Shown in pieces: positions 1-64,000 of a stretch of 64,000 nucleotides of DNA. Position 1 is the stretch's first letter. Every line of letters begins with the position of its first letter. The DNA is taken from contig NZ_AP031322.1 in the NCBI RefSeq assembly GCF_041154675.1, positions 682,001 to 746,000 on the forward strand, written 5' to 3'. This DNA is from Sulfurisphaera javensis. Its GTDB lineage: Archaea > Thermoproteota > Thermoprotei_A > Sulfolobales > Sulfolobaceae. The notes under the pieces were generated by a model. That model searched no databases, had not been told where the DNA came from, and saw only the letters and a list, made by a program, of their open reading frames with translations. Made by a program: the position numbers and the translations under genes.

Positions 1-570
1 TCTATTAAAACCTAGGGCATATATGTCACCAGTAGATGAATCATACTCTAAAATAAGTTGGGTTAAATACTGATTTGGATGTCCTACGACTTGCATACCA
101 CCTCTAGTAACATCATATTGGCTAAAGTGTTCAGGACATAAGAGACAATTAGTAGCAGGATCAAACTCTAATATATATCCCATATGTGCGCAATATGCTG
201 AAAAACCTACTATATCATTATCTGGGCCTACACCATTTTCTGAAGGGACTCCAGTCTTAATTATATAAACTAGGTACCCCATATAGTTTGTTGTTACATA
301 TTGTCCGGGAGATGATAATTGAGAAATATTAGCTACCTTCTGTTTTACATAGCCTATTTGCTTAACAGTAGTTGTTGTCACAGTTTTTGTTACAGTAGAA
401 ATTTCCTTTTCTACTGTAACTTGAGGTTGAACTACTTTAGTGGTTCTAGGGAAACCATAACCACCTATAACAATACCCGCTGCAATTCCAGCAACAGCAG
501 CTGCACCACCAATTATAACAGCACGCCTATTAGGGTCAACATTCCCCTTCTTATCCTTTCCTTCGGCCAT
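1..570 (-). CDS. Rieske [2Fe-2S] protein, C-terminus cut by window edge
   Basis: Reading the minus strand from the ATG at 568-570 gives 190 residues without a stop up to the window edge. Residues 12-37 carry a twin-arginine (NRRAVIIGG) and a hydrophobic Ala/Gly-rich segment, so the protein is probably Tat-exported and membrane anchored. A Thr/Val-rich linker follows (about 50-70). The Rieske cluster ligands are visible as C127-A-H129 and C145-P-E-H148. It probably passes electrons from quinol, on the outer face of the membrane, to sulfocyanin or the CuA oxidase encoded to the right; that role is inferred from context. It is divergent from the first sulfocyanin gene across about 290 bases of AT-rich DNA. 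Which Sulfolobales paralogue it is (SoxF/SoxL types) cannot be decided from the partial sequence. Confidence 0.9.
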
Positions 571-860
571 CCTAGAACACCTATTGTTATTAAAAATTAA
601 ATAACATATTTAAAAAACTTAACCTTCGAAAATATATATATGTCTGAGTAAACATATTTTTCTTTATGAAAAATATTTTAATTTAATATTAGTAAATTTT
701 AGTAAAAATTGACAAAGTTTAAAAAAGCTCAAGTTTTATATTGTAGATATTTAGTTATTTATTATCATAAAAATTAAAATAAGAAAAGAATAGTTTATAT
801 AAGAACATAAGCATTATTATGAAAAATCTTTTAATCCACTATTTAAAACTATAAATCAAC
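571..860. promoter_or_regulatory. Divergent intergenic promoter region
   Basis: This 290-base AT-rich stretch separates the Rieske gene (minus) from sulfocyanin A (plus). A TATA-like GTTTATATAA near 791-800 could serve sulfocyanin A with a leader of some 35-40 bases; a TTTAAAAC-type element near 842-849 is closer to the start. No gene is seen in it. Confidence 0.4.
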
Positions 861-1541
861 ATGGCCTCGAATACACCTATAATAGTGGCTGTAGTAATAG
901 CCATAATTCTTGTTGCTGTAGCAGGTTACTATATAGCAACAAAACCATCACTTACAATAACTACGACAGCTCCTCCTACAACTATTGGCACAATAACTCA
1001 AACTTCAACAACTCCTACTACAACTACTCCTACTACTACTACGATTGTATCTACTACAACCTCAACTACTACGACTTCTGTTTCCTTACCTCCTGGTGCT
1101 ATTAAGTTACCTTATAATCCTAGTAATCATACTGTTTTCTTATATATAGCTTCCCTATCTACTGGTTCACCATTCAACTTTAATGGTACTTCTAATGGTC
1201 AATTGCATATTTACATTCCAGCTGGTTGGACTGTAATAGTTTATTATACTAATGAAGAGAGCGGTCTTGCACACAACTTCTTAATAGTACAAAATGATAC
1301 AGCAACACCAAATAACGCCAATGTAGCTCAAGATGGCAAAATATTACTCTACGTAGGAACTAGCTCATCATCTTATGAATCCACAGGATTAATTAGTGGA
1401 CAATCAGCAAGTGGAACAATAACACTATCACCCGGATACTACTGGTTCTGCTGTGGAATAGCAGGACATGCACTAGCAGGAATGTGGGGAGTAATAATAG
1501 TATCATCATCAGTAACAGTACCATACGCAATAACAAGCTAA
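861..1541 (+). CDS. soxE: Sulfocyanin A, membrane-anchored blue copper protein
   Basis: This is a 226-residue protein with an N-terminal membrane anchor (about 6-26), a long Thr/Pro/Ser linker (about 31-75, probably glycosylated) and a cupredoxin domain. The type 1 copper ligands are H138 ([10 protein letters not shown]), C188, H193 and M198 in a C-x4-H-x4-M arrangement, as in sulfocyanin and rusticyanin. It should carry electrons on the acidic outer face between a Rieske/cytochrome complex and the terminal oxidase. Residues from about 69 to the stop are identical to sulfocyanin B at 4819-5478, and the DNA is identical too, in inverted orientation; only the anchor and linker differ. The symbol soxE is by family; no sox operon order is present here. 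Confidence 0.88.
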
Positions 1542-1543
1542 AT
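1063..1543 (+). repeat. Left arm of 481-base identical inverted repeat
   Basis: Read by eye, 1063-1543 matches the reverse complement of 4817-5297 with no difference found. It covers the cupredoxin domain of sulfocyanin A plus two bases after the stop. Identity ends in the Thr linker on one side and immediately after the stop codon on the other. Confidence 0.9.
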
Positions 1544-1698
1544 AAGGCAATGGCAATCACTACACTAAATTAAAAAGACATTTTTTGTTTCAATTTCTCA
1601 TTTTTTTATAAAAGTAAGTTTCCATCAGATTGTGTTCATAGTGTTCAGTAGTAAATCTTCTGGTTAAAAATTTCGTATACTCTGTGATTTTTCTCATT

Positions 1699-1795
1699 TT
1701 AGTAAGGCGGAGAAGTTTGTTGCTTATTGTGGTTTAGATCCTGTTACTGAGAGGAAAGCTTCTTATGAGAGACCTTACCCTTTCCTCTCATTATA
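1699..1795 (+). pseudogene. IS110-like transposase fragment
   Basis: The plus strand reads ...KFVAYCGLDPVTERKASY..., which resembles the conserved block (AY-GLxP) in the C-terminal part of IS110/IS116/IS902 transposases. It ends in a stop soon after and has no start or upstream domain nearby. Assignment to the family rests on this one motif. Confidence 0.4.
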
Positions 1796-1939
1796 ATACT
1801 TAAAGCTGTTTTAGCAATCCTCCTTAACAAATCCCTCCTCATATCCTCAAGCTTAAGAAGCTGTCTTGCTAGTAATTGTTTTTGCTTAACTTGTGAGATT
1901 TAGTATCGTAAACTGTTGAGTTGCAATTTTTTCACTTGT

Positions 1940-2130
1940 ATTTCTTTTTCCTCTTGATGAACCGTTTTTTATTATTTGACTTGCATTTTGGGCAAGTTAT
2001 GTCTGAGATTCTTTCTCTCCTCTTCTTTATTCCTAACTTGTTAATGTAGTAGATTGTTGAAGTTGGTAAGTTGAGTTTGTTTAGTAGTACTCCTAATTGT
2101 GCTAAGGATAGTGAGATGTTGTTGTGTTTT
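1940..2130 (-). pseudogene. Transposase N-terminal relic (HTH plus zinc ribbon)
   Basis: The minus strand reads AQLGVLLNKLNLPTSTIYYI (a helix-turn-helix pattern) followed by DITCPKCKSNNKKRF, then an in-frame stop and NCNS. A helix-turn-helix followed by a Cys-x2-Cys half ribbon is common at the N-terminus of archaeal insertion-sequence transposases. The family is not determined. Confidence 0.3.
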
Positions 2131-2372
2131 TAGGCTTAATGTTTTTATTCTGAAGTATCATATGTATTAAGTGTGCTAGGGTTACTATGTTCATGTATTA
2201 TACCCCCAATTATTACGTAGTAACAAGTGTTTTTCGCTAGGGTATTACGTTTGATATTCATATAAAATAGACTATTTTTACATTTTGAATTTTTTACGTA
2301 TTACGTTTAGATTTTCATGACTGCAATTGAACACTCCCTAAAAACCATAGAAATTCTTTAGTCTATAAAATT

Positions 2373-3920
2373 TTATAATGATAAATATTTTACACAACTT
2401 ATCACATTTTGAACGTTCTCCTCAATAGTAAAATCTGAATTAAACATATTAATCATACATTGATCTATTATCTCCTCAAGCTTTGCAATTTTTTCACGAA
2501 TATAAGCATTTCTCAGCTCTTCCCAACTGACATTACCAATTACTTTTTGCTTAACTTCCTCCTTAACCTTTATAGCCATTTGGACTACATTCTCAGCATT
2601 TTGTAAATCTTCACTCTCATTACCAGTAAAATCAACATTTTGCAAAACTATCTGAGCCATAGAATCACCATATTTGTTTTTAATATAGTTATAAACGTCA
2701 GCTTCTGAAATACCTATGACTATTGCTAGATCTATAAGGGATTTAAAACTCTCGCCAAAGTATGAGCCTAAATACTCTTTAATTTCTGGCAAAGTCATAT
2801 TACCATAATCCTTATATGGAATAGTCAAAAATACAGGGGCAGTACCTAGCTCTATATCACCAATCTTACTAGAATAAAGTGTTGCATAAGCTACTATTTG
2901 AGCATCATTACCATATTGTGTACACTCAGGACAGTTATCAGAAGACTGAAGTGGTGCTCCGATTACAGACTTATTTATAGAATTATCAGAATAACTTATT
3001 ACCCCAGCAAGATATCTTACTACTTCTGGGAAATATACTGCTAGTGCAAATCCAAATATAGCTTTTAAGCCAACATTAATCTTTAACGTAATATAGAAAT
3101 CCGGTAATAATTTTGTTATGTTGTAAAAATCATGCACTGATTGGTCATTAAGTACTATTTCGTACCCTGATTTTTGTTTTCCATATGAAGTTGGATTTAT
3201 ATCTTTGAAATAATCTATTGCTGCTGCAGTATAAAAGGGCAGAATCTCGCATCTAGTTGCCTTTGAATAAATAAAATTAATGATATCACCCCAAAATGCT
3301 TCTAAAGGATTACTTCCACTACAATAACCCATTTGTAATGGGTTGATCCATTGTGTTATACTACTTCTTGCTAATACATCTTCTCTTTTTCCTAAATTAA
3401 TTACACCGAATTCAAAGGCATTTACATTAAATTTCGGACCTTGAATCTCTACAGTCTTCATCGGTAAAACATTCTGTATATACGATAATATTTCAGTTAA
3501 TTTATTACCTAGATAACCAGAAAAAGTTTTTATTCTTTTTTGTATTGCAAATCCTCCTTGGCCTAACCATATTCTAGTCCAATTTGGACTAACCCTACCA
3601 ATGTAAAGCATATAATCATCTTTAGTGTTTACGAGTATTCCGTGACCCATTAAGTCTGGTAATTCTACATTTCTATCTATAATTCCAGTTGCAAATGTAA
3701 ATGCAGGTCTAATAGTCTCGCTAAAGGGATTAGGCGGCGAATTTACTTGGGTTATCTGTCTACTTCTAAAGGCTTGAGTAATTTGATTAGAAATGCAATT
3801 TAATTCACTTAAATAGATATCAACGCTTGAGAGAGAACGTAAGATTATTCCTGCTGAATTACCTACTATTTGGCCTAATAACAAACTTCCTATATCTGCT
3901 CCTGCCTCTCCTATAGCCAT
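2373..3920 (-). CDS. Orphan hypothetical protein, 515 residues
   Basis: I do not recognise this protein. It has no signal peptide; the N-terminus (about 1-30) is Gly/Ala/Ile rich and could be amphipathic. One hydrophobic stretch lies near residues 285-310 (FGFALAVYF...LAGVI). A Cys pair (NCPEC) and scattered Cys are seen in the middle, and the last 80 residues are charged and helix-prone, possibly coiled coil. A TATA-like TTATATATAAA lies just upstream. It is the only intact gene in the segment bounded by the sulfocyanin inverted repeat, next to transposase debris, which suggests acquired DNA. A viral or plasmid origin is possible but nothing in the sequence proves it. Confidence 0.7.
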   Translation of the reverse strand: MAIGEAGADIGSLLLGQIVGNSAGIILRSLSSVDIYLSELNCISNQITQAFRSRQITQVNSPPNPFSETIRPAFTFATGIIDRNVELPDLMGHGILVNTKDDYMLYIGRVSPNWTRIWLGQGGFAIQKRIKTFSGYLGNKLTEILSYIQNVLPMKTVEIQGPKFNVNAFEFGVINLGKREDVLARSSITQWINPLQMGYCSGSNPLEAFWGDIINFIYSKATRCEILPFYTAAAIDYFKDINPTSYGKQKSGYEIVLNDQSVHDFYNITKLLPDFYITLKINVGLKAIFGFALAVYFPEVVRYLAGVISYSDNSINKSVIGAPLQSSDNCPECTQYGNDAQIVAYATLYSSKIGDIELGTAPVFLTIPYKDYGNMTLPEIKEYLGSYFGESFKSLIDLAIVIGISEADVYNYIKNKYGDSMAQIVLQNVDFTGNESEDLQNAENVVQMAIKVKEEVKQKVIGNVSWEELRNAYIREKIAKLEEIIDQCMINMFNSDFTIEENVQNVISCVKYLSL

Positions 3921-4818
3921 AATAAGTAAAAACTTTAATAATTATATATAAATTTTTTCATAAGAAAAAAGTATGCCATAATACCGTTGTAAAGATATAA
4001 ATATGAAATTCTTAGCTATTTTATCCTTCATTTCTTTTTTAGTCTTTATAACGAGATTATAAATATCTTAAATTTTTACCTATATGATGTTATTGATATA
4101 CATAGTGTGTTTTCCATAATGAGCTAGTATAGGTAGAAATTCTGAAATTAGGTTCTTTACTTAACTTATGTTTTACTCGAGCTTTTTTGTTATAATCTTG
4201 AACATACACTAACCCTAAACTCAGCAAATATTGCTTCAGATGGAAAAATTCTTTAACTATCAGTGCTTCATTTGAGTGTGCCTAACAACTTATCTAGCTT
4301 GCCACAACGGTAAAGTAAGTGGAGAACCAATTCCAGGGAAAGTCCATCTCGGAGAGTCTATGGTTTAAATACTTGTTCAACTCTGCTCCCTACCCTAAAG
4401 ATGCTGTAGTCATGTTCTAGCAAATGGATTTAATGAGTTTCTGACTTCCTTCCCGCTCTGAGGCTTTCTGCACACGCCATTGTGTAATTTACTATCCAAA
4501 GAGAAAATAGGCTTTGTACTTAAATTCACTTTTTCCCTTGAAAAGCTTACTATACGTAAGAGCTAAGAAAGTAACATATATTCTGCTTCTATAGAAACAA
4601 TAAAAGATTTATAAATAAAATATCTTGAAAAATTAATAGTAAAAGTAAATACTTTTATTTTTAAAGTTCTTGGACTAAAGGCTAATTAGTTTTTATAGCT
4701 AAGCTAGTATTATCATTTTTTATAAAAAAGTTAAAATGAAGATGAGAAGATTATATAGATATTTACCTAAAAAAGTGTTTTTCACTTTAAATAGTGACAC
4801 GTTTTACCTCTTTTTAAT
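3921..4818. other. 898-base gap, no intact gene
   Basis: No gene of convincing length is seen on either strand. On the minus strand a short reading frame ending near 4429 reads MACAESLRAGRKSETH, followed by DNA that resembles the 3' flank of IS200/IS605-type tnpB genes. The motif TGAGGCTTTCTGC at 4450 on the plus strand recurs near 55500. These are weak hints of an orfB-type element remnant. Confidence 0.4.
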
Positions 4819-5297
4819 TTAGCTTGTTATTGCGTATGGTACTGTTACTGATGATGATACTATTATTACTCCCCACATTCCTGCTAGTGCATGTCCTGCT
4901 ATTCCACAGCAGAACCAGTAGTATCCGGGTGATAGTGTTATTGTTCCACTTGCTGATTGTCCACTAATTAATCCTGTGGATTCATAAGATGATGAGCTAG
5001 TTCCTACGTAGAGTAATATTTTGCCATCTTGAGCTACATTGGCGTTATTTGGTGTTGCTGTATCATTTTGTACTATTAAGAAGTTGTGTGCAAGACCGCT
5101 CTCTTCATTAGTATAATAAACTATTACAGTCCAACCAGCTGGAATGTAAATATGCAATTGACCATTAGAAGTACCATTAAAGTTGAATGGTGAACCAGTA
5201 GATAGGGAAGCTATATATAAGAAAACAGTATGATTACTAGGATTATAAGGTAACTTAATAGCACCAGGAGGTAAGGAAACAGAAGTCGTAGTAGTTG
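4817..5297 (-). repeat. Right arm of 481-base identical inverted repeat
   Basis: Reverse-complement partner of 1063-1543. The two arms enclose about 3.27 kb (1544-4816) containing an orphan gene and transposase debris. Such arms permit inversion of the enclosed DNA by homologous recombination without damaging either sulfocyanin gene. Confidence 0.9.
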
Positions 5298-5478
5298 TAG
5301 TGGTGGTAGTAGTAGTCACAGAAGTAGTTGTAGTAGGAGTAGTTGTAGTTAACATTACTGCTGCATGTGATTTAGGTAATGGATATGTGACTATCATAAA
5401 GTTATATGCTATAAATCCTGCCATTACTGCTGTTCCACCAAATATAATAATAAGTAATGCTATTCCTAGCTTATTCAT
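4819..5478 (-). CDS. soxE: Sulfocyanin B, membrane-anchored blue copper protein
   Basis: 219 residues: an N-terminal anchor (about 4-29), a Thr-rich linker containing an uninterrupted run of Thr codons (about 45-65), then a cupredoxin domain identical to that of sulfocyanin A. Copper ligands occur in the same LAHNF, C-x4-H-x4-M pattern. Because only the anchor, linker and promoter differ from copy A, the two genes probably deliver the same electron carrier under different expression or surface tethering. It converges with copy A and is divergent from the oxidase genes starting at 5660. Start ATG at 5476-5478 gives a good anchor. Confidence 0.88.
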
Positions 5479-5659
5479 AGCTTATCTCAATTGTCATGAT
5501 TAAAAAAGTAGTATTTATTTTTATCTATTTTTACCAAAAGCTTGTTTATGATTTTATTTTCCTATTTCAATTTTTCATTAATTTTAGAAGAATAAGATTT
5601 ATGAAGAAAAAGTAGTAAAATTTATTAATAATTGTTTATTATGTGTAATATGACCCTAA

Positions 5660-5842
5660 ATGTTATTGTTTGCAGAGCAAATAGTATCTCTTCCAAGTTT
5701 ATATACTATGGTATCAACTATTGCTCCTCCTTCGAGTGTTCCATTTGAGGATGTTTTTGGATTTGCTCTAGCTGGCGCAGGTATAGCTTTTGGGATTATT
5801 TTCTATCTCCTCATAAGAAAGAAAACAATTAATATTTTCTAA
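5660..5842 (+). CDS. Small single-span membrane protein of oxidase cluster
   Basis: 60 residues with one transmembrane segment near 33-53 (FGFALAGAGIAFGIIFYLLI) and a short basic tail. It sits 127 bases upstream of the CuA subunit II and on the same strand. Small one-span subunits (for example DoxE/DoxF of Acidianus ambivalens) accompany Sulfolobales terminal oxidases, so an accessory subunit is a reasonable inference; sequence identity to those proteins was not established. Confidence 0.65.
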   Translation: MLLFAEQIVSLPSLYTMVSTIAPPSSVPFEDVFGFALAGAGIAFGIIFYLLIRKKTINIF

Positions 5843-5922
5843 TTTAAGTTATCATTTTTTTAAATAAATTCTCATTTTATATTTTATTAGTTTAAAAAGT
5901 GCTATCAAACTATTCATTTATA

Positions 5923-5940
5923 GTAAGAAAAACTTATAAA
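5923..5940 (+). promoter_or_regulatory. BRE/TATA promoter of oxidase genes
   Basis: A purine-rich GTAAGAAAAA (BRE-like, 5923-5932) is followed by CTTATAAA (5933-5940). Transcription would begin about 26 bases later, near 5963, giving an almost leaderless message for the GTG start at 5970. Confidence 0.55.
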
Positions 5941-5969
5941 CTAATTAATATATTAAAATAATTGAGTGA

Positions 5970-6515
5970 GTGGTAGTGAGTGAGCACAAGAGAGATTGGG
6001 AGAAAATATGGTTTATAGTTATGTTAGTTCTTGTAGCTGCTTTTACTGGATATAGCTATGTGAGTATAATAACTGGCTCTGCTGCTACATATAGGTACGG
6101 ATTACCATTAGCTAGTGGTGTTCCTAAGCCTTTACCAAACGGTACAGTTATTGTTTATATGCTAGCTGTGCAATGGTCATGGATTCCACAAAATGCTACA
6201 GAAATAATTTATTTGCCAAATGGTAGTATGGAGAATATTAGTGTTACTTCTACAGTTATTGGGTATGTTAATGGTTATCCATATATTAAAGTAAGTCCCG
6301 GACAACCAATACTATTAGTACTTTATAGTAATAACGTGATACATGCTTTCTACCTTAGACTTCCTCATGGTCCTCAAAATTGGAATATAGTTCCTGGTGT
6401 CAATAGTTATGCATTTTTCTATGCTCCAACAACTCCGGGTAACTATACTTTCCACTGTGCAGAATATTGTGGTATAGGTCATTCATACATGTATGGTTAT
6501 TTGTGGGTGATGTAA
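5970..6515 (+). CDS. Heme-copper oxidase subunit II with CuA site
   Basis: 181 residues from a GTG start. One membrane anchor (about 12-34) precedes a periplasm-side cupredoxin domain. All CuA ligands are present: H125, then C163-x-E165-x-C167-x3-H171-x2-M174. This makes it a true cytochrome c oxidase-like subunit II that accepts electrons from a soluble or tethered carrier rather than directly from quinol, fitting the neighbouring sulfocyanins. Only one base separates its stop from the ATG of subunit I, so the two are co-transcribed. It is short because it has a single anchor. The family name (SoxH-like, FoxB-like or other) is not resolved by reading. Confidence 0.92.
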
Positions 6516-6516
6516 G

Positions 6517-8100
6517 ATGGTAAAGTTGTATCCTAAAACTAGTTTAGGAATGGGATTACTATACATATCTGGAGCTATTTCTTGGTTAGTAGCAATGGGA
6601 ATTGCAGCGTTATGGTTTAGAACAATTTTGCTAAACCCACATACTAATCCTAAGGTAGGTTATGCAATTTCGCCACTTTATTACTTCTTAGTCACTTTTC
6701 ATGGAATGTCTGCAATGTATATTATAGTTGATGATTTGGCTTTAGGAATTTTTGCATACGCATTATATAAAAGTGGAATGTCTATTGTTCACTTTAAGAC
6801 ATTAACAGTTCTATTTTGGATACTAAACTTAGCACCAATAGTTACTTTTGCTGGAGGCCCAATAACAGGTTGGTACATGTATCCTCCATTAGCCTTACAG
6901 ACTGGTTCTTGGCTAGTATATCATACCAACGCTTTGATAGGTCTTGCTTACTTCTTCTTATTCCTAAACGCTTTGGCAGTGATATTATCCTCTTTAGTTA
7001 TGTTTATTGATGCTATAAAGACTAGACCAAAAGAAGGCAAAATACCGATATTTGCTGCATACGCCATGATGTTTGCTGGCGCATTAATTTTCTTAACAGA
7101 GCCAGCCTTGGCAGCGGGTGAACTATGGTATACTCTATATTTCTGGGCTGGTGTTTCAGTAAACCCACTAACGTGGGTAGTTTTGTTCTGGTTCTTCGGT
7201 CATCCAGTAGTTTATTATGTTCCATTTACCGTATTTGGTGGGCTTTATGCTTTAATTCCTCAATATGCTGGAAGACCATTATACAGTGAAAGATGGGCAA
7301 GATGGAATATCATATTATTATTTACTTTTAGTATGCTAGCCTGGGTTCATCATTTACAGACTTTTCCATTACCAGTTTATATTAGAGCATTTATTACACC
7401 AACTACTTTAATATTAGCTGCTGGTTCTGGTTTAACAGTATTAAACTTGGCACTTACTATATTCTATAGTCCGAAAGGATATAATTACAAAGATCCAGTA
7501 GGGTTTGCTGCATTAATTGCTTATATAGGATTTATATTAGCTGGATTACAAGCCTTAATTCTTCCTATAAATATTACTAATATAATCGTTCATAACACCT
7601 ACTATGTCGTTGGTCACTTTCACCTAATGATATGGACTATAATTCTTGTAGGTAGTATAGCAATAATCTTAGATATGTTAAGGAGTAAAGTAGGTGCAAC
7701 ATTAGATTTTTCATCATTAAGTAGAGGCTTATTATATGCTGGTTTGTCAATGTGGACTGTTGGTGCATTTATTACTGGATATACAATGAGTGTTGCAGGA
7801 TATTTAGGCTTAATTAGAAGATGGGATGCTTATCCAGTACAATTCCAGCCTTACATGGATATCATGACTTATGGCGCAATAATTATGGGTGCAAGTTTTG
7901 TGTTTATTGCTTTACCTATAGTATTTACATTACTTAGAGTTGGTATTCCAATATTTTGGACACCCACTACTGGAGTTACTACACCGTCAACAATAACCAT
8001 GAATATAAATTCGCCAAAAGGCGGTTCTGGATCAATAATTAAAGAAATAAAGGAAACGAAAGGCAATACATTAGATAATAAGATAACAAAGTTAAAATAA
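6517..8100 (+). CDS. Heme-copper oxidase subunit I
   Basis: 527 residues with about 12 membrane helices. Visible cofactor ligands: H62 (FHGMSAMY, low-spin heme), H229 and Y233 in GHPVVYY (CuB His and the cross-linked Tyr), H278-H279 (CuB), H367 (high-spin heme) and H369 (low-spin heme). The usual Glu of GHPEVY is replaced by Val, so the classical D-channel Glu is missing, as reported for several archaeal oxidases such as DoxB. The C-terminal tail (about 480-527) is hydrophilic and charged. It reduces oxygen to water and pumps protons. The gene follows subunit II by one base and is followed by a T-rich terminator-like stretch. Confidence 0.95.
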
Positions 8101-8103
8101 ATT

Positions 8104-8117
8104 AATCTTTTTTTCCT
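8104..8117 (+). terminator. T-rich terminator after subunit I
   Basis: An oligo-T run (ATCTTTTTTTCC) four bases after the subunit I stop, the usual form of intrinsic termination in Sulfolobales. No hairpin is needed or seen. Confidence 0.4.
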
Positions 8118-8176
8118 TTAAATGTGTTTATTTTTTAAAAGTAAATTTTTTTAACTACCTTTATGAGAATTATTAT

Positions 8177-8740
8177 ATGATAAGGTATAATGGTACAAAA
8201 ATAAGTGTGAAAAACCTTATACTTCCTATCATATTTGTTATTGCTTTTGTTAATCCAATAGTTGAAGCAATACAATATTATAATCCTCTTGTATATATGC
8301 TAGATCATTACGCTCTATATGCTGCAGGAGTTCTTATAGGCTATAAATTTTTTAAAGGTTCTATATGGTCTTTTATTTTAGGTATGATTCCAGCAGGATT
8401 CTGGCATATTCCTCTCTTTTTTGCATTAGCTGCTGCTTTTCCCCTTTATAGAGGATTGTGTGAATTTACTTTGCTTTTAGGCGGAATTTTGGCTGGTTCT
8501 TATATTCCAAAAATGTCATTAACATTTAAAGTTGGTGCTTTAGGGATCTATATGTTTGCTGATTCTTTACTTAGTATTTTCTTTGTTTTAGGATATCCTC
8601 AATACTCAAATGTTGATTTTAAGTTTTTATACTGGGGAACTAATTTATTGCCATTTGTTGGTATTGAAATGTTTATAGTTATGAATATTGTATTAGTTTA
8701 TTCGCTTTATAAGCTATTAAAAAACATTTCCCTTTTTTAA
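8177..8740 (+). CDS. Multi-span membrane protein downstream of oxidase
   Basis: 187 residues with five or six hydrophobic spans (for example about 14-30, 42-58, 63-84, 90-108, 118-137, 155-178). I do not recognise the family. It lies 76 bases after subunit I on the same strand with its own AT-rich upstream region, so it may be an accessory or assembly factor of the oxidase, or an unrelated neighbour. Confidence 0.65.
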
Positions 8741-8945
8741 AACTTGATATACTCTTTTTTAGATCTAGGAAGTAGGTTATAACTAACTGATGCTAAGTAT
8801 GTTTTAAAAAAGTTGTACTATATGGCTAATTTATAACTTGAATATTCCTTCATTGATATGTTAATTTTATGAAAAGTATGGTTATAATTTACGCAGAATA
8901 AGGTATATGATTATATTTAACGTAAACTTTTCCATATTAGAATTA

Positions 8946-9311
8946 TTATTCCTTAATTCTTTCTACCATCGCAAGAAAGCTTGAATAGAGGATTTCTTTC
9001 ATATTAACATCTCTAAGTTGTGGAGACTTTACATTGTCATTAATGTTCGAAATAAGTATCTTTATGTTCGATTTCTTAAGTATTCTGTATGAGGGGAAAC
9101 ATAAAGATCCATGGGGAGCAATTACTTTATCAGCTTTTAGTTTAACACATTCCTTTGCAACTGCTGGCCTTTTCATTGGAGATTTTAGAGCAGGGTTTTC
9201 TTCTTTAAAGATTATTTCATTATTCTTCTCGTCAATTAAGACAATATATCTTGCTTTAGAGAATTCCTCTAAAGTTTCTAGGTCTTCTTTTACTGTAGTG
9301 CAAATAGTCAT
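8946..9311 (-). CDS. NifX/MTH1175-like protein
   Basis: 121 residues. The middle (AVAKECVKLKADKVIAPHGS...SYRILKKSNIKIL) follows the pattern of the dinitrogenase iron-molybdenum cofactor-binding fold (NifX/NifB C-terminal/MTH1175), in which an 'A-x-x-V-I...G-x-x-x-x-x-L-K-x-x-x-I-x-V' stretch is typical. The function in non-nitrogen-fixers is unknown. Its ATG overlaps the stop of the upstream 361-residue gene (ATGA type), indicating translational coupling. Confidence 0.55.
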   Translation of the reverse strand: MTICTTVKEDLETLEEFSKARYIVLIDEKNNEIIFKEENPALKSPMKRPAVAKECVKLKADKVIAPHGSLCFPSYRILKKSNIKILISNINDNVKSPQLRDVNMKEILYSSFLAMVERIKE

Positions 9312-10393
9312 TTTTCACAAGCCTCTTTGATTTTTTTATTTCCAGTAATTATAATTAATTCGTGCTCTTCATCTAACTTTTTCAACAATCGAGTTACTTT
9401 ATCAATTTCTTCTTCTGTTAAATATTCCTCTGGATATTCTATTACTATTAGCGTCTTTCCTTTTATAGAAGATAAAACACTATCTATTACTGCTAAAGAT
9501 TTAACAGAAGGTGGTGCTTTAGTTATGCTTTCATTTTTCCAATATAGTACACCATTTTCATTTTTTATATCTTCTGAGAAGAAAGGTTTGAAGTTTTTTA
9601 TTCCTTCTTTTATTCTATTAATAGTAAGAACACATTTTTCTGAAAATAGTTGTGCTATTTCTTCGTTTGATAGTGCAGACTCAGAGGCATTTAATAATAA
9701 TGCTCTATCTGATGGAATGTAAATGAAGTCGTTAAATCCTGCTTTTCTCTCAAATTCTTCTCTTTCTCTTAAAAGTATTGGTTCTATCATACTTTCTATT
9801 AAATTTTCTCCTATTTCATCTAACTGAGATTGACTAATTAGACTTTTTTGATTCACTTCTCTTGATGTAACTTGAAGGAGTTTGTTTATTTCTTCATCGC
9901 TAACACTTTTTGAAATTCCTTTACTTTCTATTTTTAATGAAATGTCAAGTTTTGCCTTTAACTTTCTTTCAGCAAGTTCTACTTTTGCTTTTATTTGAAA
10001 GTTCTTTATTCCAGTTAATTCGAAAAGGTCAATAATAATACTTGATTCAGTTTTTTCATCAAATGATGTTTCAGTTTCTATTTCTATTGGTTCTTTAAGG
10101 GTTATCTCATTATTTCTCCATGACAAGGGTAATGTAGTATTAATTTTATTAATTATAGAGGGTATTACGTAATTGGGATTAATCATTCTGAAGTTAAGTT
10201 CTCTCATAATAGTTGAGATTTCGAAAATAGTGAAATATAAGTTTCTTAGTTTTTCTGAGTTCTTTCTCTGTAGCTTAAAGTTTAGATCAAATGCTATTCT
10301 CTTTTTATAATTAGTAAATCCTGTAGGATCTAAGATATAATATTCTCTTAATTTCTCTGACAAATCATCATAGCCGTAAATTACTTTGCACAT
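9308..10393 (-). CDS. Hypothetical protein with ATPase-like C-terminus
   Basis: 361 residues, rich in charged amino acids, no membrane segment. I see no P-loop. Two stretches resemble landmarks of OLD/AAA_15-type ATPases: FIYIPSDRALLL (about 223-234, compare the 'P-x-x-R' element) and LIVIEYPEEYLTEEE (about 313-327, compare a Walker B followed by E-P-E-x-x-L). The N-terminal half is unlike such enzymes, so it may be a degenerate, non-hydrolysing relative. It is coupled by overlap to the NifX-like gene downstream. Confidence 0.55.
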   Translation of the reverse strand: MCKVIYGYDDLSEKLREYYILDPTGFTNYKKRIAFDLNFKLQRKNSEKLRNLYFTIFEISTIMRELNFRMINPNYVIPSIINKINTTLPLSWRNNEITLKEPIEIETETSFDEKTESSIIIDLFELTGIKNFQIKAKVELAERKLKAKLDISLKIESKGISKSVSDEEINKLLQVTSREVNQKSLISQSQLDEIGENLIESMIEPILLREREEFERKAGFNDFIYIPSDRALLLNASESALSNEEIAQLFSEKCVLTINRIKEGIKNFKPFFSEDIKNENGVLYWKNESITKAPPSVKSLAVIDSVLSSIKGKTLIVIEYPEEYLTEEEIDKVTRLLKKLDEEHELIIITGNKKIKEACEK

Positions 10394-10440
10394 GTTTAAT
10401 AATTAGTTTTCATCAAATAAAAATTAGTTTTAGGAAATTT

Positions 10441-11613
10441 CTAATTTCCCTTTGCCACTCTTTCTTTTAGAAGTTTGTAGTAAATATATCCTCCTATTGC
10501 CTGTAATATTCCTCCACTAAATTCTGGTAAAGGTAGCCAAACCTCTAAAAGATACCCACTAAGTCCACTGCTTAGCTGAGCAACTCTAGTTGATATTCCT
10601 TGTATGCTTGTAGCTGCACCATAATCCTCTTCAGATATCCCTCTAACGTTTACTGCTGTTCTATTTGGTGCTCCAATTCCAGCATTTAACCCTCTTATTG
10701 CATATAATGCAGCAGCTAAGTAAAACCAAGGTGAAAAAGCTATTCCTATAAGTAATACTCCGTTAAGGACTCTAGTTATTGAAGCTACTTTAAGAGTATC
10801 AAATTTGAGTTTAGTTGCTAGGAATGAACCAATAGATGTTAATGCATAAGATACAGTAAAAACTAAACCAATGACAAAGTCGTTAACATGGTAAGCTATT
10901 TTAAACCATAAAGGGAGTAACGGGATTGCTAAACCAATTCCAAAGCCAGTTACTGTATTTGATGCTACAACTTTAGATATATATATTAGACTAGATTTTT
11001 TCATTATTTTAGTAGTTTTTTTAGGTCTTTGCACTTCTTCGACAAAAATGAGAGAAACAATGGAAATAACTAAGAGAATAGAAGAAAAAGCGAATATAAC
11101 TCTAAAATTTTCTTCTGGTGAGAAAGGTAAGAATTGTTTTATTGAGACCAAAAGGCTTCCAACTATACTAGCTGCTGATGCTGCTGAACTAATTAGGCCA
11201 AGTTTTTTAATTCTTTCCTTCTCATCCCTCCAATTAGAAGCAATTAATGCTGAAATTCCCGGACTCCACATGCCTCTTAGTCCTCCAGAAGCTCCTCCGC
11301 CAATTCCAGTAATCACTAGAAGAGGAATTATTAAATGTATGTTAGATGTGAAAGCCAAAATGAAGGTTCCAATTGCAGGCAAGGCATCGCCAATAATTAA
11401 GCTTTTCTTATATCCTATCCTATCTCCCAACATACCTAAACCCAAAGATAATAGAGAATAAAATCCTACAACTCCAAATACTATTAATCCTATAGTTATT
11501 GGAGATAATCCTAATAGAGAGAGGTAAAGTGGAATTGATAAGCTAACATAAATTAAGCTTATGCTCCTAGCGACTCTCGATATTAGGAGGAACTTAAACG
11601 TTTCATTAGACAT
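10441..11613 (-). CDS. MFS transporter
   Basis: 390 residues with about 12 membrane helices. The loop between helices 2 and 3 has the major facilitator motif (GMLGDRIGYKKSL). A basic central loop (about 195-205, RPKKTTKIMKK) separates the two halves. Substrate is unknown. It is monocistronic, divergent from the radical SAM gene at 11790. Confidence 0.85.
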   Translation of the reverse strand: MSNETFKFLLISRVARSISLIYVSLSIPLYLSLLGLSPITIGLIVFGVVGFYSLLSLGLGMLGDRIGYKKSLIIGDALPAIGTFILAFTSNIHLIIPLLVITGIGGGASGGLRGMWSPGISALIASNWRDEKERIKKLGLISSAASAASIVGSLLVSIKQFLPFSPEENFRVIFAFSSILLVISIVSLIFVEEVQRPKKTTKIMKKSSLIYISKVVASNTVTGFGIGLAIPLLPLWFKIAYHVNDFVIGLVFTVSYALTSIGSFLATKLKFDTLKVASITRVLNGVLLIGIAFSPWFYLAAALYAIRGLNAGIGAPNRTAVNVRGISEEDYGAATSIQGISTRVAQLSSGLSGYLLEVWLPLPEFSGGILQAIGGYIYYKLLKERVAKGN

Positions 11614-11789
11614 ATGTTGTATTTAGTATTTCTTCCTATAAATTTCCTTTTTAAAAGACTAAAACTTAGTTTGAAGTCAAATAATGTAGATTATTAGAAT
11701 AGCGAAATATTTTCAGTTATGATATTTTGAATAATGTTTATTCCTCTTTCAAAGTAATATTTATTTGGTTTCAAACTAGATATATCTTA

Positions 11790-13379
11790 ATGAAGAGAGA
11801 TTGGGAAGTTATTTTAACAGCAGACAGAGGATCATTCACAGATTATGGTGGATCTAGTGTATTAGGTTATGTAGCTTGTATGCCATATAGACTTGTCCCT
11901 AGATTATTTATGGATAAGTTCTTTACCCCTCCCATTAAGGTTGATAAAGAAGGGAAAGCTATTTATGCACCATATGCATTGAGGAAAATTGAAGCCTCAT
12001 TAATTTCTCATGGATTTAATGTGGCTGTTATCCCTCCAGAGCATTTAGAAGATTCTGTAAGTGAGAAAACAAAAGTAATTGGAATAACTGTTCATGACCC
12101 ATTTGGTTTAAATCCAGTCTCCTTTAAGCTGTCAATGCTTTTTGGTGGAGGAGCTACATGGACAGCTAAGTTTTTTGAAGAGTTAGGAGATAAGCTATCT
12201 AAGCTAAAGACTAAGTATAATTTTAAGGTAATTGCAGGTGGACCGGGTGCATGGGAATTATTAAATAAGAAACCAGAATGGATTGATAATGTGTTTATTG
12301 GTGAAGCTGAAATTACTTTGCCAGAGGTAATGAAGAAAATTATTGATGGTGAATCAGTCCCTACAATAATAAAGGGTAAAGATCCTAAAGCGGATCAAAT
12401 TCCGCCAATTGTAAATCCAGCTAGATTGGGAGAAGTACAAATTACTAGAGGTTGTCCTAGAGGTTGTCAATTCTGTTCAGTTACTCCAGAAACTTTTCGC
12501 TCTATTCCTCTTGATGTTATAAAGAAGGAAGTTGAAGTTAACATGAGGGGAGGATGGAACAGAGTGGAATTTATAACAGATGATGTAATGTTATACGGCT
12601 CACAAAAATTGAGAACAAATCATGATGCTATCGTGAAGTTATTTACAGAAGTAATGAGTATGGGAGTTGATGGAATATGGTGGCCTCATATTTCTGCGCC
12701 AGCAGTTAAAGAAAGTCCGAAGACTGTAAAGGCTATGGCTGAGATTGCGCGATATAATTTTGATAGAGCTGTTGCGCCAGTTGTTGGTTTAGAGACTGGG
12801 AGCACGAAAATTATGGAAAAGTACATGAGGGCTAAGGCATTTCCTTGGACTCCTAAAGATTGGGCAGATGTAATTATTGATGCTACTGCAATAATGAATG
12901 ACAATTACATATTCCCATGTTATACAATGACTATTGGTTATCCAGAGGAAACTGATGAAGATGTGCAACAGTCTATCGACTTAGTTCAAAAGATTATTGA
13001 CCATGGTTTCATAGCTTGGGTATTTCCATTGCCAGTAATTCCAATGGCTACGACGAGAATTAGAGATAATCCTTTCCCATTTATGGATAAGTTACCTTCA
13101 AAATATTGGGACTTGCTATATATGAGTTGGAAATATAATTTTAAGATTACTAGGCAATTGATTCCTATTCTTACTAGTGGTATAAAAAGTAGTGTGGTAA
13201 GGAAGATTGTAAAGGTAATGATTGATAGGGTATTTGATTCAATAGATCAGATCTTCTATGAATTGAAAGAGACAAAAGGTAAGAAATCCATGGAGTTTTC
13301 GAGTATTAATTTAAATAACACTATAGGGGTTATAAAGTCTATATATTGGTTAACTAGATTAGCTTTCAAAAACCAATAA
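11790..13379 (+). CDS. B12-binding radical SAM enzyme, possible GDGT ring synthase homologue
   Basis: I choose the ATG at 11790 (MKRDWEVILTADRGSF) over an in-frame TTG at 11727, because the extra 21 residues look unrelated and a TATA-like element lies about 26 bases before the ATG. With this start the protein has 529 residues. The N-terminal 200 residues form a cobalamin-binding-like domain; the radical SAM cluster motif is C222-x3-C226-x2-C229 (TRGCPRGCQFCS). The architecture and N-terminus recall the Sulfolobales GDGT ring synthases GrsA/GrsB, which insert cyclopentane rings into tetraether lipids, but this is from memory. Other B12 radical SAM C-methylases or C-C forming enzymes remain possible. 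Confidence 0.8.
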   Translation: MKRDWEVILTADRGSFTDYGGSSVLGYVACMPYRLVPRLFMDKFFTPPIKVDKEGKAIYAPYALRKIEASLISHGFNVAVIPPEHLEDSVSEKTKVIGITVHDPFGLNPVSFKLSMLFGGGATWTAKFFEELGDKLSKLKTKYNFKVIAGGPGAWELLNKKPEWIDNVFIGEAEITLPEVMKKIIDGESVPTIIKGKDPKADQIPPIVNPARLGEVQITRGCPRGCQFCSVTPETFRSIPLDVIKKEVEVNMRGGWNRVEFITDDVMLYGSQKLRTNHDAIVKLFTEVMSMGVDGIWWPHISAPAVKESPKTVKAMAEIARYNFDRAVAPVVGLETGSTKIMEKYMRAKAFPWTPKDWADVIIDATAIMNDNYIFPCYTMTIGYPEETDEDVQQSIDLVQKIIDHGFIAWVFPLPVIPMATTRIRDNPFPFMDKLPSKYWDLLYMSWKYNFKITRQLIPILTSGIKSSVVRKIVKVMIDRVFDSIDQIFYELKETKGKKSMEFSSINLNNTIGVIKSIYWLTRLAFKNQ

Positions 13380-13442
13380 AAACCAAAAATTTTTTTCTTT
13401 TTACGATAAGGTTTATTATCTCATTGTTCTTTTAAATTTCTA

Positions 13443-14828
13443 ATGAATAAATATCAAATCGGTTCCGTTATCATCGGGATACTACTAATTTTATCAGCGG
13501 CAGTATATTTACATCAAGTTTATCTTCACAAAGTCCCCTCCACTGGGATACATACTTTAACTACTACAAACATTGCCCCTAATTTTATGAATATATTAGG
13601 AACAAATTTATCGGTTAAATTAATTCAATCTGTCCCAGAATTCACAAAGGGTTATGAAGGAAATACAGTAATGTTTGAGGGTAATCCACAACATTTATAT
13701 TTTATCCCAACTACTACTGGCTATTTTTTAATCAATGTGAGTGGAGCAATAATTGTTCCTCCCTCAATATATAAGGATCTTCTAATCGTTACTACTTCTG
13801 GTCCTATGAACATGACAACAAGGAATTTACCATTTAATATCGGTTGTATTTATGCAATTAATCTCAGTAATGGTGAAATAATCTGGAGTGAGAAATTTCC
13901 TAATCAAATAATGACTCAACCAATAATTGTAAATGGTATTCTAGTAATAGGTTTAGGTAATAATATGTTCGTAAACTCTACTATAAGAGGTACTGGGGTT
14001 AATGGAATTATTGCACTAAATGTAACAAATGGTCATGTATTATGGAATTATTCAACTTTAGGAGAAGATATGCCAACTCCAGTATATTATAAAGGTATGA
14101 TAATTGAGGCTAATGGTAATGGAGAAGTTTTTGCTTTGAATATTAGTAACGGAAAATTAGTGTGGAGTGATTACATAGCTTCCTATGTGAGTATGAGTTC
14201 TCCATTACTAGTAAATAATATTATTTATTTTGGTTCTGCTCATCCTTATATTTTCTGGGCTATAAATGCTGAGAATGGTAAGATCTTATGGTATGATAAC
14301 TTTTCAGAGAACTTTTCATCGTTAGGTGGTTTAGATGATTCCTCACCAGCTTATGCTAATGGTATAGTAGTAACTTCTTTAGCAATTCATTTCTCTAATA
14401 ATACAATGGAAGAAGCTTTAGTAGGTATGAACGCTTTTAACGGTAAAATATTATGGTGGCTTAATGAGGGTATTTCTCTTATTCCACCAAATCTCGAATC
14501 TCCACCACCAGTAATATTTCATGGAGTTGTTTTTCATGATTCTCCAGTTGGTCTTTTATATGCAGTTAATTTAACTAATGGAAAGGTCTTATGGAGTTTT
14601 TATACTGGTTTTACAACGAGTAATGTAAACATCGTTAAAGGTAGGATAATTATACAGAACCAACAAGGTATTCTATTTGTACTTAATTTAAATGGAAAGT
14701 TAATAAAGAAAATTATAACCCCTGTACTGCCGGGACCAGGGAATATCTTAGTAACGTTGAATTCAGTCATTCTAGTTGGAGTAAATGGGATCATTGATTC
14801 TATTCCTTTACAATCAATAATTAGTTAA
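13443..14828 (+). CDS. Secreted PQQ-type beta-propeller protein
   Basis: 461 residues with an N-terminal anchor or signal (about 6-26) and many NxT/NxS sites, consistent with an S-layer-side glycoprotein. At least six repeats of the type ALNxxNGxxxWS (for example near 142, 200, 238, 278, 322 and 395) indicate a PQQ/WD40-like propeller as in quinoprotein dehydrogenases. I cannot see whether PQQ is bound. Role unknown; it could be an extracytoplasmic redox enzyme or a scaffold. Confidence 0.78.
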
Positions 14829-14904
14829 TTTTTTTATTTAAAGAAAACATATTTTTTAAAAGTTTTTAATATTACCTTTTAAACCATTTAAAAGTTATAA
14901 GACT

Positions 14905-14936
14905 TTACGTGGGAAAAAGAATTTAAACCTTACGTG
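14905..14936 (+). promoter_or_regulatory. TTACGTG direct repeats around a TATA element
   Basis: Two copies of TTACGTG at 14905-14911 and 14930-14936 flank an ATTTAAAC TATA-like element about 27 bases before the GTG at 14949. The arrangement suggests a regulator that blocks or positions the basal factors. Confidence 0.4.
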
Positions 14937-14948
14937 ATATGATGAAGT

Positions 14949-15149
14949 GTGAAACGAATAATAACATTAAGTTTGGAGGATTTGACTGACGCTAAAGATA
15001 AGGTGAAAAAGGCATTAAAGAAATTAGAATATGAAGACGAAATTATACTTATTTCTAAGGTTGATGTTTCTTATCTTTTTAGGGGTTATACTGTTGAGAA
15101 AGAGAGAAATGAAGAAGGTTTATGGATAATTAGGGTTAAAAAGAACTAA
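14949..15149 (+). CDS. Small hypothetical protein, 66 residues
   Basis: A basic, soluble protein from a GTG start (MKRIITLSLEDLTDAKDKVK). The pattern of a beta strand, a long charged helix and three strands suggests a compact alpha/beta fold, superficially like small sulfur-carrier or ACT-like domains, but it has no Cys and I do not recognise it. It precedes the cytosine-deaminase-like gene by 15 bases, so the pair is probably an operon. Confidence 0.6.
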   Translation: MKRIITLSLEDLTDAKDKVKKALKKLEYEDEIILISKVDVSYLFRGYTVEKERNEEGLWIIRVKKN

Positions 15150-15164
15150 ACTTTACCTTATTTC

Positions 15165-16403
15165 ATGTTAATAAAAAATGCTAGATTATTAGATGGTAGA
15201 AAAGTAAACATTTACATAGAAGATGGAATAATAAGATGTTTCGATTGTAAAGAAAATGATGATGAAGTGATTGATGCTGAAAACAATTTAGTAATACCCC
15301 CATATTTTAATATGCATTTTCACTTGGATAGTGTATTTCTTCCTATAATAAATAAAAGTGGTACTTTATGGGAGGGGATAAGAATCTGGAAAGAAATTAA
15401 AGGTAAACTCTCTGAAGATGATGTTATCAAAAGGGTTATAACAGCAGTAAAGTTAATGGTAGCCCAAGGTACGTTATGGATTAGGACTCATGTAGATGTT
15501 ACAGAAAAGTCACTAACTCTATTAAATGCATTATTAAAGGTAAAAGAGGAAGTAAAAGAGATTGCCGAAATAGAAATAACAGCATTTCCTCAAGATGGTA
15601 TTTTCACAGAAAAGGGAAATGATGAGTTATTAAGGAAAGCTATTGAGAAAGGAGCAGATAATGTTGGTTTAATTCCTCATAATGAGATGACAAGAGAAGA
15701 TGGAGTAAGATCAATCAAGTTTGCTTTTGATTTAGCTAAAGAATTTAACAAAAAAGTTGACGGTCATATTGATGAAACTGATGATCCAAACTCAAGATAC
15801 TTAGAGGTATTGGCTAAGTATACTTTAGAATATGAATATCAGGAAAAAGTTTCTGCTGGACATGTTACGGCTATGCATTCATGGGATCCTGCTTATAGGT
15901 ATAGAATATTACCAATCGTTGCTAAAGCTGGAATAACTGTTATTCCTAACCCTCTAATTAATGTTTCTTTGCAAGGTAGATTTGATAGTTATCCTAAAAG
16001 AAGAGGAATGGCACCAATTAAGGAAATGATTAATAATGGTATTAATGTTGCTTTAGGACATGATTGTATCATGGACCCATGGTATCCTTTGGGAAGTGGT
16101 AATATGTTACATGTCTTATTTATGGCTATCCATTTAGATCAAATGCTTTCTCCAGACGAGTTAAATTACTCTATTAACTTAATTACATATAATGGAGCGA
16201 AAGCTTGGCCAAAATCAAATTATGGTATTGAAGTTGGAAATGAGGCTAACTTACTTGTCACTTCTGAGGATAATTTAATAGATCTTTTGCGTTTTATGAG
16301 CCCACCGTTATACGTAATTAAGGGTGGAAGAGTGGTTGCTAAAGATGGGAAATTAATTTACTACAAAGGGAAATGGGAAAAGGTATTGAAAAAACCAGTA
16401 TAG
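15165..16403 (+). CDS. Cytosine deaminase-like amidohydrolase
   Basis: 412 residues of the amidohydrolase superfamily, CodA type. Metal and catalytic residues are visible: H51-x-H53 (NMHFHLD), H201 and E204 (GHIDETDD), H233 (AGHVTAMHSW) and D300 (GHDCIMDPWYPLG), with spacing like E. coli CodA. CodA-like members act on cytosine, isoguanine, creatinine or other cyclic amidines, so the true substrate is open. Probably co-transcribed with the 66-residue protein upstream. Confidence 0.85.
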   Translation: MLIKNARLLDGRKVNIYIEDGIIRCFDCKENDDEVIDAENNLVIPPYFNMHFHLDSVFLPIINKSGTLWEGIRIWKEIKGKLSEDDVIKRVITAVKLMVAQGTLWIRTHVDVTEKSLTLLNALLKVKEEVKEIAEIEITAFPQDGIFTEKGNDELLRKAIEKGADNVGLIPHNEMTREDGVRSIKFAFDLAKEFNKKVDGHIDETDDPNSRYLEVLAKYTLEYEYQEKVSAGHVTAMHSWDPAYRYRILPIVAKAGITVIPNPLINVSLQGRFDSYPKRRGMAPIKEMINNGINVALGHDCIMDPWYPLGSGNMLHVLFMAIHLDQMLSPDELNYSINLITYNGAKAWPKSNYGIEVGNEANLLVTSEDNLIDLLRFMSPPLYVIKGGRVVAKDGKLIYYKGKWEKVLKKPV

Positions 16404-16660
16404 ATATGATAAAAATTCAATCTCATGTAAGAGAATAGGTATTAACTACGAATGATATGGTAACACCATTCGTGGAAAAAATAACCTAACTAAACATTAT
16501 TTACATAACTGACAAAATCAAGAGGAAAATGTTCAACTTCAACGGAAAGAAAAGTGCATAAATGTAAACTTATTATCGATCAATTTTGCGTTAATTTTTA
16601 ACAAGTTTTATTTTAGTATTGCTTAATAACTGGAATTAGATATCTTATTTTAGACCTAAT
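16404..16660. other. Intergenic stretch with short dyad
   Basis: No gene seen. A dyad ACGAATG...CATTCGT (16448-16473) could form a short hairpin just after the deaminase gene. Confidence 0.3.
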
Positions 16661-16720
16661 ATGGCAAAGAAGAAGAAGGAGAGCCAAGGCCAACAACAGA
16701 GTGGACAACAAAAGAAATAA
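16661..16720 (+). CDS. Possible 19-residue Lys/Gln-rich micropeptide
   Basis: ATG to TAA encodes MAKKKKESQGQQQSGQQKK. It lies in an otherwise empty intergenic region, and its Lys/Gln/Gly/Ser makeup differs from random translation of this AT-rich DNA (no Ile, Leu, Asn or Phe). The N-terminus resembles tails of crenarchaeal ribosomal or nucleic-acid-binding proteins. It could equally be a truncated relic. Confidence 0.4.
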   Translation: MAKKKKESQGQQQSGQQKK

Positions 16721-16789
16721 GCATGATAATGTTATAATGACTCCTAATAAAGTTAATTGTTTTTTATTTTCATATTTTTCATCATAGTC

Positions 16790-16829
16790 ATGATTATTTC
16801 ATGTATCTTTACTTTTCCAAAATAATCAT
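16790..16829. repeat. 10-base inverted repeat upstream of pirin gene
   Basis: ATGATTATTT (16790-16799) and AAATAATCAT (16820-16829) are perfect complements separated by 20 bases, ending about 47 bases before the pirin start. It may be an operator or a terminator of the upstream micropeptide. Confidence 0.35.
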
Positions 16830-16876
16830 AATTAAGTTGAACTATGTTTTTATTAAACCAAAATGCATTATAACTT

Positions 16877-17761
16877 ATGATAAGAGGAATATATGGTATA
16901 TTAAAAGGAAGAGAAACAATAGACGGTGCTGGAGTCAAGCTTTACAGAGTATTTGGTGGTTCAACAACAGTACAATTAACGGATCCTTTTTTACTCTTAG
17001 ATTTCTTTGGTTCAGTAAACCCAGAGGATTATATTGTAGGCTTTCCATGGCATCCCCATAGGGGTATAGAAACTGTAACTCTTCTTTATGAAGGAAAGGT
17101 TGAACATGAAGACAGTGAAGGGAATAAAGGTGTCATTTATCCTGGTCAAGTTCAATGGATGACTGCTGGAAGTGGGATATTTCACCAGGAAATGCCAAAA
17201 CCATTAGAAGGAATAGAAGTTGCTAAATATAATCAGAATCCTCTTTCAGTTAAAGGTTTGCAATTATGGATTAACTTACCTTCATATAAGAAGATGACAG
17301 AACCCACTTATAGGAATATAAAGTCTTTACCTAAAGAAAGGTTTGATTTTGGCGAAATCACTATTTTGGCTGGAGAGTATAAAGGAATAGAAGGACCAGT
17401 GAGGGTAAAAAGTGATGTAGACCCCATGTATTTAGATGTAAATTTAGATGGGGAATTTAGGCTTAACGTTAAGAATGGTTATACTGCCTTAGCTTTTGTG
17501 GTTGATGGTAAAGCAAAGTTTAGTCCTAATGTACCAGAAATAGAAAAAGGCAATTTAGTTATATTTAATAGAGAAGGAGAAGAAATTGTAGTTAAGGGGA
17601 AAGCAAGATTCATAATACTTTCTGGTAAACCCTTAGAAGAACCGGTAGCATGGTACGGTCCAATAGTTATGAATACAGAGGATCAGATTTTGGAAGCCTT
17701 AGCAGATTTAAGAAGAGGTAGATTCATAAGGCATAAGCAAGTTAATATTGAGGATTATTAG
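16877..17761 (+). CDS. Pirin-family protein
   Basis: 294 residues with two cupin domains. The pirin metal site is visible in the N-terminal cupin: FPWHPHRGIETVT (two His), KVEHED (His) and the GSGIFHQE block. Archaeal and bacterial pirins are Fe(II) proteins, some with quercetinase activity or a role in redox sensing; the natural role here is unknown. The 3' end overlaps the convergent uracil-DNA glycosylase gene by 20 bases. Confidence 0.9.
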   Translation: MIRGIYGILKGRETIDGAGVKLYRVFGGSTTVQLTDPFLLLDFFGSVNPEDYIVGFPWHPHRGIETVTLLYEGKVEHEDSEGNKGVIYPGQVQWMTAGSGIFHQEMPKPLEGIEVAKYNQNPLSVKGLQLWINLPSYKKMTEPTYRNIKSLPKERFDFGEITILAGEYKGIEGPVRVKSDVDPMYLDVNLDGEFRLNVKNGYTALAFVVDGKAKFSPNVPEIEKGNLVIFNREGEEIVVKGKARFIILSGKPLEEPVAWYGPIVMNTEDQILEALADLRRGRFIRHKQVNIEDY

Positions 17762-18398
17762 ATATTTCATGGGCCATTTCAAGAATTTTTATCCAATCTT
17801 CCCACTTTAATCTTCCTGTTTTTGTATTTTGTGCACTTGGATGATAACTAGCTATTAACTTTTTGCCATCTGGTAAATCTATTATAACTCCATGTTTAAA
17901 CTTTATCCTCATTCCATAAATTAACAGTATAGATTCAAATGCTATTCTTCCTAAGGCTACTATAACTCTTAGGTTTTTTAATGAGAGTATTTCCTCTCTT
18001 AGGAAATACGAGCAGTTGAGTATTTCCTCTTTTGTTGGTTTATTCTCCGGAGGAACGCATTTAACAGCATTAGTTAAATAAACTTCCTTTATTTTAAGTC
18101 CATCATTTCTATTTATTCCTTCCTCCTTGTTAGATAATCCTAACGTATAAAGTCCTTTTATCACCCATTTTCCAGATTCGTCTCCAGTAAACACTCTACC
18201 AGTTCTGTTTCCGCCATGAAGAGCTGGAGCTAAACCTACAATAAGAATTTTCGCGTCTTTATCGCCAAATCCCGGTACTGGTTTATTCCAATATTCCCAG
18301 TCTTTAAATCTCGGAGGGATCTTGAAATTTTTTACATATTCTCTAAGTCTGGTACATTTATTGCAAGAAACTATTTTATCATATAATAAGCTATCCAT
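17742..18398 (-). CDS. Uracil-DNA glycosylase, family 5 (UDGb)
   Basis: 218 residues. The block GLAPALHGGNRTGRVFTGD (about 55-73) is the signature of UDGb, which lacks the catalytic Asp/Asn of family 4 (GEAPG). SYHPSAQN near 184-191 is motif 2. Cys at 12 and 15 (SCNKCTRL) together with later Cys (KCVPPENKP, ILNCSYF) probably ligate a [4Fe-4S] cluster. It removes uracil and possibly hypoxanthine from DNA, relevant to deamination at high temperature. Confidence 0.9.
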   Translation of the reverse strand: MDSLLYDKIVSCNKCTRLREYVKNFKIPPRFKDWEYWNKPVPGFGDKDAKILIVGLAPALHGGNRTGRVFTGDESGKWVIKGLYTLGLSNKEEGINRNDGLKIKEVYLTNAVKCVPPENKPTKEEILNCSYFLREEILSLKNLRVIVALGRIAFESILLIYGMRIKFKHGVIIDLPDGKKLIASYHPSAQNTKTGRLKWEDWIKILEMAHEISNNPQY

Positions 18399-18506
18399 AT
18401 GAGAAATAGATTGAAGAGCTGAATATAACTTCTTCTTCTATCTGTAATGATTAAAAAGTCAATTTTTATAATTAAATATTTTATTCCAGTTAATAGATTC
18501 AATATT

Positions 18507-18836
18507 ATGGACGAAAAGGAAATTGTACTTAAGGCATTAGATAGGATTGATAAATGGTATGTTATGTTAGCTGGAATTAAAGACAACAATCTATTAATCG
18601 TTTCTAAGAAGGTTCCTCCTAATGTAATCAACATTGACGGTGTAGATTATACTATTAAATATTATGATCCAGAGGATTATTTGAGAGTCATAACTCAAAA
18701 TGAGGAAGAATTTCGATCTTATAGAATTTACTATTTTGTAAAAGTTTATATGAGAAAAGTCCTTGACATTCTTTCCTCACTAGAAGTACAGAGGATGAGC
18801 GAAGAATTTGAGAAAAGCAATGAATTTTTTAGATGA
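18507..18836 (+). CDS. Hypothetical protein, 109 residues
   Basis: I choose the ATG at 18507 (MDEKEIVLKALDRIDKWYVM) rather than an upstream in-frame ATG at 18447, because the TATA-like ATTTTTATAATTAAATATTTT lies at 18460-18480, inside the longer version. The protein is soluble and acidic, with a predicted strand-rich centre and helical C-terminus (DILSSLEVQRMSEEFEKS). Family not recognised. It is divergent from the glycosylase and precedes an MFS gene by 30 bases. Confidence 0.6.
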   Translation: MDEKEIVLKALDRIDKWYVMLAGIKDNNLLIVSKKVPPNVINIDGVDYTIKYYDPEDYLRVITQNEEEFRSYRIYYFVKVYMRKVLDILSSLEVQRMSEEFEKSNEFFR

Positions 18837-18866
18837 CTTTTTTAACGCTAAGCATTTTTCACTATT

Positions 18867-19931
18867 GTGAGAGGAATACCAATTTTTATAGCAAGAGTTA
18901 TTTATGGAGCTAGTTGGTTCTTCCTATCTCCTTACATACCTTTCATTTTAAGGATGTTTTCTTCCTCTAAAAATTTCGCTAATTTAATACCTTTTTCTTT
19001 CTTTGTTACAGCAGCTATAATGCAAATACCAGCTGGATTAATATCAACAAAACTAGGAATGAAGAATACTTATACTCTAGGTCTCTTTATCATGGGCATT
19101 TCAGATACTTTAATTGGTTTAAGCAAGAACATTTATGAAGTTCTCCTACTTTATTCTTTAACAGGCTTTGGTGCTTCATTCTTTTTTTCGTCAGCTGGAG
19201 GTACATTAGCGGTAATAAATGAGGGTAGAACTGTTCTTGTAATGGGTTTATATAATGCAATGTTTTCCATTGGAGGTATAATAGGACTTAATTGGGGTTT
19301 AGTGGATTCCTTATTAGGTTTCTCTAATGCCTCTTTTCTTCTAGGTTTTTTAACTATTTTAGTCAGTGTTATAAATTATTTAACTTCATACACTAATGTT
19401 AAACCAGACTTTAAGGTTTTAAAAAACAAGAATGTATTCTTGGTTGCATCTTCTACCGCTGGTGTATGGGGTTCTTATTACGTTGTTAGTGAATTCTTTC
19501 CATCATTTGCCTTTTATGTAATGAAGACTTCTCCAGTTGTTATAGGCTCAATCTCCTCTCTCTTAGTTTTCTCATCGGTTATTGGGGGCATTTTTACTTT
19601 CATTATGTCTATAATAAAAAACGAGAAGGCACGTATAATAATTACCAGCATTTTAGGAGTAATACCAGTTCTTTTGCTATATAATTTTTATATAATTGGA
19701 CTAGTTATTATGGGAATTTTTAATGAAATGGCAATATCAATAATTTATGCTTTTGTTATAAGGGAAGTAAGAAGTGAAAATTCTTCTTTAGCTTTAGCGG
19801 AAGTTAATTCTATCCAAATAGGTTTGGGAATGTTAGAATTACTTTTACCATATATTTCTATTTATAATTTATGGTATCTAGTAGTTATAGTCTCACTTAT
19901 ACCACTTTCTATTTTGATGAAGGTAAGATAA
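18867..19931 (+). CDS. MFS transporter
   Basis: 354 residues from a GTG start, 11-12 membrane helices. A degenerate major-facilitator loop is seen after helix 2 (STKLGMKNTYTLG). Somewhat short for the family. Substrate unknown. Follows the 109-residue gene closely and may be co-transcribed. Confidence 0.8.
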   Translation: MRGIPIFIARVIYGASWFFLSPYIPFILRMFSSSKNFANLIPFSFFVTAAIMQIPAGLISTKLGMKNTYTLGLFIMGISDTLIGLSKNIYEVLLLYSLTGFGASFFFSSAGGTLAVINEGRTVLVMGLYNAMFSIGGIIGLNWGLVDSLLGFSNASFLLGFLTILVSVINYLTSYTNVKPDFKVLKNKNVFLVASSTAGVWGSYYVVSEFFPSFAFYVMKTSPVVIGSISSLLVFSSVIGGIFTFIMSIIKNEKARIIITSILGVIPVLLLYNFYIIGLVIMGIFNEMAISIIYAFVIREVRSENSSLALAEVNSIQIGLGMLELLLPYISIYNLWYLVVIVSLIPLSILMKVR

Positions 19932-19961
19932 CATTTTAATATCTCTCGTGAAAGTTAACAA

Positions 19962-20549
19962 GTGAATACTGATCAAATTAATGTGTTAGTTAAAAAAGCA
20001 TTAAAAGGAGATATAAAAAGCCTTGAAGAAGTATTTAATTTCCTAGAAAAATTTAACGTTCCAATAACTAAGTATGCAATGTATTCAATCATCTATCAAT
20101 ATGTTATGAATAACGTATTAGATTTGGGAAAATACTGTGAAGAATGTGGAGGAAAATGCTGTAAGTCTGGTTTGCCAGTACCAGTTTATAACTTTGATTA
20201 CAAAGAACTTAAAAATAGATTGAGTAAGGAACAGTTGAATAATTTTAGAAGAGTGAACGGGTTTTATATCCTATCTAGGCCATGTCCTTTTCAAGAGGGT
20301 TGGCTTTGCAAGATTCATCAGTATAAACCCTATGCATGTATGTCATATCCTTTCGCTACAGAGGATGAACAAAAAGAAATAATAGATAGTTATAAAGATG
20401 GTATACCGGATTTTAAGGTTCCAGATTTTTGCATAGCTGGAAAAAAAGTAAAAGAGTTTATGTCTAATAAGGTTGATGAGCTAAGAAAAAAACTTGGAAG
20501 AGATCCTACACCCAGAGAACTATTAAGGGAAATCGTAAAGTCAAGTTAA
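19962..20549 (+). CDS. YkgJ-like Cys-rich metal-binding protein
   Basis: 195 residues from a GTG start. A Cys cluster typical of the UPF0153/YkgJ (CxxCxxxCC) zinc- or iron-chelating family: CEECGGKCCKSG (about 58-69), then RPCPFQEGWLCKIHQYKPYACMSYPF and a final Cys near 163. The helical N- and C-termini are extra. The function of the family is unknown; an Fe-S or Zn site is likely. A TATA-like TTTTAATATC about 25 bases upstream makes it leaderless. Confidence 0.82.
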   Translation: MNTDQINVLVKKALKGDIKSLEEVFNFLEKFNVPITKYAMYSIIYQYVMNNVLDLGKYCEECGGKCCKSGLPVPVYNFDYKELKNRLSKEQLNNFRRVNGFYILSRPCPFQEGWLCKIHQYKPYACMSYPFATEDEQKEIIDSYKDGIPDFKVPDFCIAGKKVKEFMSNKVDELRKKLGRDPTPRELLREIVKSS

Positions 20550-20612
20550 TGCATTTTGTTTTTAAAATTAATTAATAGTTAGGTATAAAAAATTCTAATC
20601 TACATTAGGGGT

Positions 20613-21740
20613 GTGAATCATATAAATAGGCTTGCCATTATCGGAGCTTTTAGAGCTTTAGGTGGATCAATAATTTGGCCCTTCACTGGTTATGCCCTTT
20701 ATACTGTGTTTAATTTCCCACTATCTATAGTTTCAATTTACTATCTGATTCAGGCTGTTTTTAGTGTTCTAGCATACATTAGTGGAGGATATATTACAGA
20801 TTTCTTAGGTAGAATAAAAGCTATGATAATATCAATACTTTTATCGTCACTTTTTCTTCTTCTTTCTTTTTTATTTTATCATCCACTTCTAGTAGCTTCT
20901 TTCCTTCTTTTGCAGTCTTTTTTTAATAACGTATACAATGTAGCTAACACTACTTTAGTCGGAGATATAAATAAAGGTGAATTTAAGAAATTAGTTTCAT
21001 CATTTAGCAGGGTAAGGGTTGGGATTAATGCTGGATGGGCATTTGGTCCCTTAATAGGTTCTATTATATTTGAGTATCAAGGATTTAGACAATTACTCTT
21101 AATTTCCTCATTTATTTTGCTCATTCCTTTGATATTTGTTTTCTCTTTACCAGATTTTAAAGGAATAAGAAGATTTTACTTCTCTATACATAAAGAATTT
21201 GCAAAATTCCTACTTCCTACTTTCTTAACCTTCATGCTTATGAGCCAGCTTGGATTTTCACTTTTAACATTCTATACAGAGGTGGTGAAACTCTCAGTAG
21301 AAGATGTAGGGTTTCTTTTTATGATTAATGGTTTATTAATAGTGATTTTACAGGATATTATAGGTAAATTTCTTAAGGTAAAAACTATTATCCTAGGAAT
21401 GTTTATCTATTCTTTTTCTTATCTAGCTGTTGCTTTTATAACAAGCTTCATTTTTGCTTGCATAGATGTCGTGTTTATAACTTTAGCCGAGATGATAGTA
21501 TCTCCTCTTTCACAAGCAATAGCTTCTTCTTTAACCAAGGATGAGGAAAGAGGAAGAGAAATGGGAGTTTATGGGATGGTTACTGCTCTCGGAAGGTTAA
21601 TTGGGTCTTCTTATGCTAGTTACTTAATGTCGTTCTTTCTCTTTACTCCTCTCTATCTATGGTTTTTTATTTCTATTCTTGGTTTTTTATCTATACCATT
21701 ATATTTATTAAGTCTTAAGAGGATTGAAACAAATGGATAG
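20613..21740 (+). CDS. MFS transporter coupled to TPP enzyme
   Basis: 375 residues from a GTG start with 11-12 helices and the motif GGYITDFLGRIKAM after helix 2. AGGTATAAAAAATT at 20581-20594 places transcription at the start codon. Its 3' end overlaps the next gene, so the two are translationally coupled; the transported compound may be a substrate or product of the TPP enzyme (inference). Confidence 0.82.
   Translation: MNHINRLAIIGAFRALGGSIIWPFTGYALYTVFNFPLSIVSIYYLIQAVFSVLAYISGGYITDFLGRIKAMIISILLSSLFLLLSFLFYHPLLVASFLLLQSFFNNVYNVANTTLVGDINKGEFKKLVSSFSRVRVGINAGWAFGPLIGSIIFEYQGFRQLLLISSFILLIPLIFVFSLPDFKGIRRFYFSIHKEFAKFLLPTFLTFMLMSQLGFSLLTFYTEVVKLSVEDVGFLFMINGLLIVILQDIIGKFLKVKTIILGMFIYSFSYLAVAFITSFIFACIDVVFITLAEMIVSPLSQAIASSLTKDEERGREMGVYGMVTALGRLIGSSYASYLMSFFLFTPLYLWFFISILGFLSIPLYLLSLKRIETNG
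21719..21733 (+). promoter_or_regulatory. Shine-Dalgarno site deciding the TPP enzyme start
   Basis: GAGGA at 21719-21723 is nine bases before the ATG at 21733, the right spacing for an internal operon gene. The in-frame TTG at 21724 abuts the site and is too close to be used. Confidence 0.55.
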
Positions 21741-23328
21741 TGGGGCAAGATTAATACTTAAGGGACTTAAAGATTTAGGTGTAGATAAAATATTTATGGT
21801 ATCTGGTACTGACTACGCCGCATTTATAGAGGAGAAAGTAAGAGATCCTTCATTGCCAGAATTTATTATAGTACCTCACGAAATTACGGCTACAGCGGCA
21901 GCAATAGGCTATTCATTATCTGGTAAAATTGGTGTAGTAGCACTTCACACAATACCCGGAACAGCTAATGCGTTAGGCATGATAATCAATGCTTATACTT
22001 CAAGAATTCCTTTGATTGTATTAGCTGGAAGAAGTCCTTATACAGAAGTAGGAAGTCCAGCAAGTAGGAATTTAAGAATTCATTGGACTCAAGAGGCTAA
22101 AGATCAAGGAGAAATTGTTAGGCAATGGGTTAAATACGATTTCGAAATAAGAAGAGTAGAACAAATACCAGAAGTATTGTCAAGGGCTTTTCAGTTAGCA
22201 TTTAGTGAACCAAAAGGACCAGTATATATAGTTATTCCAAGGGAAGTTAGTATCGAAAAAGGAGAATATAGAAGGGTAAGAATGTCAACTTTTGAGCCTG
22301 GAGTTAAGAGAGAAGATTTAGAAAAGGCAAAGAAAATGATTAATGAAAGCGAAAGACCATTAATAGTTACTTGGAGAGGGGGAAGAAGGAGAGAATGGTT
22401 TGATAGCATAAAAGCGCTCGTAGACAAAGTTGGAATTCCTATAATAAATTATGTTGGTGAAGTGGTTAATTATGAAGGAGAGATGGGTTTAGATATGATA
22501 GATTTTTCTACTATTGATCTTTTAATAGTAATCGAAAGTGAGGTCCCTTATATACCAAAGAAGGTTAAGTATGAGGGTAAAATATTAAAAATTGATGTAG
22601 ATCCATCTTATTCTTACATACCGTATTATGGATTCTCTTGCGATTTATGTATTCAATCAATTCCTTCAGAAGTGTTAAGTCAACTTAACGTTAATCCTAA
22701 AGACGATTGGAAGGAAAAAGTTAAAGAAATGTATTTTCAGCAAGAGAAGAGGAAAGAGGAAGAAATTAAAAGATTAAAAGGAAAGAGGACTATTCATCCA
22801 AGATATTTAAGTTATGTTATAGGAAAAGTGATTAGTAAAGAGGACGTTATTCTGAATGAATATCCTTTTAACCCTAGATATGCTAAGCTATCTTTTGGTC
22901 AGTATTTTGCTGATCCATCTTTTGGCCATTTGGGTTGGGCTTTAGGTTCCTCATTTGGCTTTAGTTTATCTGGAAGAAAAGTTATTGCAACTGTTGGGGA
23001 TGGAGCTTTTATTTTTGGTGTTCCAGAAGCTTTCTACTATGCTATTTCAACCTACGGTGGTAATGTCACTGTAGTTATTTATGATAATGGTGGTTGGTTA
23101 GCTAGTGCTGAGGCAGTTGAAGAAGTTTTTCCAGAAGGATTAGCTAAGGCAAAGCAATATTTTCCAGGAGCAGACTTTAAGAGATATAATATTGGTGAAA
23201 CTGTTAAGGCTTTTGGAGGTTATTATAGGCTTGTAGAAAGTACAGATGAATTAGAGGATGCTGTGAGAGAGGCTTATAATCAAAAAGGCATAGCTGTTTT
23301 ACAAGTCATTGTTGAAAGGGAAAGATGA
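21733..23328 (+). CDS. TPP-dependent enzyme, acetolactate synthase-like
   Basis: 531 residues from the ATG chosen by its Shine-Dalgarno site. Three domains as in the acetohydroxyacid synthase/oxalyl-CoA decarboxylase group: an N-terminal pyrimidine-binding domain with the conserved Glu (PHEITATAAAIGYS, about 50-63), a central domain (about 185-330) and a C-terminal pyrophosphate domain with GDG...YDNGGWLAS (about 420-450). The motif ends DNGG where ALS has N-N. The substrate cannot be read; no small regulatory subunit is adjacent, which argues against the biosynthetic acetolactate synthase. Confidence 0.82.
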   Translation: MDSGARLILKGLKDLGVDKIFMVSGTDYAAFIEEKVRDPSLPEFIIVPHEITATAAAIGYSLSGKIGVVALHTIPGTANALGMIINAYTSRIPLIVLAGRSPYTEVGSPASRNLRIHWTQEAKDQGEIVRQWVKYDFEIRRVEQIPEVLSRAFQLAFSEPKGPVYIVIPREVSIEKGEYRRVRMSTFEPGVKREDLEKAKKMINESERPLIVTWRGGRRREWFDSIKALVDKVGIPIINYVGEVVNYEGEMGLDMIDFSTIDLLIVIESEVPYIPKKVKYEGKILKIDVDPSYSYIPYYGFSCDLCIQSIPSEVLSQLNVNPKDDWKEKVKEMYFQQEKRKEEEIKRLKGKRTIHPRYLSYVIGKVISKEDVILNEYPFNPRYAKLSFGQYFADPSFGHLGWALGSSFGFSLSGRKVIATVGDGAFIFGVPEAFYYAISTYGGNVTVVIYDNGGWLASAEAVEEVFPEGLAKAKQYFPGADFKRYNIGETVKAFGGYYRLVESTDELEDAVREAYNQKGIAVLQVIVERER

Positions 23329-23329
23329 C

Positions 23330-25057
23330 TTACTCTTTTTTTCTTTTAATTCTCTTCTCATAACACTTTAACATTTCTTCAAGACTAACAATTCCTATAA
23401 ATTTTTCTCCTTCCGTAACAATTACATAACTTGATCTTGTTCTAGCTATTACTTCCCAAGCATCTTCAAGGTTAGAGTTTAAAGATACTGTAGGAACTCC
23501 TCTAATAACATAATCTCCAATCCTTCCTTCTTTTCCTTCTATGCTTTGATAAAATACTATGCCTATAAATGTTGAGTTCTTATCAACAACTGGCATTGAT
23601 GTTAATCCATACTCTTTCATTAGTTCTATAACTTTTTCAACTTTCTCATCTGGGTTAATTTTAACATCTTGTAGTTTACACTGCCTAATTTTAACCTTTA
23701 ACATAACTGGTATTTCGTACTCACTTCTATGAACTGGGGATTCTTTTCTGGTTGGGAATTGAGAAGGATATAAAGTGTGTTTACCAGAAATAACGTAAGC
23801 AATTGCTACAGCAACCATTTCACCTGGCAAAAGTTGTAAAGAATAAGTCATTTCAGTAACTATAATCATAACTGAAATTGGCGCCTTTGCTCCAGCACCA
23901 AATAAAGCTAACATACCAATTATTACAAAAGGTGCTATGAAAGGAACTATTGAGGGAAATAGATTATGAAAAATAATTCCAACAATTGCACCAATTAAAG
24001 CTCCTATTTCAAAAGAAGGGGCCTCAATACCTCCACTTCCTCCAGATCCTATAGTAAATGAGGAAGAAATCATTTTTGCTACTGCAATAAGGAGGAGGAA
24101 AAGGAGTAGAGGAATTCCATAAGTGTTTATTTCATTAATTTTTCCAGCTTCAAGAATATAATCCCAACCATAACCAGTTCCTATTAATTCTGGTAAAAAG
24201 AGGAGAAGAATGGAAGAAAGAAAAGAACCTAAGGTTGTTTTTACATATTGAGGAACTTTCATTTTTCTAAACATGTTTGAAATTTCATGATATATTCTCA
24301 CGAAGAGAATTGTTGTTAATCCAATTAGGATACCAAGAATTGCATATAATGGCAATCTTAATGGAGAAAAAGTGTAAGGATAAATTCCAAAAATAGGTTG
24401 AAAACCAGAATACAACCCATAAATTGAATAAGCTGTGGCTGAAGATATCATTGAAGGTAAGATAACTTCAGACTCAAAATCTCTTCGATAAAGTATTTCA
24501 GCTGAAAGTAATGCTCCACCTATTGGGGCTTTGAATATTACTCCTATACCACTTCCAATACCTATAGCTATTGCTTTCCTAATATCTTCTGGGGTTAAAC
24601 CTAAAACTTCAGTTATTAAAGATGCAATAGATGCTCCAATTAATCCCATAGGTCCTAAATCTCCAGCACTTCCTCCTGTTCCTAAAAGAATTGAAGATGA
24701 GAAAAGCTCAATAAAAGCTACTCTTTTCCTTATTTTACCTCTATTATGATAAGCTTTAATTGCAAAATCAACTCCTCCTCCAGATGCCTCTGGAGATAAC
24801 ATAGTTAATAAACCAGAAATAAGACCACCAAAAGTAACAACTAAGATTAAGAGTGGGTTTACAGTGTAAGAGAAAGTAGGATTAAGTGGTTTAGGTAAAG
24901 AAAGGTGAAGAATGTCGATGAGAAAAATTGTGTAGAATAGCCGATATAAGAAGTCAAAGGCTATAGCACTTAAGCCTATAAAGATCCCTATTATAAAACC
25001 TAAAATTATCCATTTCTCGAAATAGGGAAGTTCACTGAGTTTTAGTAATCCTCGCAT
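23330..25057 (-). CDS. ClC-family chloride channel/transporter with CBS pair
   Basis: 575 residues: a ClC membrane domain (about 1-440) and two C-terminal CBS domains (about 455-570). Family landmarks are present: ASGGG (selectivity loop 1), GGSAGDLGPMGLIGA (loop 2), GSGGSGGIEAPSFEIGA and GAGAKAPISVMIIVTEMT. The usual gating Glu of GREGP is absent: the site reads G-D-L-G-P. It converges with the TPP gene, one base apart. Confidence 0.88.
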   Translation of the reverse strand: MRGLLKLSELPYFEKWIILGFIIGIFIGLSAIAFDFLYRLFYTIFLIDILHLSLPKPLNPTFSYTVNPLLILVVTFGGLISGLLTMLSPEASGGGVDFAIKAYHNRGKIRKRVAFIELFSSSILLGTGGSAGDLGPMGLIGASIASLITEVLGLTPEDIRKAIAIGIGSGIGVIFKAPIGGALLSAEILYRRDFESEVILPSMISSATAYSIYGLYSGFQPIFGIYPYTFSPLRLPLYAILGILIGLTTILFVRIYHEISNMFRKMKVPQYVKTTLGSFLSSILLLFLPELIGTGYGWDYILEAGKINEINTYGIPLLLFLLLIAVAKMISSSFTIGSGGSGGIEAPSFEIGALIGAIVGIIFHNLFPSIVPFIAPFVIIGMLALFGAGAKAPISVMIIVTEMTYSLQLLPGEMVAVAIAYVISGKHTLYPSQFPTRKESPVHRSEYEIPVMLKVKIRQCKLQDVKINPDEKVEKVIELMKEYGLTSMPVVDKNSTFIGIVFYQSIEGKEGRIGDYVIRGVPTVSLNSNLEDAWEVIARTRSSYVIVTEGEKFIGIVSLEEMLKCYEKRIKRKKE

Positions 25058-25087
25058 ATCTTATATTACATAATACTTCATTATATT

Positions 25088-26410
25088 TTAAATCCCTTCT
25101 CTAGCTTCAACAGTTTGTGGAATATCAAGAAAGGTAAGAAATAGGGATGTAGGTATTATTTTTTCATCAATTACATCTTTTGAAAGGTAAATAAAATCCT
25201 TTATTTTTCCAATCACCTTTTTAGCAACATTTCCGTACTTTATCTCTATTCCCTTATACTTATCTTCCTCTTTAATTATAACATCCACCTCTTTTTCTCT
25301 TTTTAAATAAAAAGTTGGGTAAAGCCTTGATAAATGAGCAACCACAACTGATTCTAAAATTTTACTTTCATCTGGCATCTTCGTAAATACCCATTTTGAA
25401 AAAGCATAATAAAGGAAAGGATCTATTAAATAGAGTTTCTTTTCTTTTTTCGGAATAGGAGTTCCATCGTTTGGATCAATAGCAAAGAGGACTATGAGAT
25501 AATAAAGATGTTGAAGTAATTCTATGTAACTAATTATTGTTTTTACATTTCCAATGCCTTTAGCTATTGTATGAAAACTTACCTCACTTGAAGTTCTATC
25601 TATTATTCCTTTTAGAACTTCCTTGAAGAAAGTTTCACTCCTTCTCAGTTTATTTATCTCTAAAATCACTGTAGAAATGAAATCAGAGACCATTGAATCG
25701 TTGATTTTTCCGTGTGCATAAACGTCTTTTATAGGATTTGGAAATCCGCCAGTTTTTAAATAATTTTCAAAGAGTTCCTCAACATCCTTTCTAATTGCAA
25801 AATTTTCCTTAGCTAAATTTACAGCTTTATCAACATTCTGAGATGGAAAAGGAATCTTAAGAAAAAGTCTAACGTACTGAGAGAAAGAGAGAGGATACAT
25901 AATTAATGTTTTTCCATTACCTCTTCTTCCAGGGAAATTTTCTACTTCTCCCTTTGCTTTCATCGATAAAGAACCGCTTAATATTAAAACGTCATTTTTA
26001 AAATCCCCTTTGTCTATCCTATATTTTATTGTCCTATACCATTCTTTAGGATAAGTTACTTCATCAAGGATAATATAAGACGTTTTTATTCCTTCTCTTT
26101 TCTTTACCTTCAAATATTCTTCAAGAATGCTATCTAACTCCTTATAATCAGCCAATTTTTCGCATGAAAAGTAAAAGATTGCTTTAGGGTTAACATGATT
26201 ATCTAATAATTTCTTTATAAAGAGAATTAAAGCTGTAGTTTTTCCCACTTGTCTAGGGCCAAATAAGAAGTTAAGTGAAAATGGGGAAAGTGACACTTTA
26301 TCTAAGAAGTCTGGATACCACTTGATCTTAGCTTCCAGGTATTTTTTGTAAGTTTCAGATTCTTCTATTAAGTCCTCAGATATCCACCAAGGATTTTGTT
26401 CTTCAATCAT
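25088..26410 (-). CDS. Archaeal P-loop ATPase of DUF4143 type
   Basis: 440 residues. Walker A is GPRQVGKT at 51-58, Walker B is YIILDEVTYPKEW near 116-128, and a LSGSLS sensor-like stretch follows (about 153). The C-terminal part carries the DUF4143 domain ending in a PD-(D/E)xK-like core (KEVDVIIKEEDKYKGIEIKYG, about 373-393). Members of this family are widespread and poorly understood, sometimes linked to toxin-like behaviour or mobile DNA. The promoter is bracketed by two identical palindromes (26410-26464). A truncated relative lies at 54876-55044. Confidence 0.88.
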   Translation of the reverse strand: MIEEQNPWWISEDLIEESETYKKYLEAKIKWYPDFLDKVSLSPFSLNFLFGPRQVGKTTALILFIKKLLDNHVNPKAIFYFSCEKLADYKELDSILEEYLKVKKREGIKTSYIILDEVTYPKEWYRTIKYRIDKGDFKNDVLILSGSLSMKAKGEVENFPGRRGNGKTLIMYPLSFSQYVRLFLKIPFPSQNVDKAVNLAKENFAIRKDVEELFENYLKTGGFPNPIKDVYAHGKINDSMVSDFISTVILEINKLRRSETFFKEVLKGIIDRTSSEVSFHTIAKGIGNVKTIISYIELLQHLYYLIVLFAIDPNDGTPIPKKEKKLYLIDPFLYYAFSKWVFTKMPDESKILESVVVAHLSRLYPTFYLKREKEVDVIIKEEDKYKGIEIKYGNVAKKVIGKIKDFIYLSKDVIDEKIIPTSLFLTFLDIPQTVEAREGI

Positions 26411-26430
26411 TGTGTATTCTGATTACACAA
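26410..26430. promoter_or_regulatory. Palindromic operator, proximal copy
   Basis: TTGTGTA-N7-TACACAA, perfect 7-base arms, touching the ATG of the ATPase gene. Identical to the copy at 26444-26464. Binding here would cover the transcription start of the leaderless message. Confidence 0.7.
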
Positions 26431-26444
26431 ATATTTAAAAAATT
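26430..26444 (-). promoter_or_regulatory. TATA element between twin operators
   Basis: The AT-only ATATTTAAAAAATT spacer between the two operators is centred about 26 bases from the ATPase ATG on the minus strand, the expected TATA position for a leaderless transcript. Confidence 0.55.
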
Positions 26445-26464
26445 TGTGTATTCTGATTACACAA
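26444..26464. promoter_or_regulatory. Palindromic operator, distal copy
   Basis: Second identical 21-base copy of TTGTGTA-N7-TACACAA, 34 bases upstream of the first. It would overlap the BRE side of the promoter. Confidence 0.7.
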
Positions 26465-26937
26465 GTTCTTATTAATCTGCTTATCTAAAATTACAAATAG
26501 TTTGTTGACTATATTATGTATCCTAAAGTAAATTTACTTAACTTTGCATATTTATTGTAAAGGGATAGTTTAAATTAAAATCTTACTAGAATTTACTTAT
26601 ATACTTTGACCTTGGGTGTATATCCAACAATATTTTTATTAATTTAAATTAATTTGGTAATACTTTATTATTAAGGGATATTATCTAGAGAAACACGGAT
26701 AGTTAGAGGATTAACCTAAGTCTTCCCTCTTGCCCTAAGTTATTTTCTTAAGCCTTTTTCTCATAGGTTTTGATGTTGTTAAGGCTCTTGCTTCTTATTA
26801 CTTGGTTTATTCTTGCGTGTTCCTAAGATTACAAGAAGATTTGGTAACTTCTATCTTGTTAACGAGATTAGGCGTGATCACCATCTCACTTTATAAAAAG
26901 GTGAGAAAAATTATTGGACACACAGAATATTACACTA
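26465..26937. other. 473-base gap, no intact gene
   Basis: No gene seen. From about 26770 to 26940 the plus strand has an open stretch (GFDVVKALASYYLVYSCVFL...) without a start, and an adjacent frame reads PKITRRFGNFYLVNEIRRDH before a stop. This looks like a degraded coding relic of unknown origin. Confidence 0.35.
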
Positions 26938-27387
26938 TTATTTTAAAAATTGAGTAGACCAACCAAACTCACCATAGATTTCTCCGTTCAAATATGATTC
27001 TAATGCTTTCCTTACATATGGCACCATATTTTGTGGTAAGCTTGATAATGGAAACCAATCTAAGGCGTCAGCTTTATTTGGTTCCATATTTTTTGGTTCA
27101 ATACCAGTTTTTGAAGTTCTAAAGAAGAAATCAACTCTTTCTTGATTTTCAAACCTATGCATGAAATAAACTGGCTTTAATTCCTCTGGTTTGAAATCAA
27201 CTCCTATCTCTTCTTTTGCTTCTCTGATCATAGCATAAGTGGCACTTTCTTTTGCCTCTACATGACCAGCTGGAACACTCCAATAACCATCCATATAACC
27301 AGTATTATATCTCCTTAGAAGTAAAATTTTGTCATTTACAATCCAAAAGAGATGTACAGACAAAATCTGCGGATAATATTTTCTCAT
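26938..27387 (-). CDS. Nudix hydrolase
   Basis: 149 residues. The Nudix box G-x5-E-x7-REUxEExGU runs from G41 to V63 (GHVEAKESAT...REAKEEIGV). It hydrolyses a nucleoside diphosphate linked to another group; the substrate is unspecified. The next genes upstream on the same strand are pseudogenes. Confidence 0.9.
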   Translation of the reverse strand: MRKYYPQILSVHLFWIVNDKILLLRRYNTGYMDGYWSVPAGHVEAKESATYAMIREAKEEIGVDFKPEELKPVYFMHRFENQERVDFFFRTSKTGIEPKNMEPNKADALDWFPLSSLPQNMVPYVRKALESYLNGEIYGEFGWSTQFLK

Positions 27388-27417
27388 AATCTATGTTTAT
27401 CATGATGATTTTTAAAT

Positions 27418-28499
27418 TTAATCGAAGTATTTTACTCTTATTATGGTTGAAATTAGTAAAATAAGAAGAATTAAAAGATCGAACATAAAAATATGGATGG
27501 GATAATAAAATAATGTAAATAGAAAAATGGAAAGAGATAAGGAAGATTCTCTAATTAAAAGAAATGTACTCATATAAAAGTTTCTTTCTTTTTCACTACT
27601 ATATTTACTTATAAAATATGCTGAAAGAGGATATAAAATACCATGGGGGATACCTAATAATATCATTGATAAATACCAAAGCAAAAAGATTGGGAAAATG
27701 AGAAGGATTATTCCTATAATAGTTAAAATTATTGAAAAATAAGAAGTATAGAGTTTCTAATGGAATATTTAGCAGAAATATATCTTATAATTGTTGATGA
27801 AATGAAAAATGGTATAAATAATGAATAAGCTAAGCTTTCGCTTATGTGAAATGTTGAAACTGCATATATTACTATAAATGTAGAAACAAATGCTAATGGA
27901 AGAACATAAACTATAATGCTTATCGAAGATAATATTACTCCTCTATTTATTTTTAATTTTAAACTATTTCTACTATTAAATGGAAATTTTATAAATATAG
28001 AAGATAAAAGAAAATAAAGAAACGAAAAAGAAGCACTTATCATAAATACTGTAAGAATATTTGTAAATGTTAGCAGAAACGTTTCTATTATTGGTTGAAC
28101 TACCGATGCAATTCCCAAAGATACTGAATATAAAAACAGTGAAGATTTACCATAAAATGATGTTATTGTTAGCATATAAGCTATAATTATCCCAAAGGCA
28201 AATCCAAATAGGAAACTTCCTATAAAAAATAAAGTTTTATAAATTAGCATTAAAGAAGAAATAAAGGCCAATATAGTAGAAAGAATGTAAATTTTCCTAT
28301 AAAATAGAAAACCTGCCAGTAGAGTACCAAGTATTGAGGAAAAATAAAGAAGTGATTCAGCTATTCCAGCATAAGGAATCTTAAAATAATATTCTCCAAG
28401 TGGAACAACTGAAGTGTATGCAGTATTATATACTCTACGTGAAATAAAAGTTAATAATATTATTATCATAATAAGATTAACTTTTGAGAAGCCAGCCAT
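27418..28499 (-). pseudogene. MFS transporter split by a frameshift
   Basis: Two frames together make one major facilitator protein. The first runs from the ATG at 28499 to a stop at 27729 (256 residues, about eight helices); the second (27418-27728) continues with IILTIIGIILLIF...LLWYLSMILLGIPHG and ends with further helices. They join if one base is shifted near the T5 run at 27735-27739. The start overlaps the end of the radical SAM relic upstream by 23 bases. Alternatives are a sequencing error or programmed frameshifting, but the neighbour is also broken, favouring decay. Confidence 0.75.
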
Positions 28500-29230
28500 T
28501 CTGCAGTCTACCTTCTTTTATTAGTGTATTCCAAACTGGCTCATCCTGGTCTGGCCTAAATGAAAAACATAAAGGTACATATTTATCGCTATATAATTTG
28601 ACTTGATTAGTGCAAGGCGTATATTCATTTAACTTATGCCTATATGTTTCATTTTGATACTCTTCCCATGTAATTTTTTTATCGTCATAGTTTGCAATAT
28701 GGTAGGGACTTGAAAGAAGCGACGAACATATTCTTATAGTATGATCTGGATGAATAAGCACTCTCTCACCCATCTTTACAGGACAATAACCATAAAATTT
28801 AGGGTTCTCGTAAAACTTTTCTTTTTCTATTACTTGCAACGGTAACCTTTCTTTTATTTTATATTCCCCTCTATTTATTTTCTCTTTAATTTCCTTATAT
28901 ATATAAATCCATGTTTCTGGGTTTAATGCTCATATGTGATGTTCGTGCATCTATCTCGGTACCCATTTGAAATACTACATGAAAGTTTATTGTGGTAACC
29001 CCTAACTTTTTCAGCAAATTTTATCATCCCATCTATGAGTTCTTCCTTATTATTTTTCTTAATTAAGTACTTTGTTATTGTAGTATTCTGATTTTCTTTC
29101 ATTTTTATTACTTTAACCCAAAATAAACTTTTATTCACTTTTTTCCTCTTAGTTGGTAAAAACTGTTTATTTGAAAGTTATTTTTCATTCCAGTAAAAAT
29201 TATATCTTTTAATCCTTTATTGTACCTATT
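28477..29230 (-). pseudogene. Radical SAM/SPASM-like protein relic, multiply frameshifted
   Basis: The C-terminal part is clean (28477-28839: FYGYCPVKMGERVLIHPD...RICSSLLSSPYHIANYD...TPCTNQ...PLCFSF), with Cys spacing like a SPASM or twitch domain. Upstream the similarity continues across frame changes: NPETWIYIYKEIKEK, then GTEIDARTSHMSI, then NFHVVFQMG, then KEELIDGMIKFAEKVRG, and LKDIIFTGMKNNFQINSFYQ, the usual central part of a radical SAM barrel. The N-terminal CxxxCxxC segment is gone. The order and overlap with the MFS gene indicate a former operon. Confidence 0.6.
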
Positions 29231-29307
29231 TCTTCGAAATTTATAATTACAGTTTTTATAATTGATATAAAGATTAATTAGTAAGAAGAATTATCAAGTA
29301 TAAACTC

Positions 29308-29712
29308 TCAAACACTCACAATTTTCTTTAGAATATCTTCTGGTATTTCAACTGATTTCCAAACTTTAGGATTTATAGCGACTTGAATAACATATCCTTC
29401 AGTAGTAACTTGTCCTTCTTTTAATATTTTAAAATCAAATCTAATTACCTTTTTTGATAAAGCTTTAGGAGAAAGAAGTATCGTTAATCTATCCCCTAAC
29501 TTTACTGGTTTCTTGTAAGTTGCATGAGACTCAACCATGACAAACCATAATTCATCATTTACATTAGGATAGGGTATTCCGGCTTTTTCTCTCATATACT
29601 TTTCTATCGTGTTTGTAAAGAATCTGTAATATGAAGCATAATGTGCTATTCCTTGTGCGTCGGTATCATATATTCTTACTGTTTCCTCAAAGATAAATTC
29701 AGCTGAGGACAT
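29308..29712 (-). CDS. Hotdog-fold acyl-CoA thioesterase
   Basis: 134 residues, YbgC/4HBT type. The active-site region reads RIYDTDAQGIAHYASYYRFF (about 12-31), with the conserved Asp and the helix that follows. It hydrolyses an acyl-CoA thioester. It lies 25 bases downstream of the arginine deiminase gene. Confidence 0.85.
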   Translation of the reverse strand: MSSAEFIFEETVRIYDTDAQGIAHYASYYRFFTNTIEKYMREKAGIPYPNVNDELWFVMVESHATYKKPVKLGDRLTILLSPKALSKKVIRFDFKILKEGQVTTEGYVIQVAINPKVWKSVEIPEDILKKIVSV

Positions 29713-29737
29713 ACTTTATTATTTTTCTTTGAAGCTT

Positions 29738-30727
29738 TTAATCTCTTCTAATGACTGCAGTCATACAATGAATTCCTCCAGCTCCACCAGTTAAATTTTC
29801 AACATTTACTTCTATAACATCAAACTCTTTAAACTTCTTACTATTTTTTGGAGAGATAATTTTACCATCATCAATAGTTAAAAAGTTTGTTAAATGTTGT
29901 TTAGCTTCTCTTTCACTTATCTCTATTAAATTAAATCCTTTTTTTCTTGTTATATAATCGTAAAAAGTAGTTACCTCGATAAGCTTGCCGTAATAATAAA
30001 CCTCAGTTTTACTTTCTTCCATAAGCTTCTTTACTCCAACTACAGTATTTGATGAAGGAACATTAAAGAACGTATCTAAATGAAAGAATTCCTTTCTACT
30101 TTCATGAACAACCGCAACTTCTCCGTAATTAAAAAGCTCAGAAACTCCATCAATGTCACTTCTATTCCCAATTCCTATTAATAGAAAATCGTCCATTGGG
30201 AAAAAGTCTCCTCCCTCTAACTTTCCTTTCCTTATTTCTCTATAATTAATTCCAAGAGCTTCCCAGAATAGTTTTGTTATCTCTACTTCCCTTTCTCTTT
30301 GTTTTGTTGCCATCTTACCGATTATAATACCATCTTTTACAGTAATTTGTTGATCTCGCATGAAATAAAGGTTAGGTAACGGGTCGGAAATTATAACTTT
30401 TCCTTCACTTATTGAGGGTCTAAGAATGAGTAATTCGACAAGGTAATTGGGATCATCAAGGTTAGAATTAACTATAGTTTTTATTTTCTCACGAAACTGC
30501 TTATCTCCTTTTATTTTTCTAATGAAAGTTTGTCTTAATCTATAAACCTTTATTCCTTCTTCTTCTAACGTTTTCCTAAGTTCATCATGTTCCTTCCTAG
30601 CTTTGCTTAGATTAAATGATCTTTCAAAAAGGAACTCCGAGGGATTAAGTAATGCAAATATAACCTCATTTCCGGGTTTATGGACAGCTACTTCCCTAAG
30701 CTTTGCCCATTCGGATTTTGCTGACAT
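29738..30727 (-). CDS. arcA: Arginine deiminase-like enzyme
   Basis: 329 residues of the guanidino-group modifying superfamily. Landmarks: YFMRDQQI, LEGGDFF, FFHLDTFFN (catalytic His) and GGIHCMTAV with the nucleophile C321. These match arginine deiminase, which converts arginine to citrulline and ammonia. It is shorter than the bacterial enzyme (about 400). No ornithine carbamoyltransferase or carbamate kinase gene is in the window, so energy-yielding arginine fermentation is not supported by context. Confidence 0.85.
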   Translation of the reverse strand: MSAKSEWAKLREVAVHKPGNEVIFALLNPSEFLFERSFNLSKARKEHDELRKTLEEEGIKVYRLRQTFIRKIKGDKQFREKIKTIVNSNLDDPNYLVELLILRPSISEGKVIISDPLPNLYFMRDQQITVKDGIIIGKMATKQREREVEITKLFWEALGINYREIRKGKLEGGDFFPMDDFLLIGIGNRSDIDGVSELFNYGEVAVVHESRKEFFHLDTFFNVPSSNTVVGVKKLMEESKTEVYYYGKLIEVTTFYDYITRKKGFNLIEISEREAKQHLTNFLTIDDGKIISPKNSKKFKEFDVIEVNVENLTGGAGGIHCMTAVIRRD

Positions 30728-30756
30728 GAATATACATTTTATTTAAACGTAAAAAA

Positions 30757-31017
30757 TTAGGATGAAATGTAAAACACTCTTCCATCTTTTAAAGTAATCT
30801 TTTTACATGTCTTTCCTGGCTTTACATTATAATAAGAAGTTTTACCATCAATAGTCGTTCCAGCTACAATAACTCCCTTCTCGTATAAGTTCATTATCAT
30901 TTTGCATATATCATCTGGCGGTACAGAATCCTCTATTTTTTCTACATTCTTTTTATTTATTCTTATCGGTTGGAAATTTGGGATTTCAATAATTATCTCA
31001 TTTTCTGTTTCTTGCAT
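30757..31017 (-). CDS. Small hypothetical protein, 86 residues
   Basis: Not recognised. The sequence alternates strands and a helix (PPDDICKMIMNLYEKGVIVAGTTIDGK), with Cys at about 37 and 70. It follows the kinase gene by 23 bases on the same strand, so it may belong to the ParA/kinase operon. Confidence 0.6.
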   Translation of the reverse strand: MQETENEIIIEIPNFQPIRINKKNVEKIEDSVPPDDICKMIMNLYEKGVIVAGTTIDGKTSYYNVKPGKTCKKITLKDGRVFYISS

Positions 31018-31040
31018 ATTTAGATATATGAATGATAAAA

Positions 31041-32591
31041 TTAAAAAACTTTCGAATAAAAGAATCTAAAGACTTCAGATGCTGTAGGCCTCTTTGTAGG
31101 AGAAGTCATGTACATAATAAAATTTGCTACATCCCTTTCAACGATATTTAAAGGAGAGTAGTCTCTAGTAACATATAACTTAAGATCTAACACAGACAAA
31201 TTCATTGTTGCAAAGAAATCTTCGTAAGCTTTAATCATTTGTGGTGAATTAAGTATTTTTCCAGTTAACAACTTAAAAGCTGTTGCACCCAAAGAGTATA
31301 TATCATCAAATGGTGTAATCCCTCCTAAAATCATAGACCTTACATGCTCTATTGAAGCGTACTCTGGAGTCAATTGAATTGCTTTTTCACCCACTTTAAC
31401 TGCACTCCCTAAATCGCTTAATTTAACTTCAATCTTCCCAGACATTAACGCTTTCAAATTCTCATCTGGCTTTTTAGTTAAAGGAGAAGTAAACAGTATA
31501 TTATGAGGTTTTACATCAGAATGAACATAACCACTCTTATGTATTTTATCTAAGCTAGAGGCTATTTTTGCTATAATTAGATAAACAACTTTTCTCCATC
31601 TAGGATCTGTGAAATTGTAATCATTCGCTGAACCACCAGCCATATACTCTAGGACTATATGAGGGGGGTTTAGAATATAATTTGTAATATCACCCTTTAA
31701 AATAGCATAGATATCTGGCTCATCGAAATGAACCGCATAAACTTTAACAATATTTGGGGATTTTTCTGAAAGTTGTACTAATACGCTTTCTTCATTCTTT
31801 ATATCCATTAACATATCCTTTATACTTCTTGTTGTAAAACTACTTGGGTTAAGTTTTGGAATTTTTATTGCATATAATTTTCCTCCTTTTTCAGCTTTAA
31901 GGACATAACTTAATCCTCCTTCACCAATCACATCAACAATCTTATAACCGTTTATTGTACTTCCTTTCCACATAACTGGCTTCCATTCTTTACATGCTTG
32001 TTTAAACCCATCTTTACATGCTCTCACCAATAGCTCGTTTCTCTTTTCTTGATAAAAATGGGACAAAATGTAAAGATATTTGCCCGGTAAATTCATCTCA
32101 CTTAATTTTTCTAAGTCTTTTTTCCTCATTTTTCTAATAGTTTGAACAAAGTAGTACTCCGCATCAGCTCTTGCAAAGCATTCAGCAAATTTGATTAAAT
32201 TTCTGCAATTTAAATAATCATTCGATTTTTGTACGTATCTAAGGATTACTCTACAATTGTTCTCTCTGCATATATTCCATCTTAATCTATAAATCAAAAA
32301 AGCCACTGCTCCCCCAATTCCTCCATCAATTTCATATACATAAGGAAAGATTTTTGCAAATTTTAGAATATAAAAAGCAACAAAAATTAAGATAATAATG
32401 ATTGGAATTTTTAATCCTTCAATTAGGGCTTTTTTATAGTCTCTATAAAGTAAAAGGAGTGCAAGATAACCTAATAAGATAAAAAGAAAAGCAAAAGGTA
32501 GGAGAAGTAGATCGTAAACTGAAAGAAGTGCGAGAAGTATACCTAACGAAAAAACAACAACTCCGAAATTATGAACTAACTCTCTTAACAC
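31041..32591 (-). CDS. Membrane-anchored Ser/Thr protein kinase
   Basis: 516 residues. Four hydrophobic segments fill the first 105 residues, followed by a helical region (about 115-205) that may be a TPR-like module, then a eukaryotic-type kinase domain (about 216-500). Kinase motifs: GEGGLSYV (223-230), AIKI with K243, HSDVKPHN (catalytic loop with HSD in place of HRD) and LSDLGSA (DFG replaced by DLG). It lies 9 bases after a ParA-like gene; the pair should be co-expressed. Confidence 0.9.
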   Translation of the reverse strand: MLRELVHNFGVVVFSLGILLALLSVYDLLLLPFAFLFILLGYLALLLLYRDYKKALIEGLKIPIIIILIFVAFYILKFAKIFPYVYEIDGGIGGAVAFLIYRLRWNICRENNCRVILRYVQKSNDYLNCRNLIKFAECFARADAEYYFVQTIRKMRKKDLEKLSEMNLPGKYLYILSHFYQEKRNELLVRACKDGFKQACKEWKPVMWKGSTINGYKIVDVIGEGGLSYVLKAEKGGKLYAIKIPKLNPSSFTTRSIKDMLMDIKNEESVLVQLSEKSPNIVKVYAVHFDEPDIYAILKGDITNYILNPPHIVLEYMAGGSANDYNFTDPRWRKVVYLIIAKIASSLDKIHKSGYVHSDVKPHNILFTSPLTKKPDENLKALMSGKIEVKLSDLGSAVKVGEKAIQLTPEYASIEHVRSMILGGITPFDDIYSLGATAFKLLTGKILNSPQMIKAYEDFFATMNLSVLDLKLYVTRDYSPLNIVERDVANFIMYMTSPTKRPTASEVFRFFYSKVF

Positions 32592-32600
32592 AATTGAATA

Positions 32601-33299
32601 TTAAATATAAGATCTAATATATTCAACGAAAGGATCTAACTCAGTTAAATCCGTGTCAAAGTGCTTTATAAGAACCTCCTTTTTAAATGGAATTGTGAAA
32701 ATAAACGTATCTCTAAAATATTTTCTAATGTTATCGTAATTAATCTGATATCCACTCTTTACTTGATTAACTATAATTGCTAATGGATTAAATAATCTAG
32801 AACTAGTTTTTATGTTAAAGTTCTTCTTTAAGAGATCTGAAAGAAAGTCATTGATAGGTAACATAATCCTCATAGTGTAATCAATTATCTCGTCTGGAGG
32901 GGCTAAAATTGGAATGGCCTTATAAACATATTCATTGGTAGCTAGTATCCACGAGGTTAAATCCATTTCAAAGCACTGATCTGATGGAAGAGGAGGATTA
33001 TCTACAATAATTATATCAAAATCTTTATATTTTCTATATTCTTCTACAATTTTTTCTCTTTCTAGTGACATAAAGCTAGTAGAGCAACTTAGATCAACTA
33101 TTCTTATACCTCCAACATCTTTCCAATATACACCGCTTGGAAATTCGTCCTTTATGCCAAAAAAGTTAGAAATAGTTTTTGAGAATGATCTATCTATCAA
33201 TGCGACTTTTCTATTTATTGAAAGTTTTTTAGCTAATTGAAAGGCAATTAAAGATTTACCGACCCCTCCTTTTAAACTTATAATATTAATCCTATTCAT
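32601..33299 (-). CDS. ParA/MinD-like ATPase
   Basis: 232 residues. The deviant Walker A motif LKGGVGKS lies at 9-16; the switch/Walker B element is DFDIIIVDNPP near 93-103. Members of the family position DNA or protein complexes on the nucleoid or membrane. No ParB-like partner is adjacent; instead a membrane kinase follows, so phosphorylation-linked localisation is conceivable (inference). Confidence 0.85.
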   Translation of the reverse strand: MNRINIISLKGGVGKSLIAFQLAKKLSINRKVALIDRSFSKTISNFFGIKDEFPSGVYWKDVGGIRIVDLSCSTSFMSLEREKIVEEYRKYKDFDIIIVDNPPLPSDQCFEMDLTSWILATNEYVYKAIPILAPPDEIIDYTMRIMLPINDFLSDLLKKNFNIKTSSRLFNPLAIIVNQVKSGYQINYDNIRKYFRDTFIFTIPFKKEVLIKHFDTDLTELDPFVEYIRSYI

Positions 33300-33423
33300 T
33301 ATAATTATTATTCTCTTTTTAAGACTTATAAATATTCCTTATAAAATATAGATAGTCAATTCTTCATTAAAACTTAAGTACTTCGTTTTTAGTGAAATAC
33401 AAAATAACATAATTTAATATTTA

Positions 33424-34257
33424 TTAGCTTATCTTTTTTGGTATATCTCGATTCAAGAAACTACTAAAGCTCATTACGATAGGAATTATCGAATATACTA
33501 AGACTGAAATAATTGCTATATTAATGTTATTAGATATAGTGGGCAACAAATCGATTGCTTGAATTAATATACTAAAAGGAGAATTACTAACTAAAATAAA
33601 TGGTAATTGTGTTGCTCCCCATGATGGTAAGTATTCAGCAATTGTAATATATTGAGGAGAATGAGTTATTAGATTGATAAATTCAAGCACGTCAGATACT
33701 AAAATTGAACCTATTAGAATTGAACTTGAAATTATAAAGGATAAGCTACTTCTTCTTAATACTTCACCTATCATAAAGGCAATATTGAAAAATACTAAAG
33801 AAGAAAATAAAACAGAAGCAACAATTTCGGGTAAAAGATAAACATCTTGTTGACTCCCAAAAAGAGAAAAAGACATTAAAAGAGAAAGGATTACCATAAT
33901 ACCATAAATGAAAACTAATAAGGTAAAAGAACCTAACCATTTTTCAGTTATAAACCTGCTCCTAGTAATAGCTTTTGTAAGAAAGAAATCTATAGTTCCT
34001 TGTTCATATTCTTCTGACATAGATCCGGAAGAAATTGATATTGCTAAAAAGTGAAGTAAAAGACTTTGAGGCAAAAGAACTCCTAAAGCCCACATGTATG
34101 GATAAAAAGGAGTTAGTAAAACTTTAACCCTTTCTGAAGGAACAAAAGCTACTGCTAAGTATACAGCAATTTCAAAAAAGAGAGAAACAATAACTAAAAC
34201 TATAACTTTCTTCCTAGAAAATGCCCTTCTCCATTCATAAAGCATTATTTCCAACAC
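33424..34257 (-). CDS. ABC-2 type permease
   Basis: 277 residues with six hydrophobic segments, the ABC-2 exporter layout; the loop MSEEYEQGTIDFFLTKAITRSRF after the second helix is typical of ABC-2 permeases. The start overlaps the ATPase gene by 23 bases. Substrate unknown. Confidence 0.85.
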   Translation of the reverse strand: MLEIMLYEWRRAFSRKKVIVLVIVSLFFEIAVYLAVAFVPSERVKVLLTPFYPYMWALGVLLPQSLLLHFLAISISSGSMSEEYEQGTIDFFLTKAITRSRFITEKWLGSFTLLVFIYGIMVILSLLMSFSLFGSQQDVYLLPEIVASVLFSSLVFFNIAFMIGEVLRRSSLSFIISSSILIGSILVSDVLEFINLITHSPQYITIAEYLPSWGATQLPFILVSNSPFSILIQAIDLLPTISNNINIAIISVLVYSIIPIVMSFSSFLNRDIPKKIS

Positions 34258-35146
34258 TATTTATCGCCCTAGAATAAGCCTCTTCAAGATTTAAATCTAA
34301 GTAAAAACCTTTAATCTTAAACCCAGAAGAAATAAGCTTTTCAAGCAATTCCTCTCTTTTATCTTCTGACATAGAAATTATAACTCTGGAACCCTCTTTA
34401 AACACTTTTTTAACATATTCAAGCGAAGAAAGAAAGTTAACAATTTTCTCTTTATCATCATCATCACTCTCTATAATCACTTGAATTCCTAGGAATTTCT
34501 TCACTAAGTCTTCAACGTTCCCTTCAAAGATTATTTTACCTTTATAAATCATATAAACCCTATCAGACAATTTCTTTACATCCTCTAGCTCATGAGAGGT
34601 CATTAAAATTGAGGAACCTTCTCTTTTAAGTCTATCAAAAATCTGTCTTACCTTTAGCGTAAAAATTGGATCAATACCTATATTTGGTTCATCTAAAATT
34701 AGAATTTCAGGATTTCCTAAAAGGGCCTCTGCAATGGCTATCCTCTGTATCATTCCCTTACTATATTTAGCAATTTGCCTATTAGCAAACTCAGTCATAC
34801 CAACAACATCTAGTATTTCGTCAATTTCGTCTTTCTTTACTCCTTTTATTTTAGCTGATAATTCTAAGACTTGCCTTCCTGTCATAAAAGGAGGAAGATT
34901 AGGCAATTCTTGAACATAACCAAGATTCTTAAAGACTTTCTTGTCTTTAAAAGGATTCTTTCCTAAAATTCTAATTTCACCTTTATCTGGTCTTATCAAA
35001 GTTAAGATACTCCTAATCATAGTTGTTTTACCAGCACCATTAGGGCCTATTAATGAAACAAATTCTCCTTTTTTAACATTAATCGAAACATTAGAAAGAA
35101 CTTCCCTATTGCCATATCTCTTAACAAGCCCAATAACTTCAATCAT
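34235..35146 (-). CDS. ABC transporter ATPase
   Basis: 303 residues. Walker A GPNGAGKT (about 34-41), Q-loop YVQELP, signature YSKGMIQRIAIAEALL and Walker B ILILDEPNIGIDP are all present, followed by a C-terminal domain of the kind found in ABC-2 exporters. Pairs with the overlapping permease. Confidence 0.93.
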   Translation of the reverse strand: MIEVIGLVKRYGNREVLSNVSINVKKGEFVSLIGPNGAGKTTMIRSILTLIRPDKGEIRILGKNPFKDKKVFKNLGYVQELPNLPPFMTGRQVLELSAKIKGVKKDEIDEILDVVGMTEFANRQIAKYSKGMIQRIAIAEALLGNPEILILDEPNIGIDPIFTLKVRQIFDRLKREGSSILMTSHELEDVKKLSDRVYMIYKGKIIFEGNVEDLVKKFLGIQVIIESDDDDKEKIVNFLSSLEYVKKVFKEGSRVIISMSEDKREELLEKLISSGFKIKGFYLDLNLEEAYSRAINSVGNNAL

Positions 35147-35207
35147 AACTTAAATTAAGATTTCAGAATAAAAAACATTTTAACCTTCAAAGCTAAGAGA
35201 ATAGAAT

Positions 35208-37995
<2,788 letters not shown>

Positions 37996-38043
37996 TTTTT
38001 TACTCCGCACGTTCACTTTTTATTATTGGAGTAAAACTTATTA

Positions 38044-38058
38044 CTACATAAAATGTAG
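38044..38058. promoter_or_regulatory. Palindromic operator of vapBC
   Basis: CTACAT-AAA-ATGTAG, a perfect 6-3-6 dyad ending nine bases before the GTG of the antitoxin gene. VapB-type proteins commonly bind palindromes at their own promoter. Confidence 0.5.
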
Positions 38059-38066
38059 ATAATCTT

Positions 38067-38294
38067 GTGAGCTGGGTTACAATATCAACCAAAGTAAGAA
38101 GAGACTTATGGGAAAAAGCGAAAAAGTATAATATTAATATTTCTGAGGTGCTAAGGAGAGCTCTTGAAGAAGAAATAAAAGAAAAGGAAAAAGAAGAAGC
38201 CAGAAAAAGTGCTCTAATTATTTCCAAGGAATTAAACTTATCATCACAAGAAATCGTTAAAATAATAAGAGAGATCAGAGATGAAAAAACTTGA
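38067..38294 (+). CDS. vapB: VapB-type antitoxin
   Basis: 75 residues from a GTG start. A ribbon-helix-helix N-terminus (WVTISTKVRRDLWEKAKKYN) and a charged C-terminal tail that would wrap the toxin. The stop overlaps the toxin start by 14 bases, the usual toxin-antitoxin coupling. Confidence 0.85.
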   Translation: MSWVTISTKVRRDLWEKAKKYNINISEVLRRALEEEIKEKEKEEARKSALIISKELNLSSQEIVKIIREIRDEKT

Positions 38295-38652
38295 ATACGT
38301 AATTGATACAAGTTCAATTATAGAGTTAATTTTAACCAAAAAAGATAAGTCAATAGACATATTGGAGAGATGTATAACAGCAGATTTAGTCTTTTATGAA
38401 ATAGGAAATTTCTTATGGAAAACAAAGAAAATGGAACTACTTCATCACTTTTTAAACATTCTTAATCTTATTCAAATTGAAAATGTTAGCCTAAACAGTG
38501 AAGTGCTTAAACTCGCAATAAATGAAAATCTAACGTATTATGACTCTGTGTACTTATACCTAAGTAAAAAATATAACTTAACGTTACTAAGTGAGGATAA
38601 GGATTTAAGAAGTAAAGGAGCTAAATCAATACATGAGATATTTTCAAATTAG
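38281..38652 (+). CDS. vapC: VapC-type PIN-domain toxin ribonuclease
   Basis: 123 residues. PIN acidic residues are visible: D9 (VIDTSSIIE), E41 (VFYEIGN), D94 (YYDSVYLYLS) and D112 (SEDKDLR; approximate positions). Expected to cleave RNA when freed from VapB. Confidence 0.88.
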   Translation: MKKLEYVIDTSSIIELILTKKDKSIDILERCITADLVFYEIGNFLWKTKKMELLHHFLNILNLIQIENVSLNSEVLKLAINENLTYYDSVYLYLSKKYNLTLLSEDKDLRSKGAKSIHEIFSN

Positions 38653-38686
38653 AGGGAAAAGTTGGACTTTATTAAACCTAAAAGAT

Positions 38687-38971
38687 TTAGTTACCTACTA
38701 AAATGAATTTTTTAGTTTTTCTGTCTTCTATAACTCTTCCCTCTTCTGCTAACTCATATAAAGCCTTTCTTATCTTCTCATCACTTGCTAAATTAGTTAA
38801 CACTGAATGAATTTCCTTTACGTCCATTGGCTTCTCTTTAAGTAAATCAACAATAACTCTCTTTAATTCATCTTCTTCTGGCGCTATTACTACTGTAACC
38901 TCATCATCGTCATAAACGACTTCTAAATTCTCCTCTATTTCCTTCCTCTTCTTATTTACTAATGCACTCAT
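38687..38971 (-). CDS. Small winged-helix-like protein
   Basis: 94 residues. An acidic N-terminal third precedes a winged-helix pattern (VDLLKEKPMDVKEIHSVLTN...IRKALYELAEEGRVIEDRKTKKFIL). Probably a DNA-binding regulator, based only on this pattern. Confidence 0.6.
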   Translation of the reverse strand: MSALVNKKRKEIEENLEVVYDDDEVTVVIAPEEDELKRVIVDLLKEKPMDVKEIHSVLTNLASDEKIRKALYELAEEGRVIEDRKTKKFILVGN

Positions 38972-39258
38972 GACTATCCATTATATAATATGTAATACTA
39001 AAATATAAACTTTTGTTAATCATATTTGAAGTGTTTAAATCCATTGGTTCAAATATTATAATTACAATTAAAGGAAGTAAATGAAGGAAAAGATATGATC
39101 ACAATTTGAGGTATTATTTTATTAAACCATTAAAGCATTAGCATCTCTAACAACATTGTATTATATAAAAAATCATTCTCTTTATAAATAGTTAATTAGA
39201 AAACGAGATATTAATTAGAAAAATAATTTATGCCTTATTAATCACACAAAATTTAAAC
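38972..39258. other. AT-rich intergenic stretch
   Basis: About 290 bases with no gene or clear dyad on either strand. Confidence 0.4.
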
Positions 39259-40638
39259 TTACTTAATTTGTTCTGAAACTAATTCTTCACCAGAAGCAAC
39301 TTCGAGTGGTTTATTCTTTGTCTCTGGTATAAAGAGTAAAGTTATTATGGCTGCAACAAATGCTAAAGAACTTAAGAAACCAACTGCAAATCCTTCTCCA
39401 TACATACTGAAAAGTTCTGGAAAAACAAAGGACGTCAACGAAGCTCCCGTTCTTCCAGCAGCAACTGTAATTGACTGGACAGTTCCTCTTACTTTTGTTG
39501 GTGCTAATTCAACTCCTAATAATCCGGCTGCACTTATTGAACCTGGTCCTGCCTGCATAAAGAAATTTTCCATACCGTAGAGTATTAAGGCCCCAACAGC
39601 TGGTATATAAGCTTTTAATGCTGCAAATGCTAGTAAAGAACTAGCCATTCCAAAGAAACCTAAAACTTGCATAGGTTTTCTTCCTATTCTATCAATGGTA
39701 AATATTGCAACCAATCCACCAGGTATGACGAATCCAAATTCCATAATAAATTGAAATATTGCACTATTATTAATCCCTACGCTCGAAGCTATATCAGAAG
39801 GACCAAATAAAATTCCAGCGTAAGCTACAATATCAAATAAGAACCAAAGTAGTGCAGCTGGAACGAATATTTTCCAGAACTTCTTAAAGTATACGCTAAA
39901 TGGTATATCATCTTTCAGATTTGATGATACATTAGTCTCTGTTTTTGTTAAAGTTCTTACTACCTCCTTAAACTTCTCAGTATCACCTTTGATTCTTAGT
40001 AAGTATCTGGGTGTTTCTGGGATTTTTCTCCTTAAATAAATTACTGAGGCAGCTGGAATTGCGCCAGAAGCTAAAACAATTTTCCAAGCTATCGAGGAAG
40101 GTACTCCTAAAGCTTGTAATATTAAGTAAATTGCTGCAGCCGTAGTAGCACCAAAGCCCCACATCATTCCAAAACCGAAAGCAATTAATTTTCCTCTGTC
40201 CTTAGCATTAGAGTGTTCTGCCATTATCATTGGCGAAAGAACGTAATCAGCGCCAACACCTAGACCAAGAAGTCCCCTAACTATAACAAGTTCTAATGAT
40301 GAAGTCACAAAAGCTTGCAATAATGCGCCTATTGAAAGTAAGGCCACGTCAATACCGTAGAATGTTTTCCTACCTCTGTTTGAAAGAATTCCAAAAACTA
40401 TAGCACCTATTGCAGCTCCTATTAAAGCTGAGCCAGCAATAAGGCTATCCCACAAAAGATAGTCTGGAGAGTTTTTAGTTATTCCAAAAGTTGCTAAAAC
40501 AGTAGTTAATACTATTCCTATTGAAGAAAGATCATATCCATCAGTAAAGACTCCCATTCCAGTAGTTAATAAAGACTTTATATGCCATACGTCGAAGTTT
40601 CTGCTATCGAGAGGTTTGAAAACATCTGATAATTTCAT
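39259..40638 (-). CDS. MFS symporter, phosphate/sugar porter type
   Basis: 459 residues, 12 helices. The N-terminus ([17 protein letters not shown]) and the [16 protein letters not shown] block are those of the phosphate:H+ symporter branch of the sugar porter group; [13 protein letters not shown] follows helix 6 and [10 protein letters not shown] sits between helices 8 and 9. Probably imports phosphate or an organic acid with protons. Confidence 0.85.
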
Positions 40639-40745
40639 TTTAAATTAAGATATTATTAATCCTTTATAAAGATTATGTATTTATTCCCTATAATAATATA
40701 GTTATATTAATAGCTTATATAGGTATATATAGACTTGATAGGGAA

Positions 40746-40777
40746 ACTATATATATCTCGTCACACATCTTATCTCA
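40746..40777 (+). promoter_or_regulatory. TATA element deciding the start at 40777
   Basis: ACTATATATAT (40746-40756) is centred 26 bases before the ATG at 40777, fitting a leaderless transcript and ruling against the earlier TTG at 40735. Confidence 0.55.
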
Positions 40778-41205
40778 TGGGATATACAATTAAGGATCTT
40801 TTAGATGAAAACGGAAATATTAGAAAATTACCTAAAGGGTTCTCTACAATAGAAATAAAGGGACCTAACAGAGTTTTAATATTCAATGATAAGTTCAGTA
40901 TTTTATTGGTAAGAGTATATAAAAATATATTTGCATCTAGAATATCTACAAGAAAAACAGTATTGTACAAATTCTTAAAGACAGACGATGAAATAATTAC
41001 GGAGGAAGGAAAAATAAACGTAGGAAGGGAAGATTATTTAAGGAAAGCTTTAGATAAAGTAATTAAAGAAATTGAAGAAAACTTTGAGACAGAAAAAGCT
41101 AAAGATGTTCTGTTTTACCTCTACCTAATAAGAGGATGTATTAAGGGTGACAAATCCTCTTGTAATGAATTGCAAGATTTAGTATATTTCGAAACTGTAA
41201 AATAA
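40777..41205 (+). CDS. Hypothetical protein, 142 residues
   Basis: Start MGYTIKDLLDENGNIRKLPKG is chosen by the TATA position. Strand-rich N-terminus and a helical C-terminus (DYLRKALDKVIKEIEENFETEKAKDVL) with two Cys near the end. Family not recognised. It converges end-to-end with the 117-residue gene. Confidence 0.6.
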   Translation: MGYTIKDLLDENGNIRKLPKGFSTIEIKGPNRVLIFNDKFSILLVRVYKNIFASRISTRKTVLYKFLKTDDEIITEEGKINVGREDYLRKALDKVIKEIEENFETEKAKDVLFYLYLIRGCIKGDKSSCNELQDLVYFETVK

Positions 41206-41559
41206 TTATTCCTTTGAAAAACCTAATCTACCGTTTCCTTTGTTTAGATATTCGTAAACTAAAGAAACAAAGTCATTATCTGGGTTTTTTGATTTTAACA
41301 CAATATATCTGAAAGTTTCTAGCTCTAAGGCAGAAATTCCGTAAATTAAAAGAAATAATCCACTCGGTTTATGGTAAATAGATATAATGTTCCCTTTGAA
41401 CACTAACAAGGACAAAGTGTTTCCCTCAGTTTTTTCCAAAATTTGAAAATCGGAGAGCTTAAGTTTAGTTAATTTTTCACTCCACAAACTACTTAGTAAT
41501 CTTACTTCATTTTCATCTCCACCTTCTAATTCAACAAATTTTTGAATGACATCAGTCAC
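41206..41559 (-). CDS. Hypothetical protein, 117 residues
   Basis: Soluble, acidic, alpha/beta pattern; the middle (NTLSLLVFKGNIISIYHKPSGLFLLIYG) is strand-rich and resembles a roadblock-like or profilin-like core by pattern only. Not recognised. It is divergent from the RmlD-like gene. Confidence 0.55.
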   Translation of the reverse strand: MTDVIQKFVELEGGDENEVRLLSSLWSEKLTKLKLSDFQILEKTEGNTLSLLVFKGNIISIYHKPSGLFLLIYGISALELETFRYIVLKSKNPDNDFVSLVYEYLNKGNGRLGFSKE

Positions 41560-41593
41560 GTATAAACTTTTTACTCTTCCTTTATAAATATAT

Positions 41594-42307
41594 ATGTTGA
41601 TCGTCGGAGTAACGTCTGAAGGGGAACTAGGGGAATCTATAGCTAACTTCTTTGATAATGTTATAGTTATAACTTCACCGCAAAAAGTTATTGAAGAGAA
41701 ACCTACTGTAGTAATTCATACTTTTGAAATTCCTTATTCTGAGGCAAACAAGAATAAAACATTAGCTTGGAACATTAACGCTTGGTATGCAATAAATATA
41801 GCTAGGGCTGCAAATAAGATAAAAGCTGTTAATGTCTATTTATCAACTTTTATGATATTTGATGGAAAGAAAGGTTATTACTCTGAAACTTCTACACCAA
41901 ACCCGTTAAACTATTATGGCTTAACGAAATTGGTTGGAGAGTCTGGCATAATGAGCTTAGGAAATTATCTTATTATAAGGTTAGGATTACTTTATTCTAT
42001 GCAATATAAAGGGCTTCTCTTCCCTTTTATAAAAACAATGATAAAGAGAAGGAAAATTAAGTGTAACGTTAATTTCTATGTTTCCCCAATTACAGTTAGT
42101 GAAGCGAGTGAAATAATTTCTTCTCTGATTAAAAAGGAAATAAGGGGAGTGGTGAACTTAGGAGGAAAGAGAAGGAGTATATATAATGTGTGTAAAGAGC
42201 TTGGTGAAATGTTTGAGACTGAAGTTATTCCTTATGAGGGAGGCTACTTCGACTTTTCTTTGGATAGCTGGTTACTAAATAGTCTTGGTTTTTCTGTCAG
42301 AAGTTAG
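41594..42307 (+). CDS. RmlD-like NAD-dependent sugar epimerase/reductase
   Basis: 237 residues, short for the family (about 280-300). A divergent Rossmann motif GVTSEGELGESI at the N-terminus, STFMIFDGKKGYYSE and the catalytic YYGLTKLVGE (Y-x3-K) match dTDP-4-dehydrorhamnose reductase-like enzymes. The nucleotide Gly pattern and short C-terminus suggest a changed role, for example a MAT2B-like regulatory relative. Its end overlaps the convergent gene by 33 bases. Confidence 0.75.
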   Translation: MLIVGVTSEGELGESIANFFDNVIVITSPQKVIEEKPTVVIHTFEIPYSEANKNKTLAWNINAWYAINIARAANKIKAVNVYLSTFMIFDGKKGYYSETSTPNPLNYYGLTKLVGESGIMSLGNYLIIRLGLLYSMQYKGLLFPFIKTMIKRRKIKCNVNFYVSPITVSEASEIISSLIKKEIRGVVNLGGKRRSIYNVCKELGEMFETEVIPYEGGYFDFSLDSWLLNSLGFSVRS

Positions 42308-42652
42308 GAAGAACTTATATCCTTTAGTCATCATTACCCTATCCATTTCAGAGACAAAGTTCTGCATGTAAAAATCTATATAGGGGAATTTTGTAGTAAC
42401 TGCTTCATACCTCATTAAACTGACTATGTGAGAAAGTCTCTCTATCTTACTGTCTAGGCTCTCTTCTTCATAGAGAAACTTTGTAATTTCTCTACCTAAA
42501 GATCTACTAATTTCAGCTTTTCTTCTATACATGAGTCTCAATAACAAGAATAAGGATTTACCAACTCTCCTTAGTAATTCATTAGCGTTATTCGCGTTCT
42601 CAATATCATAAACTGCGGTAAAGTATAATTTTTCTAGTTTTTCAACTTTCAT
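42275..42652 (-). CDS. Hypothetical all-helical protein, 125 residues
   Basis: Highly helical, basic protein (AVYDIENANNANELLRRVGKSLFLLLRLMYRRKAEISRS). No membrane span is clear. Not recognised. It is divergent from the RNA methyltransferase gene. Confidence 0.6.
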   Translation of the reverse strand: MKVEKLEKLYFTAVYDIENANNANELLRRVGKSLFLLLRLMYRRKAEISRSLGREITKFLYEEESLDSKIERLSHIVSLMRYEAVTTKFPYIDFYMQNFVSEMDRVMMTKGYKFFLTSDRKTKTI

Positions 42653-42703
42653 AAGTCATATTCTCATTCCAAGCTTAAATATTTTTGCCATATAGAGTAT
42701 AAT

Positions 42704-43732
42704 GTGGAAGATTTCCTAAGCAAAGTTCTCTACTTCGTTGATAAAGGATATCCATTGCCCGTTGCGTATAAGAAAGCAAAAGAGTTAAGTAAAGATGAAA
42801 AAGACTCTTACGAAGAGGCTAGACAATTAGTACTTTCCTATTATTCTCTTCATGGAAAAAGCTATAGGAAGAAAGTAAAAGAGTTCCTCAAAGATGGTGT
42901 AAAAATTACCTTTCCACAATGGCTAGAAAACGAACTAAAAGAAATATATGACATCGAGAAACTTAAACAAGCGTTCTTAGAAAAAACTACATGGATTAGG
43001 GTAAATACTTTAAAAGCTGATGAGGATAAGACAATTAAAGAATTAGAAAAAGAAGGAATAGAGCTTGAAAGAGATAAAGATATTAAGTACGCTTACAAAG
43101 TTATAAAAGGAAATATTAGAGGAACCAAGCCTTTTAAAGAGTTTAAAGTTATCATTCAAGATAAGGCTAGCATGGCAGTTGTAGAAGCTTTAAAACCTGA
43201 AAAAGGAGATCTCATCTTTGACATGACTTCCTCTCCGGGTGTTAAAGCGTCTTTAATAATGGCTTTAACTGAAAATCAAAGCAAGTTAATAATATCTGAT
43301 ATTGATTTTAAAAGAATTGAAAGAGAGATTAAGTTTTTACATGATGTTGGAGTAAACTTTGATAAAATTCAAATAGTTCATCAAGACTCTACTAAAAACA
43401 GTATCATAAAGAGTGACAAGGTGTTATTAGATGCACCATGCAGTTCTACTGGAATGATAGGAAACGAACCAACAGTCTTAGTAAAACTTACCAAGGAAAG
43501 GATAACTGAACTTTCAACTCTACAAAGAAGATTGTTAGATAATGCTGTAGCTATTTCTCCCTTTATAATATATGCTACTTGTTCTTTATTACCAGAAGAA
43601 GGAGAAAATATAGTAAAAGATTATAAAGCAAAGTCTCCACTAAACTTTGGTCTTAATGAAGAGATTGGAAATAGATTTATTCCATACTTGCATCAAACAG
43701 AAGGTTTCTTTGTTTCTAAAATAACTGGATAA
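42704..43732 (+). CDS. NOL1/NOP2/Sun family RNA m5C methyltransferase
   Basis: 342 residues from a GTG start. The catalytic Cys motifs are DAPCSSTG (about 244-251) and YATCSLLPEEGE (about 288-299). Motif I, normally DMCAAPGGK, is DMTSSPGVKAS, a drift in the SAM-binding loop. Residues 1-130 carry the RNA-recognition region typical of the family. Target is tRNA or rRNA cytosine; which is not readable. Confidence 0.88.
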   Translation: MEDFLSKVLYFVDKGYPLPVAYKKAKELSKDEKDSYEEARQLVLSYYSLHGKSYRKKVKEFLKDGVKITFPQWLENELKEIYDIEKLKQAFLEKTTWIRVNTLKADEDKTIKELEKEGIELERDKDIKYAYKVIKGNIRGTKPFKEFKVIIQDKASMAVVEALKPEKGDLIFDMTSSPGVKASLIMALTENQSKLIISDIDFKRIEREIKFLHDVGVNFDKIQIVHQDSTKNSIIKSDKVLLDAPCSSTGMIGNEPTVLVKLTKERITELSTLQRRLLDNAVAISPFIIYATCSLLPEEGENIVKDYKAKSPLNFGLNEEIGNRFIPYLHQTEGFFVSKITG

Positions 43733-44017
43733 TTTTTGAAAGCTTCCCTAAAGCTTTTCCTTATCCTTCTTGTTTTTAGATCAACCAGCATAATTACTCA
43801 CTTATCAGAAATACTTTATAAAGCGGAGGGTTAATCGAAGGATATTTTAAAAGTTTCAATCAGAATTAATTTATAATGCTAAAAATTATATAAATTCACA
43901 TTTAGAATTACGCCTAGCTATGTATTCGCTTTTAATTTAATTCCCTTTTCTTTTTATGCAATTTTAAGAAGTTTGCTTAAGCACCTTTAAATCGTGTTTA
44001 AAATCATATTTTATTCT
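43733..44017. other. Intergenic stretch, no gene
   Basis: About 285 bases. AAGCTT appears twice near 43740-43758 (AAAGCTTCCCTAAAGCTTTT), a possible weak terminator hairpin. A TATA-like CTTTAAATC near 43985 serves the MFS gene. Confidence 0.4.
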
Positions 44018-45184
44018 ATGAAACAATATATTCATAGTACAATAATTTCTACTTTAGCTTGGGCAGGAAACATTTATGATTTACTGTTACTTACATACGT
44101 GTTTCCCTTTTTCGAAAAAACCTATGGTTTAAATTTGTTCTCTTTTTCAATACTTTTTGGTTTTGGATTAATAGGAAGAGCGATAGGAGGAAGTTATTTT
44201 GGTAGATTAGCAGACAAAATAGGAAGAAAACCAGTTCTCGCAATAGGTACTTCTGGTTATGCATTGTTCCAATTACTTTTAGCTTTTGCTCCAAATGTTG
44301 AAATTTTATTTGTATCAAGATTTCTTCAAGGAATCTTTATGGGCGCTCAATGGACTGCAGGAACAGTAATAGCTTATGAGAACGCACCCTTGAGTTTAAA
44401 AGGAATAATAACCGGAATAGTACAATCTGGTTATGGAATAGGTTATGCTCTTACTGGTATAACTTACGTCCTTGTAGGAAATGATCCAAGGATATTCTTA
44501 CTAACTGGTAGTTTACCATTAGTTCTTCTTCCTTATATGAAATTATTAAAAGAGAGCAAAAACTCAAGTTATACTTTCAAACCAAGATATAAAGACTATA
44601 TTGCTTTACTCTTGAAGGCCACTTTAGGAATGAGTGGAATGTTTGTAGCATATTTTGCAGTATTTGGAAACTATACTATAATTGCTGAAGAATATTTACA
44701 TATGGGCTCAACGACATTAGGCTTGCTTCTATTCATAAGTAATATAGGCTTAGCTATATCCTTCATTCTTTTCGGGAGATTAGCCGATAGAATAGATAAA
44801 AAGAAACTAATCTATATTGGAGTAATAGGTTTATTAATTTCATTACCTTTTGCAGTACCTATTTTCACTAAAGAAATTGTAGTTTCCGAAATTGGTACTA
44901 TGATATATGCCTTTTCTACGGGCTTCTGGCCATTAATGCCATTACTTTTAGCTGAAGCAGTACCTAGTGAAGTTAGAGGTTTACTGTCTGGGTTATCCTA
45001 CAATATTGGAGGATTAGTCGGTGGAATAAGCAATATAGTCTTAGGGTTAATAGCAACATTATATAGTATAAATGCTTTAGTTGACGCAATTAATTTCTTT
45101 GGATTTTCGGCAATCGCTTTAGTTCTAGTTAGCATTATAAAATGGCCAAAGACCAAAACACCTACAGTTATTTATTCAAGCTAA
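44018..45184 (+). CDS. MFS transporter
   Basis: 388 residues from the ATG at 44018; an in-frame GTG eight codons earlier (43994) is less likely given the TATA near 43985. Twelve helices; motifs GRLADKIGRKPVLA after helix 2 and GRLADRIDKKKL after helix 8, and SRFLQGIFMGAQWTAG in helix 4. Resembles carriers of aromatic or dicarboxylic acids, so it could supply the catabolic island to its right (inference). Confidence 0.85.
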   Translation: MKQYIHSTIISTLAWAGNIYDLLLLTYVFPFFEKTYGLNLFSFSILFGFGLIGRAIGGSYFGRLADKIGRKPVLAIGTSGYALFQLLLAFAPNVEILFVSRFLQGIFMGAQWTAGTVIAYENAPLSLKGIITGIVQSGYGIGYALTGITYVLVGNDPRIFLLTGSLPLVLLPYMKLLKESKNSSYTFKPRYKDYIALLLKATLGMSGMFVAYFAVFGNYTIIAEEYLHMGSTTLGLLLFISNIGLAISFILFGRLADRIDKKKLIYIGVIGLLISLPFAVPIFTKEIVVSEIGTMIYAFSTGFWPLMPLLLAEAVPSEVRGLLSGLSYNIGGLVGGISNIVLGLIATLYSINALVDAINFFGFSAIALVLVSIIKWPKTKTPTVIYSS

Positions 45185-45224
45185 TCTTACAAATATTTTT
45201 AATTTTTGAATCAAACTTTATGCT

Positions 45225-45737
45225 ATGGAATATTTCAGATTTGGTAACTTAACTAGTATAGTAGCTGGCTTTCTTATACTTGCTGTTTTAATACAAATTG
45301 CTTTTTTTGGACTTAAATCAGTCTTTACATTACCTATTCTAGCCCAGTTTTGGATAATTTGGATTCTATCTATTCCAGCCTTTCTGTTCTATCATAAATC
45401 TCCATTGAGAAGAAAGTTCTTTATGAATTATATGGCTCCATTAGCAATAGGAATAACTCTTATAGGGTTAATCCTTGCTTCATTTCATTACTTTTTAGGT
45501 TTAGAGCTTATCGTCCTTGGTTATATCTTTGAACCAGTAGCTGGAATTTCAATATATTTAACTGTAAATAAAATTCTATTAGCCTCTAACTTATTTTTCT
45601 GGGGAGCAGTAATCTATACAATAGGACTTCCTCTGTATTTATTCAACATTTCTGAAGTTGCTATTCTTGGTGACGTAATAAAAATAATAGGACTTATTAT
45701 ATTAGGAGAAAAGATAAAAGAGAGAAAAATTTTGTAA
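45225..45737 (+). CDS. Membrane protein, 170 residues
   Basis: Five or six hydrophobic helices with a basic RRKF loop near 64-67 and a basic C-terminus (GEKIKERKIL). Not recognised. 40 bases after the MFS gene. Confidence 0.6.
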   Translation: MEYFRFGNLTSIVAGFLILAVLIQIAFFGLKSVFTLPILAQFWIIWILSIPAFLFYHKSPLRRKFFMNYMAPLAIGITLIGLILASFHYFLGLELIVLGYIFEPVAGISIYLTVNKILLASNLFFWGAVIYTIGLPLYLFNISEVAILGDVIKIIGLIILGEKIKERKIL

Positions 45738-45838
45738 TTTTTAAAATAATGTATATGTGTGCAGAATAACATAAGTGTATATATTTTTTTGTATTTAAAC
45801 AATAGCAATTTAAATTTATGAAAATTAAATATTAGCAT

Positions 45839-46117
45839 ATGAGATTTGAAAAATCTTTTTTATTATCGTTGGTAACAATGTTCTCATTATTCGATGTAAT
45901 AACAACTTATATAGGAATAAGCAGAGGATTAACAGAAGAGAATATATTCTTATCCTCTTTACCCGGAAACCTAATGTTTATTGTAATGACTATACTAAAA
46001 ATTAGTGTCATTCTATTATCTTACATTCTTCTGAAAAAAGGATACATCTTACCCGTGATAATTGTAGCAATAATAATGGGATTTGTTGTATTAAACAATC
46101 TGTTTCTTCTTATCTAG
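45839..46117 (+). CDS. Small DUF5658-like membrane protein
   Basis: 92 residues with three helices. The start FDVITTYIGISRGLTEEN resembles the D-xx-T-xx-G-xx-x-G-x-E-N pattern of DUF5658 membrane proteins. Function unknown. Ends against the convergent CoA ligase. Confidence 0.65.
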   Translation: MRFEKSFLLSLVTMFSLFDVITTYIGISRGLTEENIFLSSLPGNLMFIVMTILKISVILLSYILLKKGYILPVIIVAIIMGFVVLNNLFLLI

Positions 46118-47407
46118 TCACTTTATTTCTACTCTTTTTGATTTACCCTCCCATCTAGGCAATGTATTAGGGGCAACGAACTGAATTTCAGGAGTTGCGA
46201 AAGCTACTCCCTGGATGTCTCCTATTAATTTTCTCCTTAATTCTTCTGATGGTTTATCTGTTTCAACAAGGATTTCAAACTTTGCAGGCTCTTTAGTTAT
46301 CACTATCTTATATTCTTTAATTTCTGGATATTTCATTATAACTTCATTAATTGCTGTAGGATATATTTTAACACCTTTATAAAATATTACATCATCAACT
46401 CTTCCTTTTATAATAGAGATTGTAGGATAAGGTATATCATCCTCGCTTTCCTCAACTTTGGTTATATCTCTAGTTCTATATCTTATTAAAGGCATTCCCT
46501 CTCTCGTTAAATGAGTTATAACTAACTCTCCTTCTTCTCCCTCTCCAACTCTTTCACCAGTATCCGGATCGATGATTTCAACATAGAAGTGATCAGTCCA
46601 TATGTGCATCTTTTCATGTTTATCTTCTGGACATTCTTGTGCGACTCCAGGGCCTATTGCTTCAGTTAAACCATAAATCTCTCTTGCTCCGCCCCCTCTG
46701 ACTCTTAGCCCTAATTCTTTTTCTATTCTGTAAAGCATTTCTGTAGTCATTGCTTCAGCTCCAGGGATAGCTAAGCGTAAGTTTAAGTCTTTCTCTGTAT
46801 CAATTCCTGATTCTCTTATTTTCTCAGCAACATAAAGTTCATAAGACGGTGTACCAGTTATTACTGTAACTTTGAAATCTTTTAAAATCTTCACTAATGC
46901 CTCTGTTCTTCCAGTGCCCCACGGTATAACCTTAGCTCCTATTTTTTGTCCACCTATATGTAATCCTATACCACCCGTGAAAAGGCCATAACCATATATG
47001 TTCGCAATCACATCATCCTTAGTAACGCCAGCTGTCCTTAAAGATCTAGCAACTAAATTAGCCCATAATTCTATGTCAGATTTTGTATAAGCTCCAACTG
47101 TTGGCAACCCAGTAGTTCCGCTAGTCATATGCCAACCTACAATTTCACTTAAAGGAACAGTTAAGAAATCCCCTCCATAAGGATAAGCATATTTCCTTAA
47201 ATCTTCCTTAGTCGTGAAAGGTAACTTAACTAAATCATCAGGAGTTTTTATGTCATCAGCAGTTAATCCTTTTTCTTTAATAACCTTATGATAAAAGGGA
47301 CTTGACTCTAACACTCTTTTTATCATTCTTCTGAATCTAAACTGTTGAACAGCCTTTATTTCATCTTTTGTTAGTGATTTAGGATCAGTTTCATCATACT
47401 GAATCAT
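46118..47407 (-). CDS. paaK: Phenylacetate-CoA ligase-type enzyme
   Basis: 429 residues, PaaK type. The phosphate-binding loop is TSGTTGLPTVG (about 91-101), the adenylation motif IYGLTEAIGPG and the hinge YRTRDITK follow, with the small C-terminal domain in place. It activates an aryl or acyl acid with ATP and CoA. The start overlaps the stop of the DUF35 gene by four bases, so thiolase, DUF35 and ligase form one operon. Confidence 0.9.
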   Translation of the reverse strand: MIQYDETDPKSLTKDEIKAVQQFRFRRMIKRVLESSPFYHKVIKEKGLTADDIKTPDDLVKLPFTTKEDLRKYAYPYGGDFLTVPLSEIVGWHMTSGTTGLPTVGAYTKSDIELWANLVARSLRTAGVTKDDVIANIYGYGLFTGGIGLHIGGQKIGAKVIPWGTGRTEALVKILKDFKVTVITGTPSYELYVAEKIRESGIDTEKDLNLRLAIPGAEAMTTEMLYRIEKELGLRVRGGGAREIYGLTEAIGPGVAQECPEDKHEKMHIWTDHFYVEIIDPDTGERVGEGEEGELVITHLTREGMPLIRYRTRDITKVEESEDDIPYPTISIIKGRVDDVIFYKGVKIYPTAINEVIMKYPEIKEYKIVITKEPAKFEILVETDKPSEELRRKLIGDIQGVAFATPEIQFVAPNTLPRWEGKSKRVEIK

Positions 47408-47799
47408 TCAATCACCTCACAAATGAGTCTTTGCCCATCTGTAGTTAACTTCACTTTTTTACCCACTTTTGGTTCTCCTTTAACCCAACACATTAAATTC
47501 ACCCCATCCAAATTTCTAACTATAGCTACAGTATAATCTGGAAAAGACTCAAAACCTTGAGGTTTTTGCTTAACAATGCTAAAGGTCATGAGTTCTCCCT
47601 CTTCCTTTAATTTAACCCATTCCATATCAGATGACATACATTTATTACAGTCCCTTTGAGGGGGAAAGTACAAAGAACCGCACTTTTTACATCTACTTGC
47701 ATAAATTTCTCCTTTCTTTAGCCCTTCCCAGAACTTTTCATATAATTTATCTGGAACTGTATATTTAAATAAAAGAGGAATTCCGTCCATTTTTCTCAC
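47404..47799 (-). CDS. DUF35 OB-fold protein with zinc ribbon
   Basis: 131 residues. A rubredoxin-like ribbon C-x2-C-x10-C-x2-C (SRCKKCGSLYFPPQRDCNKC) precedes an OB fold. Such proteins are partners of archaeal thiolases, channelling acyl-CoA. It overlaps the thiolase by four bases. Confidence 0.9.
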   Translation of the reverse strand: MRKMDGIPLLFKYTVPDKLYEKFWEGLKKGEIYASRCKKCGSLYFPPQRDCNKCMSSDMEWVKLKEEGELMTFSIVKQKPQGFESFPDYTVAIVRNLDGVNLMCWVKGEPKVGKKVKLTTDGQRLICEVIE

Positions 47800-48959
47800 C
47801 TATTAAAAATCATAACATAAGCATAATGACCTGTTCCTCCAACGTTGTGGGTCAAAGCCAAGTACCTTTTAAAAGAATGTTGAACTGGACCAGCCTCTTC
47901 CCTAAGTTGTTTTGTAATTTCATAAATCATTGAGAGACCAGTTGCACCTAGAGGGTGACCCTTAGCTTTTAACCCACCGAACAAATTAACAGCCACTCTC
48001 CCATCTTTCTCTGTTTGCCCTTCTCTAAGTAATTCAGCACCTTTTCCTTTATCCACAAAGCCTAAGTCTTCATAAGCCATTATTTCTGCAATCGAAAAAC
48101 AATCATGAACTGTAGCATACTCTATATCCATTGGAGAAACCTTAGCCATCTTATATGCTTTTACTGCTGCATCTCTAGCTGCCTCTAATCCAATCCATTC
48201 TCCCCTTGCTGCAATATAAGACGTATCACTGCTATATCCTATTCCTTTTACCCAAATTGGCGTATCAATTTTTAATTCCTTAACTTTTTCTTCTGAAGCA
48301 AATATTACTGCTGCAGAACCATCACTTATGGGAGAAGAATCAAGTAATTTTATTGGCCAAGAAATTACCCTCGATTTAAGAACGTCCTCTACTGTAATTC
48401 TATTCCTAAAATGTGCTTTCTCATTTAGAGAAGCATACTTATGAGCTTTAACTGAGGCCAAAGCCATATCTTCTTCTGTGGTCCCAAAAACAGCCATATG
48501 CCTAGTAGCATATAACGCATAATATGTAGGAAAAGTTGTCCCATAAAGTTGAAACTCCCAATAATAGTTTCCTCCTCTTCCTCCAATAGCTAAAGAAGTT
48601 GCTGTATCAACTTCAGTCATTTTGTCTACTCCAATGGCCATCACTATATCGGCTAATCCAGAAGCGATCAAATTTATTGCTGTAAATGCAGCAGAACTAC
48701 CAGTTGCACAAGCTGCCTCCACTCTTATAGGACTCTTACCTACAAATCCACAATACTCAGATACTGGAGGAGCTGGATAAATTTCTGTTCCTCTATATGC
48801 TGTACTTCCTATTACAGTTATATTAATGTCTTTCTGAGTTAATCCTGCATCTTCTAGAGCTTCTTTTACTGCTTCCCAAGCTAACTCCCTTATAGTTACA
48901 TCATCCCTCTTACCAAACTTGGAATTACCTACTCCAATAACGGCTACTTTTCTGTTCAC
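47796..48959 (-). CDS. Thiolase (SCP-x/acetyl-CoA C-acetyltransferase type)
   Basis: 387 residues. Active-site Cys in VEAACATGSSAA (about 82-93), the HDCFSIAEIM block and the GGLKAKGHPLGATGL motif are present. Archaeal thiolases of this type act with a DUF35 protein, here directly downstream. Could release acetyl-CoA from a 3-ketoacyl-CoA. Confidence 0.92.
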   Translation of the reverse strand: MNRKVAVIGVGNSKFGKRDDVTIRELAWEAVKEALEDAGLTQKDINITVIGSTAYRGTEIYPAPPVSEYCGFVGKSPIRVEAACATGSSAAFTAINLIASGLADIVMAIGVDKMTEVDTATSLAIGGRGGNYYWEFQLYGTTFPTYYALYATRHMAVFGTTEEDMALASVKAHKYASLNEKAHFRNRITVEDVLKSRVISWPIKLLDSSPISDGSAAVIFASEEKVKELKIDTPIWVKGIGYSSDTSYIAARGEWIGLEAARDAAVKAYKMAKVSPMDIEYATVHDCFSIAEIMAYEDLGFVDKGKGAELLREGQTEKDGRVAVNLFGGLKAKGHPLGATGLSMIYEITKQLREEAGPVQHSFKRYLALTHNVGGTGHYAYVMIFNR

Positions 48960-49136
48960 GCTAATATAAATTGTATAAATGCCTTATATATCTTACTCAT
49001 ATATAATGATAATCATTTAAATATCATCAATAGTCCAATATTGATTAAACAAATAATATATATGAAAAATGAAAGAAAAATAAAAATTATCTGGTTTTTA
49101 TCCGTAAAAGTTTTATAATTCTCAGTAATCTAAAGA

Positions 49137-49892
49137 GTGATGGTAAACGAAATTTTAATCGAGGATAGGGGAAGCATAAGTGTAATAACTCTAAATAGGC
49201 CGGAAAAGTTAAACGCAATGAATAGCGAGTTAAGAAGTCAACTGATAAAAACCGTTAGAGATTTTAACAGAGATCCTAAAAAGAAAGTTGCCGTAATAAC
49301 TGGTTCTGGGAGGGCTTTCTCAGTTGGTGCAGATATATCAAACATAGCAGAAGATTTAGCGGAAGATTTAAGAAATTCATTTCATCAATTTATTAAAGAA
49401 ATTAGATTCTCTAATAAAATATTTATTTCAGCTATAAAAGGAGTTGTCGCTGGGGCTGGAATAAGTTTAGCATTAGCTACAGACATTAGATATGCTTCTA
49501 AAGACTCAAGATTCGTTATGGCATTTCATAACATTGGTTTAGCACCAGATAGTGGATTAGTATTAATGATGCTAAGACTAGGCGGAGTTAAATTTGAGAA
49601 GTATCTACTAACTGGAGGAGAGTTTAATTCAGACGTAGCTAAAGAATTAGGATTTGAAATAGTAGATGATCCTTTGTCAGAAGCACTAAAGAAAGCTGAA
49701 GAAATTGCAAATGGTCCATTTAAGAGCTATTCAGCTAGTAAAAGGCTAATTAATAGAGTTTTGTATTATGATCTAGAAGAGTTTCTTGATTACGAGGCAG
49801 CTATGCAAGGTGCATTAGGAAAGACTTATGATTTCAAAGAAGGTATAAAAGCGTTCTTAGAAAAGAGAATCCCACAATTTAAGGGTGAATAA
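49137..49892 (+). CDS. Enoyl-CoA hydratase/isomerase, PaaG-like
   Basis: 251 residues of the crotonase family. The oxyanion loop is GSGRAFSVGADIS, and the second site reads FHNIGLAPDSGLVL. The Glu of hydratases is missing while an Asp in 'IGLAPDSG' is kept, as in PaaG-type isomerases that act on 1,2-epoxyphenylacetyl-CoA. It overlaps the next crotonase by eight bases, so both form an operon. Confidence 0.85.
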   Translation: MMVNEILIEDRGSISVITLNRPEKLNAMNSELRSQLIKTVRDFNRDPKKKVAVITGSGRAFSVGADISNIAEDLAEDLRNSFHQFIKEIRFSNKIFISAIKGVVAGAGISLALATDIRYASKDSRFVMAFHNIGLAPDSGLVLMMLRLGGVKFEKYLLTGGEFNSDVAKELGFEIVDDPLSEALKKAEEIANGPFKSYSASKRLINRVLYYDLEEFLDYEAAMQGALGKTYDFKEGIKAFLEKRIPQFKGE

Positions 49893-50661
49893 AATGGCGA
49901 ATACTGTAATTTATGAAATTAAGGATAACATTGCTATAGTAAGGTTAAACAGACCAGAAAAATTAAACGCACTTAACATGGAGATGGTATGGGACTTTGT
50001 TAATGTTTTTAATGAACTTGAAAAAAACAAAGATGTAAAAGTTGTAATAATAACTGGTAGTGGAAGGGCATTTTGTGCTGGGGCTGATGTAAATGAGATG
50101 GCAAACATGAAAGTTGAGGACATAGTAAGAGTTGGGCATATGCCAATGTGGGAAAGGTTAAGAACATTTAGAAAACCAGTAATTGCAGCTCTCAACGGTC
50201 TAACAGTAGGGGGAGGTTTAGAATTAGCCATGGCTTGTGATATAATAATAGCTTCAGAGAATGCACAACTTGGACAACCAGAAATAAACCTAGGAATTAT
50301 ACCGGGTGCTGGCGGAACTCAAAGGCTAACAAGAACTATTGGAAAATATAAAGGAATGGAAATGGTACTCACTGGGAAGTTAATTTCTGCGTGGGAAGCT
50401 TATAGAAGAGGTCTAGTAGTTAAAGTAGTACCCGAAGAAGCTTTATTAGATGAGGCTATTAGGTTAGCTAAAGAAATTGCTTCTAAATCATCATTTGCTG
50501 TTGAACTAGGTAAAGAGGCTGTGAATAAAGCATTTGATACTACACTTCAACAAGGACTTGATATAGAGAGGAGAAACTTCTACACTGCGTTATTTAGTGA
50601 AGATGGAAAAGAAGGAATGAGGGCTTTTATAGAGAAAAGAAAGCCTAATTGGAAAACATAA
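49885..50661 (+). CDS. Enoyl-CoA hydratase
   Basis: 258 residues (the ATG at 49894 gives 255, MANTVIYEIKDN, and is an alternative start). Both catalytic elements are intact: GSGRAFCAGADVNEM and GQPEINLGIIPGAGGTQRL with its Glu. It hydrates a trans-2-enoyl-CoA. Partner of the PaaG-like gene upstream. Confidence 0.9.
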   Translation: MNKMANTVIYEIKDNIAIVRLNRPEKLNALNMEMVWDFVNVFNELEKNKDVKVVIITGSGRAFCAGADVNEMANMKVEDIVRVGHMPMWERLRTFRKPVIAALNGLTVGGGLELAMACDIIIASENAQLGQPEINLGIIPGAGGTQRLTRTIGKYKGMEMVLTGKLISAWEAYRRGLVVKVVPEEALLDEAIRLAKEIASKSSFAVELGKEAVNKAFDTTLQQGLDIERRNFYTALFSEDGKEGMRAFIEKRKPNWKT

Positions 50662-50718
50662 TATGTATAAGAGAAAATATTTTATACCTTTTTATTTTAA
50701 AATAAATACGTATAAATT

Positions 50719-51621
50719 ATGAGCACTAGAAGACTCCAAAAGATCAAAGGAGGAAGTTATATAATTTCTATCCCTAGTGATTGGGTAAGAAAGAATGGCC
50801 TTGATGTAAAAAGCGAACTTAAAGTTTATGAGGTTTATGATGGTTTAAAAATAAAACCAGAGAGAAAAATAAATGACGAAAAGGAAATACTTCTTAGAGA
50901 TCTCGATGAAACATTATATTTAATATCCGTTTATTATATGCAAGGAATTAGCAGAATAATTGTTAGATCAGAAAACGTTATGAGCCAAGAAATTAAGAAA
51001 GCTTTAAGAGAGTTACAACTTACTCATGCTGGTTTAGAAATTGAAGATGAGACATTTGACAAAATTGTGTTCAGAATAAATTTGCCTATAAGTACTAAAT
51101 TGAACGACATGGTTAATTCGTTTATAGAGAAAATTAGAAAATTATTGATTGATCTTAAAGTGTTAGAAAGATTTAGTAAAGAGATTAAAGAGGACCTTAT
51201 TACTAGATGTGATATTCTAATGAAAGATTATAGGGTTATAATAAGAAATATAGCTATTGGAGTTCAATTAGATGATACTTATAATTTCAATTTACCGACA
51301 AAAGATATAATATTATATGCCATTTTGATGAGAGATTTAGGAAGATTTATCTCACATTTGAAAACATTTTTAACACTAATAGATGAAAATAACGTAATTA
51401 ATAAAGAGATGATAGACTTACTTATACAAATGTTTGATAAATCTACTTCTATGTTCATAACTGAAAATTTAGCTGATATCCAAGTAATTAGAAAAAATAT
51501 GAAAATACTTGAGGAGAATTGTAATAAAGTGTCCGATCCTTGTAAAGAGTTTGTGAGAATGGCATCCTATTGTATAGCAATAATGGATGACGCTGTGCAT
51601 AAATCAGTTAGGTTGATATAA
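50719..51621 (+). CDS. AbrB-PhoU domain regulator
   Basis: 300 residues: an N-terminal SpoVT/AbrB swapped-hairpin domain (RRLQKIKGGSYIISIPSDWVRKNGL) and PhoU-like helices to the end. Such archaeal proteins are annotated as phosphate uptake regulators; here it stands between two catabolic gene groups and could control them instead (inference). Confidence 0.85.
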   Translation: MSTRRLQKIKGGSYIISIPSDWVRKNGLDVKSELKVYEVYDGLKIKPERKINDEKEILLRDLDETLYLISVYYMQGISRIIVRSENVMSQEIKKALRELQLTHAGLEIEDETFDKIVFRINLPISTKLNDMVNSFIEKIRKLLIDLKVLERFSKEIKEDLITRCDILMKDYRVIIRNIAIGVQLDDTYNFNLPTKDIILYAILMRDLGRFISHLKTFLTLIDENNVINKEMIDLLIQMFDKSTSMFITENLADIQVIRKNMKILEENCNKVSDPCKEFVRMASYCIAIMDDAVHKSVRLI

Positions 51622-51668
51622 TTAAATGCATATAAATGTCATTATTATGCCATTTAATTGAATGATGA

Positions 51669-51680
51669 AGATTTATAAAT
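51669..51680 (+). promoter_or_regulatory. TATA element of the diiron protein gene
   Basis: AGATTTATAAAT is centred about 28 bases before the ATG at 51703, supporting that start (leaderless) over the TTG one codon earlier. Confidence 0.5.
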
Positions 51681-51702
51681 TAAAAGTATAAAATATATTT
51701 TG

Positions 51703-52725
51703 ATGAGTTCCAAATACTCTAATCTTAATTTTGAGGAGGAGCCAGATTTCCCAATAGAAAACATTTACCCTCCAAGGTGGAATTTCGACAATGAAAAAGC
51801 TTGGCAACTTTACAGAAGAGCAAAAAGAGAACAATGGGACGAAGAAAACATAGACTGGAAAGAAGTAAAAGATTATGCAACAGGATTAGACAGAAAACAA
51901 AAACTAGCAATAGCATACTGGTGGAGCCTTCTTTCAAACTTTGACAATGCAACTCCAGTCTTCGCCTATGCAGTGATAAAATCATTTGAACAACATTTAG
52001 ATACTGCTGTAAAAGGAGTACTAACTACAATAACTTACGATGAAAATAGACATAACGTTATGTGTGGATTAGCAATAAATAGTGTTTTACCGGGATTTCC
52101 TTTTGATTTTAAGCCACAAGATGATCTAGAGAAAAAAGCTAAACTAAACGTTTTATGGACGTGGTGGAATGGGTCTAGATATTGGAAGGCCTATTTAGAA
52201 GCTTATAAAAAGTATACATTTGACGTACTATTCACATCTTTTATGATGGGAGAAGCAGCAGCAACAACAGTATTCACAACAATGTCAAAAGGAGCAAAAC
52301 TAAAAGCATTCCAAGAACTATTCAAAAACACAGCAGTAGACGAAACAAGACACTACGCATTCACACATCTTATAATGTCTCAAAATGCCCAAAAAATGGA
52401 TGAAGAGAGAAAAAAACTTGTAACTAAACAGATAAGAGCTGGTTTTGTGTTTTTATCTTTAATTACTTATAAACCTCCAAAGGACTTTTGGAAACTACCA
52501 CCATGGTTCACAGAAGTACATGAAAAAATGGAAGACATAGCAAGAGACGCAGGATTCTACATACCAACAATAGAAGAAAAAGAACAAGCATGGAAACAAG
52601 CAGTACTAAGAGTAGGGGCTTCATTAAAACATTATGGTATTAAATTACCCGATATGCCAGAATTAGGTATTTCTGGAGAAGTAATTGAAGAAATCAGCGA
52701 GGAAGATTATATTCCGGTGTTCTAA
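51703..52725 (+). CDS. Ferritin-like diiron protein, possible oxygenase
   Basis: 340 residues. Two E-x2-H motifs, TYDENRHNVMCG (about 106-117) and AVDETRHYAFTH (about 209-220), together with Glu in KSFEQHLD and MMGEAAAT give the carboxylate/His set of a ribonucleotide-reductase-like or PaaA/BoxB-like diiron site. The gene sits one base before 3-hydroxyacyl-CoA dehydrogenase and close to a PaaG-like gene, suggesting oxygenation of a CoA-activated ring or chain. No reductase partner is adjacent. Codon use is strikingly patchy, alternating A/C-ending and T-ending blocks. Confidence 0.75.
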   Translation: MSSKYSNLNFEEEPDFPIENIYPPRWNFDNEKAWQLYRRAKREQWDEENIDWKEVKDYATGLDRKQKLAIAYWWSLLSNFDNATPVFAYAVIKSFEQHLDTAVKGVLTTITYDENRHNVMCGLAINSVLPGFPFDFKPQDDLEKKAKLNVLWTWWNGSRYWKAYLEAYKKYTFDVLFTSFMMGEAAATTVFTTMSKGAKLKAFQELFKNTAVDETRHYAFTHLIMSQNAQKMDEERKKLVTKQIRAGFVFLSLITYKPPKDFWKLPPWFTEVHEKMEDIARDAGFYIPTIEEKEQAWKQAVLRVGASLKHYGIKLPDMPELGISGEVIEEISEEDYIPVF

Positions 52726-53742
52726 ATGAAAATTGCTGTTATAGGAGCTGGAGTTATGGGACATGGAATTGCTGAGGTCTTTGCTATTTATGGAAATAGT
52801 ATTTATCTGTATGACAAGTATCCGGAAGCGTTAAAGAAAGGGTTAAACAGCATTTTGTGGTCTCTGCAGAAATTAAAAGAAAAAGGGAAAATAGAAGATG
52901 TAGACAAGATTTACTCAAGGATATTTCCAATTAATGATTTACAAGACATTGAAGATTCTGAGTTAGTAATAGAAGCTGTACCAGAGAACTTTGACTTAAA
53001 ATCGTCTATATTTAAAGAAGTAAGTGGAATAGTAAGCAAAGATACTTTAATTGCGACTAATACAAGTAGTTTACCTATTTCAGAACTTGCTAAGAACGTT
53101 GTAAACCCTAGTAGATTTCTAGGATTGCATTTCTTTAATCCACCCGTGCTAATGAAATTAGTTGAGGTCATTAAAGGTAATGAAACAGACACATCCGTTT
53201 TTAATGAAGGAATAGAAATAGTTAAAAGAATTGAAAAAATTCCTATACCAGTACGAAAGGATGTAATAGGATTTGTTGTGAATAGAATATTATTTAGGGT
53301 ATTTACATCGGCGTGTAGATTACTTAACAAATATACCGTAGAAGAAATAGATAGTTTAGCTAAGTATGTTTTAGAGTTCCCTATGGGGGTTTTCGAACTC
53401 CTAGACTATACTGGAATAGATACAAACTATTTGATTTCTAATGAAGTGAAAAAGAGAGGTTTTGATTTCACGTGTAATAAATTAAAAGAGCTTTACGAAA
53501 AAGGGTTTTACGGAACTAAAGTAGGAAAAGGATTTTATGATTGGAGTAAAGGTAGGCCGAATATTACAAAGACCGAAAAAATGCCTTCACCGGAGCAGCT
53601 ATTAAAAGACGCAATAAATGAAGCTATATGGTTAGTTGAAAATGGGGTATCTACAGAAGATGAAGTAAATTTAGCTACAAAACTTGGTTTAGGTTGGAAA
53701 AAGGGTATTTTTGACTACGCTAGAGAATTATCTATTAAATAA
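52726..53742 (+). CDS. 3-hydroxyacyl-CoA dehydrogenase
   Basis: 338 residues. Rossmann motif GAGVMGHGIAEVFA (7-20), the catalytic segment GLHFFNPPVLMKLVEVI (about 132-148) and the C-terminal dimerisation domain are present. It oxidises 3-hydroxyacyl-CoA with NAD. It starts directly after the stop of the diiron gene, so the two are one transcript. Confidence 0.92.
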   Translation: MKIAVIGAGVMGHGIAEVFAIYGNSIYLYDKYPEALKKGLNSILWSLQKLKEKGKIEDVDKIYSRIFPINDLQDIEDSELVIEAVPENFDLKSSIFKEVSGIVSKDTLIATNTSSLPISELAKNVVNPSRFLGLHFFNPPVLMKLVEVIKGNETDTSVFNEGIEIVKRIEKIPIPVRKDVIGFVVNRILFRVFTSACRLLNKYTVEEIDSLAKYVLEFPMGVFELLDYTGIDTNYLISNEVKKRGFDFTCNKLKELYEKGFYGTKVGKGFYDWSKGRPNITKTEKMPSPEQLLKDAINEAIWLVENGVSTEDEVNLATKLGLGWKKGIFDYARELSIK

Positions 53743-53769
53743 ATATATTGTTATACAATAGTTTAATTT

Positions 53770-54813
53770 ATGGGAAAAGTAAAATCAATGACTATTGGAA
53801 ATTTTTTAAGACTTGTTAAAGGAAGAGGCATTAAAAAAATGCCATTAATTGCTGGGCATAAATTACTTTATTCATGCAACTTAAGATGTAGAATGTGTCC
53901 TTTTTGGAGAAGAAAAGATGAGAGACTACTTTCTCTAGAAGAAGAAATAAAAATGATGAACGCATTACAAACTGCTGGAGTCCTTTTTATGGGTTTTGAA
54001 GGAGGAGAACCATTACTTAGAAAAGATTTGCCAGAAATTTTAGAAGAATCTTCTAAGAGATTTTACACTTCATTAGTCACTAATGGATGGCTTCTGAAAG
54101 ATAAGGTAAGAGAAATAAGAGATTACGTTGATTACCTTTTCGTTTCTATTGATGGAATTGGAGAAACTCACGATAAAATTAGAGGAATTAACGGAGCATT
54201 TGAAAGAGCGATTGAAGGAATAAAAGAAAGTGTAAAACAGGGAATTCAAACTGGAATAAGTTTTACTTTAACTGAGGAAAATACTAATGAGATCATTAAC
54301 GTTATCAACTTAGCTGAAAAACTTGGTGTAAGAGTAAATGTTCAAGTTGCTTATGATTATTCAACTGCTGAAAAACTTTCTCCGTCAGGGGAAAAACTTA
54401 AGAAAGCCTTAGAAACTTTAATAGAATTAAAGGAGAGAGGAAAACCAATAATTGAAAGTGAAGATTATTTTAAAGCAATTCTTAGCAGTTGGTTTTATAA
54501 TATTCCTTGGATTTGCAAACCATGGATAACTATAAATATCGACCCTCAGGGGAAGATAATCCTACCATGTTATGTAATTGGTGAATATCGTGGAGATAAA
54601 AAAGTTTGGGAAGTTGATATTGTGAAATTGTGGAATGAATATGACTGGGATAAATATTCTCTATGCAATAAATGTGCTTTAAGTTGCTATCTTGAACCCT
54701 CACTTTTCACTTGGAGAAATCCACGATTAGTTAAGGAAAGAATAGTACAACCAATGATAGAAGTAATTTCTAGTAATTTTAAAAAAAAATTAACCAATAA
54801 AAAAATAATATAA
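53770..54813 (+). CDS. Radical SAM enzyme with C-terminal Cys cluster
   Basis: 347 residues. The AdoMet cluster motif is C-x3-C-x2-C in YSCNLRCRMCPFW (about 36-48); GFEGGEPLL and SIDGIGETHDKIRG are the usual barrel landmarks. Near the end CKPW..., LPCYV and SLCNKCALSC provide Cys for an auxiliary cluster (SPASM/twitch-like). The substrate is unknown; lipid modification or peptide maturation are both possible. It is 27 bases downstream of the dehydrogenase. Confidence 0.85.
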   Translation: MGKVKSMTIGNFLRLVKGRGIKKMPLIAGHKLLYSCNLRCRMCPFWRRKDERLLSLEEEIKMMNALQTAGVLFMGFEGGEPLLRKDLPEILEESSKRFYTSLVTNGWLLKDKVREIRDYVDYLFVSIDGIGETHDKIRGINGAFERAIEGIKESVKQGIQTGISFTLTEENTNEIINVINLAEKLGVRVNVQVAYDYSTAEKLSPSGEKLKKALETLIELKERGKPIIESEDYFKAILSSWFYNIPWICKPWITINIDPQGKIILPCYVIGEYRGDKKVWEVDIVKLWNEYDWDKYSLCNKCALSCYLEPSLFTWRNPRLVKERIVQPMIEVISSNFKKKLTNKKII

Positions 54814-54875
54814 TTAATGAATAGTCTTCTTACGTAATAATTAAAGAATAAAATCGGTATAAATACAAGAAAAAC

Positions 54876-55044
54876 TGGTCAGAGAAATTAGATTATAGAA
54901 AATATTTAGAGTTTAGGATTAAAAAGTATCCAGACTTCCTGGATAAACTGCTACTCTTCATTTCTCACTTTAATTTCATAATTTAAACTTAAGGCAAGCA
55001 AAGGCAGACTCAGCTTCCTCATAAAAAGATTGCTAGATAACTGA
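54876..55044 (+). pseudogene. Truncated relic of DUF4143-type ATPase
   Basis: The plus strand reads DYRKYLEFRIKKYPDFLDK, closely matching TYKKYLEAKIKWYPDFLDK of the intact ATPase at 25088-26410. After a stop and a small deletion it continues LSFLIKRLLDN, matching LILFIKKLLDN just after the P-loop. The P-loop itself and the remaining 360 residues are lost. Confidence 0.7.
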
Positions 55045-55318
55045 AAAAAGTTAGGGCAAGCCTCGCCATTTACGTTACTCCCTAAAATCATCACCTTAAA
55101 AATAAATCAAGGTAGATAAAAAGTGGTTCTATAATTTTAATCAATTAGATAAAAATTCATCTTGTTGTATCTCTCTTAGGAAAAGCAAAAAGTGAAGAAG
55201 CTTAAAACCTTTTTTATTATTAAATAGGAGTCTTGCCTAGGTTAGTTAATATTAGTGTTTTTATTTCTTCCCTTGAAGTTTAGGAAGAAGAAAAGTGATA
55301 TATAGGCTAGTTTTGGAA

Positions 55319-55379
55319 TTGTGAGAGGGTAGGGTTATCATGCATTATTCCAATTCTAGTATTACCTACTCTCCCACAA
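55319..55379. repeat. Imperfect 15-base inverted repeat
   Basis: TTGTGAGAGGGTAGG (55319-55333) and CCTACTCTCCCACAA (55365-55379) are complementary with two mismatches, separated by 31 bases. Could be the ends of a tiny non-autonomous element or a hairpin. Confidence 0.4.
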
Positions 55380-55541
55380 ATGTTTTTACCTATATATTCA
55401 ATTTATTTCTTAAGTTTTAATTCAAATTTTTTCATTAATTTAAAATAAAATTATAGTAATATTTTTCATGAATTGAATTTGGGGAGTACCGCAGAGAGGT
55501 GAGGCTTTCTGCCCACACTTTTTGTAAAATTACGGGTTCTA

Positions 55542-55772
55542 GTGATCTTGATATTGCAATTTTTTTACGATGAACCTCTTACTGATAAAGAAAAGATAAA
55601 AATAACGTTAGATATATTAGATGAGCTAAACGAGGAGATTCCTGGCGTAGATCTGAAGGTTTTAAGGAAAGATGAGGAAGGATATTTTCTGAAAATGATT
55701 AAGGATTTTGTGAGGGGTTTAAAAAGAGAAAGAAAAGAAAAAACTCTCACTCTTTTATCTCCTTATACGTGA
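55542..55772 (+). CDS. Hypothetical protein, 76 residues, possibly truncated
   Basis: GTG start giving [18 protein letters not shown]. Acidic middle and basic helical end. The reading frame begins right after relic DNA, so it may be the remains of a longer gene. Its end overlaps the convergent peroxiredoxin gene by 26 bases. Not recognised. Confidence 0.4.
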
Positions 55773-56394
55773 ACCACCAGTCAAATGGTTGATTTAATCT
55801 CATTTTAGCGTCTTTCACTGTCCTTGGTGGTGGGTTGATAACCTTATTCCCTATTAACTCGTTATTAGGCCAATTTGCTGGTGTAACTACCCCAGCCTTG
55901 TCCACTAATTGTAAAGCCTTTATTGATCTTAATATCTCATCGATGTTTCTACCAATCTCCATAGGATAATACATTATTAACCTTACAACACCTTTGTCAT
56001 CTACTATAAAAACAGCCCTAACTGTTGACGTGTTTGATTCAGCATGAATCATTCCTAACCTTTTTGCAACATTTCCCATAGGGTCTGCTATGATTGGGAA
56101 AGGTACTTCAACCTTAAGGTTCTTCTCTATCCACATTACCCATTCTATATGTGAAATGTTACTGTCAACAGAAAGTCCTATCAACTCCGTGTTCAGTTTC
56201 TTAAATTCCTCATACTTTTTAGCAAATGAGTAAAACTCAGTAGTACATACTGGTGTAAAATCTCCTGGATGGCTGAATAAAACGAACCATTTTCCTTGGT
56301 AATAGTCTGGTAGCTTTATTTTTCCATGTGTAGTTATTACTTCCATTTCAGGGAATTTCTCTCCTATTAAGGGTATTCTTCCAGTTTCACTCAT
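55747..56394 (-). CDS. 1-Cys peroxiredoxin (Prx6 type)
   Basis: 215 residues. The peroxidatic C50 is in [12 protein letters not shown], and the Prx6-type C-terminal extension is present. No second Cys exists anywhere in the protein, so it is a 1-Cys enzyme and needs an external reductant. It reduces peroxides in this obligately aerobic-looking organism. Confidence 0.92.
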
Positions 56395-56456
56395 TTTGTA
56401 TCTAGTATTAATTTGTAGTTACTACTATTTAAATTTAACTCACTTCTAATTCGAAG

Positions 56457-56875
56457 TTATTTTATGTTAAAAGCAATTTCAAGTAACTGTTTTGCATTCC
56501 TATATCTCCAATAATCTTCAATAATTTCGCCGACTTCTCCAGTACTCTTAGTATGTTGCTTATTACATGCGTTTATATTCCAATCTGGAATTATGACTAT
56601 AGTTAATTCTTTGACTTCTGGTGGAACAGGAAAAAGATCATACATTTCATCACCATATTTCTTTTCAGCCTCATCTCTTGGTAAGACTTCTATCAATATT
56701 GGTACATTTTCTTTAACTTTTTCATTTCCTCGTCTGTTGGTTTTCTATTAAATTGTACTGTTAACCTTCCGTGATTCTCCTTTACATATGTGCTTGCAGT
56801 CCACTTTGCTCCTAAAACTTTTCTTACTGCTCCTTTTAAAACATGTAAAGCTGTATGAGTTCTTATCTCAATCAT
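56457..56875 (-). pseudogene. alaX: AlaX-type alanyl-tRNA editing protein with a frameshift
   Basis: Two frames form one AlaX-like protein of about 140 residues. The first (from the ATG at 56875) has the zinc motif H7-T-A-L-H11; it ends after KKLKKMYQY. The second begins in the other frame as [22 protein letters not shown] and supplies the C-x3-H pair (ACNKQH). All four zinc ligands are kept. The join needs one extra A in the A4 run at 56706-56709. Either the gene is recently broken, the run is mis-sequenced, or ribosomes slip there. A TATA element CTTATATAAG at 56897-56906 makes it leaderless. Confidence 0.75.
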
Positions 56876-56915
56876 AATTAATCATTTTTCTTTTTTCTTA
56901 TATAAGATATTTATG

Positions 56916-56964
56916 GTGATGAAAAGCCCATCAACTGAGTAATGAAGAGATGCGGGTAGACTGA
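56916..56964 (+). ncRNA. Box C/D small guide RNA
   Basis: All four boxes are present in canonical order: C (GTGATGA, 56916-56922), D' (CTGA, 56935-56938), C' (ATGAAGA, 56942-56948, one change from consensus) and D (CTGA, 56961-56964). Both guide regions are exactly 12 bases (56923-56934 and 56949-56960) and the D'-C' spacer is 3 bases, the ideal archaeal geometry. By the D+5 rule the guides AAAGCCCATCAA and GATGCGGGTAGA would direct 2'-O-methylation within UUGAUGGGCUUU and UCUACCCGCAUC. The RNA targets were not identified. Confidence 0.85.
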
Positions 56965-57109
56965 TAATATCTTTTCAATATTTTTAACTTATATAAATTC
57001 AGTTATTTACATTCAATAATAAATTTATTAAATAATTAAATCAATAATTTTTAATATATTTGATATAAATTTATATTTTCAAAGGAGTATATAAGATTAA
57101 TGAAAGTAT

Positions 57110-58990
57110 ATGGGAATAATTTTCCCAGACAAGATGAAGAGAGTATTCATTATTGCTAATCTTCACATAGCTGAGAAACTAGTTCTTGATATATTGAATC
57201 TTGGTGTTTTTCAACCAGAAAAACCTATTTATTCGAAAATATTTAACAAAATAGAATATGTTGATGAATATTTGGCCTTAGTTAAAGATTATTTAACTAT
57301 CACAAATGAAATTATCTCATTTTATTCTTTTCCTATTAAGAGAACTGGTGAATTAAAATTCGATAACCTTTCAAATGTCATAAAAAGTCTTTCTAATGAT
57401 GTAGAAAGGATTAAACATGTTTATGAGAAGATTATAAAATTAAAGCAAAATAGAGAACAGATAGAGGATTTGTACACTAAAATTGAAGAGTACAAAGCCG
57501 AAAATTTGCTCATAGAATTAAATAATCTTTTAATCGAGGAGAAAGAACTTCAGAATTACCTTAGAAAAATTAAGTCAGAAATAGAAACTGAGGTTATTTC
57601 ATTGTATAACAAATTACTCACCATTCAGAACTATTTGGAAATACTATTTTATGCTAGAAAAAGTAGATTCTTTTTCTTTCTTGAAGGTTATGTAAAAGAA
57701 AAGGCATTTTATAACTTCAAGGCAGTATTAATGAATAAATATAGCAAAAATATCATTATTGAGGCAGAAAATCCAGTAAAATATGTCTCTACATTAGAAC
57801 CTCCTCCTACTTCCTTTTCCTCCTCAAGAATCATAAAACCTTTCGAAGTAATAACTAAATTTTATGGTACTCCAAATTATTGGGAGATAAATCCAGCTAT
57901 AGTTTATGCATTGGCATTTCCTTTATTTTTCTCTTTAATGTTTCCTGATGCAGGTAATGGAGTTATTTTATTCATTTTTAGTCTTCTATTATATAAATAT
58001 TCTAAAAATAGAAATAATCAAGATCTTTCACAAATATCTATAGTTTTGGCCATTTCTAGCTTTATATCAATAATTTTTGGACTAATAGATAGAGATTTTT
58101 TTGGACCATTATTAGTTGGAGGAGTTAGAGAAATTATTAATAGTAAAAATGCTACTGTGGGTCCTTTGTACAATTTATGGCCTATACCCTCGTATGTTTC
58201 TTTTAATTTACGATATCTAATACCTTTCGGAATTTATTCAATTCCAGAAATTAGCTTGATTAACGGAATATTGATCAGTATCTCTGTTGGAATAATTTTT
58301 ATGGTGAGCACTATAATTTTAGGAATTATTAATCTTATTTATAAATATAATTTCAGGGATATATTTCTTGATTATTTGCCTTCTTTTATTGTTTACTTTT
58401 CAGTATTTTTATTATTTGCTTATGGATTCGTGTCTCCTTTTCAGTATTTTTACCGAGTAATATCTATTTTAAGTGAAATAGAAAAAATCGTAGTACACTT
58501 CCCAGACAACTTTATGGAGTCATCAGAAAGCATTTTATCATTTAGTATAATAATCGGAGTTCTTATCGGTCTTATTTATGGAAGTTCAATCAGATATTAT
58601 ATCTATAAATCTAAAGGGAGAAAGGGTGTTAAAACGTCACTTTTACAGTCCTTTATAGAAGGATTCTTCGATCCTTTGATTGTTTTGATTTCTAATATTA
58701 TATCATTTATAAGACTCATTGTTCTTGGATTAGCTCATTATTATCTTTTGTATGCGTTCTCTTATTTTGCTATAATGATTGCTGGTTCATTTAATACACT
58801 TCAAGTTCTAACAAATCCTTCTTCGTTATTCATACTTGTTCTAGGAAATTTAATAGCTATAGCACTAGAAGGTACTCTAGCTTTTATTCAGAGTTTAAGG
58901 CTAAATCTTTATGAATTAAGTGGAAAATTCTGTAGATGTGATGGAAGGCCTTTTACTCCTAAGAAAGCTTATGTAAGTATCAAGGAATAA
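57110..58990 (+). CDS. atpI: A-type ATP synthase subunit I/a
   Basis: 626 residues. An N-terminal cytoplasmic half with coiled coil (about 90-190) and a C-terminal half with seven or eight helices. The essential Arg of the proton path is in ISFIRLIVLGLAHYY (about 536-550). It is a stator and proton-channel subunit of the archaeal ATP synthase. No other subunit gene is within the window, so it is separated from the main operon. The sequence is rather divergent. Confidence 0.85.
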   Translation: MGIIFPDKMKRVFIIANLHIAEKLVLDILNLGVFQPEKPIYSKIFNKIEYVDEYLALVKDYLTITNEIISFYSFPIKRTGELKFDNLSNVIKSLSNDVERIKHVYEKIIKLKQNREQIEDLYTKIEEYKAENLLIELNNLLIEEKELQNYLRKIKSEIETEVISLYNKLLTIQNYLEILFYARKSRFFFFLEGYVKEKAFYNFKAVLMNKYSKNIIIEAENPVKYVSTLEPPPTSFSSSRIIKPFEVITKFYGTPNYWEINPAIVYALAFPLFFSLMFPDAGNGVILFIFSLLLYKYSKNRNNQDLSQISIVLAISSFISIIFGLIDRDFFGPLLVGGVREIINSKNATVGPLYNLWPIPSYVSFNLRYLIPFGIYSIPEISLINGILISISVGIIFMVSTIILGIINLIYKYNFRDIFLDYLPSFIVYFSVFLLFAYGFVSPFQYFYRVISILSEIEKIVVHFPDNFMESSESILSFSIIIGVLIGLIYGSSIRYYIYKSKGRKGVKTSLLQSFIEGFFDPLIVLISNIISFIRLIVLGLAHYYLLYAFSYFAIMIAGSFNTLQVLTNPSSLFILVLGNLIAIALEGTLAFIQSLRLNLYELSGKFCRCDGRPFTPKKAYVSIKE

Positions 58991-59022
58991 AAGCTTTTTA
59001 ACTCTCAAGAGAATTTATAATT

Positions 59023-59301
59023 ATGAAATTTGTTGCAAAAATAGTTGATAATAAATTAGAAATAAAAAACGCTAGTAAAGAACCGGTATTTGTAACAGCG
59101 GTCTATGTAAAATTTAGAGTTTATGTTAAGTCTGAAGAACTTATAGGTGTTGAAGCAATAAGAAATTTAACTGAAGAATATGACATAAACAGAATTATTA
59201 CTGATAATTTTTATATTCCGATTCCTTATAAGGACGTTGCTGAAGTTCAGATAAAATATAGAAAAAATAATGAAATAGAATTAGAAAAAATAGAATTATA
59301 A
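59023..59301 (+). CDS. Hypothetical protein, 92 residues
   Basis: Strand-rich, soluble protein (KFVAKIVDNKLEIKNASKEP) with the look of a small beta-sandwich. Not recognised. It lies 32 bases after the ATPase subunit and may be co-transcribed. Confidence 0.6.
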   Translation: MKFVAKIVDNKLEIKNASKEPVFVTAVYVKFRVYVKSEELIGVEAIRNLTEEYDINRIITDNFYIPIPYKDVAEVQIKYRKNNEIELEKIEL

Positions 59302-59512
59302 GGTTTTTAAAGTTTATTTTTCTTGAAATAATTGCTTTTTCTGAATATATCAATCAATTTTGTTATTATAATATAAAGTTGAACAGCTTGCATTCTCTTC
59401 ATAAAACATTAAATAATAAAGACTAAATTATAAAAATAGGGAAAAAGCAAAAATGTGATTAGGGTCTCATTGAATTTCATATATTTTGTATTCAATTCTC
59501 GACCCTTGGAGT

Positions 59513-60190
59513 TCACCGAAGTCGCAGATTAGACCCTTCATTCTTCTCATCTTCATTAGGGGGATTACCCCACACACCCTTATAGGGAAACCCCCACATC
59601 TTGAGGTTAAACTTGTTTAGAAACCTCTTCATAATATTAAGTGAAGCGTTATACTGTCTATCAAGTGTTAACCCACATTTCTCACACCTAAAAGTCTTGC
59701 CAACCATTCGGGAAACAACCCATCCACATCTAGGGCAAGACCTAGATGTGAAGTGTGGGTTAACTTCCACTATTTTACAACCATAGAAAGGAGCTTTACA
59801 TTTTTACCAATAACCTTCCTCAGCGTTGTTTTTACTCTTACATAACCCTTCTTAATTAATGGTGATTTGAATTTGCTTCTCCCCTTTTCAAATCTTCTTA
59901 TCCAGGATTCAAGGATAGAGTAGACGTCGTGAATTGCTTGGTCTAATGTTTTGCTAATCCTTGCGTATTTTCTCTCGTCAAGTATCCTCTCAATTCTTTG
60001 TATGTTTCCTTCTTTTTGGTAACTCTACTTTTCTTTTCTTCACTTTAATTCTACTAAACACGTATTTTATTCCCTTGTTTAGTATGTTTACGTAAGCGTG
60101 GATTAGTTCTTTACTTTTCTCTTTATTATTTCTTATCGCATACGTGAGCTATATATATTCTTTTTTCTTGTGGTGTGAATGTTTAATTCT
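59513..60190 (-). pseudogene. Degraded tnpB of an IS607-type element
   Basis: The C-terminal part is readable: KAPFYGCKIVEVNPHFTSRS, then a Cys4 ribbon (CPRCGW...CEKCG) and DRQYNASLNI, typical of TnpB. Upstream, two frames read TYAIRNNKEKSKELIHAYVN and LDQAIHDVYSILESWIRRFE, the TnpB N-terminal region. A large internal deletion and several frameshifts separate them, removing most of the RuvC core, so no active nuclease is possible. Confidence 0.8.
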
Positions 60191-60199
60191 TAAGTTCTT

Positions 60200-60756
60200 T
60201 TACACTTTTTCATACTTATGACTTCTCATTTTGCCAGAGAACGAGATGCTAGTTAGGTCTTCAATTACTTCTTGTTCTGGTGTTTCTTCTTCTTTTTCTA
60301 GGACTATTATTTCGCAACCGTGTGTTTTGCATACTTGCTCGAGTATTTCGAATCCGAATGTTAGTAGCCTATTTGGGTAAGCAACAATAATTTTGCTTGC
60401 TTTGTTGTTTAGTATCATTCTGAGTAGTTTTTGGAGTCCTTTTCTTTTCATGTTTATTCCAGATCCTATGTCTGTTATTATGATGTCGTGTTCTGGTATA
60501 AGTAGTTTACCTGATTTAGTAGATTATCTTTTTGTGTGTTTGATGATACGCTATCATAAAGTACTTTTTTCTTATTATTTCCTTAAGTATTTCTACATCC
60601 TCTTCTCTAAATCTCATTTTTCCAGACGGTAATCTTACTGGTGTTATTGTACTTTATATATTCTTGTAATGTTGTGTATGATATTCTTAATCTCTGGCAT
60701 ACTTCTTTGGTCTTAGCATCGTAATTAAATTTGTATACAGAGCGTTTAAACTTCAT
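60200..60756 (-). pseudogene. Degraded tnpA serine recombinase of an IS607-type element
   Basis: From the ATG at 60756 the frame reads a MerR-like helix-turn-helix (KEVCQRLRISYTTLQEYIK), then after frame breaks SVSSNTQKDNLLNQVNYLYQ, the catalytic Ser region of IS607 resolvases, and finally IIVAYPNRLLTFGFEILEQV (60200-60451). The order TnpA then TnpB fits IS607. Stops inside the frame show it is dead. Confidence 0.8.
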
Positions 60757-60890
60757 GCTTATATGAAAACAGTTTTCAACGGCTTATCTTATGCTCGTTT
60801 ATTTAATAGATTTTGTAAAAACAAAAATTGTTGAACATGCTCACTTTTCCTAAGTTAACTTTATATATTGGATAGGCTATCCATATATTA

Positions 60891-61958
60891 ATGAGCAAAA
60901 ATTCATTCACGAAAAAAACACTAATGGGATTATTTTTCATTTTAAATATAATTTTAACGATTATTTTTTTCTCTTTTCTCTTCTCCTTACCAAGAGAAAA
61001 TCTTAATATTCAAACTGACTCCGGTGTACTTACTGGTACCTTTATTACACTAGGTATTTTAGCATATACTTTTGGTCTAAGACATGCAGTTGATGCTGAT
61101 CATCTTGCAGCTATAGATAACGTCACAAGGAAAATGTTGCAGGAAGGGAAAAATCCACTTTTTGTAGGTACGTTCTTCTCATTAGGACATTCTACTGTAG
61201 TAATACTACTTAGCTTAATGTTAATTGTAGCAACTAGATATGTCGTATCAAATCTAGCTAACATAGAGAATTTAGGTAGTATAATAGGAACAATAGTCAG
61301 CGGATTTTTCTTGTACATAATCGCTTTGCTTAATACCTTAGTGCTTTTAGAGCTATACAAAATATATAAGGCAGTCAAAGAAGAGAAGAATATCAATGAA
61401 GAAAAACTAAACGAACTTCTCATGAAAAGAGGTTTTATGAATAGGTTCTTTGGTAGACTTTTCAAAATAGTAACTTCAGAATGGCAAATGTATATAATTG
61501 GATTCCTCTTTGGTTTAGGTTTTGATACTGCTACTGAAGTAGCGATATTAGCGATTTCAGCAACAGTAGCTGGAGCTTTTTCTTCAATTCCAGTTACAAC
61601 AATATTAGTACTTCCAGGGCTTTTTGCATTAGGTATGAGCTTAATAGATACATTAGATGGACTATTTATGAGATCAGCCTATGGTTGGGCATTTAAGAAC
61701 GCTTTAGGCAAATTATGGTATAATCTCACTATGACATTTATATCTATCTTTATTGCATATGGAATAGGTACGATAGAGTTGTTAGGTCTTTTAGTTAGCG
61801 AGTTCAATCTTCATGGACCATTATGGGATCAAATTAATGCATTAAATAACATCTATTGGGAGTCAATAGGCTATTTTGTTATTGGAACTTTCGCTGTCAC
61901 ATGGGTTCTCTCAGCGATCATTTACAAGTTAAGGATAATGAGAAATAACAAAATATGA
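60891..61958 (+). CDS. Nickel/cobalt permease (NiCoT family)
   Basis: 355 residues with eight helices. The NiCoT signature H65-x4-D70-H71 (RHAVDADHLAAIDNVTR) is in the second helix, with LGFDTATEVA and the LFALGMSLIDTLDGLFM block further on. Imports Ni2+ or Co2+, which would feed cobalamin or nickel enzymes; the B12-type radical SAM enzyme in this window is one possible user. Confidence 0.92.
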   Translation: MSKNSFTKKTLMGLFFILNIILTIIFFSFLFSLPRENLNIQTDSGVLTGTFITLGILAYTFGLRHAVDADHLAAIDNVTRKMLQEGKNPLFVGTFFSLGHSTVVILLSLMLIVATRYVVSNLANIENLGSIIGTIVSGFFLYIIALLNTLVLLELYKIYKAVKEEKNINEEKLNELLMKRGFMNRFFGRLFKIVTSEWQMYIIGFLFGLGFDTATEVAILAISATVAGAFSSIPVTTILVLPGLFALGMSLIDTLDGLFMRSAYGWAFKNALGKLWYNLTMTFISIFIAYGIGTIELLGLLVSEFNLHGPLWDQINALNNIYWESIGYFVIGTFAVTWVLSAIIYKLRIMRNNKI

Positions 61959-61991
61959 AATTTATAAATATAATATGTGTATCGACTTCTC

Positions 61992-62372
61992 TCAAAAATA
62001 GTCTCCTTTTCTTGCTTCTCTCATGATTCTAAATATTTGTAAAATAATGTCATCTGGCAAAACTGAAGGTACTTTTGGTTCGCATTCTCCATAATAGTCA
62101 CAATTATAAAGATACTTTGCTAGATAGCCTGCAAGGAAAGTTTTTCTTCCTATTCTTTTATCAATAAAATTTCTAAGTATTTTTTTCTTGTTATCAATTG
62201 ATAATGGAAGCAAATTTACTTTATTAACAAAACATTCCCAAGGATCATTCTTGCTACTACAATACTTGAAAATCTCTGGTAATATATAATCTTCAAAATA
62301 ATCCATAAGTAAGGGATTCCTTCTTTGATCCTTAAAAAATATTTGCTCACATAATTTCATACACTTCTCCAC
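61992..62372 (-). CDS. Hypothetical protein of ABC operon, 126 residues
   Basis: Helical, soluble, with eight Cys spread along the chain (MKLCEQ, KYCSSK, WECF, NCDYYGEC). Not recognised. Its start overlaps the permease gene by 16 bases, so it is translated with the exporter. Confidence 0.6.
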   Translation of the reverse strand: MEKCMKLCEQIFFKDQRRNPLLMDYFEDYILPEIFKYCSSKNDPWECFVNKVNLLPLSIDNKKKILRNFIDKRIGRKTFLAGYLAKYLYNCDYYGECEPKVPSVLPDDIILQIFRIMREARKGDYF

Positions 62373-63091
62373 CTACTAAACCTCAATGAGACGTAGTAAA
62401 ATGCTACCGTTTCTAATATGAGTAAGATCCATGAAAATACTAATAAATCATTATTTATTGAAACTAGACCGACTGATTCTTGTGCTATTATTGCTGACAA
62501 AGTAGTTGGTAATAAATATAATATATAAAATGCAATTTTAGGTAAAAGGTAATAAGGATAGAATATTGGTGGAATTATACTTAAGAATGTTGATAATAAA
62601 CCCCCAATACCCCAACTATATCTCATGTGAGGAATTAATGTACTAATAAAGAAGCCAATAGCGGAAGTATTAAAGAGTAATAGTATCATAACTACTAACA
62701 CTAAGGGGTTAAAGACTTTAAATAACAAGGACAGTATAACGTAAACTATTACACCGGGCAAAGAATATACTAGATTTGATAGCATTAAACCTAAAATATA
62801 GTCGTTAGGAGAAACCTCACTAGCCACTAATAAATCTTGTAATTTTATTTCTAATCTTAGATATGCAAAATCTGCTGTAGATGATAATCCATTACTAGCT
62901 ATTACGGTAATTAATCCTCCGACTATTCCAAATCCTAAGAAAGTTCCGTGAGATATCATATAAATTAAGAATAGTTCAGCTAATGGGATTGCCATGTAAG
63001 TTAAAACGTAGATGAACCCTCGTCTTATAGATGAAATTCCATAAAAGCGTATAAAAGCTAATAAAAAGTCAATTTTCCTCAAGGCTCTCAC
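62357..63091 (-). CDS. ABC-2 type permease
   Basis: 244 residues with six hydrophobic segments and the ABC-2 layout. Overlaps the ATPase gene by 23 bases. Substrate unknown. Confidence 0.82.
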
Positions 63092-63899
63092 CTGTATATA
63101 AAATGAAAAGATCTTCCAAAGTTATTGGTTTAACTACGTATTTTCCTAGGTACTTAGATGCATCTTCTTTATCTACATAAGAAATTCTCAGTCTGCCTAC
63201 TTTAATATCTCCGACTCCCTCAACCCTTACCTTATCTTTTAATTTATATAGAAGAGAATCAATTGTACCTTTTGCTATTATTTTCCCTTTGTGCAAAAGA
63301 ATAATGTCATCAGAAAGTTCCTCGGCTTCTTCCATGTAATGAGTTGTTAAAACAATTTTACTTTTCATAGTTTTCAATATTGACCATATTTCAGTTCTTG
63401 AATATGGATCAAGACCAGTTGTTGGCTCGTCTAAAAATACTACTTCTGAATTAGAAGCTAAAGCCATGGCAACGAATATTTTTCTTTTCATTCCCCCAGA
63501 AAGCTCATCAGAGGGTTTGTCTTTTGATTCCCAAAGGCCAACTTCTTTTAATACATCTCTTGATATCCTTTCTGCTTCAGATAAAGAGTTACCTTTAGCT
63601 GTTAAAAACATAATTAAATGCTCATAGGGAGAAGCCATTCCAACTGGTTGAGCCTCTTGAGGAATTGATGTAATTATTTTCCTAACCTTATTTGCGTCTT
63701 TAACAATATGATATCCCTCGATATAAGCTTCTCCTCTGGTAGGTAAAAGTTGTGTAGACAAAATTCTAGTTAAAGTAGTTTTACCTGCACCATTCCTTCC
63801 TAATAGAGTTAATACCCTTGAATTGCTGGAAAATGAAATATTATCAAGTGCAACTGTTCCATCTTTGTAAATCTTAGTTAAATTAATAGTTTCAATCAC
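63069..63899 (-). CDS. ABC transporter ATPase
   Basis: 276 residues. Walker A GRNGAGKT (34-41), signature [15 protein letters not shown] and Walker [14 protein letters not shown] are intact; the profile is of a drug/lipid exporter ATPase. It heads the ATPase-permease-126-residue operon. Confidence 0.93.
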
Positions 63900-63911
63900 A
63901 AATTACTATTA

Positions 63912-64000
63912 ATGAGTGTTTGTTTTAAGTACATTGGTTATATAAAGAGAAAAGACAATTCAGCTTCAAGACATGAAATAGTTGAAGTACATGTTAACAA
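63912..64000 (+). CDS. Start of a TrmO-like tRNA methyltransferase gene, cut by window edge
   Basis: Reading from the ATG at 63912 gives MSVCFKYIGYIKRKDNSASR and then HEIVEVHVN, open to the edge. The pattern IGYIKRK...SRHEIVEV matches the N-terminus of TrmO (YaeB/VirR family), which methylates t6A37 of tRNA. Only 29 residues are visible, so the call is tentative. Confidence 0.5.
   Translation, partial: MSVCFKYIGYIKRKDNSASRHEIVEVHVN

Follow-up and report, generated by a model that had tools for sequence, protein, structure and literature searches.

Does the intergenic DNA between an alaX-like gene and an ATPase subunit gene of Sulfurisphaera javensis contain a gene for a box C/D guide RNA, and which RNAs would its two guides address? 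An initial annotation of the window (the whole stretch of 64,000 nt that was analysed) described C, D', C' and D boxes in this order at positions 56916-56964, with guides of 12 nt on both sides and a D'-C' spacer of 3 nt, and both the order and the lengths proved to be exact (Table 1). The ordered boxes of an archaeal C/D sRNA (C/C' RUGAUGA, D/D' CUGA) are all present, with C' carrying one change, and the form TGAAGA of this box recurs among other C/D candidates of the S. javensis genome. The spacing of 12/3/12, with 49 nt from box to box, agrees with the values described for archaeal C/D sRNAs, which have guides of ca. 10-12 nt, a short D'-C' k-loop spacer and a total length of 50-70 nt (PMC7994747). 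The terminal stem appears weaker in relatives, at 4-5 bp with a similar offset in an alignment read by eye. The RNA alone folds only moderately (z -1.8), as is expected since archaeal C/D RNA is shaped by L7Ae.

Table 1. Features of the C/D box locus and its surroundings (window coordinates; invariance refers to the four-species alignment)
Feature	Position	Strand	Sequence	Remarks
Approximate C/D box sRNA gene	56905..56972	+		AU-rich terminal stem included; ends estimated from sequence
Terminal stem	56905-56913 with 56965-56972	+	AGATATTTA with TAATATCT	one bulge, ~8 pairs; predicted from sequence
C box	56916..56922	+	GTGATGA	exact RTGATGA; TGATGA invariant
D' guide	56923..56934	+	AAAGCCCATCAA	invariant core AAAGCCCAT, final three bases variable
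D' box	56935..56938	+	CTGA	invariant
D'-C' spacer (k-loop)	56939..56941	+	GTA	one base longer in relatives
C' box	56942..56948	+	ATGAAGA	one change from RTGATGA; invariant
D guide	56949..56960	+	GATGCGGGTAGA	invariant core GATGCGGGTA; final two bases differ from relatives (CT)
D box	56961..56964	+	CTGA	invariant
Palindromic TATA-like element	56897..56906	-	CTTATATAAG	centre ~26 bases from alaX ATG; read from sequence

As had been proposed, the regularity of the boxes is very unlikely to have arisen by chance. A four-box scan of both strands (guides of 10-13 nt, spacer of 2-6 nt, C' with at most one mismatch) found exactly one match in the window, that at 56916-56964, and no match in 150 windows simulated with a first-order Markov model to have the dinucleotide composition of the original; even a much looser four-box scan rendered just 2 matches across 150 simulated windows. 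In the genome (one contig, 2.57 Mb), the pattern RTGATGA-N9-14-CTGA-N20-30-CTGA was found at 21 loci, against 1 for a reversed-pattern control, and a recognisable C' box is present in 19 of the 21, including the locus studied here.

In the mechanism established for archaeal C/D RNAs, L7Ae binds the k-turn and the k-loop, Nop5 and fibrillarin follow, and methylation takes place at N+5 (PMC7994747). Applied to this locus, the C/D pair would fold into a k-turn and the C'/D' pair into a k-loop, both of which would be bound by L7Ae and then by Nop5 and fibrillarin, so that each of the two guides would direct 2'-O-methylation to the nucleotide with which it pairs five positions upstream of its D box. 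In 10 of the 18 other loci that bear a C' box, a guide can form an unbroken run of 9 or more Watson-Crick pairs over N+5 with the genome's own 16S or 23S rRNA, which indicates that the pattern recovers largely real methylation guides in this genome. The locus at 56916-56964, unlike those 10, has no guide with at least 9 consecutive pairs to rRNA.

Other C/D candidates were located at G000:C1:38442-38488 (L079), 158050-158097 (L080) and 158444-158491 (L081). The D' guides of L079 and L081 are almost the same and their D guides are not, which likely reflects a duplication followed by drift of the guides; L080 and L081 are encoded on opposite strands at a distance of 350 bases.

Orthologues were detected in all three other genomes of the genus that were examined (G001, G002 and G003; E 1e-10 in one of them and 5e-12 in the other two). 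The C-box TGATGA, the D', C' and D boxes and both guide cores are identical in the four species, and variation is found in the three bases beside D' and the two beside D, with flanks that hardly align. That boxes and guide cores have been retained while the intergenic DNA around them drifts is the strongest indication of a functional RNA, and the invariance of the cores in surroundings that are not invariant suggests selection on pairing. Outside the genus, a covariance model built from the four sequences gave chance-level matches only and no confident orthologue among 31 genomes of the family, and scanning 84,980 species genomes with the pattern gave no match, although near relatives are possibly absent from this set. 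As far as searched, the sRNA thus appears restricted to one genus. The only other genomic occurrence of TACCCGCATC is inside an ORF of 473 aa that by eye resembles glutamine synthetase, and is uninformative. A different C/D-like RNA was observed in two other genera of the family (L114 at ~1482-1530 and L115, reverse strand, at ~1491-1540), with guides AATCCGGGA and ATGCGCGA common to both and no clear target for them in S. javensis rRNA.

At gathering cut-offs, no Rfam family matches the locus. A permissive search recovered sR2 (E 6e-5), snoPyro_CD (7.5e-4), sR43 (1.6e-3) and sR5 (3.3e-3) on the same 50 bases and the same strand, all aligning to it box for box and all below their cut-offs. With 28.2 bits against a cut-off of 42 for sR2 and 25.8 bits against 45 for snoPyro_CD, the locus belongs to neither family. 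The identification as a C/D guide RNA is nevertheless well supported by the geometry, the genome-wide enrichment, the orthologues in 3/3 genomes of the genus and these sub-threshold matches, and we consider with high confidence that 56916-56964 corresponds to the gene of a canonical archaeal C/D box sRNA. This RNA of a heat-loving archaeon is almost certainly real and of the ordinary type that guides the addition of methyl groups to ribosomal RNA, with targets that are weakly indicated; its transcription, RNP assembly, methylation activity and target identity are what we infer from the DNA.

With regard to the targets, the sites UUGAUGGGCUUU and UCUACCCGCAUC that had been expected in rRNA or tRNA were not borne out, since full complements of the two 12-mers are absent from the 16S, 23S and 5S rRNAs and from 46 tRNA genes. 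According to the criterion of Dennis et al. 2015, a target requires nine consecutive Watson-Crick pairs over N+5, and 163 of 489 archaeal C/D sRNAs, about a third, fail it for 16S and 23S rRNA (PMC4644070). The longest run of the S. javensis D' guide with rRNA comprises 8 pairs (23S U1691), a length reached by 14% of shuffled guides. When the four species are taken together, its best target is 16S U202 (S. javensis numbering; ca. position 210 in Escherichia coli), with 7, 8, 8 and 9 consecutive Watson-Crick pairs over N+5, the run of 9 corresponding to the G001 guide and all guides of the relatives being scored against the 16S rRNA of S. javensis, not against their own. Column-shuffled guide sets attain the combined score at this site in 0.6% of cases and core-shuffled sets in 4.6% (P ~0.006-0.05). 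We tentatively propose 16S U202 as the likeliest site addressed by the D' guide, an assignment that is possible and short of probable. Further D' candidates (16S U797, 16S U606, 23S U1691 and 23S U2962) were discarded because their conservation in the four species is lower than that of U202. A tRNA-Lys(UUU) was rejected because its 8 pairs involve the 5' portion of the guide and leave the N+5 nucleotide unpaired; matches in other tRNAs, which extend beyond the mature 3' terminus or would hold only with arbitrarily chosen splice points, were likewise rejected.

It is quite possible, if somewhat short of an even chance, that the locus encodes a real C/D sRNA that is an orphan, in which case an RNP would form without an rRNA or tRNA substrate, and the RNA would be drifting or would act on mRNA or some other RNA. 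Neither 16S, 23S and 5S rRNA nor tRNA contains a target with at least 9 consecutive pairs, and the third of archaeal C/D sRNAs mentioned above lack a significant one in 16S and 23S rRNA, but the guide cores have stayed unchanged throughout the genus in surroundings that have changed, which suggests selection on pairing, and the pairing of the D' guide with 16S U202 beats most shuffles.

The orphan condition might also apply to one guide only. The S. javensis D guide reaches at best 7 pairs with rRNA, as do 70% of shuffles, and its best joint sites in the four species, 23S C1527 and 5S C94, are not significant in a uniform test (14% of column-shuffled and 32% of core-shuffled sets). The D guide may therefore pair only weakly, with 23S C1527 or 5S C94 at best, and given the weakness of these candidates it may be orphan or drifted. 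The 23S A-loop (C2688, ca. 2554 in E. coli), with 8 pairs including one G-U, was rejected as being at chance level.

An unlikely alternative to a drifted D guide is that it targets C94 of 5S rRNA, so that the sRNA would link 5S (through D) with 16S (through D'). Over N+5, the core TGCGGGT forms 7 Watson-Crick pairs with 5S ACCCGCA in four of four species, and the guides of the three relatives pair at 10 of 11 positions, a result attained by 1.5% of shuffled cores in a post hoc comparison. This site was itself chosen post hoc, however, the pairing in S. javensis spans 7 bases only, 23S C1527 scores equal to or above 5S C94 in the uniform test, and the sole 2'-O-methylation reported for Sulfolobus 5S rRNA is at C32 (PMC2584109). 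More improbable still is the full assignment of one sRNA to two rRNA molecules, D' to 16S U202 and D to 5S C94; if true, it would imply a second, undescribed ribose methylation in the 5S rRNA of Sulfolobales, and maturation of 16S and 5S rRNA would perhaps be coupled. We also observed that the 5S rRNA of G002 (L189, 1501-1619) differs at scattered sites from the other three 5S rRNAs of the genus in its 5' two-thirds and is identical to them in its 3' third, a mosaic that is possibly due to gene conversion or to an assembly artefact.

The genomic context is partly as had been described. The gap of 234 bases was confirmed (56876-57109, between the alaX start at 56875 and the ATPase ORF start at 57110), and the product of the downstream ORF is subunit I of a V-type ATPase (Pfam V_ATPase_I, 4.9e-31), but the gene taken for an intact alaX (56457-56875, minus strand) is split into two ORFs of 60 and 79 aa in different frames. 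It is therefore probably broken, representing a pseudogene or a sequencing frameshift, and the split apparently arose through a small internal deletion. That the boxes are a chance resemblance or a dead relic without a transcript is very improbable, for although the adjoining alaX is broken, none of the 150 simulated windows matched and all boxes are kept in four species whose intergenic DNA otherwise hardly aligns.

Returning to the guide RNA gene, no strong promoter was found for it at the expected distance. The placement of CTTATATAAG would fit a leaderless alaX promoter on the opposite strand, and the element lies too near the C box to drive transcription of the sRNA. Dedicated promoter motifs are seen in only ca. 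20% of archaeal C/D genes (PMC7994747), so that the sRNA is likely made by processing of a longer transcript. A peroxiredoxin gene is found upstream of the locus both here and at the orthologous locus of G002 (L003), and the downstream gene differs, being that of V-ATPase subunit I here and an ORF that by eye resembles a nickel/cobalt transporter in G002. Farther along the window, short ORFs at 59513-59770 and 60200-60451 (minus strand), in which a zinc-finger end like that of TnpB/Cas12f1 and a weak match to serine resolvases are seen, are possible remains of an IS607-type element.

The archaeal C/D repertoire, which evolves fast, gains one guide RNA gene that, within the genomes searched, is confined to a single genus. 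A reading of the sequence alone recognised it correctly where the curated Rfam thresholds miss it, and its value, the target predictions being weak, is mainly for annotation. Compared with Rfam sR2 and snoPyro_CD (RF01139 and RF00095), the locus is alike in its full-length, box-for-box alignment on the same strand and differs in its guides. In the order Sulfolobales, 61 C/D box sRNAs have been described in Sulfolobus acidocaldarius (PMC4644070). Unlike known Sulfolobales C/D sRNAs, the locus has guide cores without a counterpart outside the genus (31 genomes of the family) and no target of at least 9 consecutive pairs in S. javensis, whereas it resembles them in its boxes, its 12-nt guides, its k-loop spacing and its size. 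As in the known Sulfolobales systems, the S. javensis genome also encodes fibrillarin (G000:C1:2069819-2070487, E 1.6e-104) and carries other loci of the same pattern.
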